From NCBI GenBank assembly GCA_017626495.1, contig JAGAIP010000005.1, positions 1 through 64,000 of the forward strand: 64,000 nt of DNA. The letters run 5' to 3'. The stretch comes from Clostridia bacterium (GTDB lineage: Bacteria; Bacillota; Clostridia; Christensenellales; Borkfalkiaceae). Under the pieces are notes generated by a model. It was not told where the DNA came from and ran no database searches. It saw only the letters and a list, made by a program, of their open reading frames with translations. Position 1 is the stretch's first letter; the number at the start of each line of letters is the position of its first letter. Positions 1-64,000 of the stretch are shown piece by piece. The position numbers were made by a program, and so were the translations under genes.

Positions 1-36
1 ACATTTGATTACGACGTGCATTATTGTACGACGGGG

Positions 37-814
<778 letters not shown>

Positions 815-1105
815 CTAAAACGCCAGTAATTTTTCTTGTTCTATGAAATCTTTTTTCCCAAAAGATTCTATTTTCTTCTCATAATGATTACCCAAAGAAT
901 ATATTCTCAAACTATCCTTTTCAGCGTCGATTATTTTGAGAAGTTTATTCTTGATGAGGCATAATTGAGAAGGATCCACAATGCATTCAAATACGGAGTT
1001 TTGTACCCTCTGCCCATAATTTTCACATTCCTTCGCAACTCTTCTAAGCCTGCCTCGCCCATTTGAATCTTCCGTATTTACGTCATAAGAAATGATAACC
1101 ATCAT
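815..1105 (-). CDS. cas2: Cas2, CRISPR adaptation nuclease-fold protein
   Basis: A 96-residue protein of normal Cas2 length. It starts with the ferredoxin-fold first strand and the conserved acidic residue (VIISYDVN, Asp8), followed by a GRGRLRRVAKECENYG helix and a QNSVFEC strand. In the adaptation complex Cas2 forms the dimer bridging two Cas1 dimers that holds the new spacer; its nuclease activity is not needed for this in studied systems. It follows cas1 with one base between them and is the last cas gene before the leader. It ends with TAG, one of several normal TAG stops in the window. Confidence 0.96.
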   Translation of the reverse strand: MMVIISYDVNTEDSNGRGRLRRVAKECENYGQRVQNSVFECIVDPSQLCLIKNKLLKIIDAEKDSLRIYSLGNHYEKKIESFGKKDFIEQEKLLAF

Positions 1106-1106
1106 T

Positions 1107-2132
1107 TTATTTCCACAGAAATGGCGGATAATCGTCCATATCTCCTCTTAAAAATCTTGCAAGCAATAATGCTTGTACGTAAGGCAAAAGTCCGATTTCA
1201 ACTTTTTCTTTTAGGAAAGGGTGAATTATGACTTCTTTTTTGCGTTCTTGCCATGTTCTTAAAAAAATTTTTCTACCGTTTTCCGTTAATAAGACAGACC
1301 CGTTTTCTTTTTTCATAAAAGAATTTGCCGTTATCATTTTTCGATTGATGATAGACAATACAAAACGATCAACCAAATATGCTCTGAACTCCTCTTCCAA
1401 ATCCAATGCAAGGGAGCATCTTCCGGCTCGATCCGTATGAAAAAAGCCAAGATAAGGGTCTAATCCCACAGATTCCAACGCGCTTACGCACATTGAGGTT
1501 AAGAGCGCGTATCCGAAAGATAGCAAAGCGTTTACATAATCTGTGGGAGGACGACGGTTTCGTCCCGTAAAAACGAACTCTTCTTTCTGTTGCAAAATAA
1601 GCTGATCGAATACGGAAAAATACTTACTCGCACATTCCCCTTCCAGACCGCGAAGACTATCCGGTGTTTTCAAAAAGAATACGGAACGAGCTCCTTCTTT
1701 CATATCGTTTTCTATACTTCGCAAGAGATCGCCGTTGAGCCTTTCAGGATAATCGCTTGAAGCCCGTCTCAAAACGGAAGAACAGTTATATATTTTTGCA
1801 GAAATCATATTCTTTGCGATTTGAAATCTTTTCTGTTCCTCCAAAGTAAACTGCACTTTTCTTAATAGAATATTACCGTACTGTTTCCCGATAGAACGGG
1901 CAAGAAATTTACCTTGCGGTGAAAGAAAAACAATAGGTTTATTGTATTCCGCACATTTACCCATAAGAGCCGGACTCACACCCACATAGCTGAATGTGGT
2001 TATTCCATCGATCGTGTGTAACGGAATTTTACCTAACGTCTTTTTTTCGACAGAAATTACCGCAGTTTCACCATCCAAAGAAATATAGGCATTGTCAGTC
2101 ATAACGTACAGTGTATTGAGTAATTTTTTCAT
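1107..2132 (-). CDS. cas1: Cas1, CRISPR spacer integrase (type I-C)
   Basis: A 341-residue integrase that inserts new spacers at the leader end of the array. The metal-binding catalytic residues are visible: Glu164 in RGLEGECASKYF, His232 in GFFHTDRAGR, and the acidic cluster of LALDLEEEFR (about residues 242-250). The N-terminal beta domain (1-85) and helical C-terminal domain are both complete. The start ATG overlaps the cas4 stop by four bases (ATGA), so the two are translationally coupled. It should work with Cas2 and with Cas4, which trims and orients prespacers in I-C systems. Confidence 0.97.
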   Translation of the reverse strand: MKKLLNTLYVMTDNAYISLDGETAVISVEKKTLGKIPLHTIDGITTFSYVGVSPALMGKCAEYNKPIVFLSPQGKFLARSIGKQYGNILLRKVQFTLEEQKRFQIAKNMISAKIYNCSSVLRRASSDYPERLNGDLLRSIENDMKEGARSVFFLKTPDSLRGLEGECASKYFSVFDQLILQQKEEFVFTGRNRRPPTDYVNALLSFGYALLTSMCVSALESVGLDPYLGFFHTDRAGRCSLALDLEEEFRAYLVDRFVLSIINRKMITANSFMKKENGSVLLTENGRKIFLRTWQERKKEVIIHPFLKEKVEIGLLPYVQALLLARFLRGDMDDYPPFLWK

Positions 2133-2788
2133 AAGCTTTGAAAAAAATCCGTATTATATGCGTGCGCGCTCAGCATTTTTGAAATTTTGGGAAGGCATAT
2201 TTCCTTTAAGGAACAAGCGTTACAACTCTTTGAAACCTTAGCCTTTGGCGTATATCCTCGCTTCATCAGCGTATGCATTTCGCAAAAAATATTTTTTACG
2301 GTTTGTTTCATTTCCGTCGTAATGGTTACCTTCTGTCTGGTTCTCGTTTCCGCATAATATAGCGCTCCTTCCGTAATATTCGTTACGAACATTTCTTCGA
2401 GGCACATCGATTGAGCGACCAACTGCATCACGTCGTAATTTTCGTCTTTCTGTTTCCCCCTCTTATATTCTATGGGATAGATTCGATATGTTCCCTCCCT
2501 TCCGTGTAAAGGAACTCCCTCTGACGATTTATGAAATTCTACAACGTCGCATTCGCCGGAGATACCGAGCTCTCTTGAACAGACGGGCATTGCTCTTGAA
2601 ATGAATACGTTCTTTCTTGACTCCTTAAAAAACGCGTCGTGGGCATTTTCATGCAAGATTTTCCCTTCTGTCGTTCTGAGGTTTTCTTCCCAACAATGTT
2701 CGATATGAATCAAAGCCCATTGCCGACGGCAGAAGAGAAAATGCTGAATTCCCGATAATTGAAGATAGTCCTCTTCAAGGTACTCCAC
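2129..2788 (-). CDS. cas4: Cas4, PAM-selecting exonuclease (type I-C)
   Basis: A 219-residue RecB-family nuclease with an iron-sulfur cluster. Visible features are the first cluster cysteine (Cys20 in HFLFCRRQWAL), the nuclease motifs SGECDVVEF and YPIEYKRGK, and the C-terminal cysteines in CNACSLKEIC. In I-C systems Cas4 associates with Cas1 and cuts prespacers next to the PAM. The start is GTG, lying directly after the cas7 TAA (TAAGTG), so translation probably depends on ribosomes arriving from cas7. The gene is intact and of normal length. Confidence 0.95.
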   Translation of the reverse strand: MEYLEEDYLQLSGIQHFLFCRRQWALIHIEHCWEENLRTTEGKILHENAHDAFFKESRKNVFISRAMPVCSRELGISGECDVVEFHKSSEGVPLHGREGTYRIYPIEYKRGKQKDENYDVMQLVAQSMCLEEMFVTNITEGALYYAETRTRQKVTITTEMKQTVKNIFCEMHTLMKRGYTPKAKVSKSCNACSLKEICLPKISKMLSAHAYNTDFFQSL

Positions 2789-3625
2789 TTATACGACCTC
2801 TTCCACGGAAAGTCCGTCCAAAGCGGAAACAGTTATCGTATAATCTTCAAATGTTTTGGGCATACTCACGCCTTCATTCAACGTAACGGAAACGGAATTA
2901 TGCACCTTTGCAGAAGAGTACTGACCTTCTTTACAGTTATGCTGCCACCAAAGCATTTTCACGACTTCCATACTGCCGTCCGGACGAGCAGAAGAAACGT
3001 CATTGATAAAAAGCGTTTTCAGACATTGTTTGATCAGCTCTGCGTCCTCTTCCGAAAAACCTGTCTTTTCCGCAAGTTGAACGTTGATAGAACCCATAAT
3101 TTTATATAGTCCAAAACCGACGCGATGTTTTGTACCCATCGTGTCAGACGATTTTCCTTCACCCGGCTCACTATTGACGCTTTTTGTGATCTGCATCGTA
3201 TTTACGTCGACCGGTGAACAGCTGACTGCCGTTCTGACAGTGACAGGACCTCTGACGGGGATCGATACTCCTTCTCCGCCTTTTTTACCCTTAAAAGCAA
3301 ATACTTGTCCAAACGAACGAACGTCGATCCATGTTTCGCAAGCCTTTTTTGTATCTGCATCTTTATCTTTTCCCGACAATATTGCCAAAGCTCTCTCGCT
3401 CAAAGACTTATAACCGTCAACGTTTTTATCATCGGATTGTACAAAAATATTCTGTCCCAAATCGATCAAACGATTACGAATCTTTCTTTTGATGCAAACA
3501 TCCGAAATTTCTCCATATCCGTCATACCTTGTACGGGGACGATTTCCGTTCAAAGGATCTCCGTTTGGATTACAATCCGTTGCCGTTACGAACACCATAA
3601 AATCAATCTTGTTTTGAAGCTCCAT
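2789..3625 (-). CDS. cas7: Cas7c (Csd2), Cascade backbone protein
   Basis: A 278-residue RAMP protein that coats the crRNA spacer in type I-C Cascade. The N-terminus FMVFVTATDCNPNGDP and the NGNRPRTRYDGYGEISDV segment are typical of the Csd2 family. The glycine-rich segment FKGKKGGEGVSIPVRGPVT follows near residue 115. It starts two bases after the cas8c stop and ends directly at the cas4 GTG. Several copies per complex are expected, so this should be the most heavily translated cas gene. Confidence 0.96.
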   Translation of the reverse strand: MELQNKIDFMVFVTATDCNPNGDPLNGNRPRTRYDGYGEISDVCIKRKIRNRLIDLGQNIFVQSDDKNVDGYKSLSERALAILSGKDKDADTKKACETWIDVRSFGQVFAFKGKKGGEGVSIPVRGPVTVRTAVSCSPVDVNTMQITKSVNSEPGEGKSSDTMGTKHRVGFGLYKIMGSINVQLAEKTGFSEEDAELIKQCLKTLFINDVSSARPDGSMEVVKMLWWQHNCKEGQYSSAKVHNSVSVTLNEGVSMPKTFEDYTITVSALDGLSVEEVV

Positions 3626-3627
3626 TT

Positions 3628-5424
3628 TTATTCTTCCTCCTCAATCGCTTGTTTTTTGTTTTGATAAAAATCTCTTCTTTGGAGATAATATCCGATTAAA
3701 TACATTTCATCTAATTGCCTATTCATATTGGGCATATCTTCTTCCCGGAACAGAGCCACGACTTCCGCAATCAGATTTTTATAATACGCTCTACTGCCCG
3801 GTTTCAGTTTTTGGTAATATGGAATAAGAGCCTGTTCCAGATTCTTCCACGTCGTCATCGGATGTTGTACAAACGCAGACCATAGGCGCACCGCGCTCGG
3901 TTCCCTTCCTTGTTCATCCTGTGCGTATGCGCTTCGCTCGACCCTTTCGGCAATTGCCAAAATCCTACCGAACAGATAACTTCTGTTCCGTTCTTGGTTA
4001 TCAAGTTCCATTTTTATCTCCTTATTCGTTTCTTTGTAATATTTATTTAAGACGGCGCAAGTAATGAAAAGCAATTCATGATAATTTACGTCGCTATACG
4101 CTTGTCGGAAAGTACATTTTTCAAACAATGCCCTTCGTATATGAGCAGGAAAGTTTGCTCCGTCTATTATGCTATGAAAGACCGTTTGAATTTGGTCAGA
4201 CAAACCATCCGCTTTCAAATCGACAAAAGCTCCTTGTTGGGTACCGAATGCAAATTTTACTATTTTTATGGGCATCGGAGAACTGATCAACTCTTTCTTA
4301 TTTCTTACGGTATACCAACTGCAATCCCCATACCAATCCGCTATTCTTTGAATATACCGATCATAGGTTAATTCGTTATAATAGGTAACGGAAAGGCGTC
4401 CCGTGGTAGCCGATTGAAAAGCCATGATTTGAATACCCGGATCCGACGGTGATAAAGAAGCGGTTTTACCGACTAAAAAGTTACGCAACTTCTCGACGTA
4501 CTCCGGTTTTGTTGTAGGAAAACATTCTTCTTCATCATCCTCTACTTCCAAGCATAACGGCTTCGGCATATCGATTCTCTCCGTATTCCATACGACAAAT
4601 ACCCTGTTTCCGCAAACGTATCGCTGATTTGCAAGCACCCAACGCAATGCGTTGTGCGCTTTTTGCGTGGCTACCGCGCCTATCGTAAGCGCTTCTTCCC
4701 CGGCTGAAAAACGACCGCGATAGGTATAGTTTGTATTATCGTTCGTTGATACCAATTTTGCTCCGTATGCAAGATTTAAGATTCCTTTCGGATGGTTCGT
4801 TGCAATCGGAAGAACTTCCCCCGTTACATAGCACAGGGAACAATCTGCATCCGTCATTTGCGACGACACGTACGCCTCATAAGCGTCAAACAATTCTCGG
4901 CACGTCGTGCAATTTTCTATCGTACCGTCTTCATACGCAACCGAAAACCGAACGAAAAATTTCTCTGTTTTCTTTACGTCGGCATCCTTCGCAATAACGC
5001 CGCATGAAAGCAAATTCTCATAAACGCTTTGAGACGATATATACCGATATACCGCTTGCACGATCGGATGCGTATGATCACTGTCCGCCCATGCCCCGAT
5101 TTCTCTTTTATAGTCCTCGAATTTTTCTTGATACGCAGGATCAATCCGATGAAGCGCGATATATCCGAGATTATCGCATAACGGATGAGCGGCAATTCCC
5201 GACGAACGACTTCCCGATTTTTCCGTCACGGGAATTAAAGAAGATTCGTCGTCCAATAATCGCGCTGAAACAAACTCGCCGCTTTCGCTGATGGTAATTT
5301 CAATTTGGATTTTTTGACTGATAAAGAATAGGGGTGTTAACGGAAAATCCATTCCTTCGATCTTTTTTCCAACCAGATGAATATGATCGTCATACGTTTT
5401 GATACATTTCCGGAACCAGCTCAT
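3628..5424 (-). CDS. cas8c: Cas8c (Csd1), large Cascade subunit
   Basis: A 598-residue large subunit of type I-C Cascade, which recognises the PAM and helps recruit Cas3. I recognise it by length, by the Csd1-style N-terminus ([12 protein letters not shown]), by the central [27 protein letters not shown] and [11 protein letters not shown] segments, and by its place between cas5c and cas7c. In type I-C the small Cas11 subunit is made from an internal start in the 3' part of this gene; a candidate site was not assigned here. The start lies 35 bases inside cas5c, with AAGGAAG just upstream of the ATG. Confidence 0.93.
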
Positions 5425-6145
5425 CTTCTTCCTTTTCTACCTCCCTTATGTTTTTGAAATCAAATCCGAATTGTTTCATCGAATATGGTTTGATCACGCG
5501 TTCGTTATTTCCGACGCATTCCCACGGTTTAGGAAAAGAAATAATCCCTTTTTGCATTTGCGCATTCCAGAAACGAACGGATAGATTTCCTTTCGTCGTC
5601 TCTGAATATGCCTCGTCGGGATATGTAAATCCGTGTACCATACGACCAAAACTCATCAATTCAACGTCATCGTAAAATCCCTTTCCTTCGCCGAAAACAC
5701 AAGGAACGACGTATGCCTGACATTCTCTTGTTCCGAGAAAAATATCTCGCCTACCGCCTTTTATGACGGATCGTTTTGCAATATTATGATGTTTATTCTC
5801 GTTTCTGTCAGACGATAGTTCAGGTCTGTTTTCATTGAAAATAAAATGAGCTCTTACCTGATAACGACAGTCTTTCAAATAAGTATAATAGGAAAGATCG
5901 TTTCCCCCGTTGTACTTGATAGGCCGAATTCCTTTACTTTCCATCTGTATTTGATTCATCACTCGCACCTTATCAACGATCCAAATAATCGTCGGTTTCC
6001 AATAGATGCTATGAAGAACACCCTTGATCGCTTCGTAGGTCGGAATCTGGTAAGAACATTTTTCTCCGCCCACCCTCGTAATCGGATCCGAAAAAAGCGC
6101 GTAATCGCCATATACCTCAAACTCGACTCTGTTTTCGTGCATCAA
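5390..6145 (-). CDS. cas5c: Cas5c (Cas5d), pre-crRNA endonuclease of type I-C
   Basis: A 251-residue protein. In type I-C systems, which lack Cas6, Cas5c cuts the repeat hairpin to make crRNAs and then caps the 5' handle in Cascade. The residues known to be catalytic in Bacillus halodurans Cas5d (Tyr46, Lys116, His117) have positional matches in Tyr48, Lys118 and His119 ([11 protein letters not shown]). The Cas5 glycine-rich signature and the GTRECQAYV segment are present. No cas6 is seen in the window, which agrees with this role. The start overlaps the cas3 stop by four bases. Confidence 0.94.
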
Positions 6146-8505
6146 TAACCTCCCTCCGTGATACGTATATTTTCTTCCGACAATCCTGTTTCTCCGTAAA
6201 AGTCTTCCTCCAAGAAATATAAAACGTGTCCGAAAAAATCTTTCTCTTCTAAACCTTGATTGTCTTCCAGTTTTTGTTTTTGATAATCGTAAATGGAAAC
6301 AGTATACGCTTTCAGCTTTTCTATGATTGATTTTACGTACTCATAGTCGTTCATTGCTCTTTGCGTATAAAGTTCCGCAATCAACGATGCGCTATCCTTA
6401 TATCGGACAATGACGCTATGCGTATTCTCGTCAAAAACCTTAAACCGTTCTCCCGCCGTCTTAAAGGCTTGGCGCATAAATTCGCTATTCGGGACATGGC
6501 ACAATCCTGTCGATAAAAGCGTATAAAGCGACGGCAAATCTTTTACGGGATAGTTTAATAAATTCTTTCCGCACTCATTCGCGCATTGATATAATTGCGT
6601 ATAATATTTCTTAATTCCGCGTTCAGAGAGAATATCCGCGTCATAGAACATTGCTCCCAACGTTGCCTTTTGAGAAATCTCGATTTCTTTCAAGGCTTTC
6701 AGATTCTCTCCCTTAAATTCAATCACATAAACGTCGCAACGCTTATGAAATTCACCGTGACGATTGCATCTGCCTGCCGCTTGGGAAAGACTGTCCGCCC
6801 CTGCGAGCACGCGAATCACGCTCTCAAACGAAATATTCACGCCTGCCTCAACGACCTGCGTTGCAATCAAAACGGTTTTTCTGTTTTCACGCAAGGCGCT
6901 ATTGACCTTTTCCAATACTTCCTTTCTGTGCGCCTTGCACATTCCCGCGGATAGATGAAACAGCATAAAATCGTTTTGAACGTCCGCTAAAAGCCGATAG
7001 ACGCCGATCGCTTCTTGTTTCGTATTGCAAACGAGCATGACGCTCTGTTTTTCTTCCATCAGCTGTAAAATAAAATCCGCAATTTCCTGTCCTGAATACC
7101 CCCCGTTCACCCGTTTATCGATCATTCTCGTGCGGTTGAAAACGCTTTTTTGTTCGTCTGTAAGCGCAATAAGATCTCCTTTGTCGTTTATGCTCCGATA
7201 TTTCTTTTCTTCCCTGTTTACAATGCGCTCCATACAGGACGGTTGTGTCGCCGAACAAAGGAGAATCGTACAACCAAGCGCCTCGGACAAATAATTGATT
7301 GCGTCGTTAAACATATTTGTCATTTTTAACGGCACCGTTTGAACCTCGTCAATGATGATAATGGAATTGATCAAAGACTGCAATCGACGAATGTTTGAAC
7401 CGCGTTTCGCAAATAAAGTATTCAGGAATTGTACCAACGTCGTTATGATCAAGGGACTGTCCCACGTTTGCGCAAGCTGAACATATGCCGATAAATCGTC
7501 TTTGCTCATCTCCGTCTTTTCAACGTCGGATGAATGCTCTAAAATATATTTCTTGTTTTCCTCTCCAACCGTATCGGATAGCTCCCTCGCATTTTGGTCA
7601 AGAATCGTAAGCAGCGGAGCAATATAGAAGATCCTGTTTTTTTGCCATTTAAGAGCATGTTGAAGCGAATATCTGAAAGATGCCAGCGTCTTGCCTGCAC
7701 CTGTCGGTACCGACAATCGGTAAATCCCCCCTTCCATGTTGCCTTTTTCTTTGCACGCCAAAGAAATTTGCCTTCGCACTTCATTGATTTGATTATGCTC
7801 CGATTCTTCCTCTAATTTTTTTATGACTCCCTCCGTATGTCGCTGCATACGTTCAAAAATATGTCGAGTTTCTTCATACGAGAAATCCTCTGACGTTTTC
7901 TCATTCATAAAAGAAGAAGTATCCGAATAATCCGCATCGACCAATCCGGAAAGAATTGTCCTTGCAAGCAATCCCGATCTGTATGACGTAAGTTTTAGTT
8001 CTTTATACTTATTTTGAAATTCAGTCACCGACTCGTTGATCAGATTCTCTATTTCGCTTTTTGAATACCGATCTTCAAATACCCTCACCGCCTCCGTGTA
8101 CTGATCGGTATCTTGTTGTTTGATCTTGATTTGAAACACGTTATTGTTTTCGGCGTCTACGCAATCCATGAGTCCGTGATGAGAAGCGATTACGAATCCA
8201 CACAGCTCAATCAATGCGTTCCGATACGGATCTTCCGTTTTATAGGAGAAGAGATAGGCAAGACCGCAAGTCGAATGAATCACGCTGCCCCGAACAGTTT
8301 TCTCTTTATCAATAGCCGCTCTGAGAAGATACTCTTGAAAAATTTCAGACAGTTTCCCTAAATCATGTAAGATGCCTACGAGATATCCTATTTTCCCTAA
8401 ACCCAATGGAGCAAGCGTTTTTTGAGTCATTTTGGCGACCTTCTCCAAATGATCGAATACCGTTTGTCTTTTTTCATGATTCAAAATATGCGCATAATAC
8501 GTCAT
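6142..8505 (-). CDS. cas3: Cas3, HD nuclease-helicase of type I-C CRISPR
   Basis: A 787-residue effector that Cascade recruits to nick and degrade target DNA. The N-terminal HD nuclease domain shows His47-Asp48 (GILHDLGKL), SVIHSTCG and ASHHGLMD. The superfamily 2 helicase follows with Walker A VPTGAGKT (about 266-273), Walker B with Asp386 ([10 protein letters not shown]), motif [11 protein letters not shown] and motif [13 protein letters not shown]. All motifs are intact, so interference should be functional. A clear AAGGAG site precedes the ATG. Only 37 bases separate it from the WYL regulator gene and no promoter is visible there, so the two are probably cotranscribed. Confidence 0.97.
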
Positions 8506-8542
8506 GTTTTCTCCTTTGAATGTTACAATCCGTTTTATCTCG

Positions 8543-9550
8543 CTATTTCTCAGCGTAAGTTTCCGTCGCTTCTTCCAAAAGTCTCTTTATTTCATCGACT
8601 ACCGATTTCGGAGCCGTCGCTTTTAATGCCTTACCAAAACCTATGATCCACGTCAATAACGGTTTGCTTATTTGCACGTTCACTTTGAATTCAACCTTGT
8701 CATGGATCGTTTTATACGGTTTGACGTCCATTCCGAATCTATCATAGACGCTATCCATGACCGATTCGTCTGCGACAAAGGTTACTTCTTCTAAACGACC
8801 GCCAAACATTCCGACAAGCGTTTTTCTATGCTGAATCACCTCGGCAGTTTCGACTTCTATGCTTGGCGTTATGCTCTCTTCGAGTTTTTCTACCATTTCC
8901 ATTCTGTCTATCCGATATTGCGTCAACTTCCCGTGTTTATCGTCATAACAAATGAGATAATACCTTCCTTCCTCATTGATCGTCTTGACGGGATTAACGA
9001 CGTACCGTTTATCTTTATCCGGATCGGATGATGACTTCCTTCTTATCGGTTTTCCGTTCATGTCGAGCTTGAAATAATAAAATCCGATTTTCTTTTGCTC
9101 TTTGATCGCAGAGGCAATCTCGCTGATCGAATAGTAGATAAACTCGTTATTTCTTTTCATAGAATCATATTCTATGAGTCCGTTCTTCATAATTTCCCCC
9201 TGCCGGGTTCCTACAAGAGCGGCAAGTTTATCGATTAAATCTTTGCTTTTTTTCTTTGTGATAAAGGGGGTTCCATGAATCGCATCCAGCAGTATCTGTA
9301 TTTCGGGAACGCTGAAATCACGGTCAACGACGTAATACTCGTTACTTACCGACCGATTGCAAAGCACCTCATAATGATTCCGATTGAGCGTTGCAATATC
9401 GGCATACAGCGTTTGCCTTCTACACGTTATACCGCTTTCTGCAAGTTTCCTTAAAATAACAGTCGACGACATCGGATGATTTTCATCCGTTTCTTTCTTT
9501 AAGATTTCCCATAACCGAAGAAGCCTGAGTTTGTTCGATTCGTCATTCAC
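8543..9550 (-). CDS. WYL-domain transcriptional regulator of the cas operon
   Basis: A 335-residue regulator with an N-terminal winged helix-turn-helix (about 1-75; the ITCRRQTLYADIATLN segment looks like the recognition region), a WYL domain (about 140-240, with KKIGFYYFKLD and EGRYYLICYDD) and a C-terminal WCX-type extension. WYL domains bind nucleic acid or nucleotide ligands and such regulators often sit beside CRISPR and other defence operons. The start is GTG at 9550 with GGAAGG eight bases upstream; the nearby ATG is out of frame. It is the first gene of the cas unit and its promoter lies within an inverted repeat. Autoregulation is therefore likely, but this is inference. Confidence 0.88.
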   Translation of the reverse strand: MNDESNKLRLLRLWEILKKETDENHPMSSTVILRKLAESGITCRRQTLYADIATLNRNHYEVLCNRSVSNEYYVVDRDFSVPEIQILLDAIHGTPFITKKKSKDLIDKLAALVGTRQGEIMKNGLIEYDSMKRNNEFIYYSISEIASAIKEQKKIGFYYFKLDMNGKPIRRKSSSDPDKDKRYVVNPVKTINEEGRYYLICYDDKHGKLTQYRIDRMEMVEKLEESITPSIEVETAEVIQHRKTLVGMFGGRLEEVTFVADESVMDSVYDRFGMDVKPYKTIHDKVEFKVNVQISKPLLTWIIGFGKALKATAPKSVVDEIKRLLEEATETYAEK

Positions 9551-9569
9551 TGCGTATACCTTCCCTGAT

Positions 9570-9609
9570 TTTACAACTTGATTATAACATTATTATAGAT
9601 AGTTGTAAA
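9570..9609 (-). promoter_or_regulatory. Promoter inside an inverted repeat, regulator-cas operon
   Basis: On the - strand a -35 TTTACA (9604-9609) and a perfect -10 TATAAT (9581-9586) are separated by exactly 17 bases. The same sequence forms an inverted repeat: TTTACAACT (covering the -35) and AGTTGTAAA (just past the -10, near the transcription start), with 22 bases between the arms. A dimer bound to both arms would block RNA polymerase. This is the only promoter found for the regulator and the cas genes. Confidence 0.78.
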
Positions 9610-9642
9610 GATTGAGATGTTCTTTTTTTCGTACACCTTATC

Positions 9643-9690
9643 AAAAAAGGCATCTTCTTATCGTTACAAACTTTTCAGAAGATACCTTTT
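9643..9690 (-). terminator. Intrinsic terminator after guaD
   Basis: On the - strand, AAAAGGTATCTTCT (9677-9690) pairs with AGAAGATGCCTTTT (9645-9658) with one wobble pair, followed by a run of T. It lies 26 bases past the guaD stop. Confidence 0.75.
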
Positions 9691-9715
9691 CAGCATGTTT
9701 ATGTTAAAATTTTAA

Positions 9716-11008
9716 TCAATCTGAGGAGATTTCTTTCCCCTGAACGAATTTATGAGTGATACCCATTCGATCGAGCCCCAGATATACGCTGCGTTCCAAA
9801 CGCTCTGCAATCGTAAAATTCATCGTAGTCTTTAATAATTCGTCTCTTAAAACGATGACGTCCGCCTCGTAACCCTGTTCGAACGCTCCTACTTTACCGA
9901 AGAATTCTCCGCCTCCTCTCGTTGCCAGATAAAAGGCTTCTTCAAACGTTAAAGGCATCGTCTTTTCGTCGATGAATCTCGTATAGACTTTGGACGCCTT
10001 GATCGCGTCCGTTATGGTTGAAAACAACGACTCCGTTTCTCCTCCCGCCACGTCGCTTCCGAGCCCTACTTTCAAACCGCGTTCAAGATATTTTTTCACG
10101 GGTGCGATACCGGATCTTACGTTTACGTTGGAAGAGGGACAATGCGCGACAAACACTCCGTTTTCTTTCAGTTTATCCACCTCGCGTTCCGAAGACCAAA
10201 TGCAGTGCGCCATGATACATTTTTCCGTTTGATTCCGATTGCCCAACAAACCGAATTGATCGTAAGCCTCGAAATAGTCGTTCGTCCAAGGACAAAGCTC
10301 GGATACGAACTGAATTTCAGACGGATTTTCCGACAAGTGCGATTGAACGGAAACGGCGTATTTTTCCTTTAATTCTCCCAAACGATCCATCAACTCATCC
10401 GTGCAAGACGGCGTAAAGCGAGGCGTCAGGATAGGGAACGTGCGCCGATATTTCCTCTCGTTCCATTCTCTGAGAAATCGTTCCGTTTCTGAAAACGAGC
10501 TTTCGGCGCTTTCTTCACGCAAGGGATCGGGTGCGTTTCTGTCCATATTTACTTTTCCGACGTAGGAGATCAATCCGGACGCTTCCATTTTGTCCATTAA
10601 AAGGAGCGTTGCGTCCGTATGTCTGCTTGCAAACATACATAATCTCGTCGTCGCGCTCTTTTTCACGGAGTCCGCAAAGATAGAATATGCTTTTTCCGCA
10701 TACTGCAAATCCTGAAAACGGCTTTCTTCCGGGAAAGCGTATTTTTGCAACCAATCCAATAATTCGACGTCCATTCCCGTACCGCGGAACGCATACTGTG
10801 CGGCATGAATATGCAGATCCGTCATTCCGGGGATAATCAACTGATTGCTACAATCTTTGATCGGCAGAAAGCGAAAACGATCGGGCACATCTTGAAATAT
10901 ACCTTCGATCAAACCGTTGATACAAATCAGGAATCCGTCTTTTACGGTAACTAATTTCTTATTCTCGTCGCAATAGGCGATATCGCCTTTCAAAATAAAG
11001 GAATCCAT
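9716..11008 (-). CDS. guaD: Guanine deaminase
   Basis: A 430-residue cytosolic amidohydrolase that converts guanine to xanthine and ammonia in purine salvage. The metal-binding HxH motif is in GMTDLHIHAAQYAFRGTG (His66, His68), followed by SHLSE, MAHCIW and HCPSSNVNVRSG, all typical of the guanine deaminase branch rather than of cytosine or chlorohydrolase relatives. A -10 TATAAT lies at 11034-11039 but its -35 is weak; AGAGGA sits seven bases before the ATG. The neighbours guaA and, farther on, an AzgA-type purine permease suggest a purine salvage neighbourhood. No purine riboswitch core is recognisable upstream. Confidence 0.92.
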   Translation of the reverse strand: MDSFILKGDIAYCDENKKLVTVKDGFLICINGLIEGIFQDVPDRFRFLPIKDCSNQLIIPGMTDLHIHAAQYAFRGTGMDVELLDWLQKYAFPEESRFQDLQYAEKAYSIFADSVKKSATTRLCMFASRHTDATLLLMDKMEASGLISYVGKVNMDRNAPDPLREESAESSFSETERFLREWNERKYRRTFPILTPRFTPSCTDELMDRLGELKEKYAVSVQSHLSENPSEIQFVSELCPWTNDYFEAYDQFGLLGNRNQTEKCIMAHCIWSSEREVDKLKENGVFVAHCPSSNVNVRSGIAPVKKYLERGLKVGLGSDVAGGETESLFSTITDAIKASKVYTRFIDEKTMPLTFEEAFYLATRGGGEFFGKVGAFEQGYEADVIVLRDELLKTTMNFTIAERLERSVYLGLDRMGITHKFVQGKEISSD

Positions 11009-11111
11009 TTCTTATCCTCTTTCGTTTTTTGACATTATAACACATTCCGCAGAAAAAAGGTACCCTTTTGCATGACTTTACGCTTTCATCATGCATAATG
11101 AGGATATTACA

Positions 11112-11147
11112 AGAGCCAAAATGCATTGTTTCAAGCATTCTGGCTCT
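11112..11147 (-). terminator. Hairpin between guaA and guaD, terminator candidate
   Basis: Thirteen-base arms (11112-11124 and 11135-11147, one mismatch) form a stem with a ten-base loop, 33 bases past the guaA stop. No clear T run follows on the - strand, so termination is uncertain. Confidence 0.45.
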
Positions 11148-11179
11148 CTTTCAGTTTGTTCTATTGATTGATATCGCGA

Positions 11180-12715
11180 TTATTCCCACTCGATGGTTGC
11201 GGGGGGTTTCGAGGTAATATCGTAGACGATGCGGTTGGCGTGCTTGACTTCGTTGACAATGCGCGTGGAAATCTTTTCAAGCACGTCGTAAGGAATTCTC
11301 GCCCAATCCGCAGTCATGGCGTCGACGGAAGTGACCGCGCGGAGCGCAATGACGTTTTCATAGGTTCTGAAATCACCCATGACGCCGACCGTGGGAGAGT
11401 TGGTGATGACGGCAAAATATTGCCAGATCTGTTCGTCCAGTCCCGCCTTTGCGATTTCGTCGCGGAAGATAAAATCGGCGTCGCGCAGCGTTTCGAGTTT
11501 TTCCTTCGTTACCTCGCCCATGATTCTGATGGCAAGCCCCGGGCCGGGGAACGGCTGACGCATGACGACCTTTTTCGGAAGTCCGAGCTCGAATCCGACC
11601 TTTCTGACTTCGTCCTTGAACAGATCTCTCAAAGGTTCGATGATCTCTTTGAAATCGACGACCGACGGGAGCCCTCCTACGTTATGATGGCTCTTGATAA
11701 CGGCGGACTGGTCTTTTCCGCTTTCGATGACGTCGGGATAGATGGTTCCTTGAACGAGATAATCCACTTTCCCGATTTTCTTCGCCTCTTTTTCAAACGC
11801 GCGGATGAACTCTTCTCCGATGATTTTTCTCTTCGTTTCGGGATCGGACACGCCTGCAAGCTTACCGACGAAGAGTTCTCCGCAATCGGCTTTGATGAGG
11901 TTCATGCCTAGCCCGTCTTTGAACACGGACATGACCTCTTCCGCCTCATACTTGCGCAGAAGCCCGTGATCGACAAAGACGCAGGTAAGCTGATTTCCGA
12001 CCGCTCTGTAAATCAAAGTTGCGGCAACGGCGGAATCGACGCCGCCGCTCATGGCGCAGAGCACCTTTTTATCCCCGACTTTTTCTCGAATCTTCGCGAT
12101 CTGCTCCGCGACGAAATTGGACATCGTCCAATCGCCTGCGGCATGACAAATCTCATAGAGGAAGTTCTTCAAAATCTCGTTTCCGTACTGAGAATGCACG
12201 ACTTCGGGGTGATACTGAACGCCGTAGACGCGCTTTTCCTCGTCTGCAAAGATTGCGGCAGGGCAAGCTTCCGTCTTTCCGATGACTTCAAAACCTGCCG
12301 GCACGCGGGAAACGTAATCGGTATGGCTCATCCAGCAAATACTCTTTACGGGAATCCCTTTGAGAAGGGGGCTCTCTTTCACGAGCTCGATTTCACGCTT
12401 TCCGTATTCGCTGGTGATTGCGTGCGTAACCTCTCCGCCGAGCGTGTAAGCCGTGAGCTGACAACCGTAGCAAATACCGAGCACGGGAATACCGAGGTCG
12501 AAGATATTCTTGTCAATATGGGGAGACGACGGTTCGTATACGCTGTTTGGTCCGCCCGTGAAGATAATACCGATGGGGGCGTATTCTTTGATCTCGTCCA
12601 ACGTCATATTGCAGGGTTTCAAATCGCAATACACGCCGAGATCTCTGACGCGACGGGCAATCAGTTGATTATACTGTCCGCCGAAATCCAAAACCAACAC
12701 TCTTTGATGTTCCAT
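11180..12715 (-). CDS. guaA: GMP synthase (glutamine-hydrolysing)
   Basis: A 511-residue enzyme converting XMP to GMP with glutamine and ATP. The N-terminal class I glutamine amidotransferase has the nucleophile Cys82 (GICYGCQL) and the His-Glu pair in YGVQYHPEV. The ATP pyrophosphatase domain has the P-loop [10 protein letters not shown], and the C-terminal dimer domain ends with the family's TIEWE. I place the start at 12715, because AGAGGA is six bases from that ATG but directly abuts the in-frame ATG two codons upstream (12721). A short hairpin separates it from the gene before it. Confidence 0.97.
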
Positions 12716-12739
12716 ATACATTCCTCTGTAATGAGATTA

Positions 12740-12759
12740 TGCTCGGGTATCCCCGAGCA
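12740..12759 (-). other. Perfect hairpin upstream of guaA
   Basis: TGCTCGGG and CCCGAGCA form an eight-pair stem with a four-base loop, in the 45-base gap before guaA. There is no T run, so it is more likely a weak attenuator or RNA-processing hairpin than a full terminator. Confidence 0.5.
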
Positions 12760-12766
12760 CAGATGA

Positions 12767-13315
12767 CTAAATATGTTTCAGAATAGAAAGCATGCGCGCA
12801 TACTCCGTAGGAGCGTCCGTTCCGATGGCGGACAGCTTTTCATACAGAATACTTCCCGTTTCTTTATCCATGGCGGAAGCAACTTCCACGCAAAGATACT
12901 TGATTGCGCAACCTGCCGTATAGTTCGGGGAAGCGCCGAACGCCGTTTCGATTGCGCCCTGCGCGTCGCCTACGCGATAGAGCGAAACGGCGAGTTGCCC
13001 GTATACGTACTGCGGTTGCTTGCAATCCTCCTTGAAGGAATCATGTCCGACGTAGCGTTGCGCACAGGAGACGATATCCTCGTCCCGTTCCGAAAAAACG
13101 GCATATTCGAACGCGTCGGCAATGTCCTCGATTTCCCCCGTGCGGTCATACTCCATCACGGCGTAATGCGATGCGGCGGAGTACCAGCCGAGCTGCGCGG
13201 TCGTTCTTGCCATAAACGAGGGAAAGAGCAACGAAACGCCGAGAAGAATGACGAAAAGAAGAATCACGACGGAAAAAAACGTTGCGCCGACGGCTTTTAA
13301 GATCATTTTTTTCAT
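12767..13315 (-). CDS. Single-pass membrane protein of unknown function
   Basis: A 182-residue protein not assigned to a family. Residues about 8-33 form one hydrophobic helix (ATFFSVVILLFVILLGVSLL), probably an uncleaved anchor. The rest is alpha-helical in character and repeats the pattern YxxGxxxxAIxxAFxxA, weakly like TPR helices, so it may be a scaffold on the outer face. AAGGAGG lies ahead of the ATG and its own promoter is visible at 13348-13376. It shares a strand with guaA and is only 51 bases from it, but nothing ties it to purine metabolism. It ends with TAG. Confidence 0.7.
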   Translation of the reverse strand: MKKMILKAVGATFFSVVILLFVILLGVSLLFPSFMARTTAQLGWYSAASHYAVMEYDRTGEIEDIADAFEYAVFSERDEDIVSCAQRYVGHDSFKEDCKQPQYVYGQLAVSLYRVGDAQGAIETAFGASPNYTAGCAIKYLCVEVASAMDKETGSILYEKLSAIGTDAPTEYARMLSILKHI

Positions 13316-13347
13316 CGTTTCCCTCCTTTCTACTCCGATTCCATGTC

Positions 13348-13376
13348 ATTTTATCATATCGACTTGAAAAACGCAA
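13348..13376 (-). promoter_or_regulatory. Sigma-A-type promoter, gene at 12767-13315
   Basis: On the - strand TTGCGT (13371-13376) and TAAAAT (13348-13353) are 17 bases apart, about 33 bases before the ATG. It may also serve guaA. Confidence 0.55.
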
Positions 13377-13420
13377 GTATTTGCGTGAATTTTTCTCTCC
13401 GCGCCGTCATACAATCTACC

Positions 13421-14041
13421 ATGAAAAAAATCTGCCTTTCCATTCTTTTCTTTTTGTTCGTATGCGCGGGGTGTTCGACGAAATTTTCCCTCGTCCCCTA
13501 TCTTTCCGAAAACAGATATGCGGTCTATCTGGGCGAAGCGCACGGCGTGAAAGTTCAGGCAAACGCAGTGACGCGCGAATACCCGTATCTCGCGGACGGT
13601 CTGATCGGAGAACTGTCGACCGTCATCGAGGTGAGCGTGACGATGGACGAAAAACCCGATCTTCCGACGATTTCCTTTACGGTAGACGAAAAGACGTACG
13701 GGGGAGAGCTGTCTTACGACACCGTTTCGGGGAAATATTCTTACTCCTGCACACTTTCGCCCACGGCGGACGCCATCGACTTTACGGTTGCGGGAAAGAC
13801 GGTAACCGCAATCAAGATGAACAAGACGGACAATACCGAGCTCATTCTCTCGAAAGTAGCGGAAAGCGAGAGCGAATACCTCACCCCCATGCGTTCGGGA
13901 AAATACTTTCTCGGCGAAGTTTACCTTCGCACCATCTATGACGACGGAATTTATTACTACGTCGGAATCGTCGATCAGAGCGGAACGATCTACTCCCTTT
14001 TGACGGACGAAGATGGAAACGTGTTGGCGCGAAAAAAATAA
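13421..14041 (+). CDS. Predicted lipoprotein of unknown function
   Basis: A 206-residue secreted protein. I start it at the ATG at 13421, which gives a proper lipoprotein signal: MKKICLSILFFLFV, then the lipobox CAGC with the acylated cysteine near residue 18. Starts farther upstream would bury this signal. The mature part is rich in beta-strand patterns (IEVSVTMDEK, SFTVDEKTYGGELSY), suggesting an immunoglobulin-like fold. No catalytic motif is seen. A TACAAT at 13410-13415 lies only five bases before the ATG and no ribosome site is present, so the mRNA may be nearly leaderless; the -35 is poor. It is transcribed divergently from the 12767-13315 gene. Confidence 0.72.
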   Translation: MKKICLSILFFLFVCAGCSTKFSLVPYLSENRYAVYLGEAHGVKVQANAVTREYPYLADGLIGELSTVIEVSVTMDEKPDLPTISFTVDEKTYGGELSYDTVSGKYSYSCTLSPTADAIDFTVAGKTVTAIKMNKTDNTELILSKVAESESEYLTPMRSGKYFLGEVYLRTIYDDGIYYYVGIVDQSGTIYSLLTDEDGNVLARKK

Positions 14042-14067
14042 AACGGCTGTAAATGTTTACAGCCGTT
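14042..14067 (-). terminator. Bidirectional terminator
   Basis: Twelve-base arms AACGGCTGTAAA and TTTACAGCCGTT form a strong stem. On the - strand it is followed by TTATTTTTTT and ends the permease transcript; on the + strand it closes the lipoprotein gene. Confidence 0.85.
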
Positions 14068-14081
14068 CTATTTGAAACCGT

Positions 14082-15551
14082 TTAATTTGTAAGAACGAAC
14101 ATTGCGAGGAAAAGCACGCCGATGATCCAAGTTGCGACGGAGATTTCCTTCACCTTGCCCGTGCAGACCTTCACGATGATGTGAGAGAGAATGCCGATGC
14201 CGATACCGAAGGAAATATTATAACCGAACGCCATGATTGCGATGGTAAGGAATGCCGGAAGCGCGAACGCGGGATCGTTCCACTCTACGTTCTTGACGCT
14301 GGACATCATGAGCACGCCGACGTAAATCAAAGCGGACGCAGTCGCCGCGGAAGGAATGAGCTGAGCGATGGGGCTCAAAAACATCGCAAAGAGGAAACAG
14401 ATTGCGGTGACGAACGCCGTCATGCCCGTTCTGCCGCCTGCGGAAACGCCTGCGGAGGATTCGACGAACGTCGTAACGGTGGAAGTACCGCAGATTGCGC
14501 CCGTACAGGTCGCGATGGAGTCTGCAAGCATACATTTATTGACGTTGAGGGGATTTCCGTTCTCGTCGAGGAGACCGCCCTTGGAGCATGCGCCGTACAA
14601 CGTACCGAGCGTATCGAACATATCTACCATGCACAAAGAGAGCGCGGTGGTGAGGATAAGCACGATGAGCGTACCGGCATTGTTGCCTTCCATGGCAAGA
14701 TATGCGTCATAGTTGAATCCCTCGGTAAATACCTTGAAGAAAGAGAACTCACCCCATTCGACGAAAGCCTTGAAGGGATTAAATTCAAAGGATTCTGCAA
14801 TCCTCGCAAAAATACCGAGACACGTCTCGTCCTTCCAGATGCAACCGATGCCTGCCATTGCATAATAGAGCGCGGCGGAACCGAGAATGCCCCAAAGGAT
14901 AGAGCCTTTCACGTTCTTTTTTGCGAGAATGGCAATGAGCAGAACGCCGACAAGTGCAACGACGGGAGCAAGCACGCCGCCGTAAGTAGCGTCTTTGAGG
15001 AAGTTGAAGGATACGAGGGATACGAGCGTAGAAGGGTTGCCTACGATAACGCCTGCATTCTGGAAACCGATGAATGCGATAAAGAGACCGATACCGACGG
15101 GTACGGCAATCTTGACCGTATCGGGAATCGCCTCGAAGATCTTTTTACGCAGTCCCGTAGCCGTCAGGAGAACGAAGATAAGACCGTCGAGAAGGACGAA
15201 CATCATCGTGTTCGCATAGGTAAGACCCGTCTTTCCGAAGTTGATGAGGGTAAATACGATAAACGCGTTGACGCCCATACCCGACGCCTGCGCAAGGGGC
15301 ATTCTCGCGAGGATCGCCATGAGCATCGTTCCGACGACTGCCGCGATCGCGGTTGCAATGTAAGCTGCGCCGTAAGTCACGCCCGAACCTGCATTCTTGA
15401 ACATATCGGCATTGACCATGAGAATGTACGCCATTGCCATGAACGTCGTAATGCCTGCCAAGATTTCGGTTCTCATCGTGGATTTTCTCTCGCTGATACC
15501 GAAGAAACCGTCAAGTCCGCCCTTTTTTGCGGACTGAACATTTTCACTCAT
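14082..15551 (-). CDS. AzgA-type purine permease (hypoxanthine/guanine)
   Basis: A 489-residue, 12-14 helix transporter of the NCS2/AzgA branch (like PbuG or PbuO), importing guanine and hypoxanthine or adenine by proton symport. Family marks are ERKSTMRTEILAGITTFMAMAYILMVN split over the first helix, QASGMGVNAF and the SSAGVSAGGRTGMTA segment. I start at 15551 (MSENVQSAKK), because TTGGAGGT lies nine bases before it; the longer frame lacks a ribosome site. Its location near guaA and guaD fits purine salvage. Substrate choice among purines cannot be read from sequence. Confidence 0.9.
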   Translation of the reverse strand: MSENVQSAKKGGLDGFFGISERKSTMRTEILAGITTFMAMAYILMVNADMFKNAGSGVTYGAAYIATAIAAVVGTMLMAILARMPLAQASGMGVNAFIVFTLINFGKTGLTYANTMMFVLLDGLIFVLLTATGLRKKIFEAIPDTVKIAVPVGIGLFIAFIGFQNAGVIVGNPSTLVSLVSFNFLKDATYGGVLAPVVALVGVLLIAILAKKNVKGSILWGILGSAALYYAMAGIGCIWKDETCLGIFARIAESFEFNPFKAFVEWGEFSFFKVFTEGFNYDAYLAMEGNNAGTLIVLILTTALSLCMVDMFDTLGTLYGACSKGGLLDENGNPLNVNKCMLADSIATCTGAICGTSTVTTFVESSAGVSAGGRTGMTAFVTAICFLFAMFLSPIAQLIPSAATASALIYVGVLMMSSVKNVEWNDPAFALPAFLTIAIMAFGYNISFGIGIGILSHIIVKVCTGKVKEISVATWIIGVLFLAMFVLTN

Positions 15552-15584
15552 TTGTGAAAACCTCCAAATATGATTGATGTCTCT

Positions 15585-15613
15585 ATTGTACACGATTCTG
15601 AAAAAAATAGCAA
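15585..15613 (-). promoter_or_regulatory. Promoter of the purine permease
   Basis: TTGCTA (15608-15613) and TACAAT (15585-15590) are 17 bases apart on the - strand. The -35 overlaps one arm of the hemW terminator. No purine riboswitch fits in the short leader. Confidence 0.6.
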
Positions 15614-15636
15614 CCGTTTTCGGTTGCCGTTTTTTC
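15601..15636 (-). terminator. Terminator after hemW
   Basis: GCAACCG and CGGTTGC (15610-15616 and 15621-15627) form the stem. T runs follow in both directions (seven T on the - strand at 15601-15607), so it can work both ways. Confidence 0.85.
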
Positions 15637-15643
15637 TATAAAA

Positions 15644-16750
15644 TCAACGCATATACTCCATTAAAACGGAGTTTTGCACATAGAGATATTCGTCCTTGAT
15701 GCGGAGCACGCCGTCCTCTAAGGTCATAAACGCTTTCGTTTTTTCATAAGCGTCTCCGTAAGAAGCGAAAAACGATCCGAACAGGGACTCAAACTCCTTG
15801 ATCTTCATTCCGCGCGTCGTGCGAAGATGAAGCATGAGATATTCGAACTTTGCCGTTTCCCCGTCCACCTCTTCGCTGTCGACCACGGGCAAAAAACCCG
15901 AAAGAATACACTTCATATATTCGTCCAGGTCAAACGTATTCGTCAGCCTTCTGCCGTTCATGAACGAGCTTGCGGAAAGTCCGAATCCGACGTATTCCCC
16001 ACGCGCCCAATAATTGAGATTATGTCTGCTCTCTTTTCCCTCTTTTGCAAAATTTGAGATTTCGTAGCGTTTGAATCCCTTCTCTTCGAGATACTTTCTG
16101 CCCTCTTCATAGTAATAGGCGACGGTATCCTCGTCGGGGAGTTCTCCGTTCAGATAGTCCGTATAGATGGGCGTGCCATCCTCTACGGTAAGCGCGTACA
16201 TGGAGATATGCGACGCCCCTGCAAGCGTGGCAAAGTCGATGGTTTTTTTCACGTCGTCCAGCGTCTGTCCTTTGAGCCCGAGCATGACGTCCGCATTGAA
16301 GTTTCTTCCCTTCAATAAAGAAGCGCAATGCGCGAAATCTCTCGCCGTATGAATGCGGTTGAGGTCGGCAAGCTGACTGTCGATGGCGGTTTGCAGTCCG
16401 ATTGAAAAACGGTTGATTCCGGCGCGCGTATACAGCTTTATTTTTTCCTCCGAAACGGTACCCGGATTCATTTCGATGGTGATTTCAGGATTCTGAGAGA
16501 GGCGAAAACACGTTTTAATCTGTTTCATCGCGCCGTAAATGTATTTCGGATCGATGACGGATGGCGTTCCTCCCCCGAAATACACGGTGTCGAACGTCAT
16601 TTCTTTGAGTTCCTCTTTTCTCAGTTTCATTTCCTGATAGAGACAAGCCATGTACGCCTCTTCGTACCCCGACTTATTCGGGAAAGAACAGAAATCGCAA
16701 TAGGAACACTTTTGTTTGCAAAACGGAACGTGAATGTAAATTCCAGCCAT
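15644..16750 (-). CDS. hemW: HemW-type radical SAM heme chaperone
   Basis: A 368-residue radical SAM protein related to coproporphyrinogen III dehydrogenase. The CX3CX2C cluster motif is Cys11, Cys15, Cys18 (FCKQKCSYCDFC), followed by FGGGTPS and the EMNPGT and GLQ segments. In many Bacillota this gene follows lepA and acts as a heme chaperone rather than as an oxidase. I start at 16750: the ATG shares its A with the upstream TGA stop (TGATG) and GGAGA is close by; the longer open frame adds an arginine-rich stretch that overlaps the upstream gene and is not plausible. It is the last gene of the lepA operon. Confidence 0.92.
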   Translation of the reverse strand: MAGIYIHVPFCKQKCSYCDFCSFPNKSGYEEAYMACLYQEMKLRKEELKEMTFDTVYFGGGTPSVIDPKYIYGAMKQIKTCFRLSQNPEITIEMNPGTVSEEKIKLYTRAGINRFSIGLQTAIDSQLADLNRIHTARDFAHCASLLKGRNFNADVMLGLKGQTLDDVKKTIDFATLAGASHISMYALTVEDGTPIYTDYLNGELPDEDTVAYYYEEGRKYLEEKGFKRYEISNFAKEGKESRHNLNYWARGEYVGFGLSASSFMNGRRLTNTFDLDEYMKCILSGFLPVVDSEEVDGETAKFEYLMLHLRTTRGMKIKEFESLFGSFFASYGDAYEKTKAFMTLEDGVLRIKDEYLYVQNSVLMEYMR

Positions 16751-17058
16751 CAGTCTCTCCATTGATACGTTTTCAGATCGACGGTGCCGTCGACCACTTC
16801 GACGCCCTCTTGTTCGAGGAGCGCCTGTTGTACATCGATGCCCCCGAACGCGAACGCACCCGAAAGCTGACCGTACCTGTTCACCACTCTGTGACAGGGA
16901 ATATCCCCCGGGCGCGGATTGACGTGCAGGGCGAATCCGACCTGTCTCGCGCAACGCGGCGCGCCGATCGCGCGTGCGATCTGCCCGTACGTCGCCACCT
17001 TTCCCTTCGGAATACGCTCTGTTACTTGATATACTCTGTCAAAAAATCCGAGATTCAT
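16750..17058 (-). CDS. Short MGMT-family DNA alkyltransferase
   Basis: A 102-residue protein covering only the C-terminal DNA-binding and active-site domain of O6-methylguanine-DNA methyltransferase. The active-site motif GDIPCHRVVNRYGQLS keeps its cysteine, and the helix-turn-helix region PKGKVATYGQIARAIGAPRCARQVG is present. Because the cysteine is kept it is formally a methyltransferase; alkyltransferase-like proteins of the same size have Trp there. The ATG overlaps the upstream GNAT stop (ATGA). It probably detects or repairs alkylated guanine. The missing N-terminal domain is normal for this short subfamily. Confidence 0.82.
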   Translation of the reverse strand: MNLGFFDRVYQVTERIPKGKVATYGQIARAIGAPRCARQVGFALHVNPRPGDIPCHRVVNRYGQLSGAFAFGGIDVQQALLEQEGVEVVDGTVDLKTYQWRD

Positions 17059-17582
17059 TCGACCTCCCGATAAGAAAGCAGTTCTTCGGGATTGCCGTCG
17101 AAGAGCTTCTTCCGATACCACAAGACGGAGAGCCATTTTCCGAACTTATAGCCGCTTTGGGGAAAGATTGCCATGCGCTCGTATCCCATCTTCTCATGAA
17201 ACGCCTTGCTCGCCCCGTTTTCCTCGGTAACGATCGCATAAATCGCGCAGAGCCGCTGTTTTTTTGCGATCTCTTCGATTTTTTCGACGAGCGCCCTTCC
17301 GTACCCCTTTCCCCTCTCTCCAAGATCGACGTAGACGGAAAGGTCAGCCATAAATCGGTATGCTTTTCGCTCGAACGCACGGGAAAGATAGGCGTAACCG
17401 ACAACTTTGCCGTCGATCTCGCAGACGAGCCACGGATAAAACGCCGTTATCCTTTCGAACCGCTCTTCAAACGCTTTCAGGGAAGGAACTTCATATTCGA
17501 AAGAGACCGTCGATTCCGTAACGTAAGGAGCGTAAATTTCGAGAATTCCGGGCAAATCCTCTCTTTTCGCGTCTCTGATCAT
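17055..17582 (-). CDS. GNAT-family N-acetyltransferase, PAT-like
   Basis: A 175-residue acetyltransferase similar in layout to phosphinothricin/methionine-sulfone acetyltransferases: IRDAKREDLPGILEIY at the N-terminus, VGYAYLSRAFERKAY in the middle, and the acetyl-CoA loop LGERGKGYGRALVEKI (about 107-122). The substrate is unknown, often a small amine or a toxic amino-acid analogue. Its ATG overlaps the lepA stop by one base, so its translation is coupled to lepA. Confidence 0.85.
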   Translation of the reverse strand: MIRDAKREDLPGILEIYAPYVTESTVSFEYEVPSLKAFEERFERITAFYPWLVCEIDGKVVGYAYLSRAFERKAYRFMADLSVYVDLGERGKGYGRALVEKIEEIAKKQRLCAIYAIVTEENGASKAFHEKMGYERMAIFPQSGYKFGKWLSVLWYRKKLFDGNPEELLSYREVE

Positions 17583-19390
17583 CAGTCGTTGTTGGTTTTG
17601 AGGATCTCCATAAACACCTCGGATGGAACTTGCACGCTTCCGATCTGACGCATTCTCTTTTTACCCTCTTTCTGCTTTTCGAGCAGTTTTCTCTTTCTCG
17701 TGATGTCTCCGCCGTAGCATTTTGCGAGGACGTCCTTGCGCACGGCTTTCACCGTCTCGCGCGCGATGATTTTTCCGCCGATCGCCGCCTGTACGGGCAC
17801 TTCGAAGAGCTGACGGGGAATGGCGTTTTTGAGATTTTCACAGAGCATTCTTCCCCTCTCGTACGCACGCGATTCGTGTACGATGACGGACAGCGCGTCG
17901 CAAACGTCTCCGTTGAGGAGGATATCGAGTTTCACGAGTTTTGCCTGTTCGTATCCCGCGATCTCGTAATCGAAACTTGCATACCCCTTCGTCCTCGATT
18001 TCAGACTGTCGAAGAAATCGTACACGATTTCGTTGAGGGGCAAGGTATAGTCGAGCTTGACTCTGTGTTCGTCGAGATAAGTCATGTTTTTGAACGTTCC
18101 GCGCTTGTCCTGACACAGATCCATGATGGGTCCGAGATAGTCGGGCGGCGTGTACACTTCCGCCTTGACGATAGGCTCTTCCATAAATTCGATGTCGGAC
18201 TGCGGGGGGAGATGGGACGGATTATCCACGTCGATGACTTCTCCGCTCGTCAGATGCACCTTATAGCTTACGGAAGGCGCGGTTGTGATGATGTCGAGGT
18301 TGAACTCCCGTTCGATTCTCTCCTGAATGATCTCCATGTGGAGAAGACCCAAGAATCCGCAACGGAATCCGAATCCGAGCGCCGTGGACGTGTCGGGTTC
18401 GAAGATGAGAGCCGCGTCGTTGAGTTGGAGTTTCAAAAGCGCGTCTTTGAGATCGCCGAATTTGCTGCCGTCCAGGGGATAGATTCCGCAGAACACGACG
18501 GGTTGCACCCTCTTATAGCCGGGAAGAGGTTCGTCCGCAGGATTGTCCGCATTCGTAACCGTATCGCCGACCGCAACGTCCAAAATACTCTTTATGCTCG
18601 CGGCGATATAACCGACTTCGCCTGCTTCCAAGGACGACTTCGGTTGTAATCTCGGAGAGAACGCGCCCACTTCCACGACGTCGTACACGGTATCGGAAAG
18701 AAACGTCGTGATCCTGTCTCCGACCTTGACGCGTCCGTCTTTTAGTCTGACGAACAGAATAACGCCGCGGTAATTATCGTAATAACTGTCGAAGATAAGC
18801 GCTTTCAAAGGCTTGTCCGTATCGCCGTCGGGGGGCGGAACGATTTTCGTAACCGCTTCGAGCACGTCGCGAATGTTGATTCCTTCCTTTGCGGAAACGC
18901 AGGGCGCTTCGGACGCGTCCAGTCCGATGACCTCTTCGATCTCCTTTTTGCACCCCTCGGGATCGGCGGAGGGAAGGTCAATCTTATTGATGACGGGAAC
19001 GACTTCGAGATCGTTGTCGAGCGCAAGATAAAGGTTTGCAAGCGTCTGCGCCTCTACGCCCTGCGTGGAATCCACGACGAGGAGCGCGCCCTCGCAAGCG
19101 GCGAGAGAACGCGAAACTTCGTAGGTGAAGTCGACGTGTCCCGGAGTATCGATGAGGTTGAACTCGTATTCGTTTCCGTCAAGCGCCTGATAGTACATGC
19201 GTACCGGCGTCAACTTGATGGTAATGCCTCTCTCCCTCTCGATGTCCATGGAATCGAGGAGCTGTTCTTCCATGTCTCGTTTGGATACTTGTCCCGTCAA
19301 TTCCATGATTCTGTCGGCAAGCGTGGACTTACCGTGATCGATATGGGCGATAATGCAGAAATTTCTGATCAATTTGTTAGGTTTTGCCAT
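17582..19390 (-). CDS. lepA: Elongation factor 4 (LepA)
   Basis: A 602-residue translational GTPase that helps stalled or mis-translocated ribosomes and initiation. GTPase motifs: AHIDHGKST (G1), GITIK (G2), DTPGH (G3), NKIDLP (G4), then domain II, two alpha-beta domains and the LepA-specific C-terminal domain ([20 protein letters not shown]). I start at 19390 ([10 protein letters not shown]). No ribosome site precedes it and the promoter -10 ends nine bases upstream, so the mRNA should begin only about three bases before the ATG; this is a leaderless arrangement. It heads the lepA-GNAT-alkyltransferase-hemW operon, in which every junction overlaps. Confidence 0.97.
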
Positions 19391-19399
19391 AGTAGCATT

Positions 19400-19428
19400 A
19401 TTATATCGGATTTTGCTGCCGATTGCAA
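19400..19428 (-). promoter_or_regulatory. lepA promoter with almost no leader
   Basis: TTGCAA (19423-19428) and a perfect TATAAT (19400-19405) are 17 bases apart on the - strand. The expected transcript start is near 19393, three bases from the lepA ATG at 19390. Confidence 0.75.
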
Positions 19429-19430
19429 TC

Positions 19431-19460
19431 AAAAAAGAGGAAAGATTTTTCTTTCCTCTT
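19431..19460 (-). terminator. Terminator hairpin upstream of lepA
   Basis: AAGAGGAAAG and CTTTCCTCTT (19435-19444 and 19451-19460) form a ten-pair stem followed by six T on the - strand. It would stop transcription entering from the AT-rich island; no - strand gene is recognisable in front of it. Confidence 0.7.
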
Positions 19461-19916
19461 AAAATTCAAGTCCGATCTCTGATTCCGTTCGCTCCGATTT
19501 GCAGTACGACCGCACAAAATGTTGGAGAGGATTACGTAATAAATTCTATTTCTTCTGATCCAACTTCAATCACATGTAGAATTGAAGAACGCGTTCCATT
19601 ATTCTTAAAGAAATGCCTCTGAACGTATCTTCTCTGCAATAAAATATCTTTCGAACAAATCTCTACTACTTTTCAACACCTCATCATATCACACCTTGAT
19701 TATCTAAAAATGATTTAACGTTATACCGCAGATTATCCAGATAAATACCCCTTTCCGATAAATATGAAAACACTTTTCACCCAGGGACTTTTACTCTTTT
19801 AAAAACTCGTGATTTATATAAAAGACACTAAAAATATACGAAATTTCAGGCTTTTATTTTTTCTACCGTAAATTCCGGTATTCTTTTGATTAGAATCAAA
19901 TCATTTTATTTTTTAC
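19461..19916 (+). other. AT-rich non-coding stretch
   Basis: I see no supported gene in these about 450 bases. Base composition changes sharply to AT-rich from about 19600. A short piece near 19465-19500 resembles the T-arm and 3' end of a tRNA (TTCAAGTC... GATTCCGTTCG), but no acceptor stem or anticodon arm could be folded around it. Confidence 0.5.
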
Positions 19917-19946
19917 TTGACACCACTCTATTTGTTAATGTATAAT
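19917..19946 (+). promoter_or_regulatory. Consensus promoter for the 19976 gene
   Basis: Perfect TTGACA (19917-19922) and TATAAT (19941-19946) with an 18-base spacer. The transcript should start near 19953, leaving a leader of about 23 bases with a GAGGTG ribosome site. Confidence 0.85.
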
Positions 19947-19975
19947 ATGTGTATGCAGATATAATGAGGTGCTTT

Positions 19976-21121
19976 ATGATACAACCAATCAAATGTGAAA
20001 AATGTGGAAGTTATTTTACCGAGTATGACGACGAAGTAAATCATATTATGTTTAATACAACGAACCACATATGCACAAAATGCTTAATCGAAGAGAGCGG
20101 TTTTTTTTATGATCTTATAGCCGAGCCAATCATCAAGGCAACCGAAGCTAAGAAACTTAGAAAAAAAACTCTAAATGATGCCCTAGTTTTCTTTTTTGGA
20201 TTTTTCACAGTCTCCGTCCTCGCTTGGATTCTTGCATTTCTTTGTGCATTTTTTAATGATTCCGTTCACCCAATACTACAATTGCTTATCGGTCTCTTGG
20301 GACTACTCTTTCTCATCTCAGGTTTTTTTCTTCCTATTTTTACCATCGTGGGGACAATAAAAGGCATAATAGAAAACCTAAAAGATAATCGAGAAATACT
20401 CTCAAAATACGATATCAACCGCACAATAAATCTGCGAAATCAATATTGTGAAATTCACGGAATGGAAGAAACCCAGCAAAAAGAAATCTGGGCGAAAAAA
20501 CTAGTGCTTGCCATTCAAGAAGCCACTCAAAAGATTAAAAAAAAGTATCGTGTAATAACGAATCCCTTTTCTTCTGTTTTTGTTAACAATCAAGAATATC
20601 TTACCCTTTGCACTTTATACAAAACAACTTATCATTATGATTCTTTGACCAGAACAGAGACAAAAACTGTTGTTGACGGATATACCGCCTCCTACAATTC
20701 TTCTTCCAAAGAATATAATGTAACTCCAAAAACACACAAAGAATATATTAGTGTTCCCACTGGGCGGACACATTGTTACAATACTCTAGACTATGCGGAT
20801 TATATTTCGTTAATTTTTTCATTTAGTAAACAGACACCGCATTTGCTTTTAATTCAAAAACATAGCCTGTTTGATGATTCATGGAGTTCGATTCTATTTG
20901 AAAACGATTTATTGGCTTATTTAGACGAACTAAGTCACATTTTGAAGAGTATTTCTAAGAAATATGCGATGTCTTGGTTCTTCAATAATAAGATTATTCA
21001 AATAAACGATATTGACGGTTTCAAAGGTTTTTATTTCTCTGACGAGATAAAAAAAACAATGAAAAAAACTTCTTTTGATGAAGGGTTAAAAAAATACATT
21101 GATTCTTTAACCCTTCAATAA
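19976..21121 (+). CDS. Unknown zinc-finger, two-helix membrane protein
   Basis: A 381-residue protein I cannot assign. I start at 19976, where GAGGTG lies four bases before the ATG. Residues 7-10 and 33-36 are two CxxC pairs (CEKC, CTKC), a likely zinc site. Two hydrophobic helices follow at about 70-92 and 100-126, then a long soluble part, mostly helical and then beta-rich, with the repeated Tyr-Thr stretch around the TYHYDSLTRTETKT segment. Both ends should face the cytosol. The gene is markedly AT-rich compared with its neighbours and has its own promoter and terminator, which suggests recent acquisition. A sensor or stress role is possible but not shown. Confidence 0.75.
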   Translation: MIQPIKCEKCGSYFTEYDDEVNHIMFNTTNHICTKCLIEESGFFYDLIAEPIIKATEAKKLRKKTLNDALVFFFGFFTVSVLAWILAFLCAFFNDSVHPILQLLIGLLGLLFLISGFFLPIFTIVGTIKGIIENLKDNREILSKYDINRTINLRNQYCEIHGMEETQQKEIWAKKLVLAIQEATQKIKKKYRVITNPFSSVFVNNQEYLTLCTLYKTTYHYDSLTRTETKTVVDGYTASYNSSSKEYNVTPKTHKEYISVPTGRTHCYNTLDYADYISLIFSFSKQTPHLLLIQKHSLFDDSWSSILFENDLLAYLDELSHILKSISKKYAMSWFFNNKIIQINDIDGFKGFYFSDEIKKTMKKTSFDEGLKKYIDSLTLQ

Positions 21122-21133
21122 CAACTTTAATTT

Positions 21134-21208
21134 AAAAAGATTCTTCCCCATACTCTAAATGACTAATCTCTAAATAATCATTTTAAAGTGAAAGTGAAGA
21201 ATCTTTTT
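21134..21208 (+). terminator. Terminator with long loop
   Basis: AAAAAGATTCTTC (21134-21146) and GAAGAATCTTTTT (21196-21208) pair perfectly over 13 bases around a 49-base loop, ending in a T run on the + strand. Confidence 0.65.
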
Positions 21209-21297
21209 TATGGAATTTTATAAAATTCTAAATATAAAGTCAGGTCAAACAACTTATATACGATGTTATATCCAATAAAATAACAATCTCTTACGCG

Positions 21298-22794
21298 TTA
21301 CAGCCGATAAAGTTTGGTGAACTTTTCGATGAGGTAATCGATATAGTAATTCACGTTGAAGTCCTCTCCCGTAGCGAGACGCAAGATCTCCTCGGGATAT
21401 TTGGAAGAGCCGTACTTATGGATATGCTCTTTGTTCCATTCGGAGATTTCTTTGAGGCAGCCCGAGCGAATCGCCCGTTCGACGTCGATATCTCGTTCCA
21501 TCGCATGATAGAACTGAGCGGCGTAGGCGGAGCCCAACGCATAGGTCGGAAAATACCCGAACGAACCTTGCGACCAATGCACGTCCTGCAAGATTCCGTC
21601 CCTGTCGTTTTCCACCCTGACGCCGAGATAGTCGAAGTATTTTTGATTCCAAAGCTCACGCGCCTGACGGGCAGTCAAGCCGTTTTCGATGATCTCGCGT
21701 TCGATTTCATAGCGAATGAGCACGTGCAGCGGATACGTCAGCTCGTCAGCCTCCGTTCTGATGAAGGACGCCTGCGCCTCGTTGATATAGGCGTAAAAAT
21801 CGTCCACGGTAACGTCTTTGAGTTCCTCCGAAAAGATCTCTTTGAGGGCAGGGAAATGCGTTTCGGTGAACGCCTTGCTTCTCGCGATCATATTTTCCAT
21901 AAATCTCGACTGGCTCTCGTGCATCGCGCAGGACGCGCCTCCTCCCGATTGCGTATCGTCGAGCTCGGGAGAGACCTGCATTTCATAGAGTCCGTGCCCC
22001 ATCTCGTGAATCGAAGAGAAGATGAAACTCGATAAAACGTTTTCGTAATAGTGAACGGTAATCCTGACGTCGTTTCTGCCGTTGCTGTTCGTAAAGGGGT
22101 GTTCGCTCTCGCCGATCGTCGTTCTGTCCTCGTCGAATCCCATGACCTTGCGAAGATAGGCGACGTACGCTTTTTGTCCTTCCACGGGGTACGTCCGCTT
22201 AGAAACAGCGCGGTTGTACGACAGCTTTTGTTTGAGAACCCTCGCAATGAACGGCACGAGCTTTTCTTTAATCTGACCGAAAAACACGTCGTATTGTTTT
22301 TTCGTCATGCCGGGTTCGAACTCGTCGAGGAGCACGTCGTAGCCCTTCAAGGTATCCGTTTCGAGATACTTGCAATAACGGCGCAAATACTCGAAAATCT
22401 GATCGAACTTGGGCTCGAAGGTATCGAAATCCCCTTTGTTTTTGCATTCGACGTAGAGCGGATAGAGCTGTGCGAGAAGAGCCTGATACTCCACGTATTC
22501 CTCTTTGGGAATTTTTTTGAGCTTTGCGATGCTCTTATATTTTTCGGTGATCTCGTGCCTGAGCACCTCGTCCAGACTGTCTCTTCTCTCATAGAGCGTC
22601 TGTATCGCCGATTCGTATTCGGGCGAAGTCGAAAACTCGTAATAGAGCTCGGAGATCGTCGCCATCTGTTTGCCCCTTGCGAGAATGGACGCAGTCGGAG
22701 CAAACGTCGAATCCCATCCTTCGAGGAAGTAGCAAAGCCCGAGCGCATTCAGCCTCTCGTTCGTCTTTTGATATGTTTTAAGCGCCTGTTCCAT
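21298..22794 (-). CDS. M32-family metallocarboxypeptidase
   Basis: A 499-residue cytosolic zinc carboxypeptidase of the Taq/Pfu family, which removes C-terminal residues from peptides. The HEXXH site is His263-Glu264-His267 (SSIHEMGHGLYE), with the family's HESQSR motif about 28 residues later and the HPFT and DVRIT segments in front of it. Length matches the family. I start at 22794 because AAGGGGG lies eight to nine bases before that ATG; the longer frame does not add conserved sequence. Likely role: peptide turnover. It is separated from the genes behind it by a hairpin, so it may be monocistronic. Confidence 0.94.
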   Translation of the reverse strand: MEQALKTYQKTNERLNALGLCYFLEGWDSTFAPTASILARGKQMATISELYYEFSTSPEYESAIQTLYERRDSLDEVLRHEITEKYKSIAKLKKIPKEEYVEYQALLAQLYPLYVECKNKGDFDTFEPKFDQIFEYLRRYCKYLETDTLKGYDVLLDEFEPGMTKKQYDVFFGQIKEKLVPFIARVLKQKLSYNRAVSKRTYPVEGQKAYVAYLRKVMGFDEDRTTIGESEHPFTNSNGRNDVRITVHYYENVLSSFIFSSIHEMGHGLYEMQVSPELDDTQSGGGASCAMHESQSRFMENMIARSKAFTETHFPALKEIFSEELKDVTVDDFYAYINEAQASFIRTEADELTYPLHVLIRYEIEREIIENGLTARQARELWNQKYFDYLGVRVENDRDGILQDVHWSQGSFGYFPTYALGSAYAAQFYHAMERDIDVERAIRSGCLKEISEWNKEHIHKYGSSKYPEEILRLATGEDFNVNYYIDYLIEKFTKLYRL

Positions 22795-22872
22795 ACAGTT
22801 TTCCCCCTTGATTTGCATTTTCGGATTACGTTGGAGAACCTCTTTCGAAAATCCGCGGTTATCCACTCAAAG

Positions 22873-22897
22873 TTTTACCGTCTTTTCGACGGTAAAA
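22873..22897 (-). terminator. Hairpin after the GyrI-like gene
   Basis: TTTTACCGTC and GACGGTAAAA form a ten-pair stem with a five-base loop. The T run after it on the - strand is short, so efficiency is uncertain. Confidence 0.6.
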
Positions 22898-22931
22898 TCA
22901 CGGTTTTCTACGTTTTTTCTGTTTCGCGAAA

Positions 22932-23570
22932 TCAATCGCCCTCTTCCGTTTGCACGGAGCGGATCGGGTATCTCACGATCACGCGCATATTTTCAGGTTT
23001 GACTCTCTCTTCGTCTCTCATCTGCACTTCGTGATGAACGCCGTTTTCGAAATTGATACAGAACCCGATTTCCGCAAGATACTCTTGCAGGATATGTACG
23101 GTTTTGAAGATCTCCCGCTGCGTACCCGTATGAAGACACTGCACGCTCATTCCCTCGTCGTAGGTAAAGAGTTCGACGGAGGAATACGATTGTTTTTTTT
23201 CTTTTTCCGTCTGTTCTTTCGCCCATTCGAGCACGTCTTCCGTCACGAAACTCGGAGCGCGGAGCATGGCGATCCAGTTGAGTTTGTCGTAATCGAATTC
23301 TCCCGCGCCAATCTCTTTCCACCAAAGACTTTCTCTCGGAGGCATATTATATTCTTCGAAGCCCGCGATTTTCTTCCCGTTCTTCTTTGCGCTGCGGATC
23401 GTATTCGTCACCTGTTCCAGTTTTTTGAAAGACAAACGATATTCGCTGTCGGACGGACAGGGATCTCCCTGACCGTAAACGGCGATATAATTTACTTTGG
23501 GCATATTGACGATGCTTGGTTTTTTCTTTGCCTGATAGTATTCTTGATAATCTTCTTTGAAATCAATCAT
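22932..23570 (-). CDS. GyrI-like small-molecule-binding protein
   Basis: A 212-residue stand-alone GyrI-like domain. The N-terminus KPSIVNMPKVNYIAVYGQGDP and the later segment ESLWWKEIG are typical of the long GyrI-like family found in Bacillota. Relatives bind hydrophobic drugs or act as hydrolases on cytotoxic compounds; without a DNA-binding domain it is not a regulator by itself. It starts four bases after the ylmH stop, so the two form an operon. No link to the nearby gyrase genes is implied by the family name. Confidence 0.85.
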   Translation of the reverse strand: MIDFKEDYQEYYQAKKKPSIVNMPKVNYIAVYGQGDPCPSDSEYRLSFKKLEQVTNTIRSAKKNGKKIAGFEEYNMPPRESLWWKEIGAGEFDYDKLNWIAMLRAPSFVTEDVLEWAKEQTEKEKKQSYSSVELFTYDEGMSVQCLHTGTQREIFKTVHILQEYLAEIGFCINFENGVHHEVQMRDEERVKPENMRVIVRYPIRSVQTEEGD

Positions 23571-23574
23571 TGTA

Positions 23575-24297
23575 TCACCTGTATTTCAGAGCGAGTATCG
23601 TATGGCGTTCTTTTTTCGTCATGCCTCGTTCTTCCAAAAAGCAAAATTTTCCTTTTCCTCTGAGCGTGAGCACGTATCCTTCCTTGCAGACGAACGACGG
23701 TTTGATCTGCCGCCCGTTTACGAGCAGGAATCCGTTCTCCGCCGCCTTTTCGGCGTCTCCCCTCGAAACGTGAAACACGGCGCAGGCAAGACAGTCCGCG
23801 CGCAGCGAACTGACCGTACAGGTCATTTGCTCCGTCTCGCAAACCTCGCTCACCTCTCCCTCGTATTTCGACGCGACGACGCTCGTATGCGCGACGCGCG
23901 TCAGGTTTTGAAGAATGAACGGTTCCATGCGTTCGAGACAGAACAGGTCCCCCGTATTGTCCTTTACGATAATATCCCCGATCACGCTTCTGTCAAGCCC
24001 CAGATTCAAAACGCTCCCCAGAAAGTCGCGATGGGTGAGTTTATCGGAAAATTTCGCGTTGATCGGTTCGATTTTCAGACAGACCACGGGAAATTTCCCT
24101 TCGCCGAATCGGACGACCTGCCGCTCTGCGCCCTCGTAACCGCCGTATGCGCGTGGAGAGGCGTAAGATAAGCGAGTTTTACACGTTTCATAAACGGTCA
24201 TTTCGGAAGCAGACAAAAAATCCGTGCAACGGGCAATTCCGCTACTGTACGATTTTTCGGCAAGCGCCGTCAGATTTTTCTCAATATCCGTCTCCAT
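23575..24297 (-). CDS. ylmH: YlmH-type S4-domain RNA-binding protein
   Basis: A 240-residue protein with the YlmH layout: an N-terminal domain, a middle domain (YGGYEGAERQVVRF, THRDFLGSVLNLGLDRSVIGDI) and a C-terminal S4 RNA-binding domain (about 165-225, with SSLRADCLACAVFHVSRGDA and NGRQIKPS). Homologues bind ribosomal particles and help recycle stalled 50S-peptidyl-tRNA complexes. I start at 24297; there is no ribosome site and the -10 ends six bases before the ATG, so the mRNA should be leaderless. It is not in its usual cell-division gene cluster here. Confidence 0.88.
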   Translation of the reverse strand: METDIEKNLTALAEKSYSSGIARCTDFLSASEMTVYETCKTRLSYASPRAYGGYEGAERQVVRFGEGKFPVVCLKIEPINAKFSDKLTHRDFLGSVLNLGLDRSVIGDIIVKDNTGDLFCLERMEPFILQNLTRVAHTSVVASKYEGEVSEVCETEQMTCTVSSLRADCLACAVFHVSRGDAEKAAENGFLLVNGRQIKPSFVCKEGYVLTLRGKGKFCFLEERGMTKKERHTILALKYR

Positions 24298-24303
24298 GCA
24301 AGC

Positions 24304-24332
24304 AGTATAACACACTTCTTTCAAAAGTGCAA
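24304..24332 (-). promoter_or_regulatory. ylmH promoter with no leader
   Basis: TTGCAC (24327-24332) and TATACT (24304-24309) are 17 bases apart on the - strand; the ATG at 24297 begins six bases after the -10, at the expected transcript start. Confidence 0.7.
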
Positions 24333-24333
24333 C

Positions 24334-25155
24334 TCATTCGCATAAGTTCATTCCGTATACGAAATCATCCATCACATACCCCTCGCCGATGTCGTTCACT
24401 TCCGCGCGGAGACGAACAAATCCCATGTTCTCGTAGACGGCGACGGTCGGATTGTATTTATTGACGTTTAGGGTAAGCGTTTCTTTGTGCAACCGCACCC
24501 CTTCCCGTTTCAAAAAATCCACGACGCGATTGCCGTACCCTTTTCCCCGAATGGAAGCGTCGAAGTAGAACTTGCTCAGATACAGCTCGTTTCCCCTCTC
24601 GCAATAGGCGAAAAATCCCTTCCGTTCCCCATTCACGGTAACGAAAAAATACCGATAGCCGTGCGCGAGCTGTTCCCTGATCCCTTCGACGGACTGAAAC
24701 TTTTTCAGCATATAATCGTTCTGCTCTGCGCCGATGATGTCGTCGTAATACGCCTTCAAAAGTCTCGTCGCCAAAGCGGAAAGCGATGCGACGTCGTTCG
24801 TCGCCTCGAACGCGACTTCCCGTACGTTTCGAAGCTCGATTCCGACTACGCCGCAGCGTTTCTCCTCGTCCTCCGTATAGTAGGCGCGCATATCCTCGGG
24901 ACGCGCCGTCTGCTCCGCGCGGTATCCGCAGGCGCGGAGATCCAAACTCCCGTACAGTTCCCGAAAGGACGCAAAAAAATACAGCTTCCCGACGGTACAA
25001 TCCAAAAAGCGTTCCTCCTGCGTATGCAAGAAAAACACCGTATCTCCCTCCGAGAGTTTTTGCCTCTTCTCATCGTTCAATCTAAGTTCGATCGTCTTTG
25101 TTCCGTTTCCGATCGCCTCATACGGAACGGGCGTCAGTTTCATCAGATGTTTCAT
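24334..25155 (-). CDS. ASCH-GNAT fusion protein
   Basis: A 273-residue two-domain protein. Residues 1 to about 110 are an ASCH domain (HLMKLTPVPYEAIGNGTKTI, ELRLNDEKRQKLSEGDTVFF), a beta-barrel fold that binds RNA or modified nucleosides. Residues about 115-273 are a GNAT acetyltransferase with the acetyl-CoA loop DASIRGKGYGNRVVDFL and the YENMGF segment near the end. No frameshift or stop lies between them. An RNA- or nucleoside-linked acetylation role is an inference from the fusion. ASCH domains of this subtype occur next to tRNA or translation genes; the gene just downstream is ylmH. Confidence 0.85.
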   Translation of the reverse strand: MKHLMKLTPVPYEAIGNGTKTIELRLNDEKRQKLSEGDTVFFLHTQEERFLDCTVGKLYFFASFRELYGSLDLRACGYRAEQTARPEDMRAYYTEDEEKRCGVVGIELRNVREVAFEATNDVASLSALATRLLKAYYDDIIGAEQNDYMLKKFQSVEGIREQLAHGYRYFFVTVNGERKGFFAYCERGNELYLSKFYFDASIRGKGYGNRVVDFLKREGVRLHKETLTLNVNKYNPTVAVYENMGFVRLRAEVNDIGEGYVMDDFVYGMNLCE

Positions 25156-25168
25156 ACCATATAGTCAA

Positions 25169-25194
25169 GGACAGACGAAACCATTCGTCTGTCC
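25169..25194 (+). terminator. Hairpin between gyrA and the ASCH-GNAT gene
   Basis: GGACAGACGAA and TTCGTCTGTCC pair perfectly over 11 bases with a four-base loop. The T run follows on the + strand (25199-25205), so it would stop antisense transcription best. On the - strand it lies past the gyrA stop without a T run. Confidence 0.5.
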
Positions 25195-25203
25195 GTCCTT
25201 TTT

Positions 25204-27735
25204 TTATTCTTCCGCGGAATCCGTAGCTTCCACCGTTTCTTCGGGAAGCTCCGTCTCAGCGTCGTCGTCCCGTTCGGTGACGGCAACGGTCGCGACCTGA
25301 CTTTCCTTAACGTTCATCACTCTCACGCCGACGGTATTTCTGCCGATGACGGAAATATCGGTAACGTGCATGCGGATGATCGTGCCGTTCTCGGAGATAA
25401 TCATGACGTCGTCGTCCTCGCCGACCTGTTTCAAATTGACGAGATAGCCCGTCTTATCGTTGAACACGCCTGCCTTGATACCCTTACCTGCTCTGCACTG
25501 CAATCTGTAATCGTCGATGTCCGAACGCTTTCCGTAGCCGTTGGAGCTGACGGTGATGAGTTTCTTGGTCGGGTCGAGCACGAGCATATCCACGAGACTG
25601 TCGCCCTCGCTCAGTTCAAGCGCTCTGACGCCTTGGGTGTCTCTTCCCATGGGACGAACGTCCTCTTCCGAGAAACGGATGCACTTGCCCTCTCGGGACG
25701 CGACGATGATCTCGTCCTTGCCCGACGTGAATTGTCCGGAAATGAGCTCGTCGCCCTCAATGATCTTGATTGCGATCTTGCCGCTCTTGGGAATCCTTGC
25801 GAACTCTTCGAGCGCGGTCTTTTTGATGAGCCCTTTTGCCGTCGCGAGCGCGATAAATCCTTCCTCTCCGCCCTGCATGGGAATGAGAGCCGTGATCTTC
25901 TCGTCGGGGTCGATCTGTACGATATTGACGATGGCTCTTCCTCTCGCCGTTCTCTGCGCCTCGGGAATCTCGTAACACTTGATCGAATAGACCTTTCCCT
26001 TGTTGGAGAAGAGGAGAATATCATCGTGCGTGGAGCAAATGAACATCTTCTCCACGAAGTCCTCTTCCTTCGGCTTATGCGCGGTAATTCCCATACCTCC
26101 GCGACGCTGCGCCTTATATTCGTCGATGGGCAAACGCTTGACGTAACCCGTATGCGTCATGGAAACGACCACGTCCTCCTTGTCGATGAGGTCGATGTCG
26201 TCGATTGCGCCGTACTCCATGGAAATTTCCGTCTTTCTCTCGGAAGGATACTTTTCGCGAATGACTTCGAGATCGGTCTTGATGATGCCGAGAACCCTCT
26301 CTTCCCTCGCGAGAATGTCCTTGAAATCGACGATCTGCGCTTCGAGTTCCGCGAGTTCCTCTTTGAGCTTTTCCACTTCGAGAGAGGTGAGCCTCTGCAA
26401 TCTCATTTCGAGAATGGCGTTCGCCTGTCTGTCGGTGAGGGCGAATGCCTCGGTGAGCTTCGCGCACGCGTCCACCTTATCGGCGGATTCCTTGATGATA
26501 CGGATGACCTCGTCGATATTCGCGAGTGCGAGCACGAGCCCTTCGAGAATATGAGCGCGTTCTTCGGCTTTCGAAAGTTCGTATCTCGTTCTTCTCGTAA
26601 TGACTTCTTTCTGATGCTCGATATAGTAATACAGACATTCTTTGAGGTTGAGCACCTTCGGTTCGCCGTCCACGAGGGCGAGCATGATGATACCGTCGGA
26701 AATCTGCAATTCGGTATGTTTATAGAGGGAATTGAGGACGACCTGCGCGTTCGCGTCCTTCTTGATCTCGATGACGATGCGCATACCGTCTCTGTCCGAT
26801 TCCTCTCGGATATCGGAGATTCCCTCCAACCGCTTATCCTTGACCTGATCGGCGATGTTCTCGACGAGACGCGCCTTGTTGACCTGATACGGAATCTCTG
26901 TAACGATAATTCTGTTTCTGGGATTATTCGGCGTGCCGTACTCTTCGATCTCGCATCTCGCGCGGAGAATGATAGAGCCTTTACCCGTTCTGTACGCCTT
27001 TTTGACGCCGCTTCTGCCCATGATGAGCGCGCCCGTAGGAAAATCGGGAGCCGGAATGTAATTCATGAGCTCGTCTACGGTGATTTCGGGATTGTCGATC
27101 ATCGCGATGACGCCGGAGATGACTTCCGCGAGGTTGTGAGGCGGGATATTCGTCGCCATACCGACGGCGATGCCGTCCGACCCGTTGACGAGCAGGTTGG
27201 GGAATCTCGAAGGCAACACGGAAGGCTGCATGGATGTATCGTCGAACGTGGGATAGAAGTCGACCGTCTCCTTATCGAGATCGCGGAGCATTTCGGAGGA
27301 GAGTTTGGACAGTCTCGCCTCGGTATAACGCATTGCGGCAGGAGGATCTCCGTCCACGGAACCGAAGTTGCCGTGTCCCTCTACCAAAGGGAAATTGATG
27401 GAGAAATCCTGCGCAAGTCTTACGAGCGCGTCGTAAACCGCGCTGTCTCCGTGAGGATGATACTTACCGAGTACGTCGCCGACGATTCTCGCGCACTTAC
27501 GGAACGGCTTATCGTTGTAAATTCCGAGATCGTGCATCGAATAGAGAATACGTCTGTGAACGGGTTTGAGACCGTCCCTTACGTCGGGAATGGCACGGGA
27601 TACGTTGACCGCCATGGCGTAGGCGATGAAGGACTTTTTGAGTTCGTCCTCGACTTCCGTATCGAGCATGGTCGTCATTTGGAGGGTTTTTCTGAATTCT
27701 TCGGTCAGCTCGGGGCTGGTTTCTTTTTTCGCCAT
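25204..27735 (-). CDS. gyrA: DNA gyrase subunit A
   Basis: An 843-residue subunit carrying DNA breakage and reunion. The catalytic tyrosine is Tyr137 ([10 protein letters not shown]). The quinolone-determining positions match Escherichia coli Ser83 and Asp87: Ser98 and Asp102 ([14 protein letters not shown]), the sensitive residues. The gyrase-specific GyrA box is QRRGGMGI, which marks it as gyrase rather than topoisomerase IV. The C-terminal beta-pinwheel is complete and ends in an acidic tail. It starts nine bases after gyrB, with a GGAGG site, so the two are one operon. Confidence 0.98.
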
Positions 27736-27744
27736 GGTTCCTCC

Positions 27745-29652
27745 TTAAATGTCCAGCTCGGCTACGAGCTTTGCGTTCTCTTCGATGAATTTTCTTCTGT
27801 TTTCGGGTTGCTCGCCCATGAGGAGCGAGAACGTGGTATCCGCTTCCACCGCGTCTCTTACGGAAACGCGCATCAGCGTTCTTCTGGAAGGATCCATCGT
27901 AGTCTCCCAGAGCTGTTCTTTATTCATTTCTCCGAGACCTTTATACCGTTGCAGTTCGAATTTTCCGCCGTTTTGCGCCCTGTAAGATTCGAGCTCTTCG
28001 TCCGAATACATATACGTCTCTTCCTTTCCGCGCGTCGCCTTGTACAGGGGAGGCATCGCGATATAGACGTGTCCGTTTTCGACGAGCGGACGCATATAGC
28101 GGAAGAAGAAGGTAAGCAGCAGAATTCTGATGTGCGAACCGTCTACGTCGGCGTCGGTCATGATGATGATTCTGTCGTAGCGGAGCTTGCTCTCGTCGAA
28201 GTTATCCATGACGCCGCAACCGAACGCAGTGATCATATTCTTGATGGTCTCGCTTTCGAGTACGCGGTTAATCCTCACCTTCTCTACGTTGAGAATCTTA
28301 CCGCGAAGGGGCAGGATTGCCTGGAACCGTCTGTCTCTTCCCTGTTTTGCCGTACCGCCTGCGGAATCTCCCTCTACGAGGTAAATTTCGCAAAGTTCGG
28401 GACGCTTATCGGAACAGTCGGCAAGTTTGCCGGGGAGCGTGGTGCTTTCGAGCACGCCCTTTCTTCTCGTAAGCTCCCTCGCGTTTCTCGCCGCCTCTTT
28501 CGCTTTCTGTGCGGTGAGACATCGCATGACGAGTTCTCTCGCCTGCGCGGGATGTTCTTCGAGATACGTTCCGAGCATTTCCGTAACCGCCTTCTGCACG
28601 GGCGCGCGCATAGACGAGTTTCCGAGTTTGGTCTTGGTCTGTCCTTCGAACTGCGCCTCCATGAGTTTGACGGAGATGACCGCGGAGATACCCTCTCTCA
28701 CGTCCTCGCCGGCAAGTTTTTCTTCCCCTTTCAGAAGAGACAAGCGTTTTCCGGCGTCGTTGATGACTTTCGTGAGCGCGGCTTTGAATCCGTCAAGATG
28801 CGTGCCGCCCTCGATGGTATGAATGTTGTTTGCGTAAGAAAAAATCTGCTCGTTGTACGAATCGTTATACTGAATGGCAAACTCGATGACCGTATCGTCG
28901 GAAGCGTCCTCGAAATAGACGGGCACGTCGAACAAATTCGTATTGTTCTTGTTGATGTCCTGCACGAATTCGAGGATACCTCCGTCGTAACGGAAGGAAT
29001 CCTGACGCTCTTTTCCCGTGCGCTTGTCGGCAAGTTTGATGGTGAGTCCCTTGTTCAGATAAGAAAGCTCGCGGAGACGCGATTTAATCGTATCATAATT
29101 GAATACGATGGTATCGAAAATTTCCGCGTCGGGATAGAAGGTAACTTTCGTACCCGTAATCTCGGTCTCCCCCACGACGGCGAGCGCGCGCTGAGGAATT
29201 CCCCTGTTGTAAATCTGTCTGTGCACCTTTCCGTTCTGATAGACTTCGACTTCGAGCCATTCGGAGAGCGCGTTGACGACGGAAAGACCTACTCCGTGCA
29301 ATCCTCCCGAAATTTTATATCCGCCTCCGCCGAACTTACCGCCTGCGTGCAGTTTGGTGAGAACGAGCTCAACCGAAGAGATCCCCTCTTTGGGGTGAAT
29401 GCCCGTGGGAATGCCTCTGCCGTTGTCCGTAACCGAAACGGAACCGTCGCCGTTGACGGTAACCGTAATGGTATCGCAATACCCTGCGAGCGCCTCGTCG
29501 ATGGAGTTATCGACGATTTCCTGTACGAGGTGGTGAAGTCCCCTTTCATCGGTAGAACCGATATACATACCCGGACGCTTTCTGACAGGTTCCAGACCTT
29601 CGAGCACCTGAATTTGCTCTTGCCCGTATTCGCCTTGAATTTTTTCCGACAT
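27745..29652 (-). CDS. gyrB: DNA gyrase subunit B
   Basis: A 635-residue ATPase subunit. The GHKL ATPase motifs are EIVDNSIDEALAGYC, DNGRGIPTGIH and GGLHGVGLSVVNALS; the TOPRIM domain has EGDSAGGTAKQGRDRRFQ and DADVDGSHI; PLRGKILNVEK and the final PENRRKFIEENA are typical. AGAGGT precedes the ATG and a TATAAT lies about 30 bases upstream with a weak -35. Together with gyrA it supplies negative supercoiling. Confidence 0.98.
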   Translation of the reverse strand: MSEKIQGEYGQEQIQVLEGLEPVRKRPGMYIGSTDERGLHHLVQEIVDNSIDEALAGYCDTITVTVNGDGSVSVTDNGRGIPTGIHPKEGISSVELVLTKLHAGGKFGGGGYKISGGLHGVGLSVVNALSEWLEVEVYQNGKVHRQIYNRGIPQRALAVVGETEITGTKVTFYPDAEIFDTIVFNYDTIKSRLRELSYLNKGLTIKLADKRTGKERQDSFRYDGGILEFVQDINKNNTNLFDVPVYFEDASDDTVIEFAIQYNDSYNEQIFSYANNIHTIEGGTHLDGFKAALTKVINDAGKRLSLLKGEEKLAGEDVREGISAVISVKLMEAQFEGQTKTKLGNSSMRAPVQKAVTEMLGTYLEEHPAQARELVMRCLTAQKAKEAARNARELTRRKGVLESTTLPGKLADCSDKRPELCEIYLVEGDSAGGTAKQGRDRRFQAILPLRGKILNVEKVRINRVLESETIKNMITAFGCGVMDNFDESKLRYDRIIIMTDADVDGSHIRILLLTFFFRYMRPLVENGHVYIAMPPLYKATRGKEETYMYSDEELESYRAQNGGKFELQRYKGLGEMNKEQLWETTMDPSRRTLMRVSVRDAVEADTTFSLLMGEQPENRRKFIEENAKLVAELDI

Positions 29653-29898
29653 ACTTTACCTCTGATTATTTTTACAGCTTTCATTATAACACAATCTCAA
29701 AAAAAAGGAAAGTGTTCGTGACGGATTTTTTGAAAAAAATAAAATAACCCCTCTAAATAAGGTCAAATCGCCCCTGAAACGCTCTCTATGCCAAAATGAA
29801 TATTTTATTATTTTTTCTTCTTTCCGTTTTGCTCCCTTTTTTCGCCGTCCTTGCATAAAACGTTCCTTTCAGAACACACTAAGAAAAAGGAGTGAATC

Positions 29899-30048
29899 AT
29901 GAAAGGCTTGCTATGTAAAAAGTGCGGAAAACTGCACGATTTTTCGTCCGTTTCCGTCTGTTATCGGTGCGGAAACTACTATTGCAAAGATTGTTGCGAC
30001 GAGGGATACTGTCCGAACTGTCTCGACAAACTTTCCCTTATTATGTAA
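29899..30048 (+). CDS. 49-residue four-CxxC zinc protein
   Basis: A very small ORF with a strong AAAAAGGAGTG ribosome site five to six bases before its ATG and an intrinsic terminator right after it. The 49 residues contain four CxxC pairs: Cys6/Cys9, Cys21/Cys24, Cys29/Cys32 (plus Cys33) and Cys38/Cys41. This spacing suits two zinc ions held in cross-brace or zinc-ribbon fashion. I know no named family for it. It stands alone between gyrB (divergent) and the Rnf block. A regulator, anti-sigma-like factor or ribosome partner are all possible; none is shown. Confidence 0.72.
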   Translation: MKGLLCKKCGKLHDFSSVSVCYRCGNYYCKDCCDEGYCPNCLDKLSLIM

Positions 30049-30056
30049 AAACGCGT

Positions 30057-30083
30057 AAAAAAAAGAGGCGACGCCTCTTTTTT
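30057..30083 (+). terminator. Terminator after the 49-residue gene
   Basis: AAAAAAGAGGC and GCCTCTTTTTT pair over 11 bases around a three-base loop, with six T at the 3' side. Confidence 0.85.
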
Positions 30084-30139
30084 CTTTGTGCTTTCCCATA
30101 TATTTTATGGGAATAATCCTCAAAAAACAGAAAAATATA

Positions 30140-30168
30140 TTGCAATTATCCAATAAAAATGGTATGAT
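30140..30168 (+). promoter_or_regulatory. Promoter of the Gx-rnf operon
   Basis: TTGCAA (30140-30145) and TATGAT (30163-30168) are 17 bases apart. The expected start near 30175 leaves a short leader with AAGGAA before the ATG at 30188. It is the only promoter seen ahead of rnfCDGEAB. Confidence 0.7.
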
Positions 30169-30187
30169 TGAAATCAAGGAAACGAAC

Positions 30188-30709
30188 ATGAAGAAAAAAC
30201 GCACCACAAAAAAGCTCGTAACGCTCGCCCTGTTTGTAGCCATGAGTCTCATTATGTTCCTCATCGAATCGCAATTCCCTCCCCTGTTCGTGCCGGGCGC
30301 GAAAATGGGACTTTCCAACCTGTTTTCCCTCCTCGCGCTTCTCTGGTACGGACCCGTCGAGGCTTTCGCCGTCATCGTGGCAAGAACGCTCCTCGGGGCG
30401 CTTTTTTCCAATCCGTTCGCCCTCGTCTATTCCTTTACGGCAGGCATTGCGACCATTCTTCTTTCCGCGTTTCTCTATCGGTTCGTCTTTCCCCGTATAT
30501 CCGTTCTCGCGATTTCCGTTGCGGGCGGAGTGTTTCACAATCTCGTACAGCTCGTCGTCTATATTCTCTTTTCCGAGACGGCTCTGCTCGTCTTTTACGC
30601 CCCCTATCTCGCCCTTGCAGGCGTCCTTTCAGGCACGATTGTAGGACTTACCCTACTTCTGATTATCAAGAAAATCCCTCTTTCGGTGTATCGAAGGATT
30701 TTAGAATAA
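30188..30709 (+). CDS. Gx-family membrane protein (EetB-like), first gene of rnf operon
   Basis: A 173-residue membrane protein with about five helices, of the Hpre_diP_synt_I / Gx transporter family. Recognised from FVPGAKMGLSNLFSLLALLWYGPVEA and the VARTLLGALFSNPFALVYSFTAG region. Members commonly accompany rnf genes, NusG-II proteins and ApbE in Bacillota; from memory, EetB of the Listeria extracellular electron transfer locus belongs to this family. The molecular role is unsettled (possible quinone or flavin-related transport). I start at 30188, where AAGGAA lies six bases upstream. It precedes rnfC by 28 bases. Confidence 0.85.
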   Translation: MKKKRTTKKLVTLALFVAMSLIMFLIESQFPPLFVPGAKMGLSNLFSLLALLWYGPVEAFAVIVARTLLGALFSNPFALVYSFTAGIATILLSAFLYRFVFPRISVLAISVAGGVFHNLVQLVVYILFSETALLVFYAPYLALAGVLSGTIVGLTLLLIIKKIPLSVYRRILE

Positions 30710-30737
30710 ACAAAAAACAGATAAAGGAGTTTCACAA

Positions 30738-32003
30738 GTGAAAGCGATCAAAGCAAAATACGCCTTTCACGGCGTGCACGTTCCCGACAAAAAGGCTCTT
30801 GCCAGTGGCAAGCCCATCGAGAACGCACCCGAACAGGACGTACTGAACATTTCTCTTTCGCAATGCCTTGGCAAGCCCTCCACCCCCTGTGTAGCAGTCG
30901 GCGACAGAGTAAAACAAGGACAGATCATCGCCGAAGCAGGCGGATTCATCGGAGCAAAGATCCATGCACCCGTCAGCGGTACGGTAAAGAGCGTGACGGG
31001 ATCCATCATTCTCGAAAACGATAAGTTATACGAAACGGATTACCTTCCCCCTCTCGAAAACCCCACCCCGGACGAGATCAAACAGCGCGTCGGCGCGGCA
31101 GGCATCGTCGGTATGGGCGGCGCCGGATTCCCCACCTTCGTCAAGCTTAACCCTCAGGACAAGGTCGATACCCTCGTTCTGAACGGCGCGGAATGCGAGC
31201 CTTACCTTACCTGCGATCACCGTATCATGATTGAAAAGACGAACGAGATCGCCGAGGGAATCGCCCTTCTCAAAAAGGCGCTGGGCGTGGAGAACGTATT
31301 TATCGGCATCGAGGCGAATAAACCCGACGCCATCGAGGCGTTCGAGGCATTCGACTTCATTCAACCCGTCGTTCTCAAAAAGCAGTACCCCGTCGGAAGC
31401 GAAAAGCACCTCATCTATGCATGCACGGGCAGAAAAGTCGCTCCCGGGAAACTTCCCGCGTCCGCAGGCTGCATCGTACAGAACGTCGCTACCTGTCTCG
31501 CGATTTACGAGGCGGTCAAGTTCGGAAAACCCCTCATCGAGAGAGTGTTGACCGTTTCGGGCGGAGCCGTAAAAGAAGCGAAGAACTACCTCGTCAAAAT
31601 CGGTACTCCCCTGTCCGCGCTCCTGCAAGACAACCTCACAGAGGACGCGGAGAAAATCGTCTGCGGCGGCCCCATGACGGGCGTCGCGCTCAAAGACCTC
31701 GACAAAACCGTAACCAAGACCACGGGCGGACTGGTTGCCATGACCGTAAAGGAAACCAACGTCGAACAGCCCACCGCTTGCCTTTCCTGCGGTAAATGCG
31801 CGGACGTTTGCCCCATGAATCTCATGCCCATGAACACCGAGTTCTACACGGATGCAGGCGATTACGAAATGGCGGCGAAGAAAGGCGGCGTGATGAACTG
31901 CATCGAATGCGGCGCCTGCGCTTACGTCTGCCCTGCGCGTCGTCCCCTCGTACAGAGCATCAGAAAGGCAAAAGCAGAGATCAGAAAAGGAGGTAACAAA
32001 TGA
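30738..32003 (+). CDS. rnfC: Rnf complex subunit C (NAD and ferredoxin side)
   Basis: A 421-residue peripheral subunit that binds FMN and NAD(H) and passes electrons through two [4Fe-4S] clusters. The N-terminus has GVHVPDKKALASGKPIE and the biotinyl/lipoyl-like HAPVSGTVKSV. The Rossmann-like part shows GMGGAGFPTFVKL and LNGAECEPYLTCDHR. Cluster motifs are CLSCGKCADVCP and CIECGACAYVCP near the C-terminus. The start is GTG at 30738 with AAAGGAGT upstream. It overlaps rnfD by four bases. Confidence 0.96.
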   Translation: MKAIKAKYAFHGVHVPDKKALASGKPIENAPEQDVLNISLSQCLGKPSTPCVAVGDRVKQGQIIAEAGGFIGAKIHAPVSGTVKSVTGSIILENDKLYETDYLPPLENPTPDEIKQRVGAAGIVGMGGAGFPTFVKLNPQDKVDTLVLNGAECEPYLTCDHRIMIEKTNEIAEGIALLKKALGVENVFIGIEANKPDAIEAFEAFDFIQPVVLKKQYPVGSEKHLIYACTGRKVAPGKLPASAGCIVQNVATCLAIYEAVKFGKPLIERVLTVSGGAVKEAKNYLVKIGTPLSALLQDNLTEDAEKIVCGGPMTGVALKDLDKTVTKTTGGLVAMTVKETNVEQPTACLSCGKCADVCPMNLMPMNTEFYTDAGDYEMAAKKGGVMNCIECGACAYVCPARRPLVQSIRKAKAEIRKGGNK

Positions 32004-33028
32004 AACAGTTAGTCGTCTCCACGCCCCCGCACCTGAAAACGAGCCGTACGACCAAGCACATCATGATCGACGTGTGCGTCGCGCTCCTTCCTGCGGCAAT
32101 CATGGGCGTCGTCCTTTTCGGACTCAACGCTCTCTACGTCGTTCTACTCTCTGTTGCAAGCGCCGTTTTGGCGGAATATATCTACGCACTCATCGCAAAT
32201 AAAGTATGGAAGAACGTTTCCTACTTCGGTTCGTTCTGGAAACAGTTCGATTTCACATCCGTGGTGACGGGACTTCTCCTCGCCATGGTCATTCCCGCGT
32301 CCGTTCCCCTTTACTACCCCGTACTCGGAAGCATCTTCGCGATCGTAGTCGTCAAAATGCTCTTTGGCGGAACGGGTAAAAACGTCGTCAACCCCGCAAT
32401 CGCAGGAAGAATTTTCCTCTTCATTTCCTTCGCGGCAATGACAGCGTATCCCATCGCAAAGGATTTCGGACTCATCAGCGTCATTCCCCCCGTTGAAAAC
32501 GACGTCACGACGGGCGCAACCCCCCTCACGGGAATTCTTGCAGGCTCTACCGTAAAATTCACGCAGGGCATGCTCCTCAACTGGCTCTTCGGATTCGGCA
32601 TGGGCGGATGTATCGGCGAGGTCTGCAAAATCGGACTTTTGCTCGGATACGTTTACCTCGTCGTCAGAAAGGTCATCAAATTCTGGCAGCCTCTTCTCTA
32701 TATCGCTGTTTGCGGACTGATGACCGTCGCGCTTAACGGCTTTGACTTTACTTATTTCCTTCCCTCCATTCTTACGGGCGGACTTCTTCTCGGCGCGATC
32801 TTTATGGCGACCGATTACGTAACCTCCCCCAAATCCGACCTCGGCAACGTGATTTACTACGTCGCGCTCGGACTCATCACCGCAGGACTTCGTCAGGCAA
32901 CGGGCATTGAAGTCGTATCGTTCGCAATCATGCTCATGAACCTCGTCGTTCCTCTCATCGACCGTTTTGTTCCCTGCGTTCCTTTCGGAACAAAGAGAGA
33001 AAAGAAAGCAAAGGAGGCAAAAGCATGA
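32000..33028 (+). CDS. rnfD: Rnf complex subunit D, flavinylated membrane subunit
   Basis: A 342-residue integral membrane protein related to NqrB, with about nine to ten helices. It carries a covalent FMN attached by ApbE to the threonine of the (S/T)GAT motif; here this is Thr171-Gly172-Ala173-Thr174, followed by Pro-Leu (VTTGATPLTG). Other marks are KNVVNPAIAGR and the FMATDYVTSPKS segment. AAAAGGAGG precedes the ATG. It hands electrons toward RnfG on the outer side and takes part in ion pumping. Confidence 0.95.
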   Translation: MKQLVVSTPPHLKTSRTTKHIMIDVCVALLPAAIMGVVLFGLNALYVVLLSVASAVLAEYIYALIANKVWKNVSYFGSFWKQFDFTSVVTGLLLAMVIPASVPLYYPVLGSIFAIVVVKMLFGGTGKNVVNPAIAGRIFLFISFAAMTAYPIAKDFGLISVIPPVENDVTTGATPLTGILAGSTVKFTQGMLLNWLFGFGMGGCIGEVCKIGLLLGYVYLVVRKVIKFWQPLLYIAVCGLMTVALNGFDFTYFLPSILTGGLLLGAIFMATDYVTSPKSDLGNVIYYVALGLITAGLRQATGIEVVSFAIMLMNLVVPLIDRFVPCVPFGTKREKKAKEAKA

Positions 33029-34446
33029 CCGTAAAACAATTTTTCAAGAGCGCGGCTTTCAAAGCGCTTGCCGTCCTTCTCTCCATCACCGTCGTGTGCG
33101 GAGGCGTTCTCGCCGTTGCAAACGACCTCTTCTACGTTTCGGAAGAGGAAGTCAATCTGCGTTCCTATTCCAAACTGCTCGACAACGATAAAGTCGTAGA
33201 CGACAAGCTCCTCACCGAACCCTATGCGTCCGGCGACGGCGTCGTCAACAAAGTCGCTCTGACCGAAAAGGGAGATTACCTCGTCCAGGCGACCGGCGAC
33301 GGCGGCTACAAAGGCTCCGTTACCGTATGGGTTCTCTTCGGATTCGAGAACGGAAAGTTCAAAGGCATCAAAAAGGTACAGTATGCGTCCGACGAAGGCG
33401 AAACGCTGATGGCGAACCTCACGTCCGCATACTATCAGAATTTCGCAAACCATAACGAGGAAGTCCTCGCAGGCGGCATCTTCTCCGTAGACAGCAGCGA
33501 AGGCATCTGCAACGTGGTTACGGGAACGACCAAATCCTCTACCGCGATTGCAAACGCAGTCAACTCCGCACTCGGCTACGTGCGCGCCGTCATTCTCGGA
33601 CAGGGCGACAATCCTACCCCCGAACAACCCAAGCTCTACGAAAAGAACGTCAAAGACGTTAACGTCAAGATCAGCGGCAACACCGTAACCTATACGCTGA
33701 CCGTAAAGGCGCTCGGCGATCCCGACAACTTCGACTTCAAGATTGCCGTTACCGACGGAAAGATCGACTCCTTCGAGATCACCAAGAACGGCACGACCGA
33801 TTCTTACCTCGGCGCGTTCGGCAAAGTTGACTTCTCCACCTATATGGTAGGCAAGACGTACGCAGAACTTTCCGCGCTCATCGGCAAAGACGGTACGGAA
33901 CAAATCAAGACAAGCTACGTTGAAAGCGGCTCCTTCAACACGCTCACGACGGGCGCTTCCTACTCCTGCATCATGACGCTCATCGCAGGCGCATACGCAA
34001 CGGGCAACTACGAGGCATACCTCGCAGAAGGCTCCGCTCCCGCGCACCCCGTCTATTATGCGGAGAACGTCAAAAGCGCAACGCAGGAAGTTGACGGCAA
34101 TACCGTAACCTATACGCTGACCGTAAAGGCGCTCGGCGATCCCGATAACTTCGACTTCAAGATTGCAGTTACCGACGGAAAGATCGACTCCTTCGAAATC
34201 ACTAAGAACGGCACGACCGATTCTTACCTCGACGCGTTCGGCAAAGTTGACTTCTCCACCTATATGGTAGGCAAGACTTACGCAGAACTTTCCGCGCTCA
34301 TCGGCATGGACGGAACGGAAAAAATCAAGACAAGTTACGTTGAAAGCGGCTCCTTCAATACGCTCACGACGGGCGCTTCCTACTCCTGCATCATGACGCT
34401 CATCGCAGGCGCTTATGCGACGGGCAACTATGACTTGTATGTGTGA
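33025..34446 (+). CDS. rnfG: Extended RnfG with three FMN-binding domains
   Basis: A 473-residue RnfG, more than twice the usual length of about 180-210. Residues 1-32 are the membrane anchor. Residues about 33-190 are the ordinary RnfG FMN domain, with the attachment motif Thr166-Gly-Thr-Thr169-Lys-Ser171 (a variant of SGATxS). A Pro-rich linker (GDNPTPEQP) leads to two further copies of an FMN-binding-like domain, residues about 205-340 and 345-473. These two are almost identical (3-4 differences over 113 residues) and each ends in LTTGASYSC, giving candidate flavin sites at Ser312 and Ser452. The family normally has one FMN on the outer face. The extra domains should extend the outer electron path. 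No frameshift is present. Confidence 0.92.
   Translation: MTVKQFFKSAAFKALAVLLSITVVCGGVLAVANDLFYVSEEEVNLRSYSKLLDNDKVVDDKLLTEPYASGDGVVNKVALTEKGDYLVQATGDGGYKGSVTVWVLFGFENGKFKGIKKVQYASDEGETLMANLTSAYYQNFANHNEEVLAGGIFSVDSSEGICNVVTGTTKSSTAIANAVNSALGYVRAVILGQGDNPTPEQPKLYEKNVKDVNVKISGNTVTYTLTVKALGDPDNFDFKIAVTDGKIDSFEITKNGTTDSYLGAFGKVDFSTYMVGKTYAELSALIGKDGTEQIKTSYVESGSFNTLTTGASYSCIMTLIAGAYATGNYEAYLAEGSAPAHPVYYAENVKSATQEVDGNTVTYTLTVKALGDPDNFDFKIAVTDGKIDSFEITKNGTTDSYLDAFGKVDFSTYMVGKTYAELSALIGMDGTEKIKTSYVESGSFNTLTTGASYSCIMTLIAGAYATGNYDLYV
33676..34434 (+). repeat. Tandem duplication inside rnfG
   Basis: Two 339-base units at 33676-34014 and 34096-34434, offset by 420 bases, are nearly identical in DNA as well as protein; most differences are silent. 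This points to a recent duplication or to gene conversion. Confidence 0.9.
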
Positions 34447-34454
34447 GGTGACAT

Positions 34455-35108
34455 ATGAATAAATACGCTAAAATCTCAATCAACGGTTTAGTTTGGAATA
34501 ACCCCACCTTCAAGCTCATGCTCGGTATGTGCGCCACGCTCGCACTCACCACGACCGCCGTCAACGGCATCGGCATGGGACTTACGGTAACGGTCATTCT
34601 CCTTCTCTCGAACGTACTCATCTCCCTTCTCAGAAAGGCGATTCCCTCGTCCGTTCGTATCCCCGCTTACGTCGTCATCATCGCGACGCTCGTCACGATC
34701 GTCAGAATGGTACTGTTCAAGTATCTCCCCGACCTGTACGACGCAATGGGCGTGTTCCTTCCCCTCATCGTCGTCAACTGCATCATCCTGGGCAGAGCCG
34801 AGGCGTTCGCGTCGAAGAATCCCGTCCTCGATTCCGCAGTGGACGGACTTGCGACGGGGCTCGGGTTTACCCTTGCGCTTACCACGATGGGAATCATTCG
34901 CGAACTTCTCGGAAAAGGCTCCCTCTTCGGGATTCAAATCATGAATTTCTCGATCGGTTTCTTCTCCTCTTCCGCAGGCGCGTTCTTCGTGTACGGCATT
35001 TGCATCATGCTCTTCACGCAGATCTCTGAATCCATTCAGCTTTCCCGTAAGGAAAAACAGGGCAGAGAGCTTCGCAAGAATCTACTCAATCAGGAGGTAC
35101 AGGCATGA
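34455..35108 (+). CDS. rnfE: Rnf complex subunit E
   Basis: A 217-residue integral membrane subunit with six helices, homologous to NqrD and to RnfA. Family features are NGLVWNNPTFKLMLGMCATLA at the start and FLPLIVVNCIILGRAEAFASK in the middle. RnfA and RnfE form an inverted pair around a membrane iron-sulfur cluster; one cysteine of that cluster is in LGMCATLA and another in VVNCIILG. GAGGTG precedes the ATG. The stop overlaps the rnfA start. Confidence 0.95.
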   Translation: MNKYAKISINGLVWNNPTFKLMLGMCATLALTTTAVNGIGMGLTVTVILLLSNVLISLLRKAIPSSVRIPAYVVIIATLVTIVRMVLFKYLPDLYDAMGVFLPLIVVNCIILGRAEAFASKNPVLDSAVDGLATGLGFTLALTTMGIIRELLGKGSLFGIQIMNFSIGFFSSSAGAFFVYGICIMLFTQISESIQLSRKEKQGRELRKNLLNQEVQA

Positions 35109-35716
35109 ACTTCTTCACTTTATTAGTCGCCGTACTCGTTTCCGCCGTATTTGTAAATAACTTCATTCTGGTACAATTCCTCGGAATTTGCCCCTTCCTC
35201 GGCGTTTCCAAAAAGACGAGTTCCGCGTTCGGCATGGGCATGGCGGTTACCGTCGTCATGGTACTCGCTACCCTCGTAACCTATCCTCTGTATCAGTTCG
35301 TTTTGGTTCCCCTCAACATCGCGTATCTCGAAATCATCTTCTTTATCTTCGTCATCGCCGCCCTCGTACAGATGCTCGAAAAGATCTTGCAGAAGTTCAT
35401 TCCCTCGCTGTACAGCACGATGGGAATCTACCTTCCCCTCATTACGACCAACTGTGCGATCCTCGGCGTTGCCGAACTCGTCATCGACGAAGCGCAGATG
35501 CTCAAAGCGCTCGGCATCGCGTCCATGAACCTCGGCGTCGCACTTTTGTATGCGGTGTTTGCAGGTCTCGGATTCACCCTTGCCATCGTGATTATGAGCG
35601 GACTTCGCGAGAAGATGGATAAACTCAGACTTCCCAAAGCGATTGCAGGCGCGCCCATCACGATGATTGCCGCTTGCTTTATGGCTATGGCATTCTACGT
35701 ATTCACGTTGATTTAA
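35105..35716 (+). CDS. rnfA: Rnf complex subunit A
   Basis: A 203-residue six-helix membrane subunit, homologous to NqrE. Motifs are NNFILVQFLGICPFLGVSKK and YLPLITTNCAILGVAE, which supply the cysteines of the iron-sulfur cluster shared with RnfE. AGGAGG precedes the ATG, and the gene starts four bases before the rnfE stop. Length is normal and no substitutions in the motifs are seen. Confidence 0.96.
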   Translation: MNFFTLLVAVLVSAVFVNNFILVQFLGICPFLGVSKKTSSAFGMGMAVTVVMVLATLVTYPLYQFVLVPLNIAYLEIIFFIFVIAALVQMLEKILQKFIPSLYSTMGIYLPLITTNCAILGVAELVIDEAQMLKALGIASMNLGVALLYAVFAGLGFTLAIVIMSGLREKMDKLRLPKAIAGAPITMIAACFMAMAFYVFTLI

Positions 35717-35726
35717 GGAGGAAAGC

Positions 35727-36533
35727 ATGAATTTACTCGTTTCCATTCAATGGGGTCAGGTCGGAATCGTCGTCGGCATCTTTGCGGCGATTGCGATTGC
35801 CTTGACCGCTCTCATTCTTCTCATCGTTAAACTCTGCAAAGTCGAGACGGACGAAAGAGCCGAGGCAGTCCTCGAAAAACTCGCAGGCGCAAACTGCGGA
35901 GGATGCGGCTGTTCGGGTTGCTCCGACTTCGCGAAAAAACTCTGCCACGGAGAGGCGAAACTTTCCTCCTGCCATGTAACCGATTCGGCGAATAAAGCAG
36001 AAATCGCATCCCTTCTCGGCATCGAGGTCGGACACACCGAACCTACCGTCATGATCGTCGCGTGCAGCGGCGGAGACAACGCAAAGAATTCCTGTACATA
36101 CGTCGGAAATCCTTCCTGTGACGCAATCGTTTCCGTAGGCGGAAACAAAGTCTGTTCCTTCGGTTGCGAAGGCGGCGGAACCTGCGCGGCGGTTTGCCCT
36201 CAGAAGGCGATCACCATCGAGGAAGGTCGTTCGCATATCAACACCGACAGATGTATCTCCTGCGGCACCTGCGCGCTGAATTGTCCCAAGGCAATTTTAA
36301 GACGCATTCCCGTCTCTGCGCCCGTATACGTCGCCTGCTCCTCCAACTGCAAGGGTAAGGACGTCATGAACGCCTGCACGAAGGGTTGCATCGGTTGCGG
36401 ACTTTGCGCAAAGAACTGTCCTAGCGGCGCGATCACGATGGTCAACAATCTTCCCGTCATCGACTACAAGAAGTGTACGGGATGCCTGACCTGCGTCGGA
36501 AAATGCCCCAGAAAGGTCATCGTTCAACGCTGA
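35727..36533 (+). CDS. rnfB: Rnf complex subunit B, iron-sulfur electron entry subunit
   Basis: A 268-residue subunit with an N-terminal helix (about 10-35) and a soluble cytosolic part with several [4Fe-4S] clusters. The first cluster motif is ANCGGCGCSGCSDFAKKL; later cysteine sets are SCDAIVSVGGNKVCSFGCEG, CISCGTCALNCP, CIGCGLCAKNCP and CTGCLTCVGKCP. It receives electrons from reduced ferredoxin. It is the last gene of the operon, ten bases after rnfA, with AAGGAGG upstream and a terminator downstream. Confidence 0.96.
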   Translation: MNLLVSIQWGQVGIVVGIFAAIAIALTALILLIVKLCKVETDERAEAVLEKLAGANCGGCGCSGCSDFAKKLCHGEAKLSSCHVTDSANKAEIASLLGIEVGHTEPTVMIVACSGGDNAKNSCTYVGNPSCDAIVSVGGNKVCSFGCEGGGTCAAVCPQKAITIEEGRSHINTDRCISCGTCALNCPKAILRRIPVSAPVYVACSSNCKGKDVMNACTKGCIGCGLCAKNCPSGAITMVNNLPVIDYKKCTGCLTCVGKCPRKVIVQR

Positions 36534-36546
36534 TCGATTCAAAATG

Positions 36547-36578
36547 AAAAAACGCATTGCCACGGCAATGCGTTTTTT
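36547..36578 (+). terminator. Terminator of the rnf operon
   Basis: AAAAAACGCATTGCC and GGCAATGCGTTTTTT pair over up to 15 bases with a tiny loop, with T on the + strand side. Confidence 0.9.
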
Positions 36579-36600
36579 ATTTAACCGTCATTTCACGGTA

Positions 36601-36636
36601 ACAAAATAGCGCCCTCGGCAAGTTGCCGAGGGCGCT
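36601..36636 (-). terminator. Terminator of the apbE operon
   Basis: AGCGCCCTCGGC and GCCGAGGGCGCT arms (36608-36636) are followed on the - strand by ATTTTGTT. It faces the rnf terminator across 29 bases. Confidence 0.8.
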
Positions 36637-36641
36637 GTGAT

Positions 36642-37220
36642 TCATTCGTTTTTCAATGCAAAAAATTGCGTCTTGCAATGGGAAAGCGCGAGATACCTTC
36701 TTCGGTTCATGCGAAGAAACGAACGCTCGATGAAAAACACGTCGACGGATTCCCATATGAACACCCATGCGAAAATGTCTGCGATCTCGATGAGTATCTC
36801 GTTTTCGGTGAAATGCATGAGGAACGCCATCATGAGAAAGCCCACTACGCCGACCGCAAAGAGAATAATCGCGTCGATTGCGTTCTTTCTCATGCGCTTC
36901 TCATTTTCAGCGTATTGCCTTAAAAACGTCTCATGAATGGCTTCCGTATATACTTTTTGTTCGGTTTCGTCGATACAATTCGAATGAATGTGAACGGCGA
37001 CGGGTTGCTCAGGAGGAAAAGACAACGCTCCCTTTTCGAGGAAAGACGCTACTTCCTCGGAGACGACTTCTTTGCCCGAATAAGAGAACGGAGAGAGAAA
37101 CGCGCTGTCGTCCCTGACCGTCATGAATACGACGGCTCTCCCCTCTTCGTCACGGACGATTTCCCGTTCCTTTAAGCGTTGTTTTGCTATTTTTCTTAAT
37201 TCTCTGATGGATTGAATCAT
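36642..37220 (-). CDS. Unknown two-helix membrane protein of the apbE operon
   Basis: A 192-residue protein with no family I recognise. The N-terminal 110 residues are soluble and charged (RELRKIAKQRLKEREIVRDE, then a VRDDSAFLSPFSYSGKEV stretch). Two hydrophobic helices follow at about 113-135 and 140-160, then a basic C-terminus (RSFLRMNRRRYLALSHC). It starts four bases after the NusG-II gene stop and so is cotranscribed with apbE. Membership in this operon suggests a link to the flavin electron chain, for example assembly, but this is only inferred from context. Confidence 0.72.
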   Translation of the reverse strand: MIQSIRELRKIAKQRLKEREIVRDEEGRAVVFMTVRDDSAFLSPFSYSGKEVVSEEVASFLEKGALSFPPEQPVAVHIHSNCIDETEQKVYTEAIHETFLRQYAENEKRMRKNAIDAIILFAVGVVGFLMMAFLMHFTENEILIEIADIFAWVFIWESVDVFFIERSFLRMNRRRYLALSHCKTQFFALKNE

Positions 37221-37224
37221 ATGT

Positions 37225-37677
37225 TTACCCTACGGACGGATCAAAATTAAGCTCTCCCGCGCATATAATCAGGCGGTGAGGCATGCACTCGATAAACCCT
37301 CCCTGATCGGTGATCGGCGCCATATAGACGCAATCGCGGTGCATGGAGCAGTTCGCCTCCAACATCTTGACGTAACCTTCCTTCTTCACGATCAATACGT
37401 TCCGCGCATCGCCTTCGGTAATCGTGACGAGATACCCCTCTTCCGTCTGTTCGACCGTTACTCCTTCCGACGCTTTGACGGTATCGTGTAGGAAATCATA
37501 GGTAAAAATCACTTGGTTATCGCGCAAAATCTGAATCTGTTCGAGATCGGACTTGTTTCGGCTCAACCCCGTCGCTAGAAACGTCGCTACGATCAGTGCG
37601 ACGAGCGCAATATATACGATGACGTCTCCTTTCTTGAAGAACGGAGACTTTTTCGCCTGTTCTAACCGATCATTCAT
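37225..37677 (-). CDS. NusG-II-domain membrane protein (EetA-like)
   Basis: A 150-residue protein with one N-terminal helix (about 20-40) and an outward NusG domain II. Signature residues are ANCSMHRDCVYMAPI, then GGFIECMPHRLIIC, which keeps the Cys...Cys pattern of the family. It is not the transcription factor NusG. Such proteins are found beside FMN-binding proteins, ApbE and Gx-family proteins; from memory, Listeria EetA is of this type. It overlaps the apbE stop by eight bases. Its precise function is unknown, perhaps assembly or electron transfer. Confidence 0.85.
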   Translation of the reverse strand: MNDRLEQAKKSPFFKKGDVIVYIALVALIVATFLATGLSRNKSDLEQIQILRDNQVIFTYDFLHDTVKASEGVTVEQTEEGYLVTITEGDARNVLIVKKEGYVKMLEANCSMHRDCVYMAPITDQGGFIECMPHRLIICAGELNFDPSVG

Positions 37678-38833
37678 ATTTGATTACCTTTATTGCCTGA
37701 TCGAGCAGGGTATAAGAATCGAGATTCGTATGAATTTCCAAAGCCGTCCCCTCTTTCACGATGACGTATTGCACGTCGGGATAGGTCGTCTGCATGAACG
37801 AAACCGCCTGCTGCGTTCCCATAACGAGGAGAGCCGTGGTGAGCGCATCGGCATAGGACGCAGGCAAGCCGATTACGGTCGCCGTACAAACGCCCGTCTG
37901 AATGGGGCGCGCCGTAAACGGATCGATGATATGGCAATATCTCGTGTCGTCCACGTAATAATAGTTTTCGTAATCTCCGCTGGAAGAGACGGATACGTCC
38001 TTTACGGGAGACTGAATATAGTTCATGCCGGGAATCACAGGGCGCGGATGCGTAAATCCGAGATTCCAACAATAACCGTCCTCCTCTTTGAGCGACTTCA
38101 AGAGGGAGATGGATGACGAGCCGAGACTGACGTATCCGCTGTCATACCCCTTTCCCTTGACGTATTCCGCGCCGAGATCGGCCACATAGCCCTTGCCGAT
38201 ACCGCCGAGATCGAGCATCATGGTGTAAGTGATCCCCTCGATCGTCACTTCGCTGCTTGGCTTCACCATATAATAGGAGTCTCCCTCTTCTCCGAACTCA
38301 ACGTCTTGGAAGTTCGTTAAAGCGGAAAACGACTCGATATAGTCTTCGGAGGGAAGCGCCAACGCACCGTCCGCCATTTCTCTGTCATAGGGCTTTTCCG
38401 GCTGATAATCCACGTCGCGGAATCTCGGCGAGAATCCCCAAAGATCGACCAGATGCCCGACGGAAGGATTATACGCTCCGCCCGTAAGCTCGTACATCTC
38501 CATTGCAATCGAAAGCACTTCATACGTCGTCTGATCGATGACGATTCTCTCCCCCGGGCTTGCCGAATTGAACCTTGCAATACAGGAAGTTTCGATTTCC
38601 ACGCTGAGGCTCTTTTCGACCTCTTTCAAAAGGGACGCAACCTCGTTAATCGTCTCACCCGCACGCGCCATGCCCGCATCGGTCGCCTCGTCTCCGAGAC
38701 AGACGACCGCCTCGGTGCCGAAAATGTTATAAAGGTACTGCCCGTATATCTTCTCTTCCGTTTTTCCGTTTTGCGAACAGCCTGCAAGCGCAAACACGCC
38801 TGCAAGCGTTACCGTTAACCATTTTTTATTCAT
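37670..38833 (-). CDS. apbE: ApbE, FAD:protein FMN transferase (lipoprotein)
   Basis: A 387-residue secreted flavin transferase that moves FMN from FAD onto Thr/Ser of (S/T)GA(S/T) motifs. The signal peptide ends in the lipobox LAGC (Cys19), so it is a membrane-anchored lipoprotein on the outer face, where RnfG and the FMN lipoprotein are exposed. Family motifs are MLDLGGIGKGYVADLG, SSSGDYENYYYVDD, CHIIDPFTARPI and ASYADALTTALLVMG. The -10 TATAAT ends six bases before the ATG and there is no ribosome site, so the mRNA should be leaderless. It heads an operon with the NusG-II gene and the 192-residue membrane protein. Confidence 0.95.
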   Translation of the reverse strand: MNKKWLTVTLAGVFALAGCSQNGKTEEKIYGQYLYNIFGTEAVVCLGDEATDAGMARAGETINEVASLLKEVEKSLSVEIETSCIARFNSASPGERIVIDQTTYEVLSIAMEMYELTGGAYNPSVGHLVDLWGFSPRFRDVDYQPEKPYDREMADGALALPSEDYIESFSALTNFQDVEFGEEGDSYYMVKPSSEVTIEGITYTMMLDLGGIGKGYVADLGAEYVKGKGYDSGYVSLGSSSISLLKSLKEEDGYCWNLGFTHPRPVIPGMNYIQSPVKDVSVSSSGDYENYYYVDDTRYCHIIDPFTARPIQTGVCTATVIGLPASYADALTTALLVMGTQQAVSFMQTTYPDVQYVIVKEGTALEIHTNLDSYTLLDQAIKVIKYE

Positions 38834-38839
38834 GGTTCT

Positions 38840-38868
38840 ATTATACTGTCTTTTTATTTTTTTTGCAA
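38840..38868 (-). promoter_or_regulatory. apbE promoter with no leader
   Basis: TTGCAA (38863-38868) and TATAAT (38840-38845) are 17 bases apart on the - strand; the ATG at 38833 starts six bases after the -10. The -35 adjoins the T run of the upstream terminator. Confidence 0.75.
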
Positions 38869-38898
38869 GAAAAAAAGCATCCGCTTTTTGCGGATGCT
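38869..38898 (-). terminator. Terminator of the FMN lipoprotein gene
   Basis: AGCATCCGC and GCGGATGCT pair over nine bases (loop five), followed by seven T on the - strand. Confidence 0.9.
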
Positions 38899-38913
38899 CT
38901 TCTTTTCTGTAAA

Positions 38914-40368
38914 TTAGAGCTTGGAAGCTGCGAGCTCGACGAGAGCAACGTAGGAAAGGGAATTTTCCTTCGTGGTTGCAAGGTCGGTCCAGGTAGCGCC
39001 GGTGGAAACGCCGTTTCCGTCAACCCATACTTTTCCGTCCTTATTGTCGGGATCGAGCGCCTTAGCTGCATCGAGGCCGTTTGCAAGGATATACTCTACC
39101 GTTCTGCCGTAGTTGATTGCATAGCCGAGACCGGAAGATACGGCAGGTCTGTTCCAGTAACCGTTTCTAGTTTTCAGGAGAGCCTTCGCGTTGAGTACGG
39201 AAGTATCGTCAGCGCCGTTGATAACGACTGCAACGGAAGAAGTTGCAACAGCTTCGTAGTATTTCGCTGCGTTAGCCTCGGTCTGGAAGAACTCGACCAT
39301 CGTCTGGTTGCCTACAACGTAGGTGTTCTTTTCAAGGTCGTAGGTCATGGTGACGTCTGCGAACTTAACGGTCTTGTAGAAGATCTTCTCTACTTCGCTG
39401 CCGTGGCTGATTACGGTCGTGGTAACGGTGTCGTCCGTTGCTTCGGGAGCTACGACGTAGGTAGGAAGGCATGCTTCGTCCCATGCGATGTCTACGAGCG
39501 TTCCGTCAACTGCGGCAACGTTAACCTTTGCAACGTAACCTGCGGCGTGAACCATACCGTAGCCGGAAGCGTAGGTAGCGGTTACTGCATTGTTGGTTGC
39601 GCGCTCAACGAGCTCAACGTAGGAAAGGGAATTTTCCTTCGTGGTTGCAAGGTCGGTCCAGGTAGCGCCGGTGGAAACGCCGTTTCCGTCAACCCATACT
39701 TTTCCGTCCTTATTATCGGGATCGAGCGTCTTAGCTGCTGCAAGACCGTTTGCCTTGATGTAGCTGATGGTGTTTGCATAGTTCTGCCAGTAGCCGAGAC
39801 CGGAAGCACCGATGTTATCCCAGTATTCGTTTCTGGATTTCAGAAGCTTGCCGGGGGTCATGACGGTATAGTCGTCAGCGCCGTTTACGACAACTGCAAC
39901 TCTTCCTGCAAAGACTGCTTCGAAATACTTCTTAGCGTTAGCCTCGTTCTGGAAGAACTCAACCATCGTCTGCTCGCCTACGACGTAGGTGTTCTTTTCA
40001 AGGTCGTAGGTCATGGTGACGTCTGCGAACTTAACGGTCTTGTAGAAAATCTTCTCTACTTCGCTGCCGTGGCTGATTACGGTCGTGGTAACGGTGTCGT
40101 CCGTTGCTTCGGGAGCTACGATGTAGGTAGGAAGGCATGCTTCGTCCCATGCGATCTCGTCATACTTGCCATCGTTCATAGCTACGGTTGCCTTAGCAAC
40201 GTAACCTGCGCCGTGAACCATACCGTAACCGATACCGAACGTGGTCTTTACCGTGGGGGTAGGATCGGGGGTAGGATCGGGCGTGGGCTGATCGCCGCAT
40301 CCGACGAGTGCGCCTGCCATGACTCCTGCTGCAAGGAGAGCAAGGACAGCTTTAAGATTCTTCTTCAT
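38914..40368 (-). CDS. PplA-like lipoprotein with two FMN-binding domains
   Basis: A 484-residue surface lipoprotein. I start at 40368, where GGAGG lies nine bases upstream. The signal peptide ends in LVGC (Cys24), followed by a PTPDPTPDPTPT tether. Two domains of about 215 residues follow (about 44-258 and 266-484). Each begins with GYGMVHxAGYVAK, contains AWDEACLPTYxVAPEATDD, and ends with DGNGVSTGATWTD. The STGATWT cores match the ApbE flavinylation motif, with candidate FMN on Thr236 and Thr459. The layout resembles PplA, the two-flavin lipoprotein of Listeria extracellular electron transfer. Its own consensus promoter and the adjacent apbE support the role. Likely acts outside the membrane as an electron shuttle from Rnf. 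Confidence 0.88.
   Translation of the reverse strand: MKKNLKAVLALLAAGVMAGALVGCGDQPTPDPTPDPTPTVKTTFGIGYGMVHGAGYVAKATVAMNDGKYDEIAWDEACLPTYIVAPEATDDTVTTTVISHGSEVEKIFYKTVKFADVTMTYDLEKNTYVVGEQTMVEFFQNEANAKKYFEAVFAGRVAVVVNGADDYTVMTPGKLLKSRNEYWDNIGASGLGYWQNYANTISYIKANGLAAAKTLDPDNKDGKVWVDGNGVSTGATWTDLATTKENSLSYVELVERATNNAVTATYASGYGMVHAAGYVAKVNVAAVDGTLVDIAWDEACLPTYVVAPEATDDTVTTTVISHGSEVEKIFYKTVKFADVTMTYDLEKNTYVVGNQTMVEFFQTEANAAKYYEAVATSSVAVVINGADDTSVLNAKALLKTRNGYWNRPAVSSGLGYAINYGRTVEYILANGLDAAKALDPDNKDGKVWVDGNGVSTGATWTDLATTKENSLSYVALVELAASKL
38935..40239 (-). repeat. Two long tandem repeats in the FMN lipoprotein gene
   Basis: Units at about 39604-40239 and 38935-39573, offset by 669 bases. Blocks around the flavin motif and around TVKFADVTMTYDLEKNTYVV are almost identical at DNA level, while segments between them have diverged. 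This mosaic is what gene conversion would leave. Confidence 0.85.
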
Positions 40369-40408
40369 AAAAATTTTCCTCCATAGAAAAACCATTTTGT
40401 ACGCTTTT

Positions 40409-40437
40409 ATTGTACATTTATTTTGCCGCATTGTCAA
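40409..40437 (-). promoter_or_regulatory. Promoter of the FMN lipoprotein gene
   Basis: Perfect TTGACA (40432-40437) and TACAAT (40409-40414) with 17 bases between, on the - strand. This strong promoter gives a leader of about 35 bases with GGAGG. Confidence 0.82.
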
Positions 40438-40528
40438 TCGTTTATGACGAAAATTCATCTTTTTTTATACAGGCATATAAGAATCATCATTTCAAAAAGG
40501 ATGAGCCGTCTAATCGTTTACCTCAAAG

Positions 40529-40562
40529 AAAAAAGCTCTTCGAAGTTTATACTCCAAAGAGC
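40529..40562 (-). terminator. Terminator overlapping the AEC gene end
   Basis: GCTCTT (40557-40562 side) and AAGAGC (40535-40540 side) close a hairpin whose loop contains the AEC stop codon, followed by six T on the - strand. Confidence 0.65.
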
Positions 40563-41491
40563 GCCGTTACGATCAAGGACATCAGCGGTATGGTGATTGC
40601 GGAAGAAAACGTGCCGAATAAAACGAGGTTCGCCGCCGTATCCTGTCCTTTTCCGATGAGTTCCGCATAATTTTGCACGACCGCGGCAATGGGCGCGCAA
40701 CAGAGAATGAAGAGCGTGACCTTCATATTGTCCTCGACGGGAAGAAAATATACCGCAAGGAGCGCGAGCAGAGGGTAAAGCACTTGTTTGACGAACACCA
40801 CGCCGTAGATAAAGGGCTTATTGAACAGTTCCCTGACGGGAATCGTCGCAAGACGCATGCCCATGACGAGCATACACAGCGCCGTACACATACGGGCGAG
40901 CAGCGTAATGAAATCCGACAAAAAAGAGGGCAACTCGTCCAGCGTTACGCCGAGCGCAAACAACGGAATACCCACGATACAGGAAAGAACCGCAGGATTT
41001 AAGACGAGTTTCTTGACGGAGATATACTTCCTGTCGAGAGAAATGATATACGAAGAGAGCGTCCAACCGAGCAGGTTCATCGAGATTGCGAACATGTTGG
41101 AAAAGACAATCGCCTCGGGATAATTCGGGAGCATCTTTTCAAGAAGCGGAACGCCGAGAAACGCACAGTTGCCGAACGCCGAAGCCACGGCGCAGACGCG
41201 GTATTTTACGTCCTCTTTTTTCTTGCGCACGCAGAAGAAAAAGAATAAAATCATCGCGAGCTGTAAAAAGAGCGTAAGTGCAAAAAAGACGAGCATATTC
41301 TTCACGAGGGGAGCGTTTCTTTCCACCTGCAAGAAAGAATATACCATAAGGCAAGGCTGACAGACGTACATGAGAAGCTTAGCAAAAGCGGAGATATTCT
41401 CTTGTCTGACCGCCCTCGTCCGAATGAGCAGATAACCCGGAATTGCGTACAGGAGCAAATTCAATACGGCAAACAGAGCTGTTATAAACAT
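40547..41491 (-). CDS. AEC-family transporter
   Basis: A 314-residue, ten-helix membrane protein of the auxin efflux carrier family. Features are the N-terminal PGYLLIRTRAV segment, SAFGNCAFLGVPLL, NPAVLSCIVGIPLF and the final CCAPIAAVVQNYAELIGK. Bacterial members move organic acids such as malate; the substrate cannot be predicted. It follows the LRR protein gene by three bases and so is cotranscribed with it. Confidence 0.88.
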   Translation of the reverse strand: MFITALFAVLNLLLYAIPGYLLIRTRAVRQENISAFAKLLMYVCQPCLMVYSFLQVERNAPLVKNMLVFFALTLFLQLAMILFFFFCVRKKKEDVKYRVCAVASAFGNCAFLGVPLLEKMLPNYPEAIVFSNMFAISMNLLGWTLSSYIISLDRKYISVKKLVLNPAVLSCIVGIPLFALGVTLDELPSFLSDFITLLARMCTALCMLVMGMRLATIPVRELFNKPFIYGVVFVKQVLYPLLALLAVYFLPVEDNMKVTLFILCCAPIAAVVQNYAELIGKGQDTAANLVLFGTFSSAITIPLMSLIVTALFGV

Positions 41492-41494
41492 AAT

Positions 41495-42982
41495 TCAGGA
41501 AGGCAAAATAGGACCGAACTGCGTATTTTCATTCCACCCTTCTTTTTTCTCAACGGCTGACCAGTCTCCGTTGAAGTGCGGAAGTCCGATCCCTCCGATG
41601 TAGGCAAACGCAAGTTCGCAGATGGTTTCAAGTCCGTCGGGGAAATATACCGAGTTCAAAGACGTACAAGCGCCGAACGCATTCGGCCCGATGACCTTGA
41701 CGGAATCGGGAATATAGATGACGCGAAGGGAACTGCACATGGAAAAACAACTGTTCGGAATCTCCGTAATGGAATTGTCGAGTTGAACGTCCGTAAGAGC
41801 CTCGCACTGCGCGAACATCCCGTTACTCAGATAGGAGCACCGCACGTCCGCTTTTTTCAGAGCTTTACAGCCCTGGAACGTGCATTCTTCGAGAAATCTG
41901 ACGGAAGAAGGAACGGTAATCTCTTCGAGCGCGCTCGCGCTGAACGCGTATGCCCCGATGGAAGTCACGGAAGTCGGGATTTCGACGGAAGTGACGAAAC
42001 TTCCCGAAAACGCCTCTTTCCCGATGGCGGTGACGTAAGATCCGTCGTAATAGTAGGGAATGGCAACAGCCGATTCCGTACCCGTGTAGCCGACCACGGT
42101 CGCCTTGTCGCCGTATACGGTATAGGTCAGTCCCTCGGTGCCGTCGACGCCGATTCCCGTCACGAAGAACTTTTCCGTCAGGGATTCGTATGTAAGCGTG
42201 ATCTCATTGTCTCCGACGCGGATCTCGCCTTCGAGCGTATAGTTTTTGACCTGATGCTTCTTGCCGTGGGAATCGAGATAATATACGGTGAGATTCTCTC
42301 TCACAGAGGAGAGGCTCTGCCCCGAATAGTATTCCACAACGTTATTGACGTTGACGGAGAGCATCGGCTCCGTTTCGATTTGTCGATTGCCGAACGCGGC
42401 GAAAATCAGCGCGATGACGCCTGCGGTCGCGGCGAGCACTCCGGCAATGCCGAATCCTACCGCAAGGCTGTAACGGTTGCGCTTGCTGGCGTAGTCGCTC
42501 TCATAGACCACTTCGTCGAGCGGATCGAAATCGTGCAAAAAGACCTCTTCGCCCGCATACGCTTTCGCAAGCGACCTGCGCGTATTTTCAATGCGGATTC
42601 CTTCCGCTCTCATATACTCTACGAGCGGCGAATTCGCGTAAAAGAGCGCCTTTTTATAGTAAGCGTCGTTGAACACGCTCTTCTTTCTCAAAAGCGTGCA
42701 TTGAGGGAAAGAAACTTCTCCCCTGATCTCGTATTCGACGCCGTAGCGACAGAGGAACATTGCCCAATAGAGCCTCGCCTCGGTGGGAAATTCAGAGAGG
42801 AGAGATTTGATTCTTTCCGTTGCCTCTGTGAATCTTTTTTCCCGAATCAGAGCATAAACTTCCTGATAAGGCGCAAAGAAAGCCTCCCCTATGTCATACA
42901 GGGGATAGCCGCAAGTTTCGCATACCACGATTCCGTTTTCTTCACGGAGCGACGCTCCGCAAATATCGCAACAATATTCCAT
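41495..42982 (-). CDS. Zinc-ribbon, membrane-anchored leucine-rich-repeat protein
   Basis: A 495-residue protein in three parts. Residues 1-25 form a zinc ribbon (CCDICGASL and CETCGYP). Residues about 30-170 are helical and TPR-like. One transmembrane helix lies at about 173-197. The outer part has a bacterial Ig-like stretch, then BspA-type (LRR_5) repeats from about 300, with units such as IGKEAFSGSFVTSVEIPTSV and IGPNAFGACTSLNSVYFPDG. The inside zinc ribbon and outside LRR suggest a surface protein with a cytosolic sensing or anchoring end. GAGTG precedes the ATG; the promoter is consensus. Confidence 0.82.
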   Translation of the reverse strand: MEYCCDICGASLREENGIVVCETCGYPLYDIGEAFFAPYQEVYALIREKRFTEATERIKSLLSEFPTEARLYWAMFLCRYGVEYEIRGEVSFPQCTLLRKKSVFNDAYYKKALFYANSPLVEYMRAEGIRIENTRRSLAKAYAGEEVFLHDFDPLDEVVYESDYASKRNRYSLAVGFGIAGVLAATAGVIALIFAAFGNRQIETEPMLSVNVNNVVEYYSGQSLSSVRENLTVYYLDSHGKKHQVKNYTLEGEIRVGDNEITLTYESLTEKFFVTGIGVDGTEGLTYTVYGDKATVVGYTGTESAVAIPYYYDGSYVTAIGKEAFSGSFVTSVEIPTSVTSIGAYAFSASALEEITVPSSVRFLEECTFQGCKALKKADVRCSYLSNGMFAQCEALTDVQLDNSITEIPNSCFSMCSSLRVIYIPDSVKVIGPNAFGACTSLNSVYFPDGLETICELAFAYIGGIGLPHFNGDWSAVEKKEGWNENTQFGPILPS

Positions 42983-42997
42983 AATTCACTCTTTTTC

Positions 42998-43026
42998 ATT
43001 ATAGCAAATGCATTTGCATTTGTCAA
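42998..43026 (-). promoter_or_regulatory. Consensus promoter of the LRR-AEC operon
   Basis: Perfect TTGACA (43021-43026) and TATAAT (42998-43003) with a 17-base spacer on the - strand. The spacer holds the palindrome CAAATGCATTTG, a possible operator. The -35 overlaps the dusB stop codon. Confidence 0.85.
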
Positions 43027-43967
43027 CGATCGGAAAAGATTTCCTCTACGAGAGAAATAAGTTCCTCTTTTGTCTGCGTCGCAAACAGACGCTCCTTATA
43101 TTTCACGTTGTCGTACATTCCCTTGATATAGAATGCAACCATTTTCCGCATGAATACGACGGTGAAATGAGGAGAAAACAACCTCGACGTATCTTCAAGC
43201 TGTTCGAGAATCATCTCCTTTTTGCTATCCGTCTCACGCCCCGTAAGGATAGCGAACAGTTGCGGATTATAAAGCGCGCCGCGCGCGAGCATGATTCCGT
43301 CCGCACCCGTCTCATTCAGAAGTTTTTCCGCGCTCGCCTCGTCAAATACGCCGCCGTTCGCGACGACGGGAATGTTCACCGCCTGTTTCGCCCTTGCGAT
43401 CTCATCGAAATTGACTTCTCCTGCGTACACCTGATCCCTCGTTCTGCCGTGTATGGTAATCATATTTACGCCGACCTGTTCGCACATCTTTGCGAAATCC
43501 ACCGTAACGAGACGGCTCGAATCGACGCCGATGCGGTATTTGACGGAAAGGAGTTTTCCGCTCTTCTTCACTTCGCGCAGAATCTTTTCCGCAAGGCGAA
43601 TATCGTTTAAGAGCGCGCTGCCCTCTCCGTTTTTGTAGATCTTAGGCATCGGGCAACCCATGTTGATGTCGATGAGATCGACGTAGGAGAGCGTCTCGCT
43701 CTCCGCGACGCGCCTTAACAGGTCGGGGTCTTTTCCGAACAGTTGCACCGCCTTGACTTTTTCTTCCTCTTCGGTATGCAACAGTTCCGCCGTACCTTTC
43801 GGATTGTATAAAAATCCGCGCGCATTCATCATCTCGGGAAACGCGAGCGCCGCACCGTACTTATAGCACTGTTTGCGGAACGCGTAATTCGTATATCCCG
43901 CGAGCGGCGCCATGAAAAGGTTGGACGGTAACTCGATGGTTCCGATCTTCAATTTGTGTGTTTGCAC
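43023..43967 (-). CDS. dusB: tRNA-dihydrouridine synthase B
   Basis: A 314-residue flavoenzyme reducing uridine to dihydrouridine in tRNA. The TIM-barrel start is FMAPLAGYTNYAFRKQCYKY; the catalytic cysteine is in DINMGCPMPKI; KNGEGSALL, TIHGRTRDQVYAG and VANGGV follow. The start is GTG at 43967, overlapping the mazG gene by 19 bases; GGAGG lies 11 bases before it, a loose spacing. Coupling to mazG translation is likely. Confidence 0.93.
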   Translation of the reverse strand: MQTHKLKIGTIELPSNLFMAPLAGYTNYAFRKQCYKYGAALAFPEMMNARGFLYNPKGTAELLHTEEEEKVKAVQLFGKDPDLLRRVAESETLSYVDLIDINMGCPMPKIYKNGEGSALLNDIRLAEKILREVKKSGKLLSVKYRIGVDSSRLVTVDFAKMCEQVGVNMITIHGRTRDQVYAGEVNFDEIARAKQAVNIPVVANGGVFDEASAEKLLNETGADGIMLARGALYNPQLFAILTGRETDSKKEMILEQLEDTSRLFSPHFTVVFMRKMVAFYIKGMYDNVKYKERLFATQTKEELISLVEEIFSDR

Positions 43968-45364
43968 GCCTCTTTCGCCCTCCGATAATATCCGTCAAGT
44001 TCTTCCGCCGTGAGCTCTTGCATCGCCTTTCCGTCGGCGAGAACGAGCTTTTCCGTTTCCACAAAACGCTTGATAAACTTATCCGTCGTACCTTTAAGGG
44101 CAAATTCTGCGTCGACGCCTGCTTTTCTGCCCGCATTCACGAGCGCAAAGAGCGCGTCGCCGAGCTCGGAAGAAATCTCCTCTTTCTCTCCCGTGCGGTA
44201 TGCCTCTTCAAACTCTTTCAGTTCGTCCTGTACGCTTTTCAGCGCGGAAGCCACGTCCTCGAAATCAAGTCCCGACTTCCCGGCACGTTTGCCGACTTTC
44301 TGCGCGCGCATGAGGGCAGGGAACGCCTTCGGAACGTCGAGAACGGCGTCGGAAAAGGTCGTCTGCCCCTTTTCGATCTGCTTGTTTTTATCCCATACGC
44401 CGAGCGCTTCGGTATCGCTCGCCGCTTTATCTTCCCCGAAGATGTGCGAATGACGGAAAATGAGTTTTTTGCAGAGGTCCGTAATGGCGTCCGCAGAGGT
44501 GAATACGCCCTCTTCTTCCTTGATGACCGCATGGAACGCCGCCTGCAACAGGACGTCCCCCGTCTCTTCGCGGATATGGTCGTCGTCCTCCGATTCGATG
44601 GCGTCGACGAGCTCGTACGCCTCTTCCACGAGATTCGTGCGAATGGAAGCGTTGGTCTGCGCCCTGTCCCATGGACAACCGCCGGGCGCGCGCAGGAGCT
44701 TGATGAGGTCTTCGAGGTCGGTATAGTCAAAGCGTTCCTTTTTGAGAAGGGGCGTTTCTTTGATCACGACGGCGGTGGAATAGTCGTACGTTTCCTCTCT
44801 GTCCATTTCGAACAGCCGTATCGTCTTTCCCTTGTCCCGATGATAGAAGGCAACCTCGCATTCCTCGCCGATGAGATCTGCAAGGTATAACTTTACGTCG
44901 CTCGCAAGCTCTCTGTTGTCGAGATCGTAGAGAACGAGAGGCAGACTTGCGCGCTTGAACTTTTCATAATCGTACGCCGAAAGACAGGTATACCCTCCGA
45001 GGTTGGCGAGCGCCGCGAAATGCGAACTTTTGGAAATGCCGTCGATGACCTGCACGTCCTCTTTCTCTCTCAACCGAATGCCGACGACGTCCTCGGAAAC
45101 GGAGCCGTCTACGAGATAGACCGTATTCTTCCCCTTTGAGAGCGCCCTGATCTCCTTGACGAGATTGTTTTTGAGGGTATCGAAATTTCTCGATTTTTCG
45201 TACAGATAGTCGAGCGCCGTATAGGGCACGGCAAGATTTTTGAGCGATTTTGCCGACTGTGTAAGCTCCGTTCTGACGAGTACGAGTTCAGCGTTCAAAA
45301 TGGCGTTTTTTGCACGTTCGGATAAATCCCCTTCCCGAACGCCTAATCCCACGATGGTCAACAT
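43949..45364 (-). CDS. mazG: YabN-type methylase/MazG fusion, NTP pyrophosphohydrolase
   Basis: A 471-residue protein. Residues 1 to about 205 are a tetrapyrrole-methylase-like domain (LTIVGLGVREGDLSERA), whose glycine-rich SAM segments are degenerate. Residues about 220-471 are two MazG repeats with the EExxE and ExxD metal motifs (GCPWDRAQTNASIRTNLVEE, EETGDVLLQAAFHA; SSELGDALFALVN). It hydrolyses nucleoside triphosphates to monophosphates and sanitises the nucleotide pool. AAGGAG precedes the ATG, which lies inside the 3' end of the flippase gene (77-base overlap). Confidence 0.92.
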   Translation of the reverse strand: MLTIVGLGVREGDLSERAKNAILNAELVLVRTELTQSAKSLKNLAVPYTALDYLYEKSRNFDTLKNNLVKEIRALSKGKNTVYLVDGSVSEDVVGIRLREKEDVQVIDGISKSSHFAALANLGGYTCLSAYDYEKFKRASLPLVLYDLDNRELASDVKLYLADLIGEECEVAFYHRDKGKTIRLFEMDREETYDYSTAVVIKETPLLKKERFDYTDLEDLIKLLRAPGGCPWDRAQTNASIRTNLVEEAYELVDAIESEDDDHIREETGDVLLQAAFHAVIKEEEGVFTSADAITDLCKKLIFRHSHIFGEDKAASDTEALGVWDKNKQIEKGQTTFSDAVLDVPKAFPALMRAQKVGKRAGKSGLDFEDVASALKSVQDELKEFEEAYRTGEKEEISSELGDALFALVNAGRKAGVDAEFALKGTTDKFIKRFVETEKLVLADGKAMQELTAEELDGYYRRAKEACKHTN

Positions 45365-46562
45365 GACAATTCTCCTTATATATCATACTATACATCAATT
45401 CCGAAAAAAACGCAACCAAATAGCACAAATCAAACGAAATTGCGCCGCCCGAAATGCCCGTTTTCGGCACAAAAAACAGCTGAAACAGGAGTTTTGCCAC
45501 GATTCCGACCAGGAGCGAGACGGCGGAAACTTCCGCCTTTCCGAGTCCCGTCAGACAGCCTGCCATCGTCTGCACCAGCGGAAGAAACAGGCAGGACGGA
45601 AGAGAAACGAGCAAAAGGGTTGTAAAGAGCCTTCCCTCGTCGCCGCTCAATCCGTAGAGAAAGGTCGAAATGATATTGACGCCGAGCATGAAACCGAGGA
45701 GCACGGGCATTGCGCATATAAAGGTCAGGACGAGAGAATCCTTGATTTTTCCCTTCTCCCCCGCCGCGACGCAGGGAATGACCGCGCCCGAAATTCCGAC
45801 GCAGACGGATGAAGAGAGCGCCACCAACGGAGAAACGCAACCCGACAAAATGCCGTACTGTGAAACGCCTGCAAGGCGGACGAGCACCACGCTGTCCAAA
45901 AAAGACGAGAGCGGCAAAACGCACGCGGACAGCGTGACGGGAATCGTCCGCGTCAACAGTTCCTTTCCGCCCATCCGTTCCCCGACCGTGCGTTCCCGTC
46001 TCCACAACAGGAGGCTACCCAATGCGACGCACTCTCCAAGGGTGACGGACAGGAGCAGAAACGGAAACGGATTTGCCGTAACTTTCGCAAATGACAATCC
46101 GAACAGAATTTTGACCGCTTGTTCCACAACCTGCGAAACGGCGGTGGGAAGCATTCTCCCGTGCCCCTGAAATTCCCCCCGTCGCAGGGAAATTTCCGTG
46201 ACGAGAACGAGAGAGGGCGAAATGGCAAAATATCCCCAAACGAGCGAACGGTTCCCCTGCAACAAAGACACCGGATAGGCGAACGCGCACAACAATACGC
46301 TCGACATGGCCCCCACGGGGAGAAAAATACGCCTCGCCATTTTCATGCAATCCTTCCCCGACGCGATGAGATAGGAGAGGGCGGACGGCAATCCTACCGA
46401 AGAAAAGGTCAGGAGAAGCGCATAGACGGGATAAATCATCTGATACATGCCCATCTGCTCTGTTCCGATCAGACGAATGAGCGGAAAGCGATAAATCGCT
46501 CCGAGTACTTTGGAAAGAAAGCTTCCCAGCGACAACAAAAACGCACTCTGTAAAAAATTCAT
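45288..46562 (-). CDS. SpoVB/MurJ-like flippase (MOP superfamily)
   Basis: A 424-residue membrane protein with about 12 helices of the polysaccharide-biosynthesis/oligosaccharide flippase group. Marks are the N-terminal LLSLGSFLSKVLGAIYRFPL, EQMGMYQMIYPVYALLL and GLPSALSYLIAS. In many Clostridia this gene precedes mazG. The last 30 or so residues overlap mazG in another frame and are basic. No ribosome site is visible before the ATG, and a terminator lies just upstream, so its promoter must be within about 30 bases. Confidence 0.85.
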   Translation of the reverse strand: MNFLQSAFLLSLGSFLSKVLGAIYRFPLIRLIGTEQMGMYQMIYPVYALLLTFSSVGLPSALSYLIASGKDCMKMARRIFLPVGAMSSVLLCAFAYPVSLLQGNRSLVWGYFAISPSLVLVTEISLRRGEFQGHGRMLPTAVSQVVEQAVKILFGLSFAKVTANPFPFLLLSVTLGECVALGSLLLWRRERTVGERMGGKELLTRTIPVTLSACVLPLSSFLDSVVLVRLAGVSQYGILSGCVSPLVALSSSVCVGISGAVIPCVAAGEKGKIKDSLVLTFICAMPVLLGFMLGVNIISTFLYGLSGDEGRLFTTLLLVSLPSCLFLPLVQTMAGCLTGLGKAEVSAVSLLVGIVAKLLFQLFFVPKTGISGGAISFDLCYLVAFFSELMYSMIYKENCHVDHRGIRRSGRGFIRTCKKRHFER

Positions 46563-46584
46563 ATCCGTATTTTGTGTAATCGCA

Positions 46585-46610
46585 TGAAAAAAAGAGCCCG
46601 AAGGCTCTTT
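46585..46610 (-). terminator. Terminator of the 93-residue gene
   Basis: AAAGAGCC and GGCTCTTT around a four-base loop, followed by a T run on the - strand. Confidence 0.85.
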
Positions 46611-46632
46611 TATCAGATCGTCTCAAAAAAAT

Positions 46633-46914
46633 TCAACTCGCCATGTTTCCCTTGATGATCTCCACAATCGCACCGCCTACGCCCACAGCAAACAGAATCG
46701 CGATAAGAATGACGATGAGTAACGCCACGCAGAAATAACTCCTCGCAAAACTGCGCCTGTTGATGTTACTGTCGGAAAAGGCGCATACGATCAACACAAT
46801 CAATCCTATGACGGGAAGCGAAAATAAAATCGAATAGCCGAAATAAGTCCATGCTCCCATCGGACGGTACTTTTCAGGCAAATGAGCGATTTCTTCCTTT
46901 TCATAACTGTTCAT
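46633..46914 (-). CDS. Small two-helix membrane protein
   Basis: A 93-residue protein of a type common in Clostridia: a short N-terminus with LPEKYRPMGAWTYFGYSI, a first helix LFSLPVIGLIVLIVCAF, a polar loop NINRRSFARSYF and a second helix of about 20 residues. Function is not known. GGAGG lies before the ATG and it has its own consensus promoter and terminator, so it is a monocistronic gene. Confidence 0.85.
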   Translation of the reverse strand: MNSYEKEEIAHLPEKYRPMGAWTYFGYSILFSLPVIGLIVLIVCAFSDSNINRRSFARSYFCVALLIVILIAILFAVGVGGAIVEIIKGNMAS

Positions 46915-46953
46915 ATGATTTCCTCCGTTAAAATTTTTTCATACTCTGCGTTT

Positions 46954-46982
46954 ATTATAATCGAATCAACTTCTCTTGTCAA
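46954..46982 (-). promoter_or_regulatory. Consensus promoter of the 93-residue gene
   Basis: Perfect TTGACA (46977-46982) and TATAAT (46954-46959) with a 17-base spacer on the - strand. Confidence 0.88.
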
Positions 46983-47027
46983 TATCTGATTTGAAAATTC
47001 TATCCTTTTCCGTCTTAAAGTGCGGAA

Positions 47028-47057
47028 AAAGGTTTTGGGACGACTCCCAAAACCTTT
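47028..47057 (-). terminator. Terminator of the perR-hydrogenase-rubrerythrin operon
   Basis: AAAGGTTTTGGGA and TCCCAAAACCTTT pair perfectly over 13 bases (loop four), with a T run on the - strand. Confidence 0.9.
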
Positions 47058-47079
47058 GCCCTTTCTTTTGAAACGAAAA

Positions 47080-49113
47080 TCAATAATTCTTTGCGTTGAT
47101 TTCGAAATAAGCCTGAGGATGCGCACATACGGGGCAGGTATCGGGCGCTTTCGTTCCGACGACGATGTGTCCGCAGTTTCTGCACTCCCAGACCTTGACT
47201 TCGCTCTTTTGGAATACTTCCTGCGCCTCGACGTTGTGAAGAAGCGCACGGTATCTCTCTTCGTGATGCTTTTCGATTTCGCCGACCATACGGAATTTAG
47301 CGGCAAGCTCGGTGAATCCTTCCTCTTCGGCGGTCTTTGCAAAGCCCTCGTACATATCCGTCCACTCGTAGTTTTCACCCTCTGCGGCGTGAAGGAGATT
47401 TTCAGCGGTGTTGCCGATGCCCTTCAATTCTTTCAGCCACATTTTCGCGTGTTCTTTTTCGTTGTCTGCCGTTTTGAGGAAGAGCGCGGAAATCTGTTCG
47501 TAGCCTTCTTTCTTTGCGACGGACGCGAAATATGTATACTTATTTCTCGCCTGAGATTCGCCTGCGAAAGCGGCTTCCAGATTCTTTTCCGTCTGCGTTC
47601 CCGCATAGGGATTAGGTTTTACTTCGGGGAGCTTTTCAAACGCGCTCGCGGGCTGTTTGCAGACGGGGCACTTTTCAGGCGCCTGATCGCCTTCGTGAAC
47701 ATATCCGCATACTTTACATTTCCATTTTGCCATTGTTTTTTCTCCTTTCTGATTTATAATCGCACTCTTATTTTCATAAGAAGTGTGTAACATTTTTTCC
47801 GCAAGTTCGCTGAGCGGATGCGTATAAAACTCTCGATAAATGCGGATAATATCGGGGTTTTTGTGGCTCTGACGGCACTGCATCTCGCGGTCTTTCCGAT
47901 AAAGACTTTCAATGCGCGCTTTGCGCACTTCGTCGGAATCTTTTTCGATATTCTTCGGCTGACCGCCTCCGCCGATACAACCGCCGGGGCATGTCATTAC
48001 CTCTACAAAGTGGTATTGCTTCCCCTCCCGTTTCATCTTTTCGATGAATCTACGCGCGTTTTCCGTTCCGTAAATTACCGCAACCTGCAATACGGAATCC
48101 GCAATTTGCACAGTCGCTTCCCTGATTCCCTCATAACCGCGGACGGGTTTGTAATCCAGCAACGCGCTCGGAGCAGGCTCGCCCGTCGCATATTCGTATG
48201 CCGTACGGAGCGCCGCTTCCATTACGCCGCCGGTATTTCCAAAAATAACCCCTGCGCCGGAAGCCTCGCCCATCAGGGAATCGTATTCGCTGTCCTGCAA
48301 CGAAGAAAAGTCGATTTGTTCTTCTTTCGCCCACCTTGCCAGCTCCCTCGTCGTGATCACGTAATCCATGTCGCGAAGGTCTTCATGCAAGTAGTCCGCC
48401 GCGCCCTTCATTTCTTCACGGCGAATCTCCATTTTTTTCGCGGTGCAGGGCGTCAACGCCACGTTGACGATTTTTGTGGGATCCAAGCCCATCTTTTTGG
48501 CAAAAAAGGTCTTTATAGTCGGTCCCTGCATGCCGATGGGGCTCTTTGCCGTAGAAAGATTGGGAATCAATTCGGGATAATAGATCTCCACGAATTTTAC
48601 CCATGCAGGGCAACAGCTCGTAAACTGCGGAAGCGGTCCTCTCTGTTTTGTAATTCGTTCGATCAGTTCGCTCGCCTCTTCGACAATCGTAAGATCCGCA
48701 GCAAAGTTTGTATCCAAAACGTAATCTACGCCCAGTTTTCTCAGAAGCGCGACCATTTTCCCTTGAACGAAACTACCATCCGACATGCCGAACTCTTCCC
48801 CGAGCGCGACGCGCACGGAAGGGGAAGTGCTTACGACGACAATCTTATTCGGATTGCGAACCGCGTCCCTCACCTGTTCGTATTCATACCGTTCGGTAAT
48901 GCTGTTTACGGGACACACGTTTGCGCACTGACCGCAGTTGATACAGACCGCGTTTCCGTTCGTCTGTTCCAACGTATATGTACCGTGTACCCCGATTTTT
49001 TCGGTGCAGACGTCTTTACACATTCCGCACTTGATACATTTATTCTCGTCTCTCACAATGCTCGGATTATCCGGGTCGATTGGAACACGAATATCCATCG
49101 ATAGATGTTTCAT
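47080..49113 (-). CDS. [FeFe] hydrogenase fused in frame to rubrerythrin
   Basis: A 677-residue continuous frame. Residues about 1-75 carry two [4Fe-4S] motifs ([25 protein letters not shown]). Residues about 80-450 are a short [FeFe] hydrogenase with all three H-cluster motifs: [22 protein letters not shown] and [16 protein letters not shown]. After [17 protein letters not shown], where such hydrogenases normally stop, the frame runs on for about 20 residues into a complete rubrerythrin ([15 protein letters not shown]): N-terminal rubredoxin-like domain, four-helix di-iron domain ([32 protein letters not shown]) and C-terminal rubredoxin domain ([15 protein letters not shown]). An AAAGGAG site remains ahead of the rubrerythrin ATG (47733), so both a fusion and free rubrerythrin can be made. 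I start at 49113 because GGAGGAGAG precedes it and it overlaps the perR stop (ATGA). Likely role: peroxide removal with electrons from H2 or ferredoxin. Confidence 0.88.
47733..47749 (-). promoter_or_regulatory. Internal ribosome site and start of rubrerythrin
   Basis: On the - strand AAAGGAG lies eight bases before the ATG at 47733, inside the open fusion frame. It is as strong as other ribosome sites in the window, so 217-residue free rubrerythrin (47080-47733) is probably also translated. Confidence 0.75.
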
Positions 49114-49523
49114 TTGCTCTCCTCCTTTCCCTCTTTGCTCCCTTGTTTCTGACATTCAAGACAAATCCCTTGAAAAATAAGATCGTGCTTTATAAAAACA
49201 AAACCGTGCCCATCTTTAATTCTGCTTTGCATATCGGGAATATACTCCATATCCACGTCCGCAACCCTCCCACAGTTTATGCACCTGACGTGATAATGAT
49301 TCGCGCAAATATGGTCGTAACGGTCCGCACAACCCGGTATTTTGCGAATCGAAATGAACCCCGCCTCGTCGAGTTGTTGCAGATTGCGATAGACGGTCGT
49401 CCGACTGATCGAAGGGTGCTCTTTGACCACTTCGGCATACACCTCGTCTGCCGTCGGGTGATTTTGTAACCTCTTCACCGCCTGTAATATGATCGTTCTT
49501 TGAATGGTATTGCGCTGGTACAT
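49110..49523 (-). CDS. perR: PerR-type Fur-family peroxide regulator
   Basis: A 137-residue metal-dependent repressor. The winged helix is in [20 protein letters not shown]. The regulatory metal residues lie in [15 protein letters not shown], and the structural zinc is held by CINCGRV and CLECQKQ. With Fe bound, PerR is inactivated by peroxide through histidine oxidation; a Fur or Zur role cannot be fully excluded, but the operon (rubrerythrin) favours PerR. Its promoter overlaps an imperfect palindrome, fitting autoregulation. The stop overlaps the hydrogenase start. Confidence 0.9.
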
Positions 49524-49544
49524 GATCCCTCGTCGTTATTTTCT

Positions 49545-49579
49545 ATTGATATTATATTGCAATAAGAATAAAATGTCAA
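49545..49579 (-). promoter_or_regulatory. Consensus promoter with PerR-box candidate
   Basis: Perfect TTGACA (49574-49579) and TATAAT (49551-49556), 17-base spacer, on the - strand. A 19-base imperfect palindrome (49545-49563, arms ATTGATAT and ATTGCAAT, six of eight paired positions) covers the -10. This is where a PerR repressor would act. Confidence 0.72.
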
Positions 49580-49661
49580 TAGTGTCTTGAAATTTTTTGA
49601 AAAATTTTTTCAAGATATAAAATAAGCGAAGAGAAAATCGAAAATAAATTTGTCGCACGTC

Positions 49662-49690
49662 TTGACTTTCCATGCCAAACGAGATATAAT
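49662..49690 (+). promoter_or_regulatory. Promoter of the SDR gene
   Basis: TTGACT (49662-49667) and TATAAT (49685-49690), 17-base spacer, + strand. Just downstream, at 49705-49717, lies the palindrome TGCGCA-A-TGCGCA, a possible operator. Confidence 0.8.
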
Positions 49691-49732
49691 TCAACTATAA
49701 AAAATGCGCAATGCGCAAATAGGGGAATAAAT

Positions 49733-50536
49733 ATGAACAGATTAAAAGACAAAGTTGCCATCGTAACGGGTTCCACGAGCGGAATCGGAATCGGTATCGC
49801 AAAATTATTTGCAGCCGAGGGTGCAAAGGTCGTCATTTGCGGACGCAGATAGGAGAAAGGTCAGGCAGTCGTCGATGAGATCGTAAAAGAGGGCGGAGAA
49901 GCCTACTATCATTTTATGGACATCACTGTGACGGAAAGCATCGAAAGCTTACTTGCAGACACAGTCGCAAAATACGGAAAAATCGACATTTTAGTCAACA
50001 ATGCGGCAAACGTCGGCTTGAAAGACGGACGCGTGGATGAGTTATCGCTCGAAATGTGGGATAAAATTTTCCAGAGCGACGTACGCGGTACGTTCTACGC
50101 AACCAAATGCGTTCTGCCCTATATGCAGAAAAACGAAAACGGCGGTTCCATCATCAACATCGGCTCTATGGCTTCTTGCAGCGGAGACCTTGGCTCTACC
50201 GCCTATGCTTGCGCAAAGGCAGGCGTGGACAAGTTGACGGAATACACCGCTTTGCAGTACGGCAAACAAAATATCCGTTGCAACTGCGTGCGTCCCGGTC
50301 TGATCGTAACGCCTCAGAATGCGGCTTACGTTCCTCAGGCGTTAAAGGATATTTTCCTGAGCAATATCATGGTCAACCGTTACGGCTGCCCCGAAGATAT
50401 CGGCTATATGTGCGTTTACCTCGCATCCGACGAAAGCGCATACGTTACGGGACAAATCGTCAACGTGGACGGCGGTCTGAACTCTCACGTTTCCACCGTT
50501 GCTCAATTCAAGGAATTAAATTCCCGTACCTGGTAA
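49733..50536 (+). pseudogene. Short-chain dehydrogenase/reductase with an amber codon
   Basis: A 267-residue SDR reading frame with one in-frame TAG at codon 40 (49850-49852). Before it come the Rossmann motif [10 protein letters not shown] and VVICGRR; after it the frame runs EKGQAVVDEIVKEGG, then NNAAN, the catalytic serine region IGSMASCSG, the YxxxK motif (AYACAKAG) and VNVDGG at the end. Nothing else is damaged. AGGGGA precedes the ATG at 49733, and promoter and terminator are intact. TAG is an ordinary stop elsewhere here (cas2, the WYL gene, the 12767 gene), so this is a recent nonsense mutation or a sequence error, not a recoded genome. Translation restarting at Met (49916) would lack the cofactor site. 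Confidence 0.85.
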
Positions 50537-50543
50537 AAAAGTT

Positions 50544-50576
50544 ACCGCCTCGGCAAAATGCCGAGGCGGTTTTTTA
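50544..50576 (+). terminator. Bidirectional terminator
   Basis: ACCGCCTCGGCA and TGCCGAGGCGGT pair over 12 bases (loop three), followed by six T on the + strand; a T run also follows on the - strand. Confidence 0.92.
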
Positions 50577-50586
50577 TTGACCGTCT

Positions 50587-51201
50587 TTATACTTTTTCAA
50601 AATCTGATTTGGGATGCTTGCAGATCGGACAAATAAAGTCGTCGGGCATCTCTTCTCCCACGTATTCGTAACCGCAGATCGTACACCTCCAAACCGTCTT
50701 TTTATCCGAAGGTTTTTTATCCTGAGGCTTCGGTTTGATATGCGCGAAGTAATAAGCGTACGTTGCAGACGGAACGGCGCTGAGAATTTCTCCCTCTACG
50801 GGACGCCCCAAAAACAGAAGGTGGCTTCCAAGATCGACGATCTGATCGACTTCGACGGACACATAAGCGTTTGTTCCCTCGGTGATGGCGAGCGTTCCGT
50901 TTGAAACGCGTTTGCAAGCGTCGAATCCGTCGAATTTATCCACCGTTTTGCCCGAATGGAATCCGAAACGATGAAAAACGTCAAACACAGCGTCTTCACT
51001 CAACACCGAAACGGTAAATTTCTTGCTTTTTCGGATCATTTCGCAGGTATAGTTCGCCTTGTTTACGGCAACGCTCAACGTCAGCGGTTCAGACGCAAGT
51101 TGCGCGACCGTGTTGACGATACAACCGTTGTCTTTTCCATCTGCGTTCGCAGTCAGTACGAATAATCCGTAGCTTAATTTTTGAAGTACCTTTGAATCCA
51201 T
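50587..51201 (-). CDS. High-molecular-weight rubredoxin (flavin reductase-rubredoxin)
   Basis: A 204-residue fusion. Residues 1 to about 150 are a flavin-reductase-like FMN-binding domain (MDSKVLQKLSYGLFVLTAN, NGCIVNTVAQLASEPLTLSVAVNK). Residues about 165-204 are rubredoxin with CTICGYEYVG and CPICKHP. Such Hrb proteins pass NADH electrons to flavodiiron proteins that reduce oxygen or NO; no flavodiiron gene is in the window. I start at 51201, where AAGGAG is close; the longer frame has no such site. Placed next to perR and rubrerythrin it fits an oxygen-defence neighbourhood. Confidence 0.9.
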   Translation of the reverse strand: MDSKVLQKLSYGLFVLTANADGKDNGCIVNTVAQLASEPLTLSVAVNKANYTCEMIRKSKKFTVSVLSEDAVFDVFHRFGFHSGKTVDKFDGFDACKRVSNGTLAITEGTNAYVSVEVDQIVDLGSHLLFLGRPVEGEILSAVPSATYAYYFAHIKPKPQDKKPSDKKTVWRCTICGYEYVGEEMPDDFICPICKHPKSDFEKV

Positions 51202-51235
51202 GGTTTTCTCCTTTCCCATCAAAACATTTTTATAC

Positions 51236-51264
51236 ATTATACCACGTCGTCTGAAAATAATCAA
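51236..51264 (-). promoter_or_regulatory. Promoter of the Hrb gene
   Basis: TTGATT (51259-51264) and TATAAT (51236-51241), 17-base spacer, on the - strand. Confidence 0.72.
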
Positions 51265-51338
51265 CGGTATCTTTGATTTTTTTCGATTAATTCCGAACGC
51301 TCCGACGGGGATTTTATCCGTCCCCGAATGGATAATCG

Positions 51339-51376
51339 TACGGATCACGCTGCGCATCGCCGCAACGTGATCCGTA
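51339..51376 (-). terminator. Hairpin after the EF-G-like gene
   Basis: TACGGATCACG and CGTGATCCGTA pair over 11 bases; the loop can form a smaller stem. No T run follows, so it may protect the mRNA end rather than terminate. Confidence 0.5.
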
Positions 51377-51386
51377 TTTCCGACGG

Positions 51387-53438
51387 TTATTTGGCGGATT
51401 TTAAGACTTCCTGCAATACGGCGTCGGACGCCTGTTCATACCGTGCAAACGTTTCGGTAAACTTGCCCTTACCCTGCGTAAGCGCACGCAGATCGGTGGA
51501 ATACTCCATGATCTCGGATTTGGGAATTTCAGCCGTAACGATCTGCACGTCTTCCTGCGTATCCATGCCGATGATTCTGCCCCTTCTCTTGTTGATGTCG
51601 CCGAGCACGTCGCCGAGATACTGATCGGGAATGGCAACTCTCACTTTGGAAATGGGTTCGAGCAGGACGGGCGAAGCATTTTTCAGTCCCTCTCTGAACG
51701 CAAGTTCTGCGGCGGCTTTGAATGCAGCCTCCGAGGAGTCTACTTCATGATAGCTGCCGTCATAGAGAACCGCTTTCAGATTGATGACGGGATACCCTGC
51801 AAGCACGCCGTGAGGAAGACATTCCATAATTCCCTTTTCGACGGCAGGGAAGTAGTTTTTCGGAACAGCACCGCCGACCACTTCTTCCGCAAATTCGAAT
51901 ACCTGCTCGCTCGGTTCGAATCTCATTTTGCAATGTCCGTACTGACCGTGACCGCCCGTTTGCTTCTTATATTTTCCCTCGGCGGTCGCCGTGGAAAGAA
52001 TGGTTTCCTTATAGGCAATGGCAGGCTTACGCAGATCGACCTCCACGCCGAACTTTGTTTTCAATTTCTTCGCAATGATTTCGATTTGCATCTCTCCCTG
52101 ACCGCCCAAAAGCATTTCTCCCGTATCGGGATCCTTCGTTACGGTAAAGCTCTTATCCTCTTCCATGAGCCTGGACAGTCCTGCAAAAATCTTATCTTCC
52201 GTTCCCCTCGCTTTCGCGTAGACCGCTTTATACAGCGTGGGTTTGAGGAAAAGAATGGCGTCGAATTTTACAGGCGCGCTCTCGTCGCAGAGGGTATCGC
52301 CCGTTCCCGTATCGGAAAGTTTTGCAACGGCGCCGATGTCGCCTGCCGTCAGCTCGTTGACAGCCTCCTGCTTTTTTCCGTTGACGACGTAAAGCGCGTT
52401 GATTCTCTCTCTTGCGCCCGTGTTCGGGTTCAGAACGGTCATGCCCGTTTTCAGACAACCGCGATTGACGCGGAGATAGTTCAATTTACCCACAAACGGG
52501 TCGATGGAAGTCTTAAAGACTTGCGCCGCAAACGGTTTTTCCTCGTCGCAGGTAACGCCGATGACCGTACCCGTTCCGAGATCGCTCGCGGGAAGTTCCC
52601 GTCTCTCTGCCGCCTGGGGCATATATTTTACGATTTCGTTCATGAGGTTGATGACGCCTCTGTTTTGAAGCGCGCTACCTGCCATGACGGGAATGGTATT
52701 GATGGAGAAAATACCTTTACGAATGCCGTGAATGGTGTCCTCCTGAGAGAGTTTTCCGTCCTCGAAATACTTTTCAAGCAAAACCTCGTCGTTTTCCGCA
52801 GCCGTTTCCATCAGGGAATACTGCATCTCTTCCACTTCGCCTGCAAGCTCCTGCGGAATCTCGATATCCTGAGGCCCGAGCGTCGTGAAACGGTATGCCT
52901 TTTCGGTCAGCGCATTGACGACTCCCGTCATTTTGTTTCCTTCCATGATGGGAATCTGAATGGGCGCGATCTTACCGCGGTATTTCTCTTTGAGCGCGTT
53001 GACGCTCGCACGGTAATCCGCATTTTCTTTATCCATTCCGTTGAGGAAGATAATCATCGGCTTTTTAAGTTTCAGGCACTGCGCAATCGCCTTTTCCGCC
53101 CCGACGGAAACGGTTCCGTCCGCGCCCATGACGACGAGCGCCGCGCCCGACGCACGGAGCGCCTCGTTCATTTCGCTTTCGAAATCATAGAATCCGGGAA
53201 CGTCCAGAATGTTCAGTTTTACCTGTTTCCAGAACGTATGCGTCACGGATAACGAAATGGAACTGCGTTTTGCAATCTCCTGTTCGTCGAAGTCGGAAAC
53301 CGTCGTACCCTGATCGATCTTACCCATACGGTCGATACTGCCGCCGTTGAACAGCATCGCCTCGCAGAGCGTGGTTTTCCCCTCTCCGCTGTGTCCGATG
53401 ATTGCAATGTTTCGAATGTCTTTTGCCGAAATACTCAT
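51387..53438 (-). CDS. EF-G-like translational GTPase (EF-G2 type)
   Basis: A 683-residue GTPase with EF-G domain order. The P-loop is GHSGEGKTT, G3 is DVPGFYDF and G4 is NGMDKENA; the loop wording differs from true EF-G ([21 protein letters not shown]), which marks the EF-G-like paralogue common in Clostridia. Domains II-V are complete (KKQTGGHGQYGHCKMRFEP, LPHGVLAGYPVINLKAVL). It probably acts on ribosomes under special conditions, but elongation activity is not assured. AGGGAAAG precedes the ATG. Confidence 0.88.
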   Translation of the reverse strand: MSISAKDIRNIAIIGHSGEGKTTLCEAMLFNGGSIDRMGKIDQGTTVSDFDEQEIAKRSSISLSVTHTFWKQVKLNILDVPGFYDFESEMNEALRASGAALVVMGADGTVSVGAEKAIAQCLKLKKPMIIFLNGMDKENADYRASVNALKEKYRGKIAPIQIPIMEGNKMTGVVNALTEKAYRFTTLGPQDIEIPQELAGEVEEMQYSLMETAAENDEVLLEKYFEDGKLSQEDTIHGIRKGIFSINTIPVMAGSALQNRGVINLMNEIVKYMPQAAERRELPASDLGTGTVIGVTCDEEKPFAAQVFKTSIDPFVGKLNYLRVNRGCLKTGMTVLNPNTGARERINALYVVNGKKQEAVNELTAGDIGAVAKLSDTGTGDTLCDESAPVKFDAILFLKPTLYKAVYAKARGTEDKIFAGLSRLMEEDKSFTVTKDPDTGEMLLGGQGEMQIEIIAKKLKTKFGVEVDLRKPAIAYKETILSTATAEGKYKKQTGGHGQYGHCKMRFEPSEQVFEFAEEVVGGAVPKNYFPAVEKGIMECLPHGVLAGYPVINLKAVLYDGSYHEVDSSEAAFKAAAELAFREGLKNASPVLLEPISKVRVAIPDQYLGDVLGDINKRRGRIIGMDTQEDVQIVTAEIPKSEIMEYSTDLRALTQGKGKFTETFARYEQASDAVLQEVLKSAK

Positions 53439-53484
53439 AGTTTTCTTTCCCTTATCACAAATTAAGCAAACTGCTCATGCGTTT

Positions 53485-53513
53485 ATTCTATCATATGTTT
53501 GTTAAAATTTCAA
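53485..53513 (-). promoter_or_regulatory. Promoter of the EF-G-like gene
   Basis: TTGAAA (53508-53513) and TAGAAT (53485-53490), 17-base spacer, on the - strand. Confidence 0.7.
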
Positions 53514-53626
53514 TAGAAAACGGAAAATTTATATCAATTCATGATAAGAATTTTCATCAGCGTCGATTAATCAAAACGCATTCCCCCGCATATGAGCCGT
53601 CTACGAGCAATATCATGCTGTAAAAT

Positions 53627-53650
53627 AAAAAAAGCGCCGCATTAAAGCGC
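53627..53650 (-). terminator. Terminator of the orphan transcription unit
   Basis: GCGC arms (53634-53637, 53647-53650) with further partial pairing are followed by seven T and an AT-rich tail on the - strand. It lies about 770 bases downstream of the promoter at 54398-54426. Confidence 0.55.
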
Positions 53651-54131
53651 ACGTCCCATATAATTTTTATTTTATAAAAGATGTACAAAAATCAGCCATT
53701 TCCTTTTATATTTTTGGATTTAATTTTCTTTATTGAGCGTTAACAATAGCAATTCTGTTATAACCTCTACTTAGATATCCTTTTCTAATCTGTAAATATA
53801 TGTCAGTCTTCATTCTTATTTAGTCGATAGTACCTTCACTCAAATAGCATTAATAATTCTGTTAATTCATTTCATATCCTCTATTGCCTTTATATATTTT
53901 TATCCATAAATTTTACGGACGTCCCTGAAATAAAATCATAATCCTATATAACAGCACGCCTTTGAACCATATTCGACGCAGAGTCGATTTTCTGTTATTT
54001 AGGACATAACGTCTATCAAACCCTTTTCGATACAGAACTCATACCCTAAAGTATGTTCGCTTTTCCAGCTAATTCTTTATCAAATTAAACTTTTATGCTT
54101 ATGTTCCCATCACTTCCGCAGACGACGTCTA
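53651..54131 (-). other. AT-rich stretch with gene debris
   Basis: No intact ORF is supported. On the - strand, frames carry protein-like pieces broken by stops (for example GNVVDVVCGSDGNISIKV, EFCIEKGLIDVMS, ENRLCVEYGSKACCYIGL), which suggests a decayed gene downstream of the small ORFs. I cannot name its family. Confidence 0.4.
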
Positions 54132-54239
54132 CTACGTTGCCCTTTCCATACAGCTTATGGTGAATATCATGATAAAAACCGTTAGTGACACTACCAGCCA
54201 AAAAAATACGGTTTTTATTATTTCAAGTGCTTTTCTCAT
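54132..54239 (-). CDS. 35-residue hydrophobic peptide
   Basis: A short ORF with a strong ribosome site: AAGGAG lies about eight bases before the ATG. The 35 residues are one membrane helix (KTVFFWLVVSLTVFIMIFTI) with basic N-terminal and charged C-terminal ends. It begins 11 bases after the stop of the 43-codon ORF before it, so the two would be coupled. It could be a small membrane peptide of toxin type, or the surviving N-terminus of a broken membrane protein such as a signal peptidase; the debris downstream favours the second. Confidence 0.5.
   Translation of the reverse strand: MRKALEIIKTVFFWLVVSLTVFIMIFTISCMERAT
54174..54216 (+). terminator. Antisense terminator inside the 35-codon ORF
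   Basis: AAAAACCGT and ACGGTTTTT pair perfectly over nine bases around a 25-base loop, ending in TTTTTATTATTT on the + strand. It would end a + strand RNA antisense to the small ORF. No clear + promoter was found. Confidence 0.4.
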
Positions 54240-54250
54240 GTATGCGCTCC

Positions 54251-54382
54251 TTACTCTACTCGATACAACGCAACAGTATTTGCAAAAATGAGTTTTCGTT
54301 TCATAGGAAGCATGACCGTATGGAAAACGTGACGGTGATCTGCTAAAATCGAGCTTATATCACCCGCTCCAACGTAAAACAC
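54251..54382 (-). CDS. 43-residue ORF, unknown
   Basis: A short GTG-start frame (MFYVGAGDISSILADHRHVF... ALYRVE) right behind a consensus promoter. GAAGGGG lies just before it but too close (two bases) for a normal ribosome site, and the transcript should begin only about nine bases upstream. Its TAA overlaps the ribosome site of the next ORF. No family is recognised, so it may be a leader region rather than a gene. Confidence 0.35.
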   Translation of the reverse strand: MFYVGAGDISSILADHRHVFHTVMLPMKRKLIFANTVALYRVE

Positions 54383-54397
54383 TTCCCCTTCATATAT

Positions 54398-54426
54398 ATT
54401 ATAATACTGATAAACAATCTTGTCAA
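54398..54426 (-). promoter_or_regulatory. Consensus promoter of an orphan transcription unit
   Basis: Perfect TTGACA (54421-54426) and TATAAT (54398-54403) with a 17-base spacer on the - strand. The transcript can run to the terminator at 53627 and contains only tiny ORFs. Bases 54427-54674 hold nothing else I can support. Confidence 0.82.
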
Positions 54427-54674
54427 TAAGAAATTGAAAACGAATTGCAAAAAATGTGCCAGATTACAATAAAGTTGTGAAAATGTAAAGTAGTGTCCTA
54501 TTTCGGGATAGCGATCAGAAATTCGGTTTCTATCCCCTTATACCCTAAAAAGATTTTTGTTTTTACACAAAAAAACAATCGAACGCAAAGTTTTCAAACA
54601 GACGGCTTACTTCACTGGTTCTTTCGTATATCTCGTCTCCTATGTTTGACAAACCCATACTGACGGAAACAAAG

Positions 54675-54704
54675 CCCCCGCTACGATTACGTTCGTAACG
54701 GGGG
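54675..54704 (-). terminator. Terminator of the DUF1835-like gene
   Basis: CCCCCG and CGGGGG with an extended TACG/CGTA stem and a loop of about eight bases; a T-rich tail follows on the - strand. Confidence 0.75.
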
Positions 54705-54716
54705 GTTACGCTATGT

Positions 54717-57140
54717 TTATACCTCTAATGATTTAAGAAATTCTTCTGCCCCAACGTTTTCATTGTCTTTGATCATTTGATAACTTTTCTCTAAATTTTT
54801 ATCCGCTATCGCTAATTTTATCACGTCGTCGTCCACGTTAAGCGCCAGCAAATAATTCATAACAACCTTAGCTCTTTCGTAGATCTCGCCAAGAACCTCG
54901 AACGTCTCATGGGACGGATTTTCACAGTACCTGCAATACTTCCGTTCTGTATAATCCATTCTATCAACCGGTTGTCCGCATTCACTACAATACGTATATT
55001 TATATATGCGTAAATTATGGTCAGATAGATCAAACGTATCTTCTTCTATGCCCATCGTTGACAAAAATGCCTCTTTGGATATGTCGGGATTATCTTTTAA
55101 TAATTGATAAGTTTTTTCGTAATTATCATCGCAAACTGCATCTGCAAGCGTCAACGGATTACAACCCATTTCATCTAAACGCCTTTCTATATATTTATAT
55201 TTCTCCCGAGGATCTCCTACGTACTCAACCCGGCGATCAAAGCCGCGACTACCTTTTTTAACTTCACGCAAAATGCCTCTATCGATCATAATATCAAATT
55301 GCGTTGCCCAAAAATAATACGGAAAACAATCCAAATTGCGATGCCTTTCATTTTTTTGGATTAAATCCAAAAGCCTCGATAACTTGAAAGGTTTGTCTTT
55401 CGGACAGTTCCTTTCGATCAGATCAAAATAATAATCTATGGGCACACTTTTCATTCCGGAATAAGTGCTTATTCTGATCTTCGAGTTTTCATCTTTCAGC
55501 CTATCCCAAATCCGAGCATAAGTTTCTTTCTCCTCCTCCGATAAAAAATGAGGATAACATTGAGAAATGCCAAACCCTATTTGTTCAAGATCAAGTTGAG
55601 ACCATCTTCTTAACTTTTCCACGAACTTTCCGTTCGACTTACGGATTCTTTTCGGCAAATCCAATAACAGGATAGAACAATCGATTCCGCGGAGACGGTT
55701 TACCAAATAGTACAAAGAGCATAATTCTTCGTTATTATGACTACACCAAAACCTTAACGTATAACCGTTTTTTGCATAATCTATAATTTTTTCAACTGAT
55801 TGAAGTTGATTATCAACTATCTCTTTCGCCTCGCTTTCTTCACCACCCAGATATACAACTATTTGATTATGAACGTATGCTAACCTACCGTCATAAAATT
55901 GATCGTCTGCTATATCGCTGAGCGCCAAATCGAGATCCATAACGCAAATCTCATGGTCAAATGAAAGCATTTTATCAACAAGAAGGGCATCAAAATACTT
56001 ATTGTCTATAAATTTATCGAAGAGTTCTTCTCTTTTTTCACGTCCCATTTTTGCAATTTTATGGGAGGGAATAAATATCTCTACCCTTTTGCTACCCTCC
56101 GGCGCGTATTCGGTCATTGAAAAACGAAGGTCTTCGTATTTTTCTCTTTTCGTCAAAACCAAATACGAACGCAAAACGTCCATATCGCCTGCAAATATAT
56201 CTATCATCTTATTTTCTTTGCATTGATAATCAAGAAGTGCTTGTCTCTCGCCTTCCCCCATCACACGACGCAAAAAACAATGATATTCGGGATTAAAATA
56301 TTCGCTCTTCGTATCATAGTTCCCCGTAATATCCAGCACGCCTTCATCTACCATTTTGAGTATTCTTTGCTGTATAAACGCATCGCTGACTTTATACTTA
56401 CCCAATACTGCGCCGATCAGCTCCGTCATTCTGAATTCCCCATGCGGAATATGCTTCACAAGGAAGTCATCAAAATAATCCTCATCAACACTCATGATTC
56501 CGTTTGGACCGTCTACCCGTAACGGCTTATGATCCGCAACGAGGGAATCCCATGTTTCGGCAGCCTCTTGTATCTCTTCTTGAGACAATACTTTTGCCGC
56601 TTTTACGAAATTTTGCTTAAAATCATCCAACCATCGATTGTAATGATTAAAATATCTTTGAGCGTCGTCATCAGGCATATATAATGAAATTACCGTAGGA
56701 TGGTAAGACTGAATCTGCGATAAAATAAAGTAATAGCCACATCGGGAATGCGGAGAATCGTGGTGCCACAATCTGATCGTTTCACCCTTCTTCGCGGCGT
56801 TTATGATCCTACGATATCTTCTTAACAGTTTCTCTCTTAATTCACTTTTTTCTTGTTGATTTAAGGAATGTCCCCAATCCAATATCATATCTACTTGTTT
56901 TTCGAGTACGTTGTCGCCGGAAATATCACCTATATCAAACAATAAATTTAAATAGCATATTTGATTAGAATGACAATAATGCCCCGTTTCATCGGAAAAG
57001 AAAAGATCGACAACGTTGTTTCCTTTACCGACGGCTTCTCTGAAACTTTTTATATCCTCATCTGTGATACGATCTTGAATTTTCAATAAATTCATTTTAA
57101 GCTCGCCCGCTTCGCTATCGCCAAAACACACGTCAATCAT
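54717..57140 (-). CDS. Duplicated DUF1835/DUF3658-like protein, unknown
   Basis: An 807-residue cytosolic protein. The N-terminus (IDVCFGDSEAGELK) matches the DUF1835 start, and RLWHHDSPHSRCGYYFILSQ with a following ISLYMPDD strand is its core. A second copy lies at about 395-560 (DLDLALSDI, then TLRFWCSHNNEELCSLYYLV and a LLLDLP strand). Each copy is followed by a DUF3658-like winged region (MSVDEDYFDDFLVKHIPHG; KSVPIDYYFDLIERNCPKD). The C-terminus has a zinc ribbon (CSECGQP, CRYC) flanked by two related helical units (YQLLKDNPDISKEAFLSTMG and YQMIKDNENVGAEEFLKSLE). Typical DUF1835 proteins have one copy and are about 300 residues. The function is unknown. The gene is AT-rich and has its own promoter and terminator, so acquisition is likely. 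Confidence 0.8.
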   Translation of the reverse strand: MIDVCFGDSEAGELKMNLLKIQDRITDEDIKSFREAVGKGNNVVDLFFSDETGHYCHSNQICYLNLLFDIGDISGDNVLEKQVDMILDWGHSLNQQEKSELREKLLRRYRRIINAAKKGETIRLWHHDSPHSRCGYYFILSQIQSYHPTVISLYMPDDDAQRYFNHYNRWLDDFKQNFVKAAKVLSQEEIQEAAETWDSLVADHKPLRVDGPNGIMSVDEDYFDDFLVKHIPHGEFRMTELIGAVLGKYKVSDAFIQQRILKMVDEGVLDITGNYDTKSEYFNPEYHCFLRRVMGEGERQALLDYQCKENKMIDIFAGDMDVLRSYLVLTKREKYEDLRFSMTEYAPEGSKRVEIFIPSHKIAKMGREKREELFDKFIDNKYFDALLVDKMLSFDHEICVMDLDLALSDIADDQFYDGRLAYVHNQIVVYLGGEESEAKEIVDNQLQSVEKIIDYAKNGYTLRFWCSHNNEELCSLYYLVNRLRGIDCSILLLDLPKRIRKSNGKFVEKLRRWSQLDLEQIGFGISQCYPHFLSEEEKETYARIWDRLKDENSKIRISTYSGMKSVPIDYYFDLIERNCPKDKPFKLSRLLDLIQKNERHRNLDCFPYYFWATQFDIMIDRGILREVKKGSRGFDRRVEYVGDPREKYKYIERRLDEMGCNPLTLADAVCDDNYEKTYQLLKDNPDISKEAFLSTMGIEEDTFDLSDHNLRIYKYTYCSECGQPVDRMDYTERKYCRYCENPSHETFEVLGEIYERAKVVMNYLLALNVDDDVIKLAIADKNLEKSYQMIKDNENVGAEEFLKSLEV

Positions 57141-57169
57141 AGAATCGTTCTCCCATATATGAAACTTTA

Positions 57170-57198
57170 AGTATATTTTACCGCAAAAAACATGACAA
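57170..57198 (-). promoter_or_regulatory. Promoter of the DUF1835-like gene
   Basis: TTGTCA (57193-57198) and TATACT (57170-57175), 17-base spacer, on the - strand. The -35 lies inside the terminator hairpin of the upstream operon. GGGAGA is eight bases before the ATG. Confidence 0.65.
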
Positions 57199-57211
57199 AT
57201 TTTGTCATGTT
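57185..57211 (-). terminator. Terminator of the ktrB-LURP operon
   Basis: AACATGACAAA and TTTGTCATGTT (57189-57211) form an 11-pair palindrome followed by six T on the - strand. Bases 57212-57372 are AT-rich with no gene. Confidence 0.8.
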
Positions 57212-57372
57212 AAAATTCTATTTACTCGTTTGTAAAAATTATATTATCACATCATGATAAAAACACAATACGTTATTTCCCCATGATCTGATACACACTC
57301 CAAAAGAATCTAACGTCTAGGGCGCATATCATACGCAGCGATCGGGATAGCGCTTTTGTCGGAAAGACAAAA

Positions 57373-57843
57373 TCAGTCGCGAGAGCATTTCTCCGCGTCG
57401 ATTGCAAGGACGAACATGAGCGCATGCAACGCGTCTGCCCTGTCGGAAACGTCGATGACGTAAGTATCCGTCCATCGAAAGATTTCCTTGGTAATCGCTG
57501 CGACGGTGCGGAGAGACCGATCGTAAATCGTGTAATCCCATTCTAAAATACTCCCCTTTACGAACCAGCCCTGAAAATCAATGTCGTATTCGGGACGGAA
57601 AAACGTAAACTTCTTGGAAATCGTTCCGAGATAGCGTTCTCCTTCGTACAGTTCAAACTTCGGGAGCCAAGTAAATATCCTCTCTTTGACCGTGCCGAGC
57701 TCGTTTCCCGCCGAATCGAAAATCTTCAAACAATGTCCCCAGGAAAGTTGCCCTTTGACGACATAGACGGTATTTCTCGCCTCGTCGTAAATATCATAGC
57801 TGTCGAACCAAGAAAAAAACCTCTGTTTGAACAATAATTTCAT
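57373..57843 (-). CDS. LURP-one/YxjI-like protein
   Basis: A 156-residue protein of the LURP-one-related, tubby/scramblase-like beta-barrel family. Family features are the repeated YDIYDEARNTVYVVKGQLSWGH and KIFDSAGNELGTVKERIFT patterns, then GWFVKGSILEWDYTIYD. Members may bind phospholipids, but bacterial function is not established. It is the last gene of the operon, eight bases after comF. Confidence 0.82.
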   Translation of the reverse strand: MKLLFKQRFFSWFDSYDIYDEARNTVYVVKGQLSWGHCLKIFDSAGNELGTVKERIFTWLPKFELYEGERYLGTISKKFTFFRPEYDIDFQGWFVKGSILEWDYTIYDRSLRTVAAITKEIFRWTDTYVIDVSDRADALHALMFVLAIDAEKCSRD

Positions 57844-57851
57844 AGTCTCTC

Positions 57852-58589
57852 CTATTTTTCGTGCTCTTCCAACGGCGTCGCCACCGCAGTCAGAACGTAG
57901 ATATAACTTGCGCCTGCCTGTTTTAAGAGACGGGCGATTTCGTTGACCGTGGAACCCGTCGTCATGACGTCGTCCACGATGATTACGCCTTTCCCTTGAA
58001 AGGCTTTCTTTGAGGCGAGGCGGTATAATCCCTTTACGTTTTCCTTTCTCTCTTTGCGCGAAAGTCCCTTTTGCTCGTCCCCGTCCTTCATTTTCAAAAT
58101 CAACTCTTTTTTACAGGGAAGATTCCACCGTTCGGAGAGGTAATCTGCAAGCAGTTCCGCTTGGTTGTATCCGCGCCGACGGCGTTTTTTCGCCGTGATG
58201 GGTACAGGAATCATCAGTTCCGCCCTCGGAAATGACAGGCGATACGCCTCCATTTCACGCCCGAACAGAACGGAATAATACTGCGCGCCGTTTTTGAACG
58301 CTTTGACGTAGCCGACGATCTCATCCTGATACGAAAAGGCGGAACGGGCTCTCAGATACAGAGGCGGATCGGCTTTACACCGCTGACAAATTCCGCCGCC
58401 TTGCTCCGTCTTTCTTCCGCAACGCGGACACACGTAGGGAAGCTGCCACGGGAGTTTTTCACGGCAGGCGCAGCAAAAATATCCGTTATCGTACACCTCT
58501 TTCCCACAGCGCGTACAAGTATAATTGGTGGAAAACGAGGCTTTCTGTCTCTCTTTCCACCAATCTTTGACAAATTCTATGAGATTCAT
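57852..58589 (-). CDS. comF: ComF-family phosphoribosyltransferase-like protein
   Basis: A 245-residue protein with an N-terminal double zinc finger (CTRCGKEV, CCAC, CPRCGR, CQRC) and a phosphoribosyltransferase domain (IPVPITAKKRRRRGYNQAELLA, VIIVDDVMTTGSTVNE). ComF proteins assist DNA uptake in competent bacteria and possibly fork restart. No other competence gene is nearby. It overlaps the DUF368 gene by four bases. Confidence 0.92.
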   Translation of the reverse strand: MNLIEFVKDWWKERQKASFSTNYTCTRCGKEVYDNGYFCCACREKLPWQLPYVCPRCGRKTEQGGGICQRCKADPPLYLRARSAFSYQDEIVGYVKAFKNGAQYYSVLFGREMEAYRLSFPRAELMIPVPITAKKRRRRGYNQAELLADYLSERWNLPCKKELILKMKDGDEQKGLSRKERKENVKGLYRLASKKAFQGKGVIIVDDVMTTGSTVNEIARLLKQAGASYIYVLTAVATPLEEHEK

Positions 58590-59494
58590 TTCGTCGACTT
58601 ACGGCTGAACTTTACGAGAAGAAGAGACCCTACGATTCCGACGATCAGAAACAGCGCCGCAATGATCCAGTGCACGGGGTCAGCCGCCACAGACGCGAAC
58701 GTCCAACCCGACTCCATGGCGTCCGCACAGCTTGCGATATACGCCGTGGGCACGGAGCCGATGATAAAGCCGACGATGGCAATGTACGTTCCCTTCGGGC
58801 ACTTCGTGAGGAGCTTTTTCATGATGAAGGAAATGAGGAAGAATCCGACGACGATGCCGAGTCCGACCGCAAGGACGACCAAGAGACAATGCCCGATCAT
58901 CTGACCGTGCAGAAGATAATCGGTAACAAGTTCCAAAATGGGATTATAATAGCCGAGAATGAGCAGGAGCATCGAGCCGGAAATGCCGGGCACGATGAGC
59001 GCGCACGAGCCGACGATGCCGACGAGGAACAATAAAACGTAACCGAAAGCATTCAGGTTGATGAGGTCGACGCTTTCACGGTTGGGAAGAAATCCGATGA
59101 CAGCCGCAAACGCGAGGGGCAGCAGGAAGGAAAAGGCGTGATACCATTTCATATCCCTGAGCTTACCGACGTTCGGCGTGATGGACCAAAGTCCGCCGAG
59201 AGACAGACCGATAAACAGGCTCACGACGATGATGGGATAGTTCGGAAGAAAAATCTTGATGGGAAGAATGAGCGCGGCAATGCCGAGAATCATTCCCACG
59301 AGAATGGGGATCAAGAACCCTATACTCTGCTTAAAGTGCTTTTTCAGTCCCGTAATCGCTTCGAGCAGTTGATCGTAGATTCCAATGATTGCGGCGACCG
59401 AACCGCCCGAAAATCCGGGAATGATGAATGCGATCCCTACGGGAATGCCCTTCAACACGAGCGAGAGAAAACTTAAAAACTTATTTTTTTCCAT
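58586..59494 (-). CDS. DUF368 polyprenyl-phosphate translocase (PopT-like)
   Basis: A 302-residue membrane protein with about eight to ten helices. The family marks are GIAFIIPGFSGGSVAAIIGIY and the inverted-repeat partner SCALIVPGISGSMLLLILGYY. DUF368 proteins (PopT) recycle undecaprenyl phosphate across the membrane for cell-wall synthesis. It sits in a potassium-uptake operon, six bases after ktrA, which may reflect control by membrane energetics or pH; that link is my inference. Confidence 0.9.
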   Translation of the reverse strand: MEKNKFLSFLSLVLKGIPVGIAFIIPGFSGGSVAAIIGIYDQLLEAITGLKKHFKQSIGFLIPILVGMILGIAALILPIKIFLPNYPIIVVSLFIGLSLGGLWSITPNVGKLRDMKWYHAFSFLLPLAFAAVIGFLPNRESVDLINLNAFGYVLLFLVGIVGSCALIVPGISGSMLLLILGYYNPILELVTDYLLHGQMIGHCLLVVLAVGLGIVVGFFLISFIMKKLLTKCPKGTYIAIVGFIIGSVPTAYIASCADAMESGWTFASVAADPVHWIIAALFLIVGIVGSLLLVKFSRKSTK

Positions 59495-59500
59495 AAGGCG

Positions 59501-60145
59501 TTACTCCTTGATGATTTTTCTGAGATGTTCGTCCTTTCCGAAAATCATGACGAGATCGTTTTCCCCGAAAACGGTGCCTGCCTCGGGAATGATCACGCTG
59601 TCCCCCTGCTCGATGGCGATGACGATGACATTGAATTTCTGACGGACGTTGAGTTCGACGATGCTCTTTCCCACCCATTTATGCGGAACGGAAAGCTTGA
59701 CGATTTTCGCGCCTGCATTGACTTCGAAAAAGTCGATGATCTTTTCGGAATTGCAGACGTAGGCGATTTTTTCAGCCGTCTCTTTTTCGGGATAGACGGT
59801 TCTGTTTGCGCCTGCCATTTTGAGGAACTTCGCCTGATTCTCCGACTGACACTGCGCAATGACGCAAGCGGCGTCGAGCTCCTTCAAATTCGCCGTGATT
59901 TCAAGGGATGCTTGAAAATCTCCTCCGACGGACACGACGCAGACGTCAAAATGATTGACGCCGATTTGCCGTAAAACGTTAATATCCCTGCAATCGCCGA
60001 TGAGGGTATTCTCGTAATCGTCGACAAAAGAATGAATGGCTTTCTCGTCAATATCGACGATACAGACCTCGTTTCCGAGCTCGGTACTCTTTTTCGCAAA
60101 GTGCTTTCCGAATTCGCTTGCGCCGATAATCAATATATTTTTCAT
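59501..60145 (-). CDS. ktrA: KtrA, RCK-domain regulator of potassium uptake
   Basis: A 214-residue cytosolic regulator. The RCK-N Rossmann domain shows ILIIGASEFGKHFAKKSTEL and VDIDE; the RCK-C domain covers about 135-214. KtrA octamers gate KtrB with ATP/ADP, and RCK-C of this family binds c-di-AMP. The glycine motif is GASEFG rather than GxGxxG, an allowed variant. It lies one base after ktrB. Confidence 0.93.
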   Translation of the reverse strand: MKNILIIGASEFGKHFAKKSTELGNEVCIVDIDEKAIHSFVDDYENTLIGDCRDINVLRQIGVNHFDVCVVSVGGDFQASLEITANLKELDAACVIAQCQSENQAKFLKMAGANRTVYPEKETAEKIAYVCNSEKIIDFFEVNAGAKIVKLSVPHKWVGKSIVELNVRQKFNVIVIAIEQGDSVIIPEAGTVFGENDLVMIFGKDEHLRKIIKE

Positions 60146-60146
60146 A

Positions 60147-61490
60147 TCAACCTACCATGATTTTTCCCTCTAAACGGGATAAATCGTCTTTCTTTTTTTG
60201 TCTGAAAATGAGTTCGAAGAGCGTGAACGCTCCCAGTCTCCCCACATACATGAGGAAGATGAGCACGAGTTTCGAGACGATGCCGAGCGTGGGCGTCAAA
60301 TTGAGGGTAAGACCGACCGTCGCCATCGCGGAGACGACCTCGAACAGGAGCTCGATGAATCCGACGGGCTCGACGATACCGAGCACGAGCACGGAACAAA
60401 CGGCAAGCACGAGATAGGAAAGAAGAATCGCCCCCGCCTGTTTCACGATACCGTCGGACACTCTGGATCTGAGCAGAACGACTTCGTCTTTCCCTCTTGC
60501 CTCGCCGCGGAGATTCGCAAACACGACGACCATCGTCGTTACTTTGATACCGCCTGCCGTAGAACAGGAGTTTCCGCCGACAAACATGAGAAGAACGGTG
60601 AAGAACTGGCTCGTTCCGCTGATTTTCGTCAGATCGAGGGCGTTAAAGCCTGCCGTTCGGGGCGAAACCGCCATGAAAAAGGCGTTCAGAATTTTTTCAC
60701 CGACGGGAAGAGACGAATATGTGCCCGCAATTCCGATATTCGTGAACTCCATGAGATAGAAGAAGAGCGTTCCGCCGACGATGAGAACGGCGTTTGCAAT
60801 GACGACGACTTTGGTATGCAACGTAAACTTTCTGAATCTGAATTTTTTCCTGAACAAGTCCTCGATTGCAAAAAATCCGAATCCGCCGATGAGAATGAGC
60901 AACGCAATGACGATGAGCACGAAAGAATTTCCCGAAAAGCTTGTGAGCGATCCCGTACCGAATACGTCGAATCCTGCGTTACAGAAGGCGGAAACAGACG
61001 TGAACAGCGCGTAATAGAGCCCTTTGCTCCCGTAAAGCGGATAGAACGCAACCGACAACAAACCCGTACCGACAAGTTCCGTCGAAAACGTTACGATGAG
61101 GATCTTACGAATGAGCGGCAAAATCTCTCCGCGCGAAGAACTTCCCTGCGCATGCATTAACACGTTTTGACTGTGCAATCCGACCCGTTTATCGAATAAG
61201 AAGTAAAAGAGCGTGATGAACGTCATGAATCCGAGTCCGCCGATCTGAATGAGCAGGAGAATGACGATTTGCCCGAACAAACTCCACGAAAGCGCCGTGT
61301 CAAAGGGAACAAGTCCCGTAACGCAGGTCGCAGAAACGGACGTAAAGAGACAGTCGATATAAGCGTGGCTCGTACCGCTTGCGGAGGCAAACGGAAAACT
61401 CAAAAGCGCAGAGCCGAATAAAATGATGAGGGCATACCCGAGAAACAAAATTCCCACGGGCGAAAGACGCCTGACCTTTTTAGTATCCAT
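60147..61490 (-). CDS. ktrB: KtrB/TrkH potassium channel subunit
   Basis: A 447-residue membrane protein with four M1-P-M2 repeats. Selectivity-filter-like segments are visible as SVSATCVTGLVPFDT, SVSAFCNAGFDVFG, VSPRTAGFNALDL and VSAMATVGLTLNL. Length and motifs fit KtrB, which imports K+ with Na+. Its promoter is at 61533-61561. I find no c-di-AMP riboswitch in the leader of about 40 bases. Confidence 0.95.
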   Translation of the reverse strand: MDTKKVRRLSPVGILFLGYALIILFGSALLSFPFASASGTSHAYIDCLFTSVSATCVTGLVPFDTALSWSLFGQIVILLLIQIGGLGFMTFITLFYFLFDKRVGLHSQNVLMHAQGSSSRGEILPLIRKILIVTFSTELVGTGLLSVAFYPLYGSKGLYYALFTSVSAFCNAGFDVFGTGSLTSFSGNSFVLIVIALLILIGGFGFFAIEDLFRKKFRFRKFTLHTKVVVIANAVLIVGGTLFFYLMEFTNIGIAGTYSSLPVGEKILNAFFMAVSPRTAGFNALDLTKISGTSQFFTVLLMFVGGNSCSTAGGIKVTTMVVVFANLRGEARGKDEVVLLRSRVSDGIVKQAGAILLSYLVLAVCSVLVLGIVEPVGFIELLFEVVSAMATVGLTLNLTPTLGIVSKLVLIFLMYVGRLGAFTLFELIFRQKKKDDLSRLEGKIMVG

Positions 61491-61532
61491 AGAGTTCCTT
61501 TCCTTAACCCATACGAGTTATACGACGGAATC

Positions 61533-61561
61533 ATTATATCATACTCGGTTTAGAAAGTCAA
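61533..61561 (-). promoter_or_regulatory. Promoter of the ktrB operon
   Basis: TTGACT (61556-61561) and TATAAT (61533-61538), 17-base spacer, on the - strand. It drives ktrB-ktrA-DUF368-comF-LURP. Confidence 0.82.
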
Positions 61562-61590
61562 ATATTCGGAAATCTCATTTATACAGACGA

Positions 61591-61617
61591 AAAGTTCGGA
61601 ATCACTCCCGAACTTTT
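61591..61617 (-). terminator. Terminator of the leuA-HNH transcript
   Basis: AAAAGTTCGG and CCGAACTTTT arms; the HNH stop codon is within the loop. T follows on the - strand. Confidence 0.75.
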
Positions 61618-62042
61618 TCTTGAAATTTTCGAATATAGGAAATATCCGTCACCCAATCGTCGATTTTGTTTCTGCGCTGATGAACGAGGTTTGCCTCTCT
61701 GAGCGCCTTATGAAATTCGATCTGCGTGCACCCATTCACTTTCATAAAGTGCTCCATCGCCTTGTCGCCGTCCCCCGTCAACTGCGTTCTTCCGATATGG
61801 ACGACGCTATGACAGTCATGGCAGAGCGCGACGACCGTTTCCAGCTTTTGCAGATGCTTTTCTTCGTCGTAGCTCCAACGCTCATGCGCTTCTAGCCGTC
61901 CTCTCTTTCCGCAGACGGTACATTTCCCCCCTGCGCGCGCATAAGCGTCTTTGCGAATCACGTCCCAAAGCTTCGGAGGAAGCGCGCTTCTGAGGTTGGA
62001 ATACCAACACCCGTCGGGAACGAGTTCTATTTCGAGTTTCAT
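61602..62042 (-). CDS. HNH-family nuclease-like protein
   Basis: A 146-residue protein with an HNH core: CTVCGKRGRLEAHERWSYDE, then VALCHDCHSVVHIGR. Two CxxC pairs bind structural zinc, and AHERW plus CHSVVH hold the likely catalytic histidines. Proteins of this type sit near many housekeeping operons and their substrates are unknown. The start overlaps the leuA stop by four bases (ATGA), so it is cotranscribed with leuA under the T-box; no biochemical link is evident. Confidence 0.85.
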   Translation of the reverse strand: MKLEIELVPDGCWYSNLRSALPPKLWDVIRKDAYARAGGKCTVCGKRGRLEAHERWSYDEEKHLQKLETVVALCHDCHSVVHIGRTQLTGDGDKAMEHFMKVNGCTQIEFHKALREANLVHQRRNKIDDWVTDISYIRKFQEKVRE

Positions 62043-63691
62043 AAAATATGGTTGACGGCATTGACGAGCGCGGCGATGGACGAAGAGATGATGTCCTCGT
62101 GAATGCCTGCGCCCCAGAACGTTTTGCCGTCCGAATCGATGCCGACGTAGGAGATTGCAGACGAGGACGAGCCGTTCGAAAGAGCGTGCTCTTCATAACT
62201 CGTGAGGAGATAAGAAATGCCGAAGTGCGCCTTGACGGCGTTGGACACCGCGTCGAGACGACCGTTCCCCTTTGCGATAACGACCGTTTTCTTCTCTCCT
62301 TCCTGAATGGTAACGTCCGCTTCGATGCCGTTTTGCTGGCGGAAATGACATTCGGGAACGGTAAATTTTTTGGCGACGTTGATAAATTCCTGTTCGAATA
62401 CGGCGTACACTTCGGGCGCTTTGAGTTCCTTATGGAGATGGTCGGAAACGTTCTTTGCCGCATAGCCCATGACTTCTTTCATCTTTCTGGGAAGATTCAA
62501 GCCGTAAACGCTCTGCAAAACGTAACCGACTCCGCCCTTGCCCGACTGGGAATTGATGCGGATGACGTCGGAATCGTACTCCCTGCCGACGTCTTTGGGG
62601 TCGATGGGAAGATAGGGAACCGTCCATTTTTCGTTTTCGCGTCCCTTTCTGCACTCCATACCCTTTGCGATCGCGTCCTGATGAGAACCCGAGAACGCCG
62701 CAAAGACAAGCTCGCCCGCATAAGGCTGACGGGGGGATACGGGCATATCCGTATACGACTTATAGAGCGCCGTGATATAAGGCATATTTTCGAAATTGAG
62801 TTTCGGATCTACGCCGTGAGAGAACAAGTTCATCGCGAGCGTGATGATATCTACGTTGCCCGTGCGCTCGCCGTTGCCAAAGAGGGTGCCCTCGATTCTG
62901 TCTCCTCCTGCCAACAGCCCGAGTTCAGAGTCGGCGACGCCGCAACCGCGGTCGTTGTGGGGGTGGAGAGAAACGACGACGTTCTCACGGTAATGCAGGC
63001 GCTTTGCGACGTATTCGACCTGCTGCGCGTAGACGTGAGGAAGAGAATGCTCGACCGTTACGGGCAGGTTGATGATCGCTTTTCTGTCCGCCGTGGGTTG
63101 CCAGATATCGAGCACCGCGTTGCATACTTCCAACGCATATTCGGGTTCCGTGCCCGTAAAGCTCTCGGGGGAATACTCGAAGCGGTACTGCTCTCCGGCT
63201 TCTTCGGTGAGACGCTTCAACAGCTTTGCGCCTTCGATCGCGATCTGCTTGATCTGTTCTTTATCCTTTTTGAACACCTGCTCGCGCTGAGCCACGGAAG
63301 TCGAATTGTAGACGTGTACGATGACGTTCTTTGCTCCTTTGACCGCCTCGAACGTCTTTCTGATGATATGCTCTCTCGCCTGCGTCAAGACTTGAACGGT
63401 AACGTCGTCTGGAATGAGTTCCTGTTCGATGAGGGCGCGAAGGAACGTGTACTCCGTTTCGGACGCTGCGGGAAATCCGACTTCGATCTCCTTAAATCCG
63501 ATTTCGACCAAAAGCTTGAAAAATTCGATTTTGGTTTCGAGAGACATCGGCTCGATGAGCGCCTGATTGCCGTCGCGCAAATCGACGCTACACCATACGG
63601 GCGCGCGGTCGATCGCGTCTTTCTCCGCCCAATCCATACTTCTCTCGGGAGGAAGAAAATATTGTTTCGTATACTTTTGATAGTTCTTCAT
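62039..63691 (-). CDS. leuA: 2-isopropylmalate synthase, long (LeuA2) form
   Basis: A 550-residue enzyme that joins acetyl-CoA and 2-ketoisovalerate in the first step of leucine synthesis. Motifs are CSVDLRDGNQALIEPM, EVGFPAASETEY, SLHPHNDRGCGVADSELG and GNGERTGN. The C-terminal domain (about 430-550) is the leucine-feedback regulatory domain, including NGSSSSAISYVGI. The length and the N-terminal YTKQYFLPPERSMDWAEK mark the yeast/actinobacterial-type form. GGAGAG precedes the ATG. It is controlled by the T-box upstream. Confidence 0.96.
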   Translation of the reverse strand: MKNYQKYTKQYFLPPERSMDWAEKDAIDRAPVWCSVDLRDGNQALIEPMSLETKIEFFKLLVEIGFKEIEVGFPAASETEYTFLRALIEQELIPDDVTVQVLTQAREHIIRKTFEAVKGAKNVIVHVYNSTSVAQREQVFKKDKEQIKQIAIEGAKLLKRLTEEAGEQYRFEYSPESFTGTEPEYALEVCNAVLDIWQPTADRKAIINLPVTVEHSLPHVYAQQVEYVAKRLHYRENVVVSLHPHNDRGCGVADSELGLLAGGDRIEGTLFGNGERTGNVDIITLAMNLFSHGVDPKLNFENMPYITALYKSYTDMPVSPRQPYAGELVFAAFSGSHQDAIAKGMECRKGRENEKWTVPYLPIDPKDVGREYDSDVIRINSQSGKGGVGYVLQSVYGLNLPRKMKEVMGYAAKNVSDHLHKELKAPEVYAVFEQEFINVAKKFTVPECHFRQQNGIEADVTIQEGEKKTVVIAKGNGRLDAVSNAVKAHFGISYLLTSYEEHALSNGSSSSAISYVGIDSDGKTFWGAGIHEDIISSSIAALVNAVNHIL

Positions 63692-64000
63692 GACTCTCTC
63701 CTTTCACATGATGGAAAATTTTTCTTGCCGAACGCGGTTGTTCGGACGCACGACAATTCAATCGAATCGGATCGCTGTTTACGAAAAAAAGCGTCTCTTT
63801 CATCGTTGAAAGAGACGCCGTATGACGCGTTACCACTCTTCTTTACGGAAACAATCCGTACACTCATTGAATGCCGACACATTCTCTTCTCTGATAACGG
63901 TGAAGCTCCGTTCCGCACTACGTTTTATTCCCTTTCACGCGGACTGCTCTGCGACGAGTTCGCTTACCGCCTCCGACCGTCTCACACCATCCGACGGCTC
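63692..64000 (-). promoter_or_regulatory. Leucine T-box riboswitch leader of leuA (5' part cut off)
   Basis: On the - strand the Stem I distal segment GGATGGTGTGAGACGG is followed by GAA-CTC-G, a specifier loop with the leucine codon CTC at 63956-63958. The T-box sequence AGAGTGGTAACGCG is at 63826-63839 and pairs with the uncharged tRNA acceptor end. The 5' strand of Stem I and the promoter lie beyond position 64000. Uncharged tRNA-Leu should favour the antiterminator and switch leuA on. Confidence 0.88.
63784..63818 (-). terminator. T-box terminator hairpin
   Basis: GCGTCTCTTTCA and TGAAAGAGACGC pair perfectly over 12 bases (loop four), followed by seven T on the - strand. Its 5' side competes with the T-box antiterminator. 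Confidence 0.92.

Follow-up and report, generated by a model that had tools for sequence, protein, structure and literature searches.

An RnfG subunit with three FMN-type domains, predicted to be multi-flavinylated, in the rnf operon of a Clostridia bacterium

The rnf operon of this Clostridia bacterium encodes an RnfG protein of 473 residues that carries three FMN-type domains in the order A-B-B behind a single N-terminal membrane helix, and the cores of the second and third domains are nearly identical. On balance, we favour the interpretation that this RnfG is a multi-flavin protein that would be loaded by ApbE and would carry electrons outward in a side branch from Rnf, with the cores of its repeated domains homogenised. 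The window referred to below is the whole stretch of DNA that was analysed, 64,000 nucleotides at positions 1 to 64,000 of contig JAGAIP010000005.1 (assembly GCA_017626495.1). The source genome is metagenome-derived, with a size of 1.33 Mb, 25 contigs and an estimated completeness of 79%.

The rnf operon

The genes at the locus follow the order rnfC-D-G-E-A-B, and each neighbour of rnfG was assigned by its own family model (Table 1). The identity of the protein as RnfG follows from an unambiguous operon context, as its gene lies between rnfD and rnfE, and domain A fits solved RnfG structures. By score, the protein is not a member of the RnfG family TIGR01947, since its 27.9 bits fall under the curated cut-off of 102. 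The RnfD of the window contains TTGATPLTG, the usual RnfD flavinylation motif. The membrane protein encoded 5' of rnfC also matches ECF_trnsprt at 2.2e-6, under the cut-off of that model, and is possibly a transporter of flavin or of a precursor.

Two further features are found outside this region. The window starts with a CRISPR-like array of repeats (104-534; ATTTCAATCCACGCACCCACACGGGGTGCGAC). An ORF on the reverse strand (47080-49155) appears on reading to join an [FeFe]-hydrogenase-like protein to a rubrerythrin that has rubredoxin ends; the junction resembles translated intergenic sequence, as from a lost stop codon or a sequencing error.

Table 1. Features of the rnf locus and the adjoining ApbE region (window coordinates)
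Feature	Position	Strand	Basis
Hpre_diP_synt_I / ECF S-component-like membrane protein, 5' of rnfC	30188..30709	+	Pfam PF07456 E 1.1e-30
rnfC	30738..32003	+	TIGR01945 E 1.9e-138
rnfD	32000..33028	+	TIGR01946 E 5.3e-67; PF03116
rnfG, three FMN-type domains (A-B-B)	33025..34446	+	ORF, profiles, model
RnfG N-terminal membrane helix, residues 10-36	33052..33132	+	model helix H10-36
Domain A, canonical RnfG FMN_bind, residues 74-187; TGTTKS at 33520-33537	33244..33585	+	Pfam FMN_bind 6e-7
Domain B1, residues 209-330; TGASYS at 33949-33966	33649..34014	+	B-profile match; model
Near-identical core tract, copy 1	33675..33974	+	96% DNA identity with 34095-34394
Domain B2, residues 349-470; TGASYS at 34369-34386	34069..34434	+	B-profile match; model
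Near-identical core tract, copy 2	34095..34394	+	96% DNA identity with 33675-33974
rnfE	34455..35108	+	TIGR01948 E 5.1e-66
rnfA	35105..35716	+	TIGR01943 E 3.1e-63
rnfB	35727..36533	+	NF041836 E 1.4e-57
NusG domain II-like membrane-anchored protein	37225..37677	-	PF07009 E 2.5e-12
ApbE, FAD:protein FMN transferase with lipobox	37670..38833	-	PF02424 E 3.5e-58
Lipoprotein, two near-identical ~218-residue C domains (C1 39586-40236, C2 38920-39570)	38914..40368	-	start chosen at MKKNLKAVL

Domain structure of RnfG

A sequence-only reading of this DNA had proposed that RnfG carries two extra, nearly identical FMN-domain repeats beyond its normal domain. The residue numbers that it gave (a length of 473 residues, TGTTKS at 166-171, and attachment sites at Thr169, Ser312 and Ser452) are borne out by the ORF, in which the TGASYS motifs of the repeats occupy residues 309-314 and 449-454. 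The near-identity of two units of about 113 residues is likewise confirmed: as delimited by HMM (residues 218-330 and 358-470, 113 residues), the B copies are 96.5% identical in protein, with 4 differences, and 94.7% identical in DNA, with 13 synonymous changes among the 109 identical codons. The direct repeat in the gene has a period of 420 bp (140 residues) and a tandem array score of 1400, and this score together with the presence of A-B-B in ten further genomes rules out chance. Identity between the copies drops sharply beyond about 33690-34000, a core of ~300 nt, and neither the linkers nor the opening ~15 residues of the repeats are alike.

Single-sequence structure prediction of RnfG was poor (pLDDT 44), and AlphaFold2 with an alignment of 54 sequences was used instead. 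The resulting model has a mean pLDDT of 90 and a pTM of 0.54, with the linkers and the relative placement of the domains uncertain. Residues 1-192 of the model, comprising the membrane helix and domain A, are similar to RnfG of Acetobacterium woodii (9eri_G) with a Z-score of 14.6 over 181 residues. B1 and B2 are each composed of four strands and short helices, the last of which starts at TGASYS. The repeat unit had been described as ending at TTGASYS; in the model it continues past that point with a helix of about 16 residues. In a structural search, the B domains also showed likeness to IscU/SufU and LplA at Z 5-6, in a result list dominated by domain A. The first Foldseek match in the PDB was 7zc6_G at E 0.002, with none at E <= 0.001, and phmmer of RnfG against the PDB returned nothing relevant.

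Pfam FMN_bind (PF04205) matches the window RnfG at residues 94-183 only (30.4 bits against a cut-off of 22) and does not match B1 or B2. When isolated B domains from the typed RnfGs were searched, 7 of 60 matched PF04205, the best at 7e-5. In two relatives (L102 and L055) it is a B domain that holds the best FMN_bind match of the RnfG as a whole, and the RnfG of a third (L091) has three FMN_bind matches. Alignment of the A and B profiles by hhalign covers 24 columns, all around the motif. Searched against the PDB, a profile of the 60 B domains gave RnfG 7zc6 as its first match, at E 0.0065 and spanning the domain; the FMN_bind protein 3o6u was matched at E 0.034, and both matches are weak. The attachment position is Thr (77%) or Ser (23%) in every one of the 60 B domains, and all 60 also have Ala just before it and Ser or Thr two residues after it. 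Taken as a whole, the profile and motif comparisons support the prediction that B1 and B2 are divergent FMN_bind-type domains of a subtype of ~110 residues with an intact ApbE motif. The original description of the repeats as FMN-binding-type domains with an intact ApbE motif in an RnfG is supported, and an ApbE is encoded nearby. By motif, RnfG is predicted to be of the multi-flavinylated type, an extracytoplasmic protein with its three domains behind the membrane helix. A survey that counts Pfam FMN_bind matches would overlook most B domains of this kind.

Domain number among relatives

Relatives were identified by RnfD, RnfG was taken as the ORF after RnfD, and the A and B types were defined by iterated profiles. 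The 114 RnfGs typed in this way contain one domain (66 proteins), two (34), three (11), four (2) or five (1), which agrees with the earlier suggestion of a variable copy number, as far as related genomes are concerned. Their architectures are A (66), A-B (32), A-B-B (11, including the window), A-B-B-B (2), A-A (2) and A-A-A-A-A (1), and at least 19 changes of architecture are needed on the RnfD tree. In the window's genus, A-B-B is the form of all three species sampled, and the AB, ABB and ABBB forms are found side by side in related genera.

Several unusual forms were observed. The RnfG with five A-type domains (L063:1993-4536, genome G296) has 848 residues, and several of its domains are without the exact motif (e.g. 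ANATMS, TGVSLA). A 549-residue RnfG-like protein from another family of the order (L209, genome G637) combines A and B with a third, FMN_bind-like domain in an A-B-A-like arrangement. The rnfC gene of genome G074 (L073:1-2001) contains an in-frame insertion of ~115 residues, a B-like domain (E 9e-10 to 9e-12) in which the TGATxS motif is missing; RnfC of five related genomes is without the insertion. The presence of a B-like, outer-face domain within the cytosolic RnfC suggests recombination inside the operon.

Evolution of the B copies

In a tree of the 60 B domains, copies from the same protein are sisters in 11 of the 13 RnfGs with more than one B domain. The window copies share 41-49% residue identity with those of the other two congeneric species, compared with 96.5% to each other. 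A tree constrained to group the first copies of the genus is worse by 226 log units (p-AU 1.2e-8), and positional orthology is rejected. Near-identity is limited to the domain core, with differing linkers, in six of the seven species profiled (the window, L072, L065, L097, L102 and L165); for the seventh (L071) the alignment needs gaps and the pattern is less clear. Near-identical cores beside diverged linkers, together with two B copies in all three congeners, indicate older copies that have been homogenised. In view of the trees, the core-only identity and the AU test, the proposal of a simply recent second copy was set aside. Recombination between copies appears to keep the B cores near-identical within a species, presumably through gene conversion, and rnfG would then provide a bacterial case of redox domains within one gene evolving in concert.

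The likeness of the copies could instead stem from independent recent duplications in each species. This alternative is a real possibility that we consider clearly the less likely one: it is favoured by the frequent change of architecture on the RnfD tree and by the coexistence of the three B-bearing forms in related genera, whereas ABB is present in every sampled species of the window's genus, and diverged linkers beside near-identical cores, seen in several lineages, are unlike the product of a fresh tandem duplication.

ApbE and the C-domain lipoprotein

The ApbE gene is encoded on the strand opposite to rnf and is the single match genome-wide in the 79% complete assembly; ApbE is present in 78 of 80 relatives. 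It adjoins the lipoprotein gene, whose two C domains each end in STGATWTD and share, over long stretches, 92-94% DNA identity. The C domain does not match any Pfam or NCBIfam family, and phmmer of the lipoprotein against the PDB returned nothing relevant. In relatives, the C domain is preceded by N-terminal FMN_bind-like domains, with a Pfam match over the cut-off in one (L181) and a weak match in another (L180). The C domain is a candidate for a new flavinylation domain, given its sequence motif and its absence from both databases, and it may still prove to be identical with FMN-bind2.

Co-occurrence with RnfG architecture was assessed in 80 of the 114 typed genomes. Of the 13 genomes with A-B-B or A-B-B-B, 7 have the C-domain lipoprotein, compared with 3 of the 35 with another multi-domain RnfG and none of the 32 with a single-domain RnfG (7/13 vs 3/67, Fisher p 5e-5, in a test that ignores shared ancestry). 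The lipoprotein gene lies no more than about 10 kb from rnf in four genomes (G000, G280, G052 and G060). Other relatives with an A-B RnfG encode lipoproteins of 650-1190 residues beside ApbE with FMN_bind-type motifs, and B domains are present in some of these, located near rnf, which indicates that one B module serves both RnfG and those lipoproteins. The window lipoprotein is a probable multi-flavin partner of RnfG. Three or four ApbE-type motifs were also observed in lipoproteins of 780-1190 residues at L225, L227, L228 and L229 (genomes G220, G184, G216 and G213), and those of G220, G184 and G216 are close to ApbE.

Proposed role

In the Rnf complex, electrons pass from ferredoxin to the RnfG flavin, then to the RnfD flavin and on to NAD. 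Domain A of the window protein would be the normal RnfG flavin domain on this path, and B1 and B2 would each hold one covalent FMN attached by the nearby ApbE. Flexible linkers would let B1 and B2 reach outward from the membrane. Electrons at the flavin of domain A could then move to these two domains and from there through the two-domain lipoprotein beside ApbE to an extracytoplasmic acceptor. Domain number would shift by duplication and loss, while recombination between the copies would keep their cores near-identical. No terminal electron acceptor for the branch was found, and Pfam identified no second FMN_bind protein in this genome. A flavinylated fumarate reductase was considered as the acceptor and had no support, as the FAD_binding_2 matches are short N-terminal nucleotide-binding stretches only.

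The main rival to an outward branch is that the extra flavins are an electron store that buffers Rnf and has no onward partner. Near-identical domains within a protein are expected to have similar potentials, and SaFMN3, with three domains that are >80% identical, has one potential of -184 mV (PMC10339131); the C-domain lipoprotein is also missing in 6 of the 13 genomes whose RnfG has three or four domains of the A-B series. The link with C-domain lipoproteins and the occurrence of B domains in ApbE-adjacent lipoproteins suggest an onward chain instead, and we judge a pure store to be improbable. Slightly less probable again is that the B domains are FMN_bind-fold modules that hold no flavin and act as spacers or binding domains. 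The window copies are indeed unmatched by Pfam FMN_bind, and the motif-less domain in the RnfC of G074 indicates that the fold can outlast the motif; the attachment residue and its neighbours are nevertheless kept in all 60 RnfG B domains and were lost in the cytosolic copy. The fragmented state of the genome (25 contigs, 79% complete) speaks for an assembly artefact, which is nevertheless highly unlikely because 13 synonymous and 4 amino-acid differences separate the copies, their flanks are unlike, the same architecture occurs in ten other genomes, and short-read assembly would be more apt to collapse such repeats.

If an outward branch from RnfG is correct, the ferredoxin-driven Rnf ion pump of gut anaerobes would be tied to an outward transfer of electrons that needs no cytochromes. 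The same protein occurs naturally with one to five flavin domains, and it could be tested in this series how the number of flavins affects electron transfer. A broader proposal is more speculative, namely that Rnf might drive a flavin-only extracellular electron transfer through interchangeable, recombining FMN domains, their number tuned by evolution, to a lipoprotein with a new C flavinylation family.

Comparison with known systems

Multi-flavinylated RnfG is already known as a predicted kind. Meheust et al. 2021 (PMC8238504) predict such proteins in RNF clusters and propose for them a second electron path, or branch, to extracytosolic acceptors. The window RnfG is like these in having more than one FMN-binding domain within an RNF cluster. 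Their survey counted PF04205 domains, whereas the two extra domains described here escape PF04205; neither concerted evolution nor a link with a C-domain lipoprotein is described in the passages of the paper that were consulted. As far as the literature was checked, the new elements are the B subtype that is mostly missed by Pfam, the series from one to five domains in one family, the concerted evolution seen among these domains and the link to the C-domain lipoprotein. The present proteins also differ from the multiheme RnfG reported in Christensenellales, which was not seen here: there is no CxxCH among the RnfGs listed.

The solved RnfG proteins of Clostridium tetanomorphum and Acetobacterium woodii (7zc6 and 9eri) resemble domain A and the membrane helix. 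They have 187 and 207 residues and end after domain A, whereas the window RnfG continues with B1 and B2. SaFMN3 and CbFMN4 (Tong et al. 2023, PMC10339131) consist of separate FMN_bind domains that are >80% identical within each protein and are joined by flexible linkers, an arrangement like that of the near-identical domains in the window. Covalent FMN is proven for those two proteins. SaFMN3 and CbFMN4 are described as secreted, whereas the window domains extend a membrane-bound Rnf subunit and belong to a different subtype of ~110 residues.

The FMN-bind2 double-domain proteins (Huang et al. 2024, PMC11334425) and PplA of Listeria have two domains with ApbE-type motifs, as does the window lipoprotein, in which the C domain of ~218 residues differs from both in being unmatched by Pfam and NCBIfam. 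Extracellular electron transfer of the PplA type involves a surface lipoprotein with FMN domains beside ApbE, to which the window lipoprotein, with two C domains outside the known families, may correspond.
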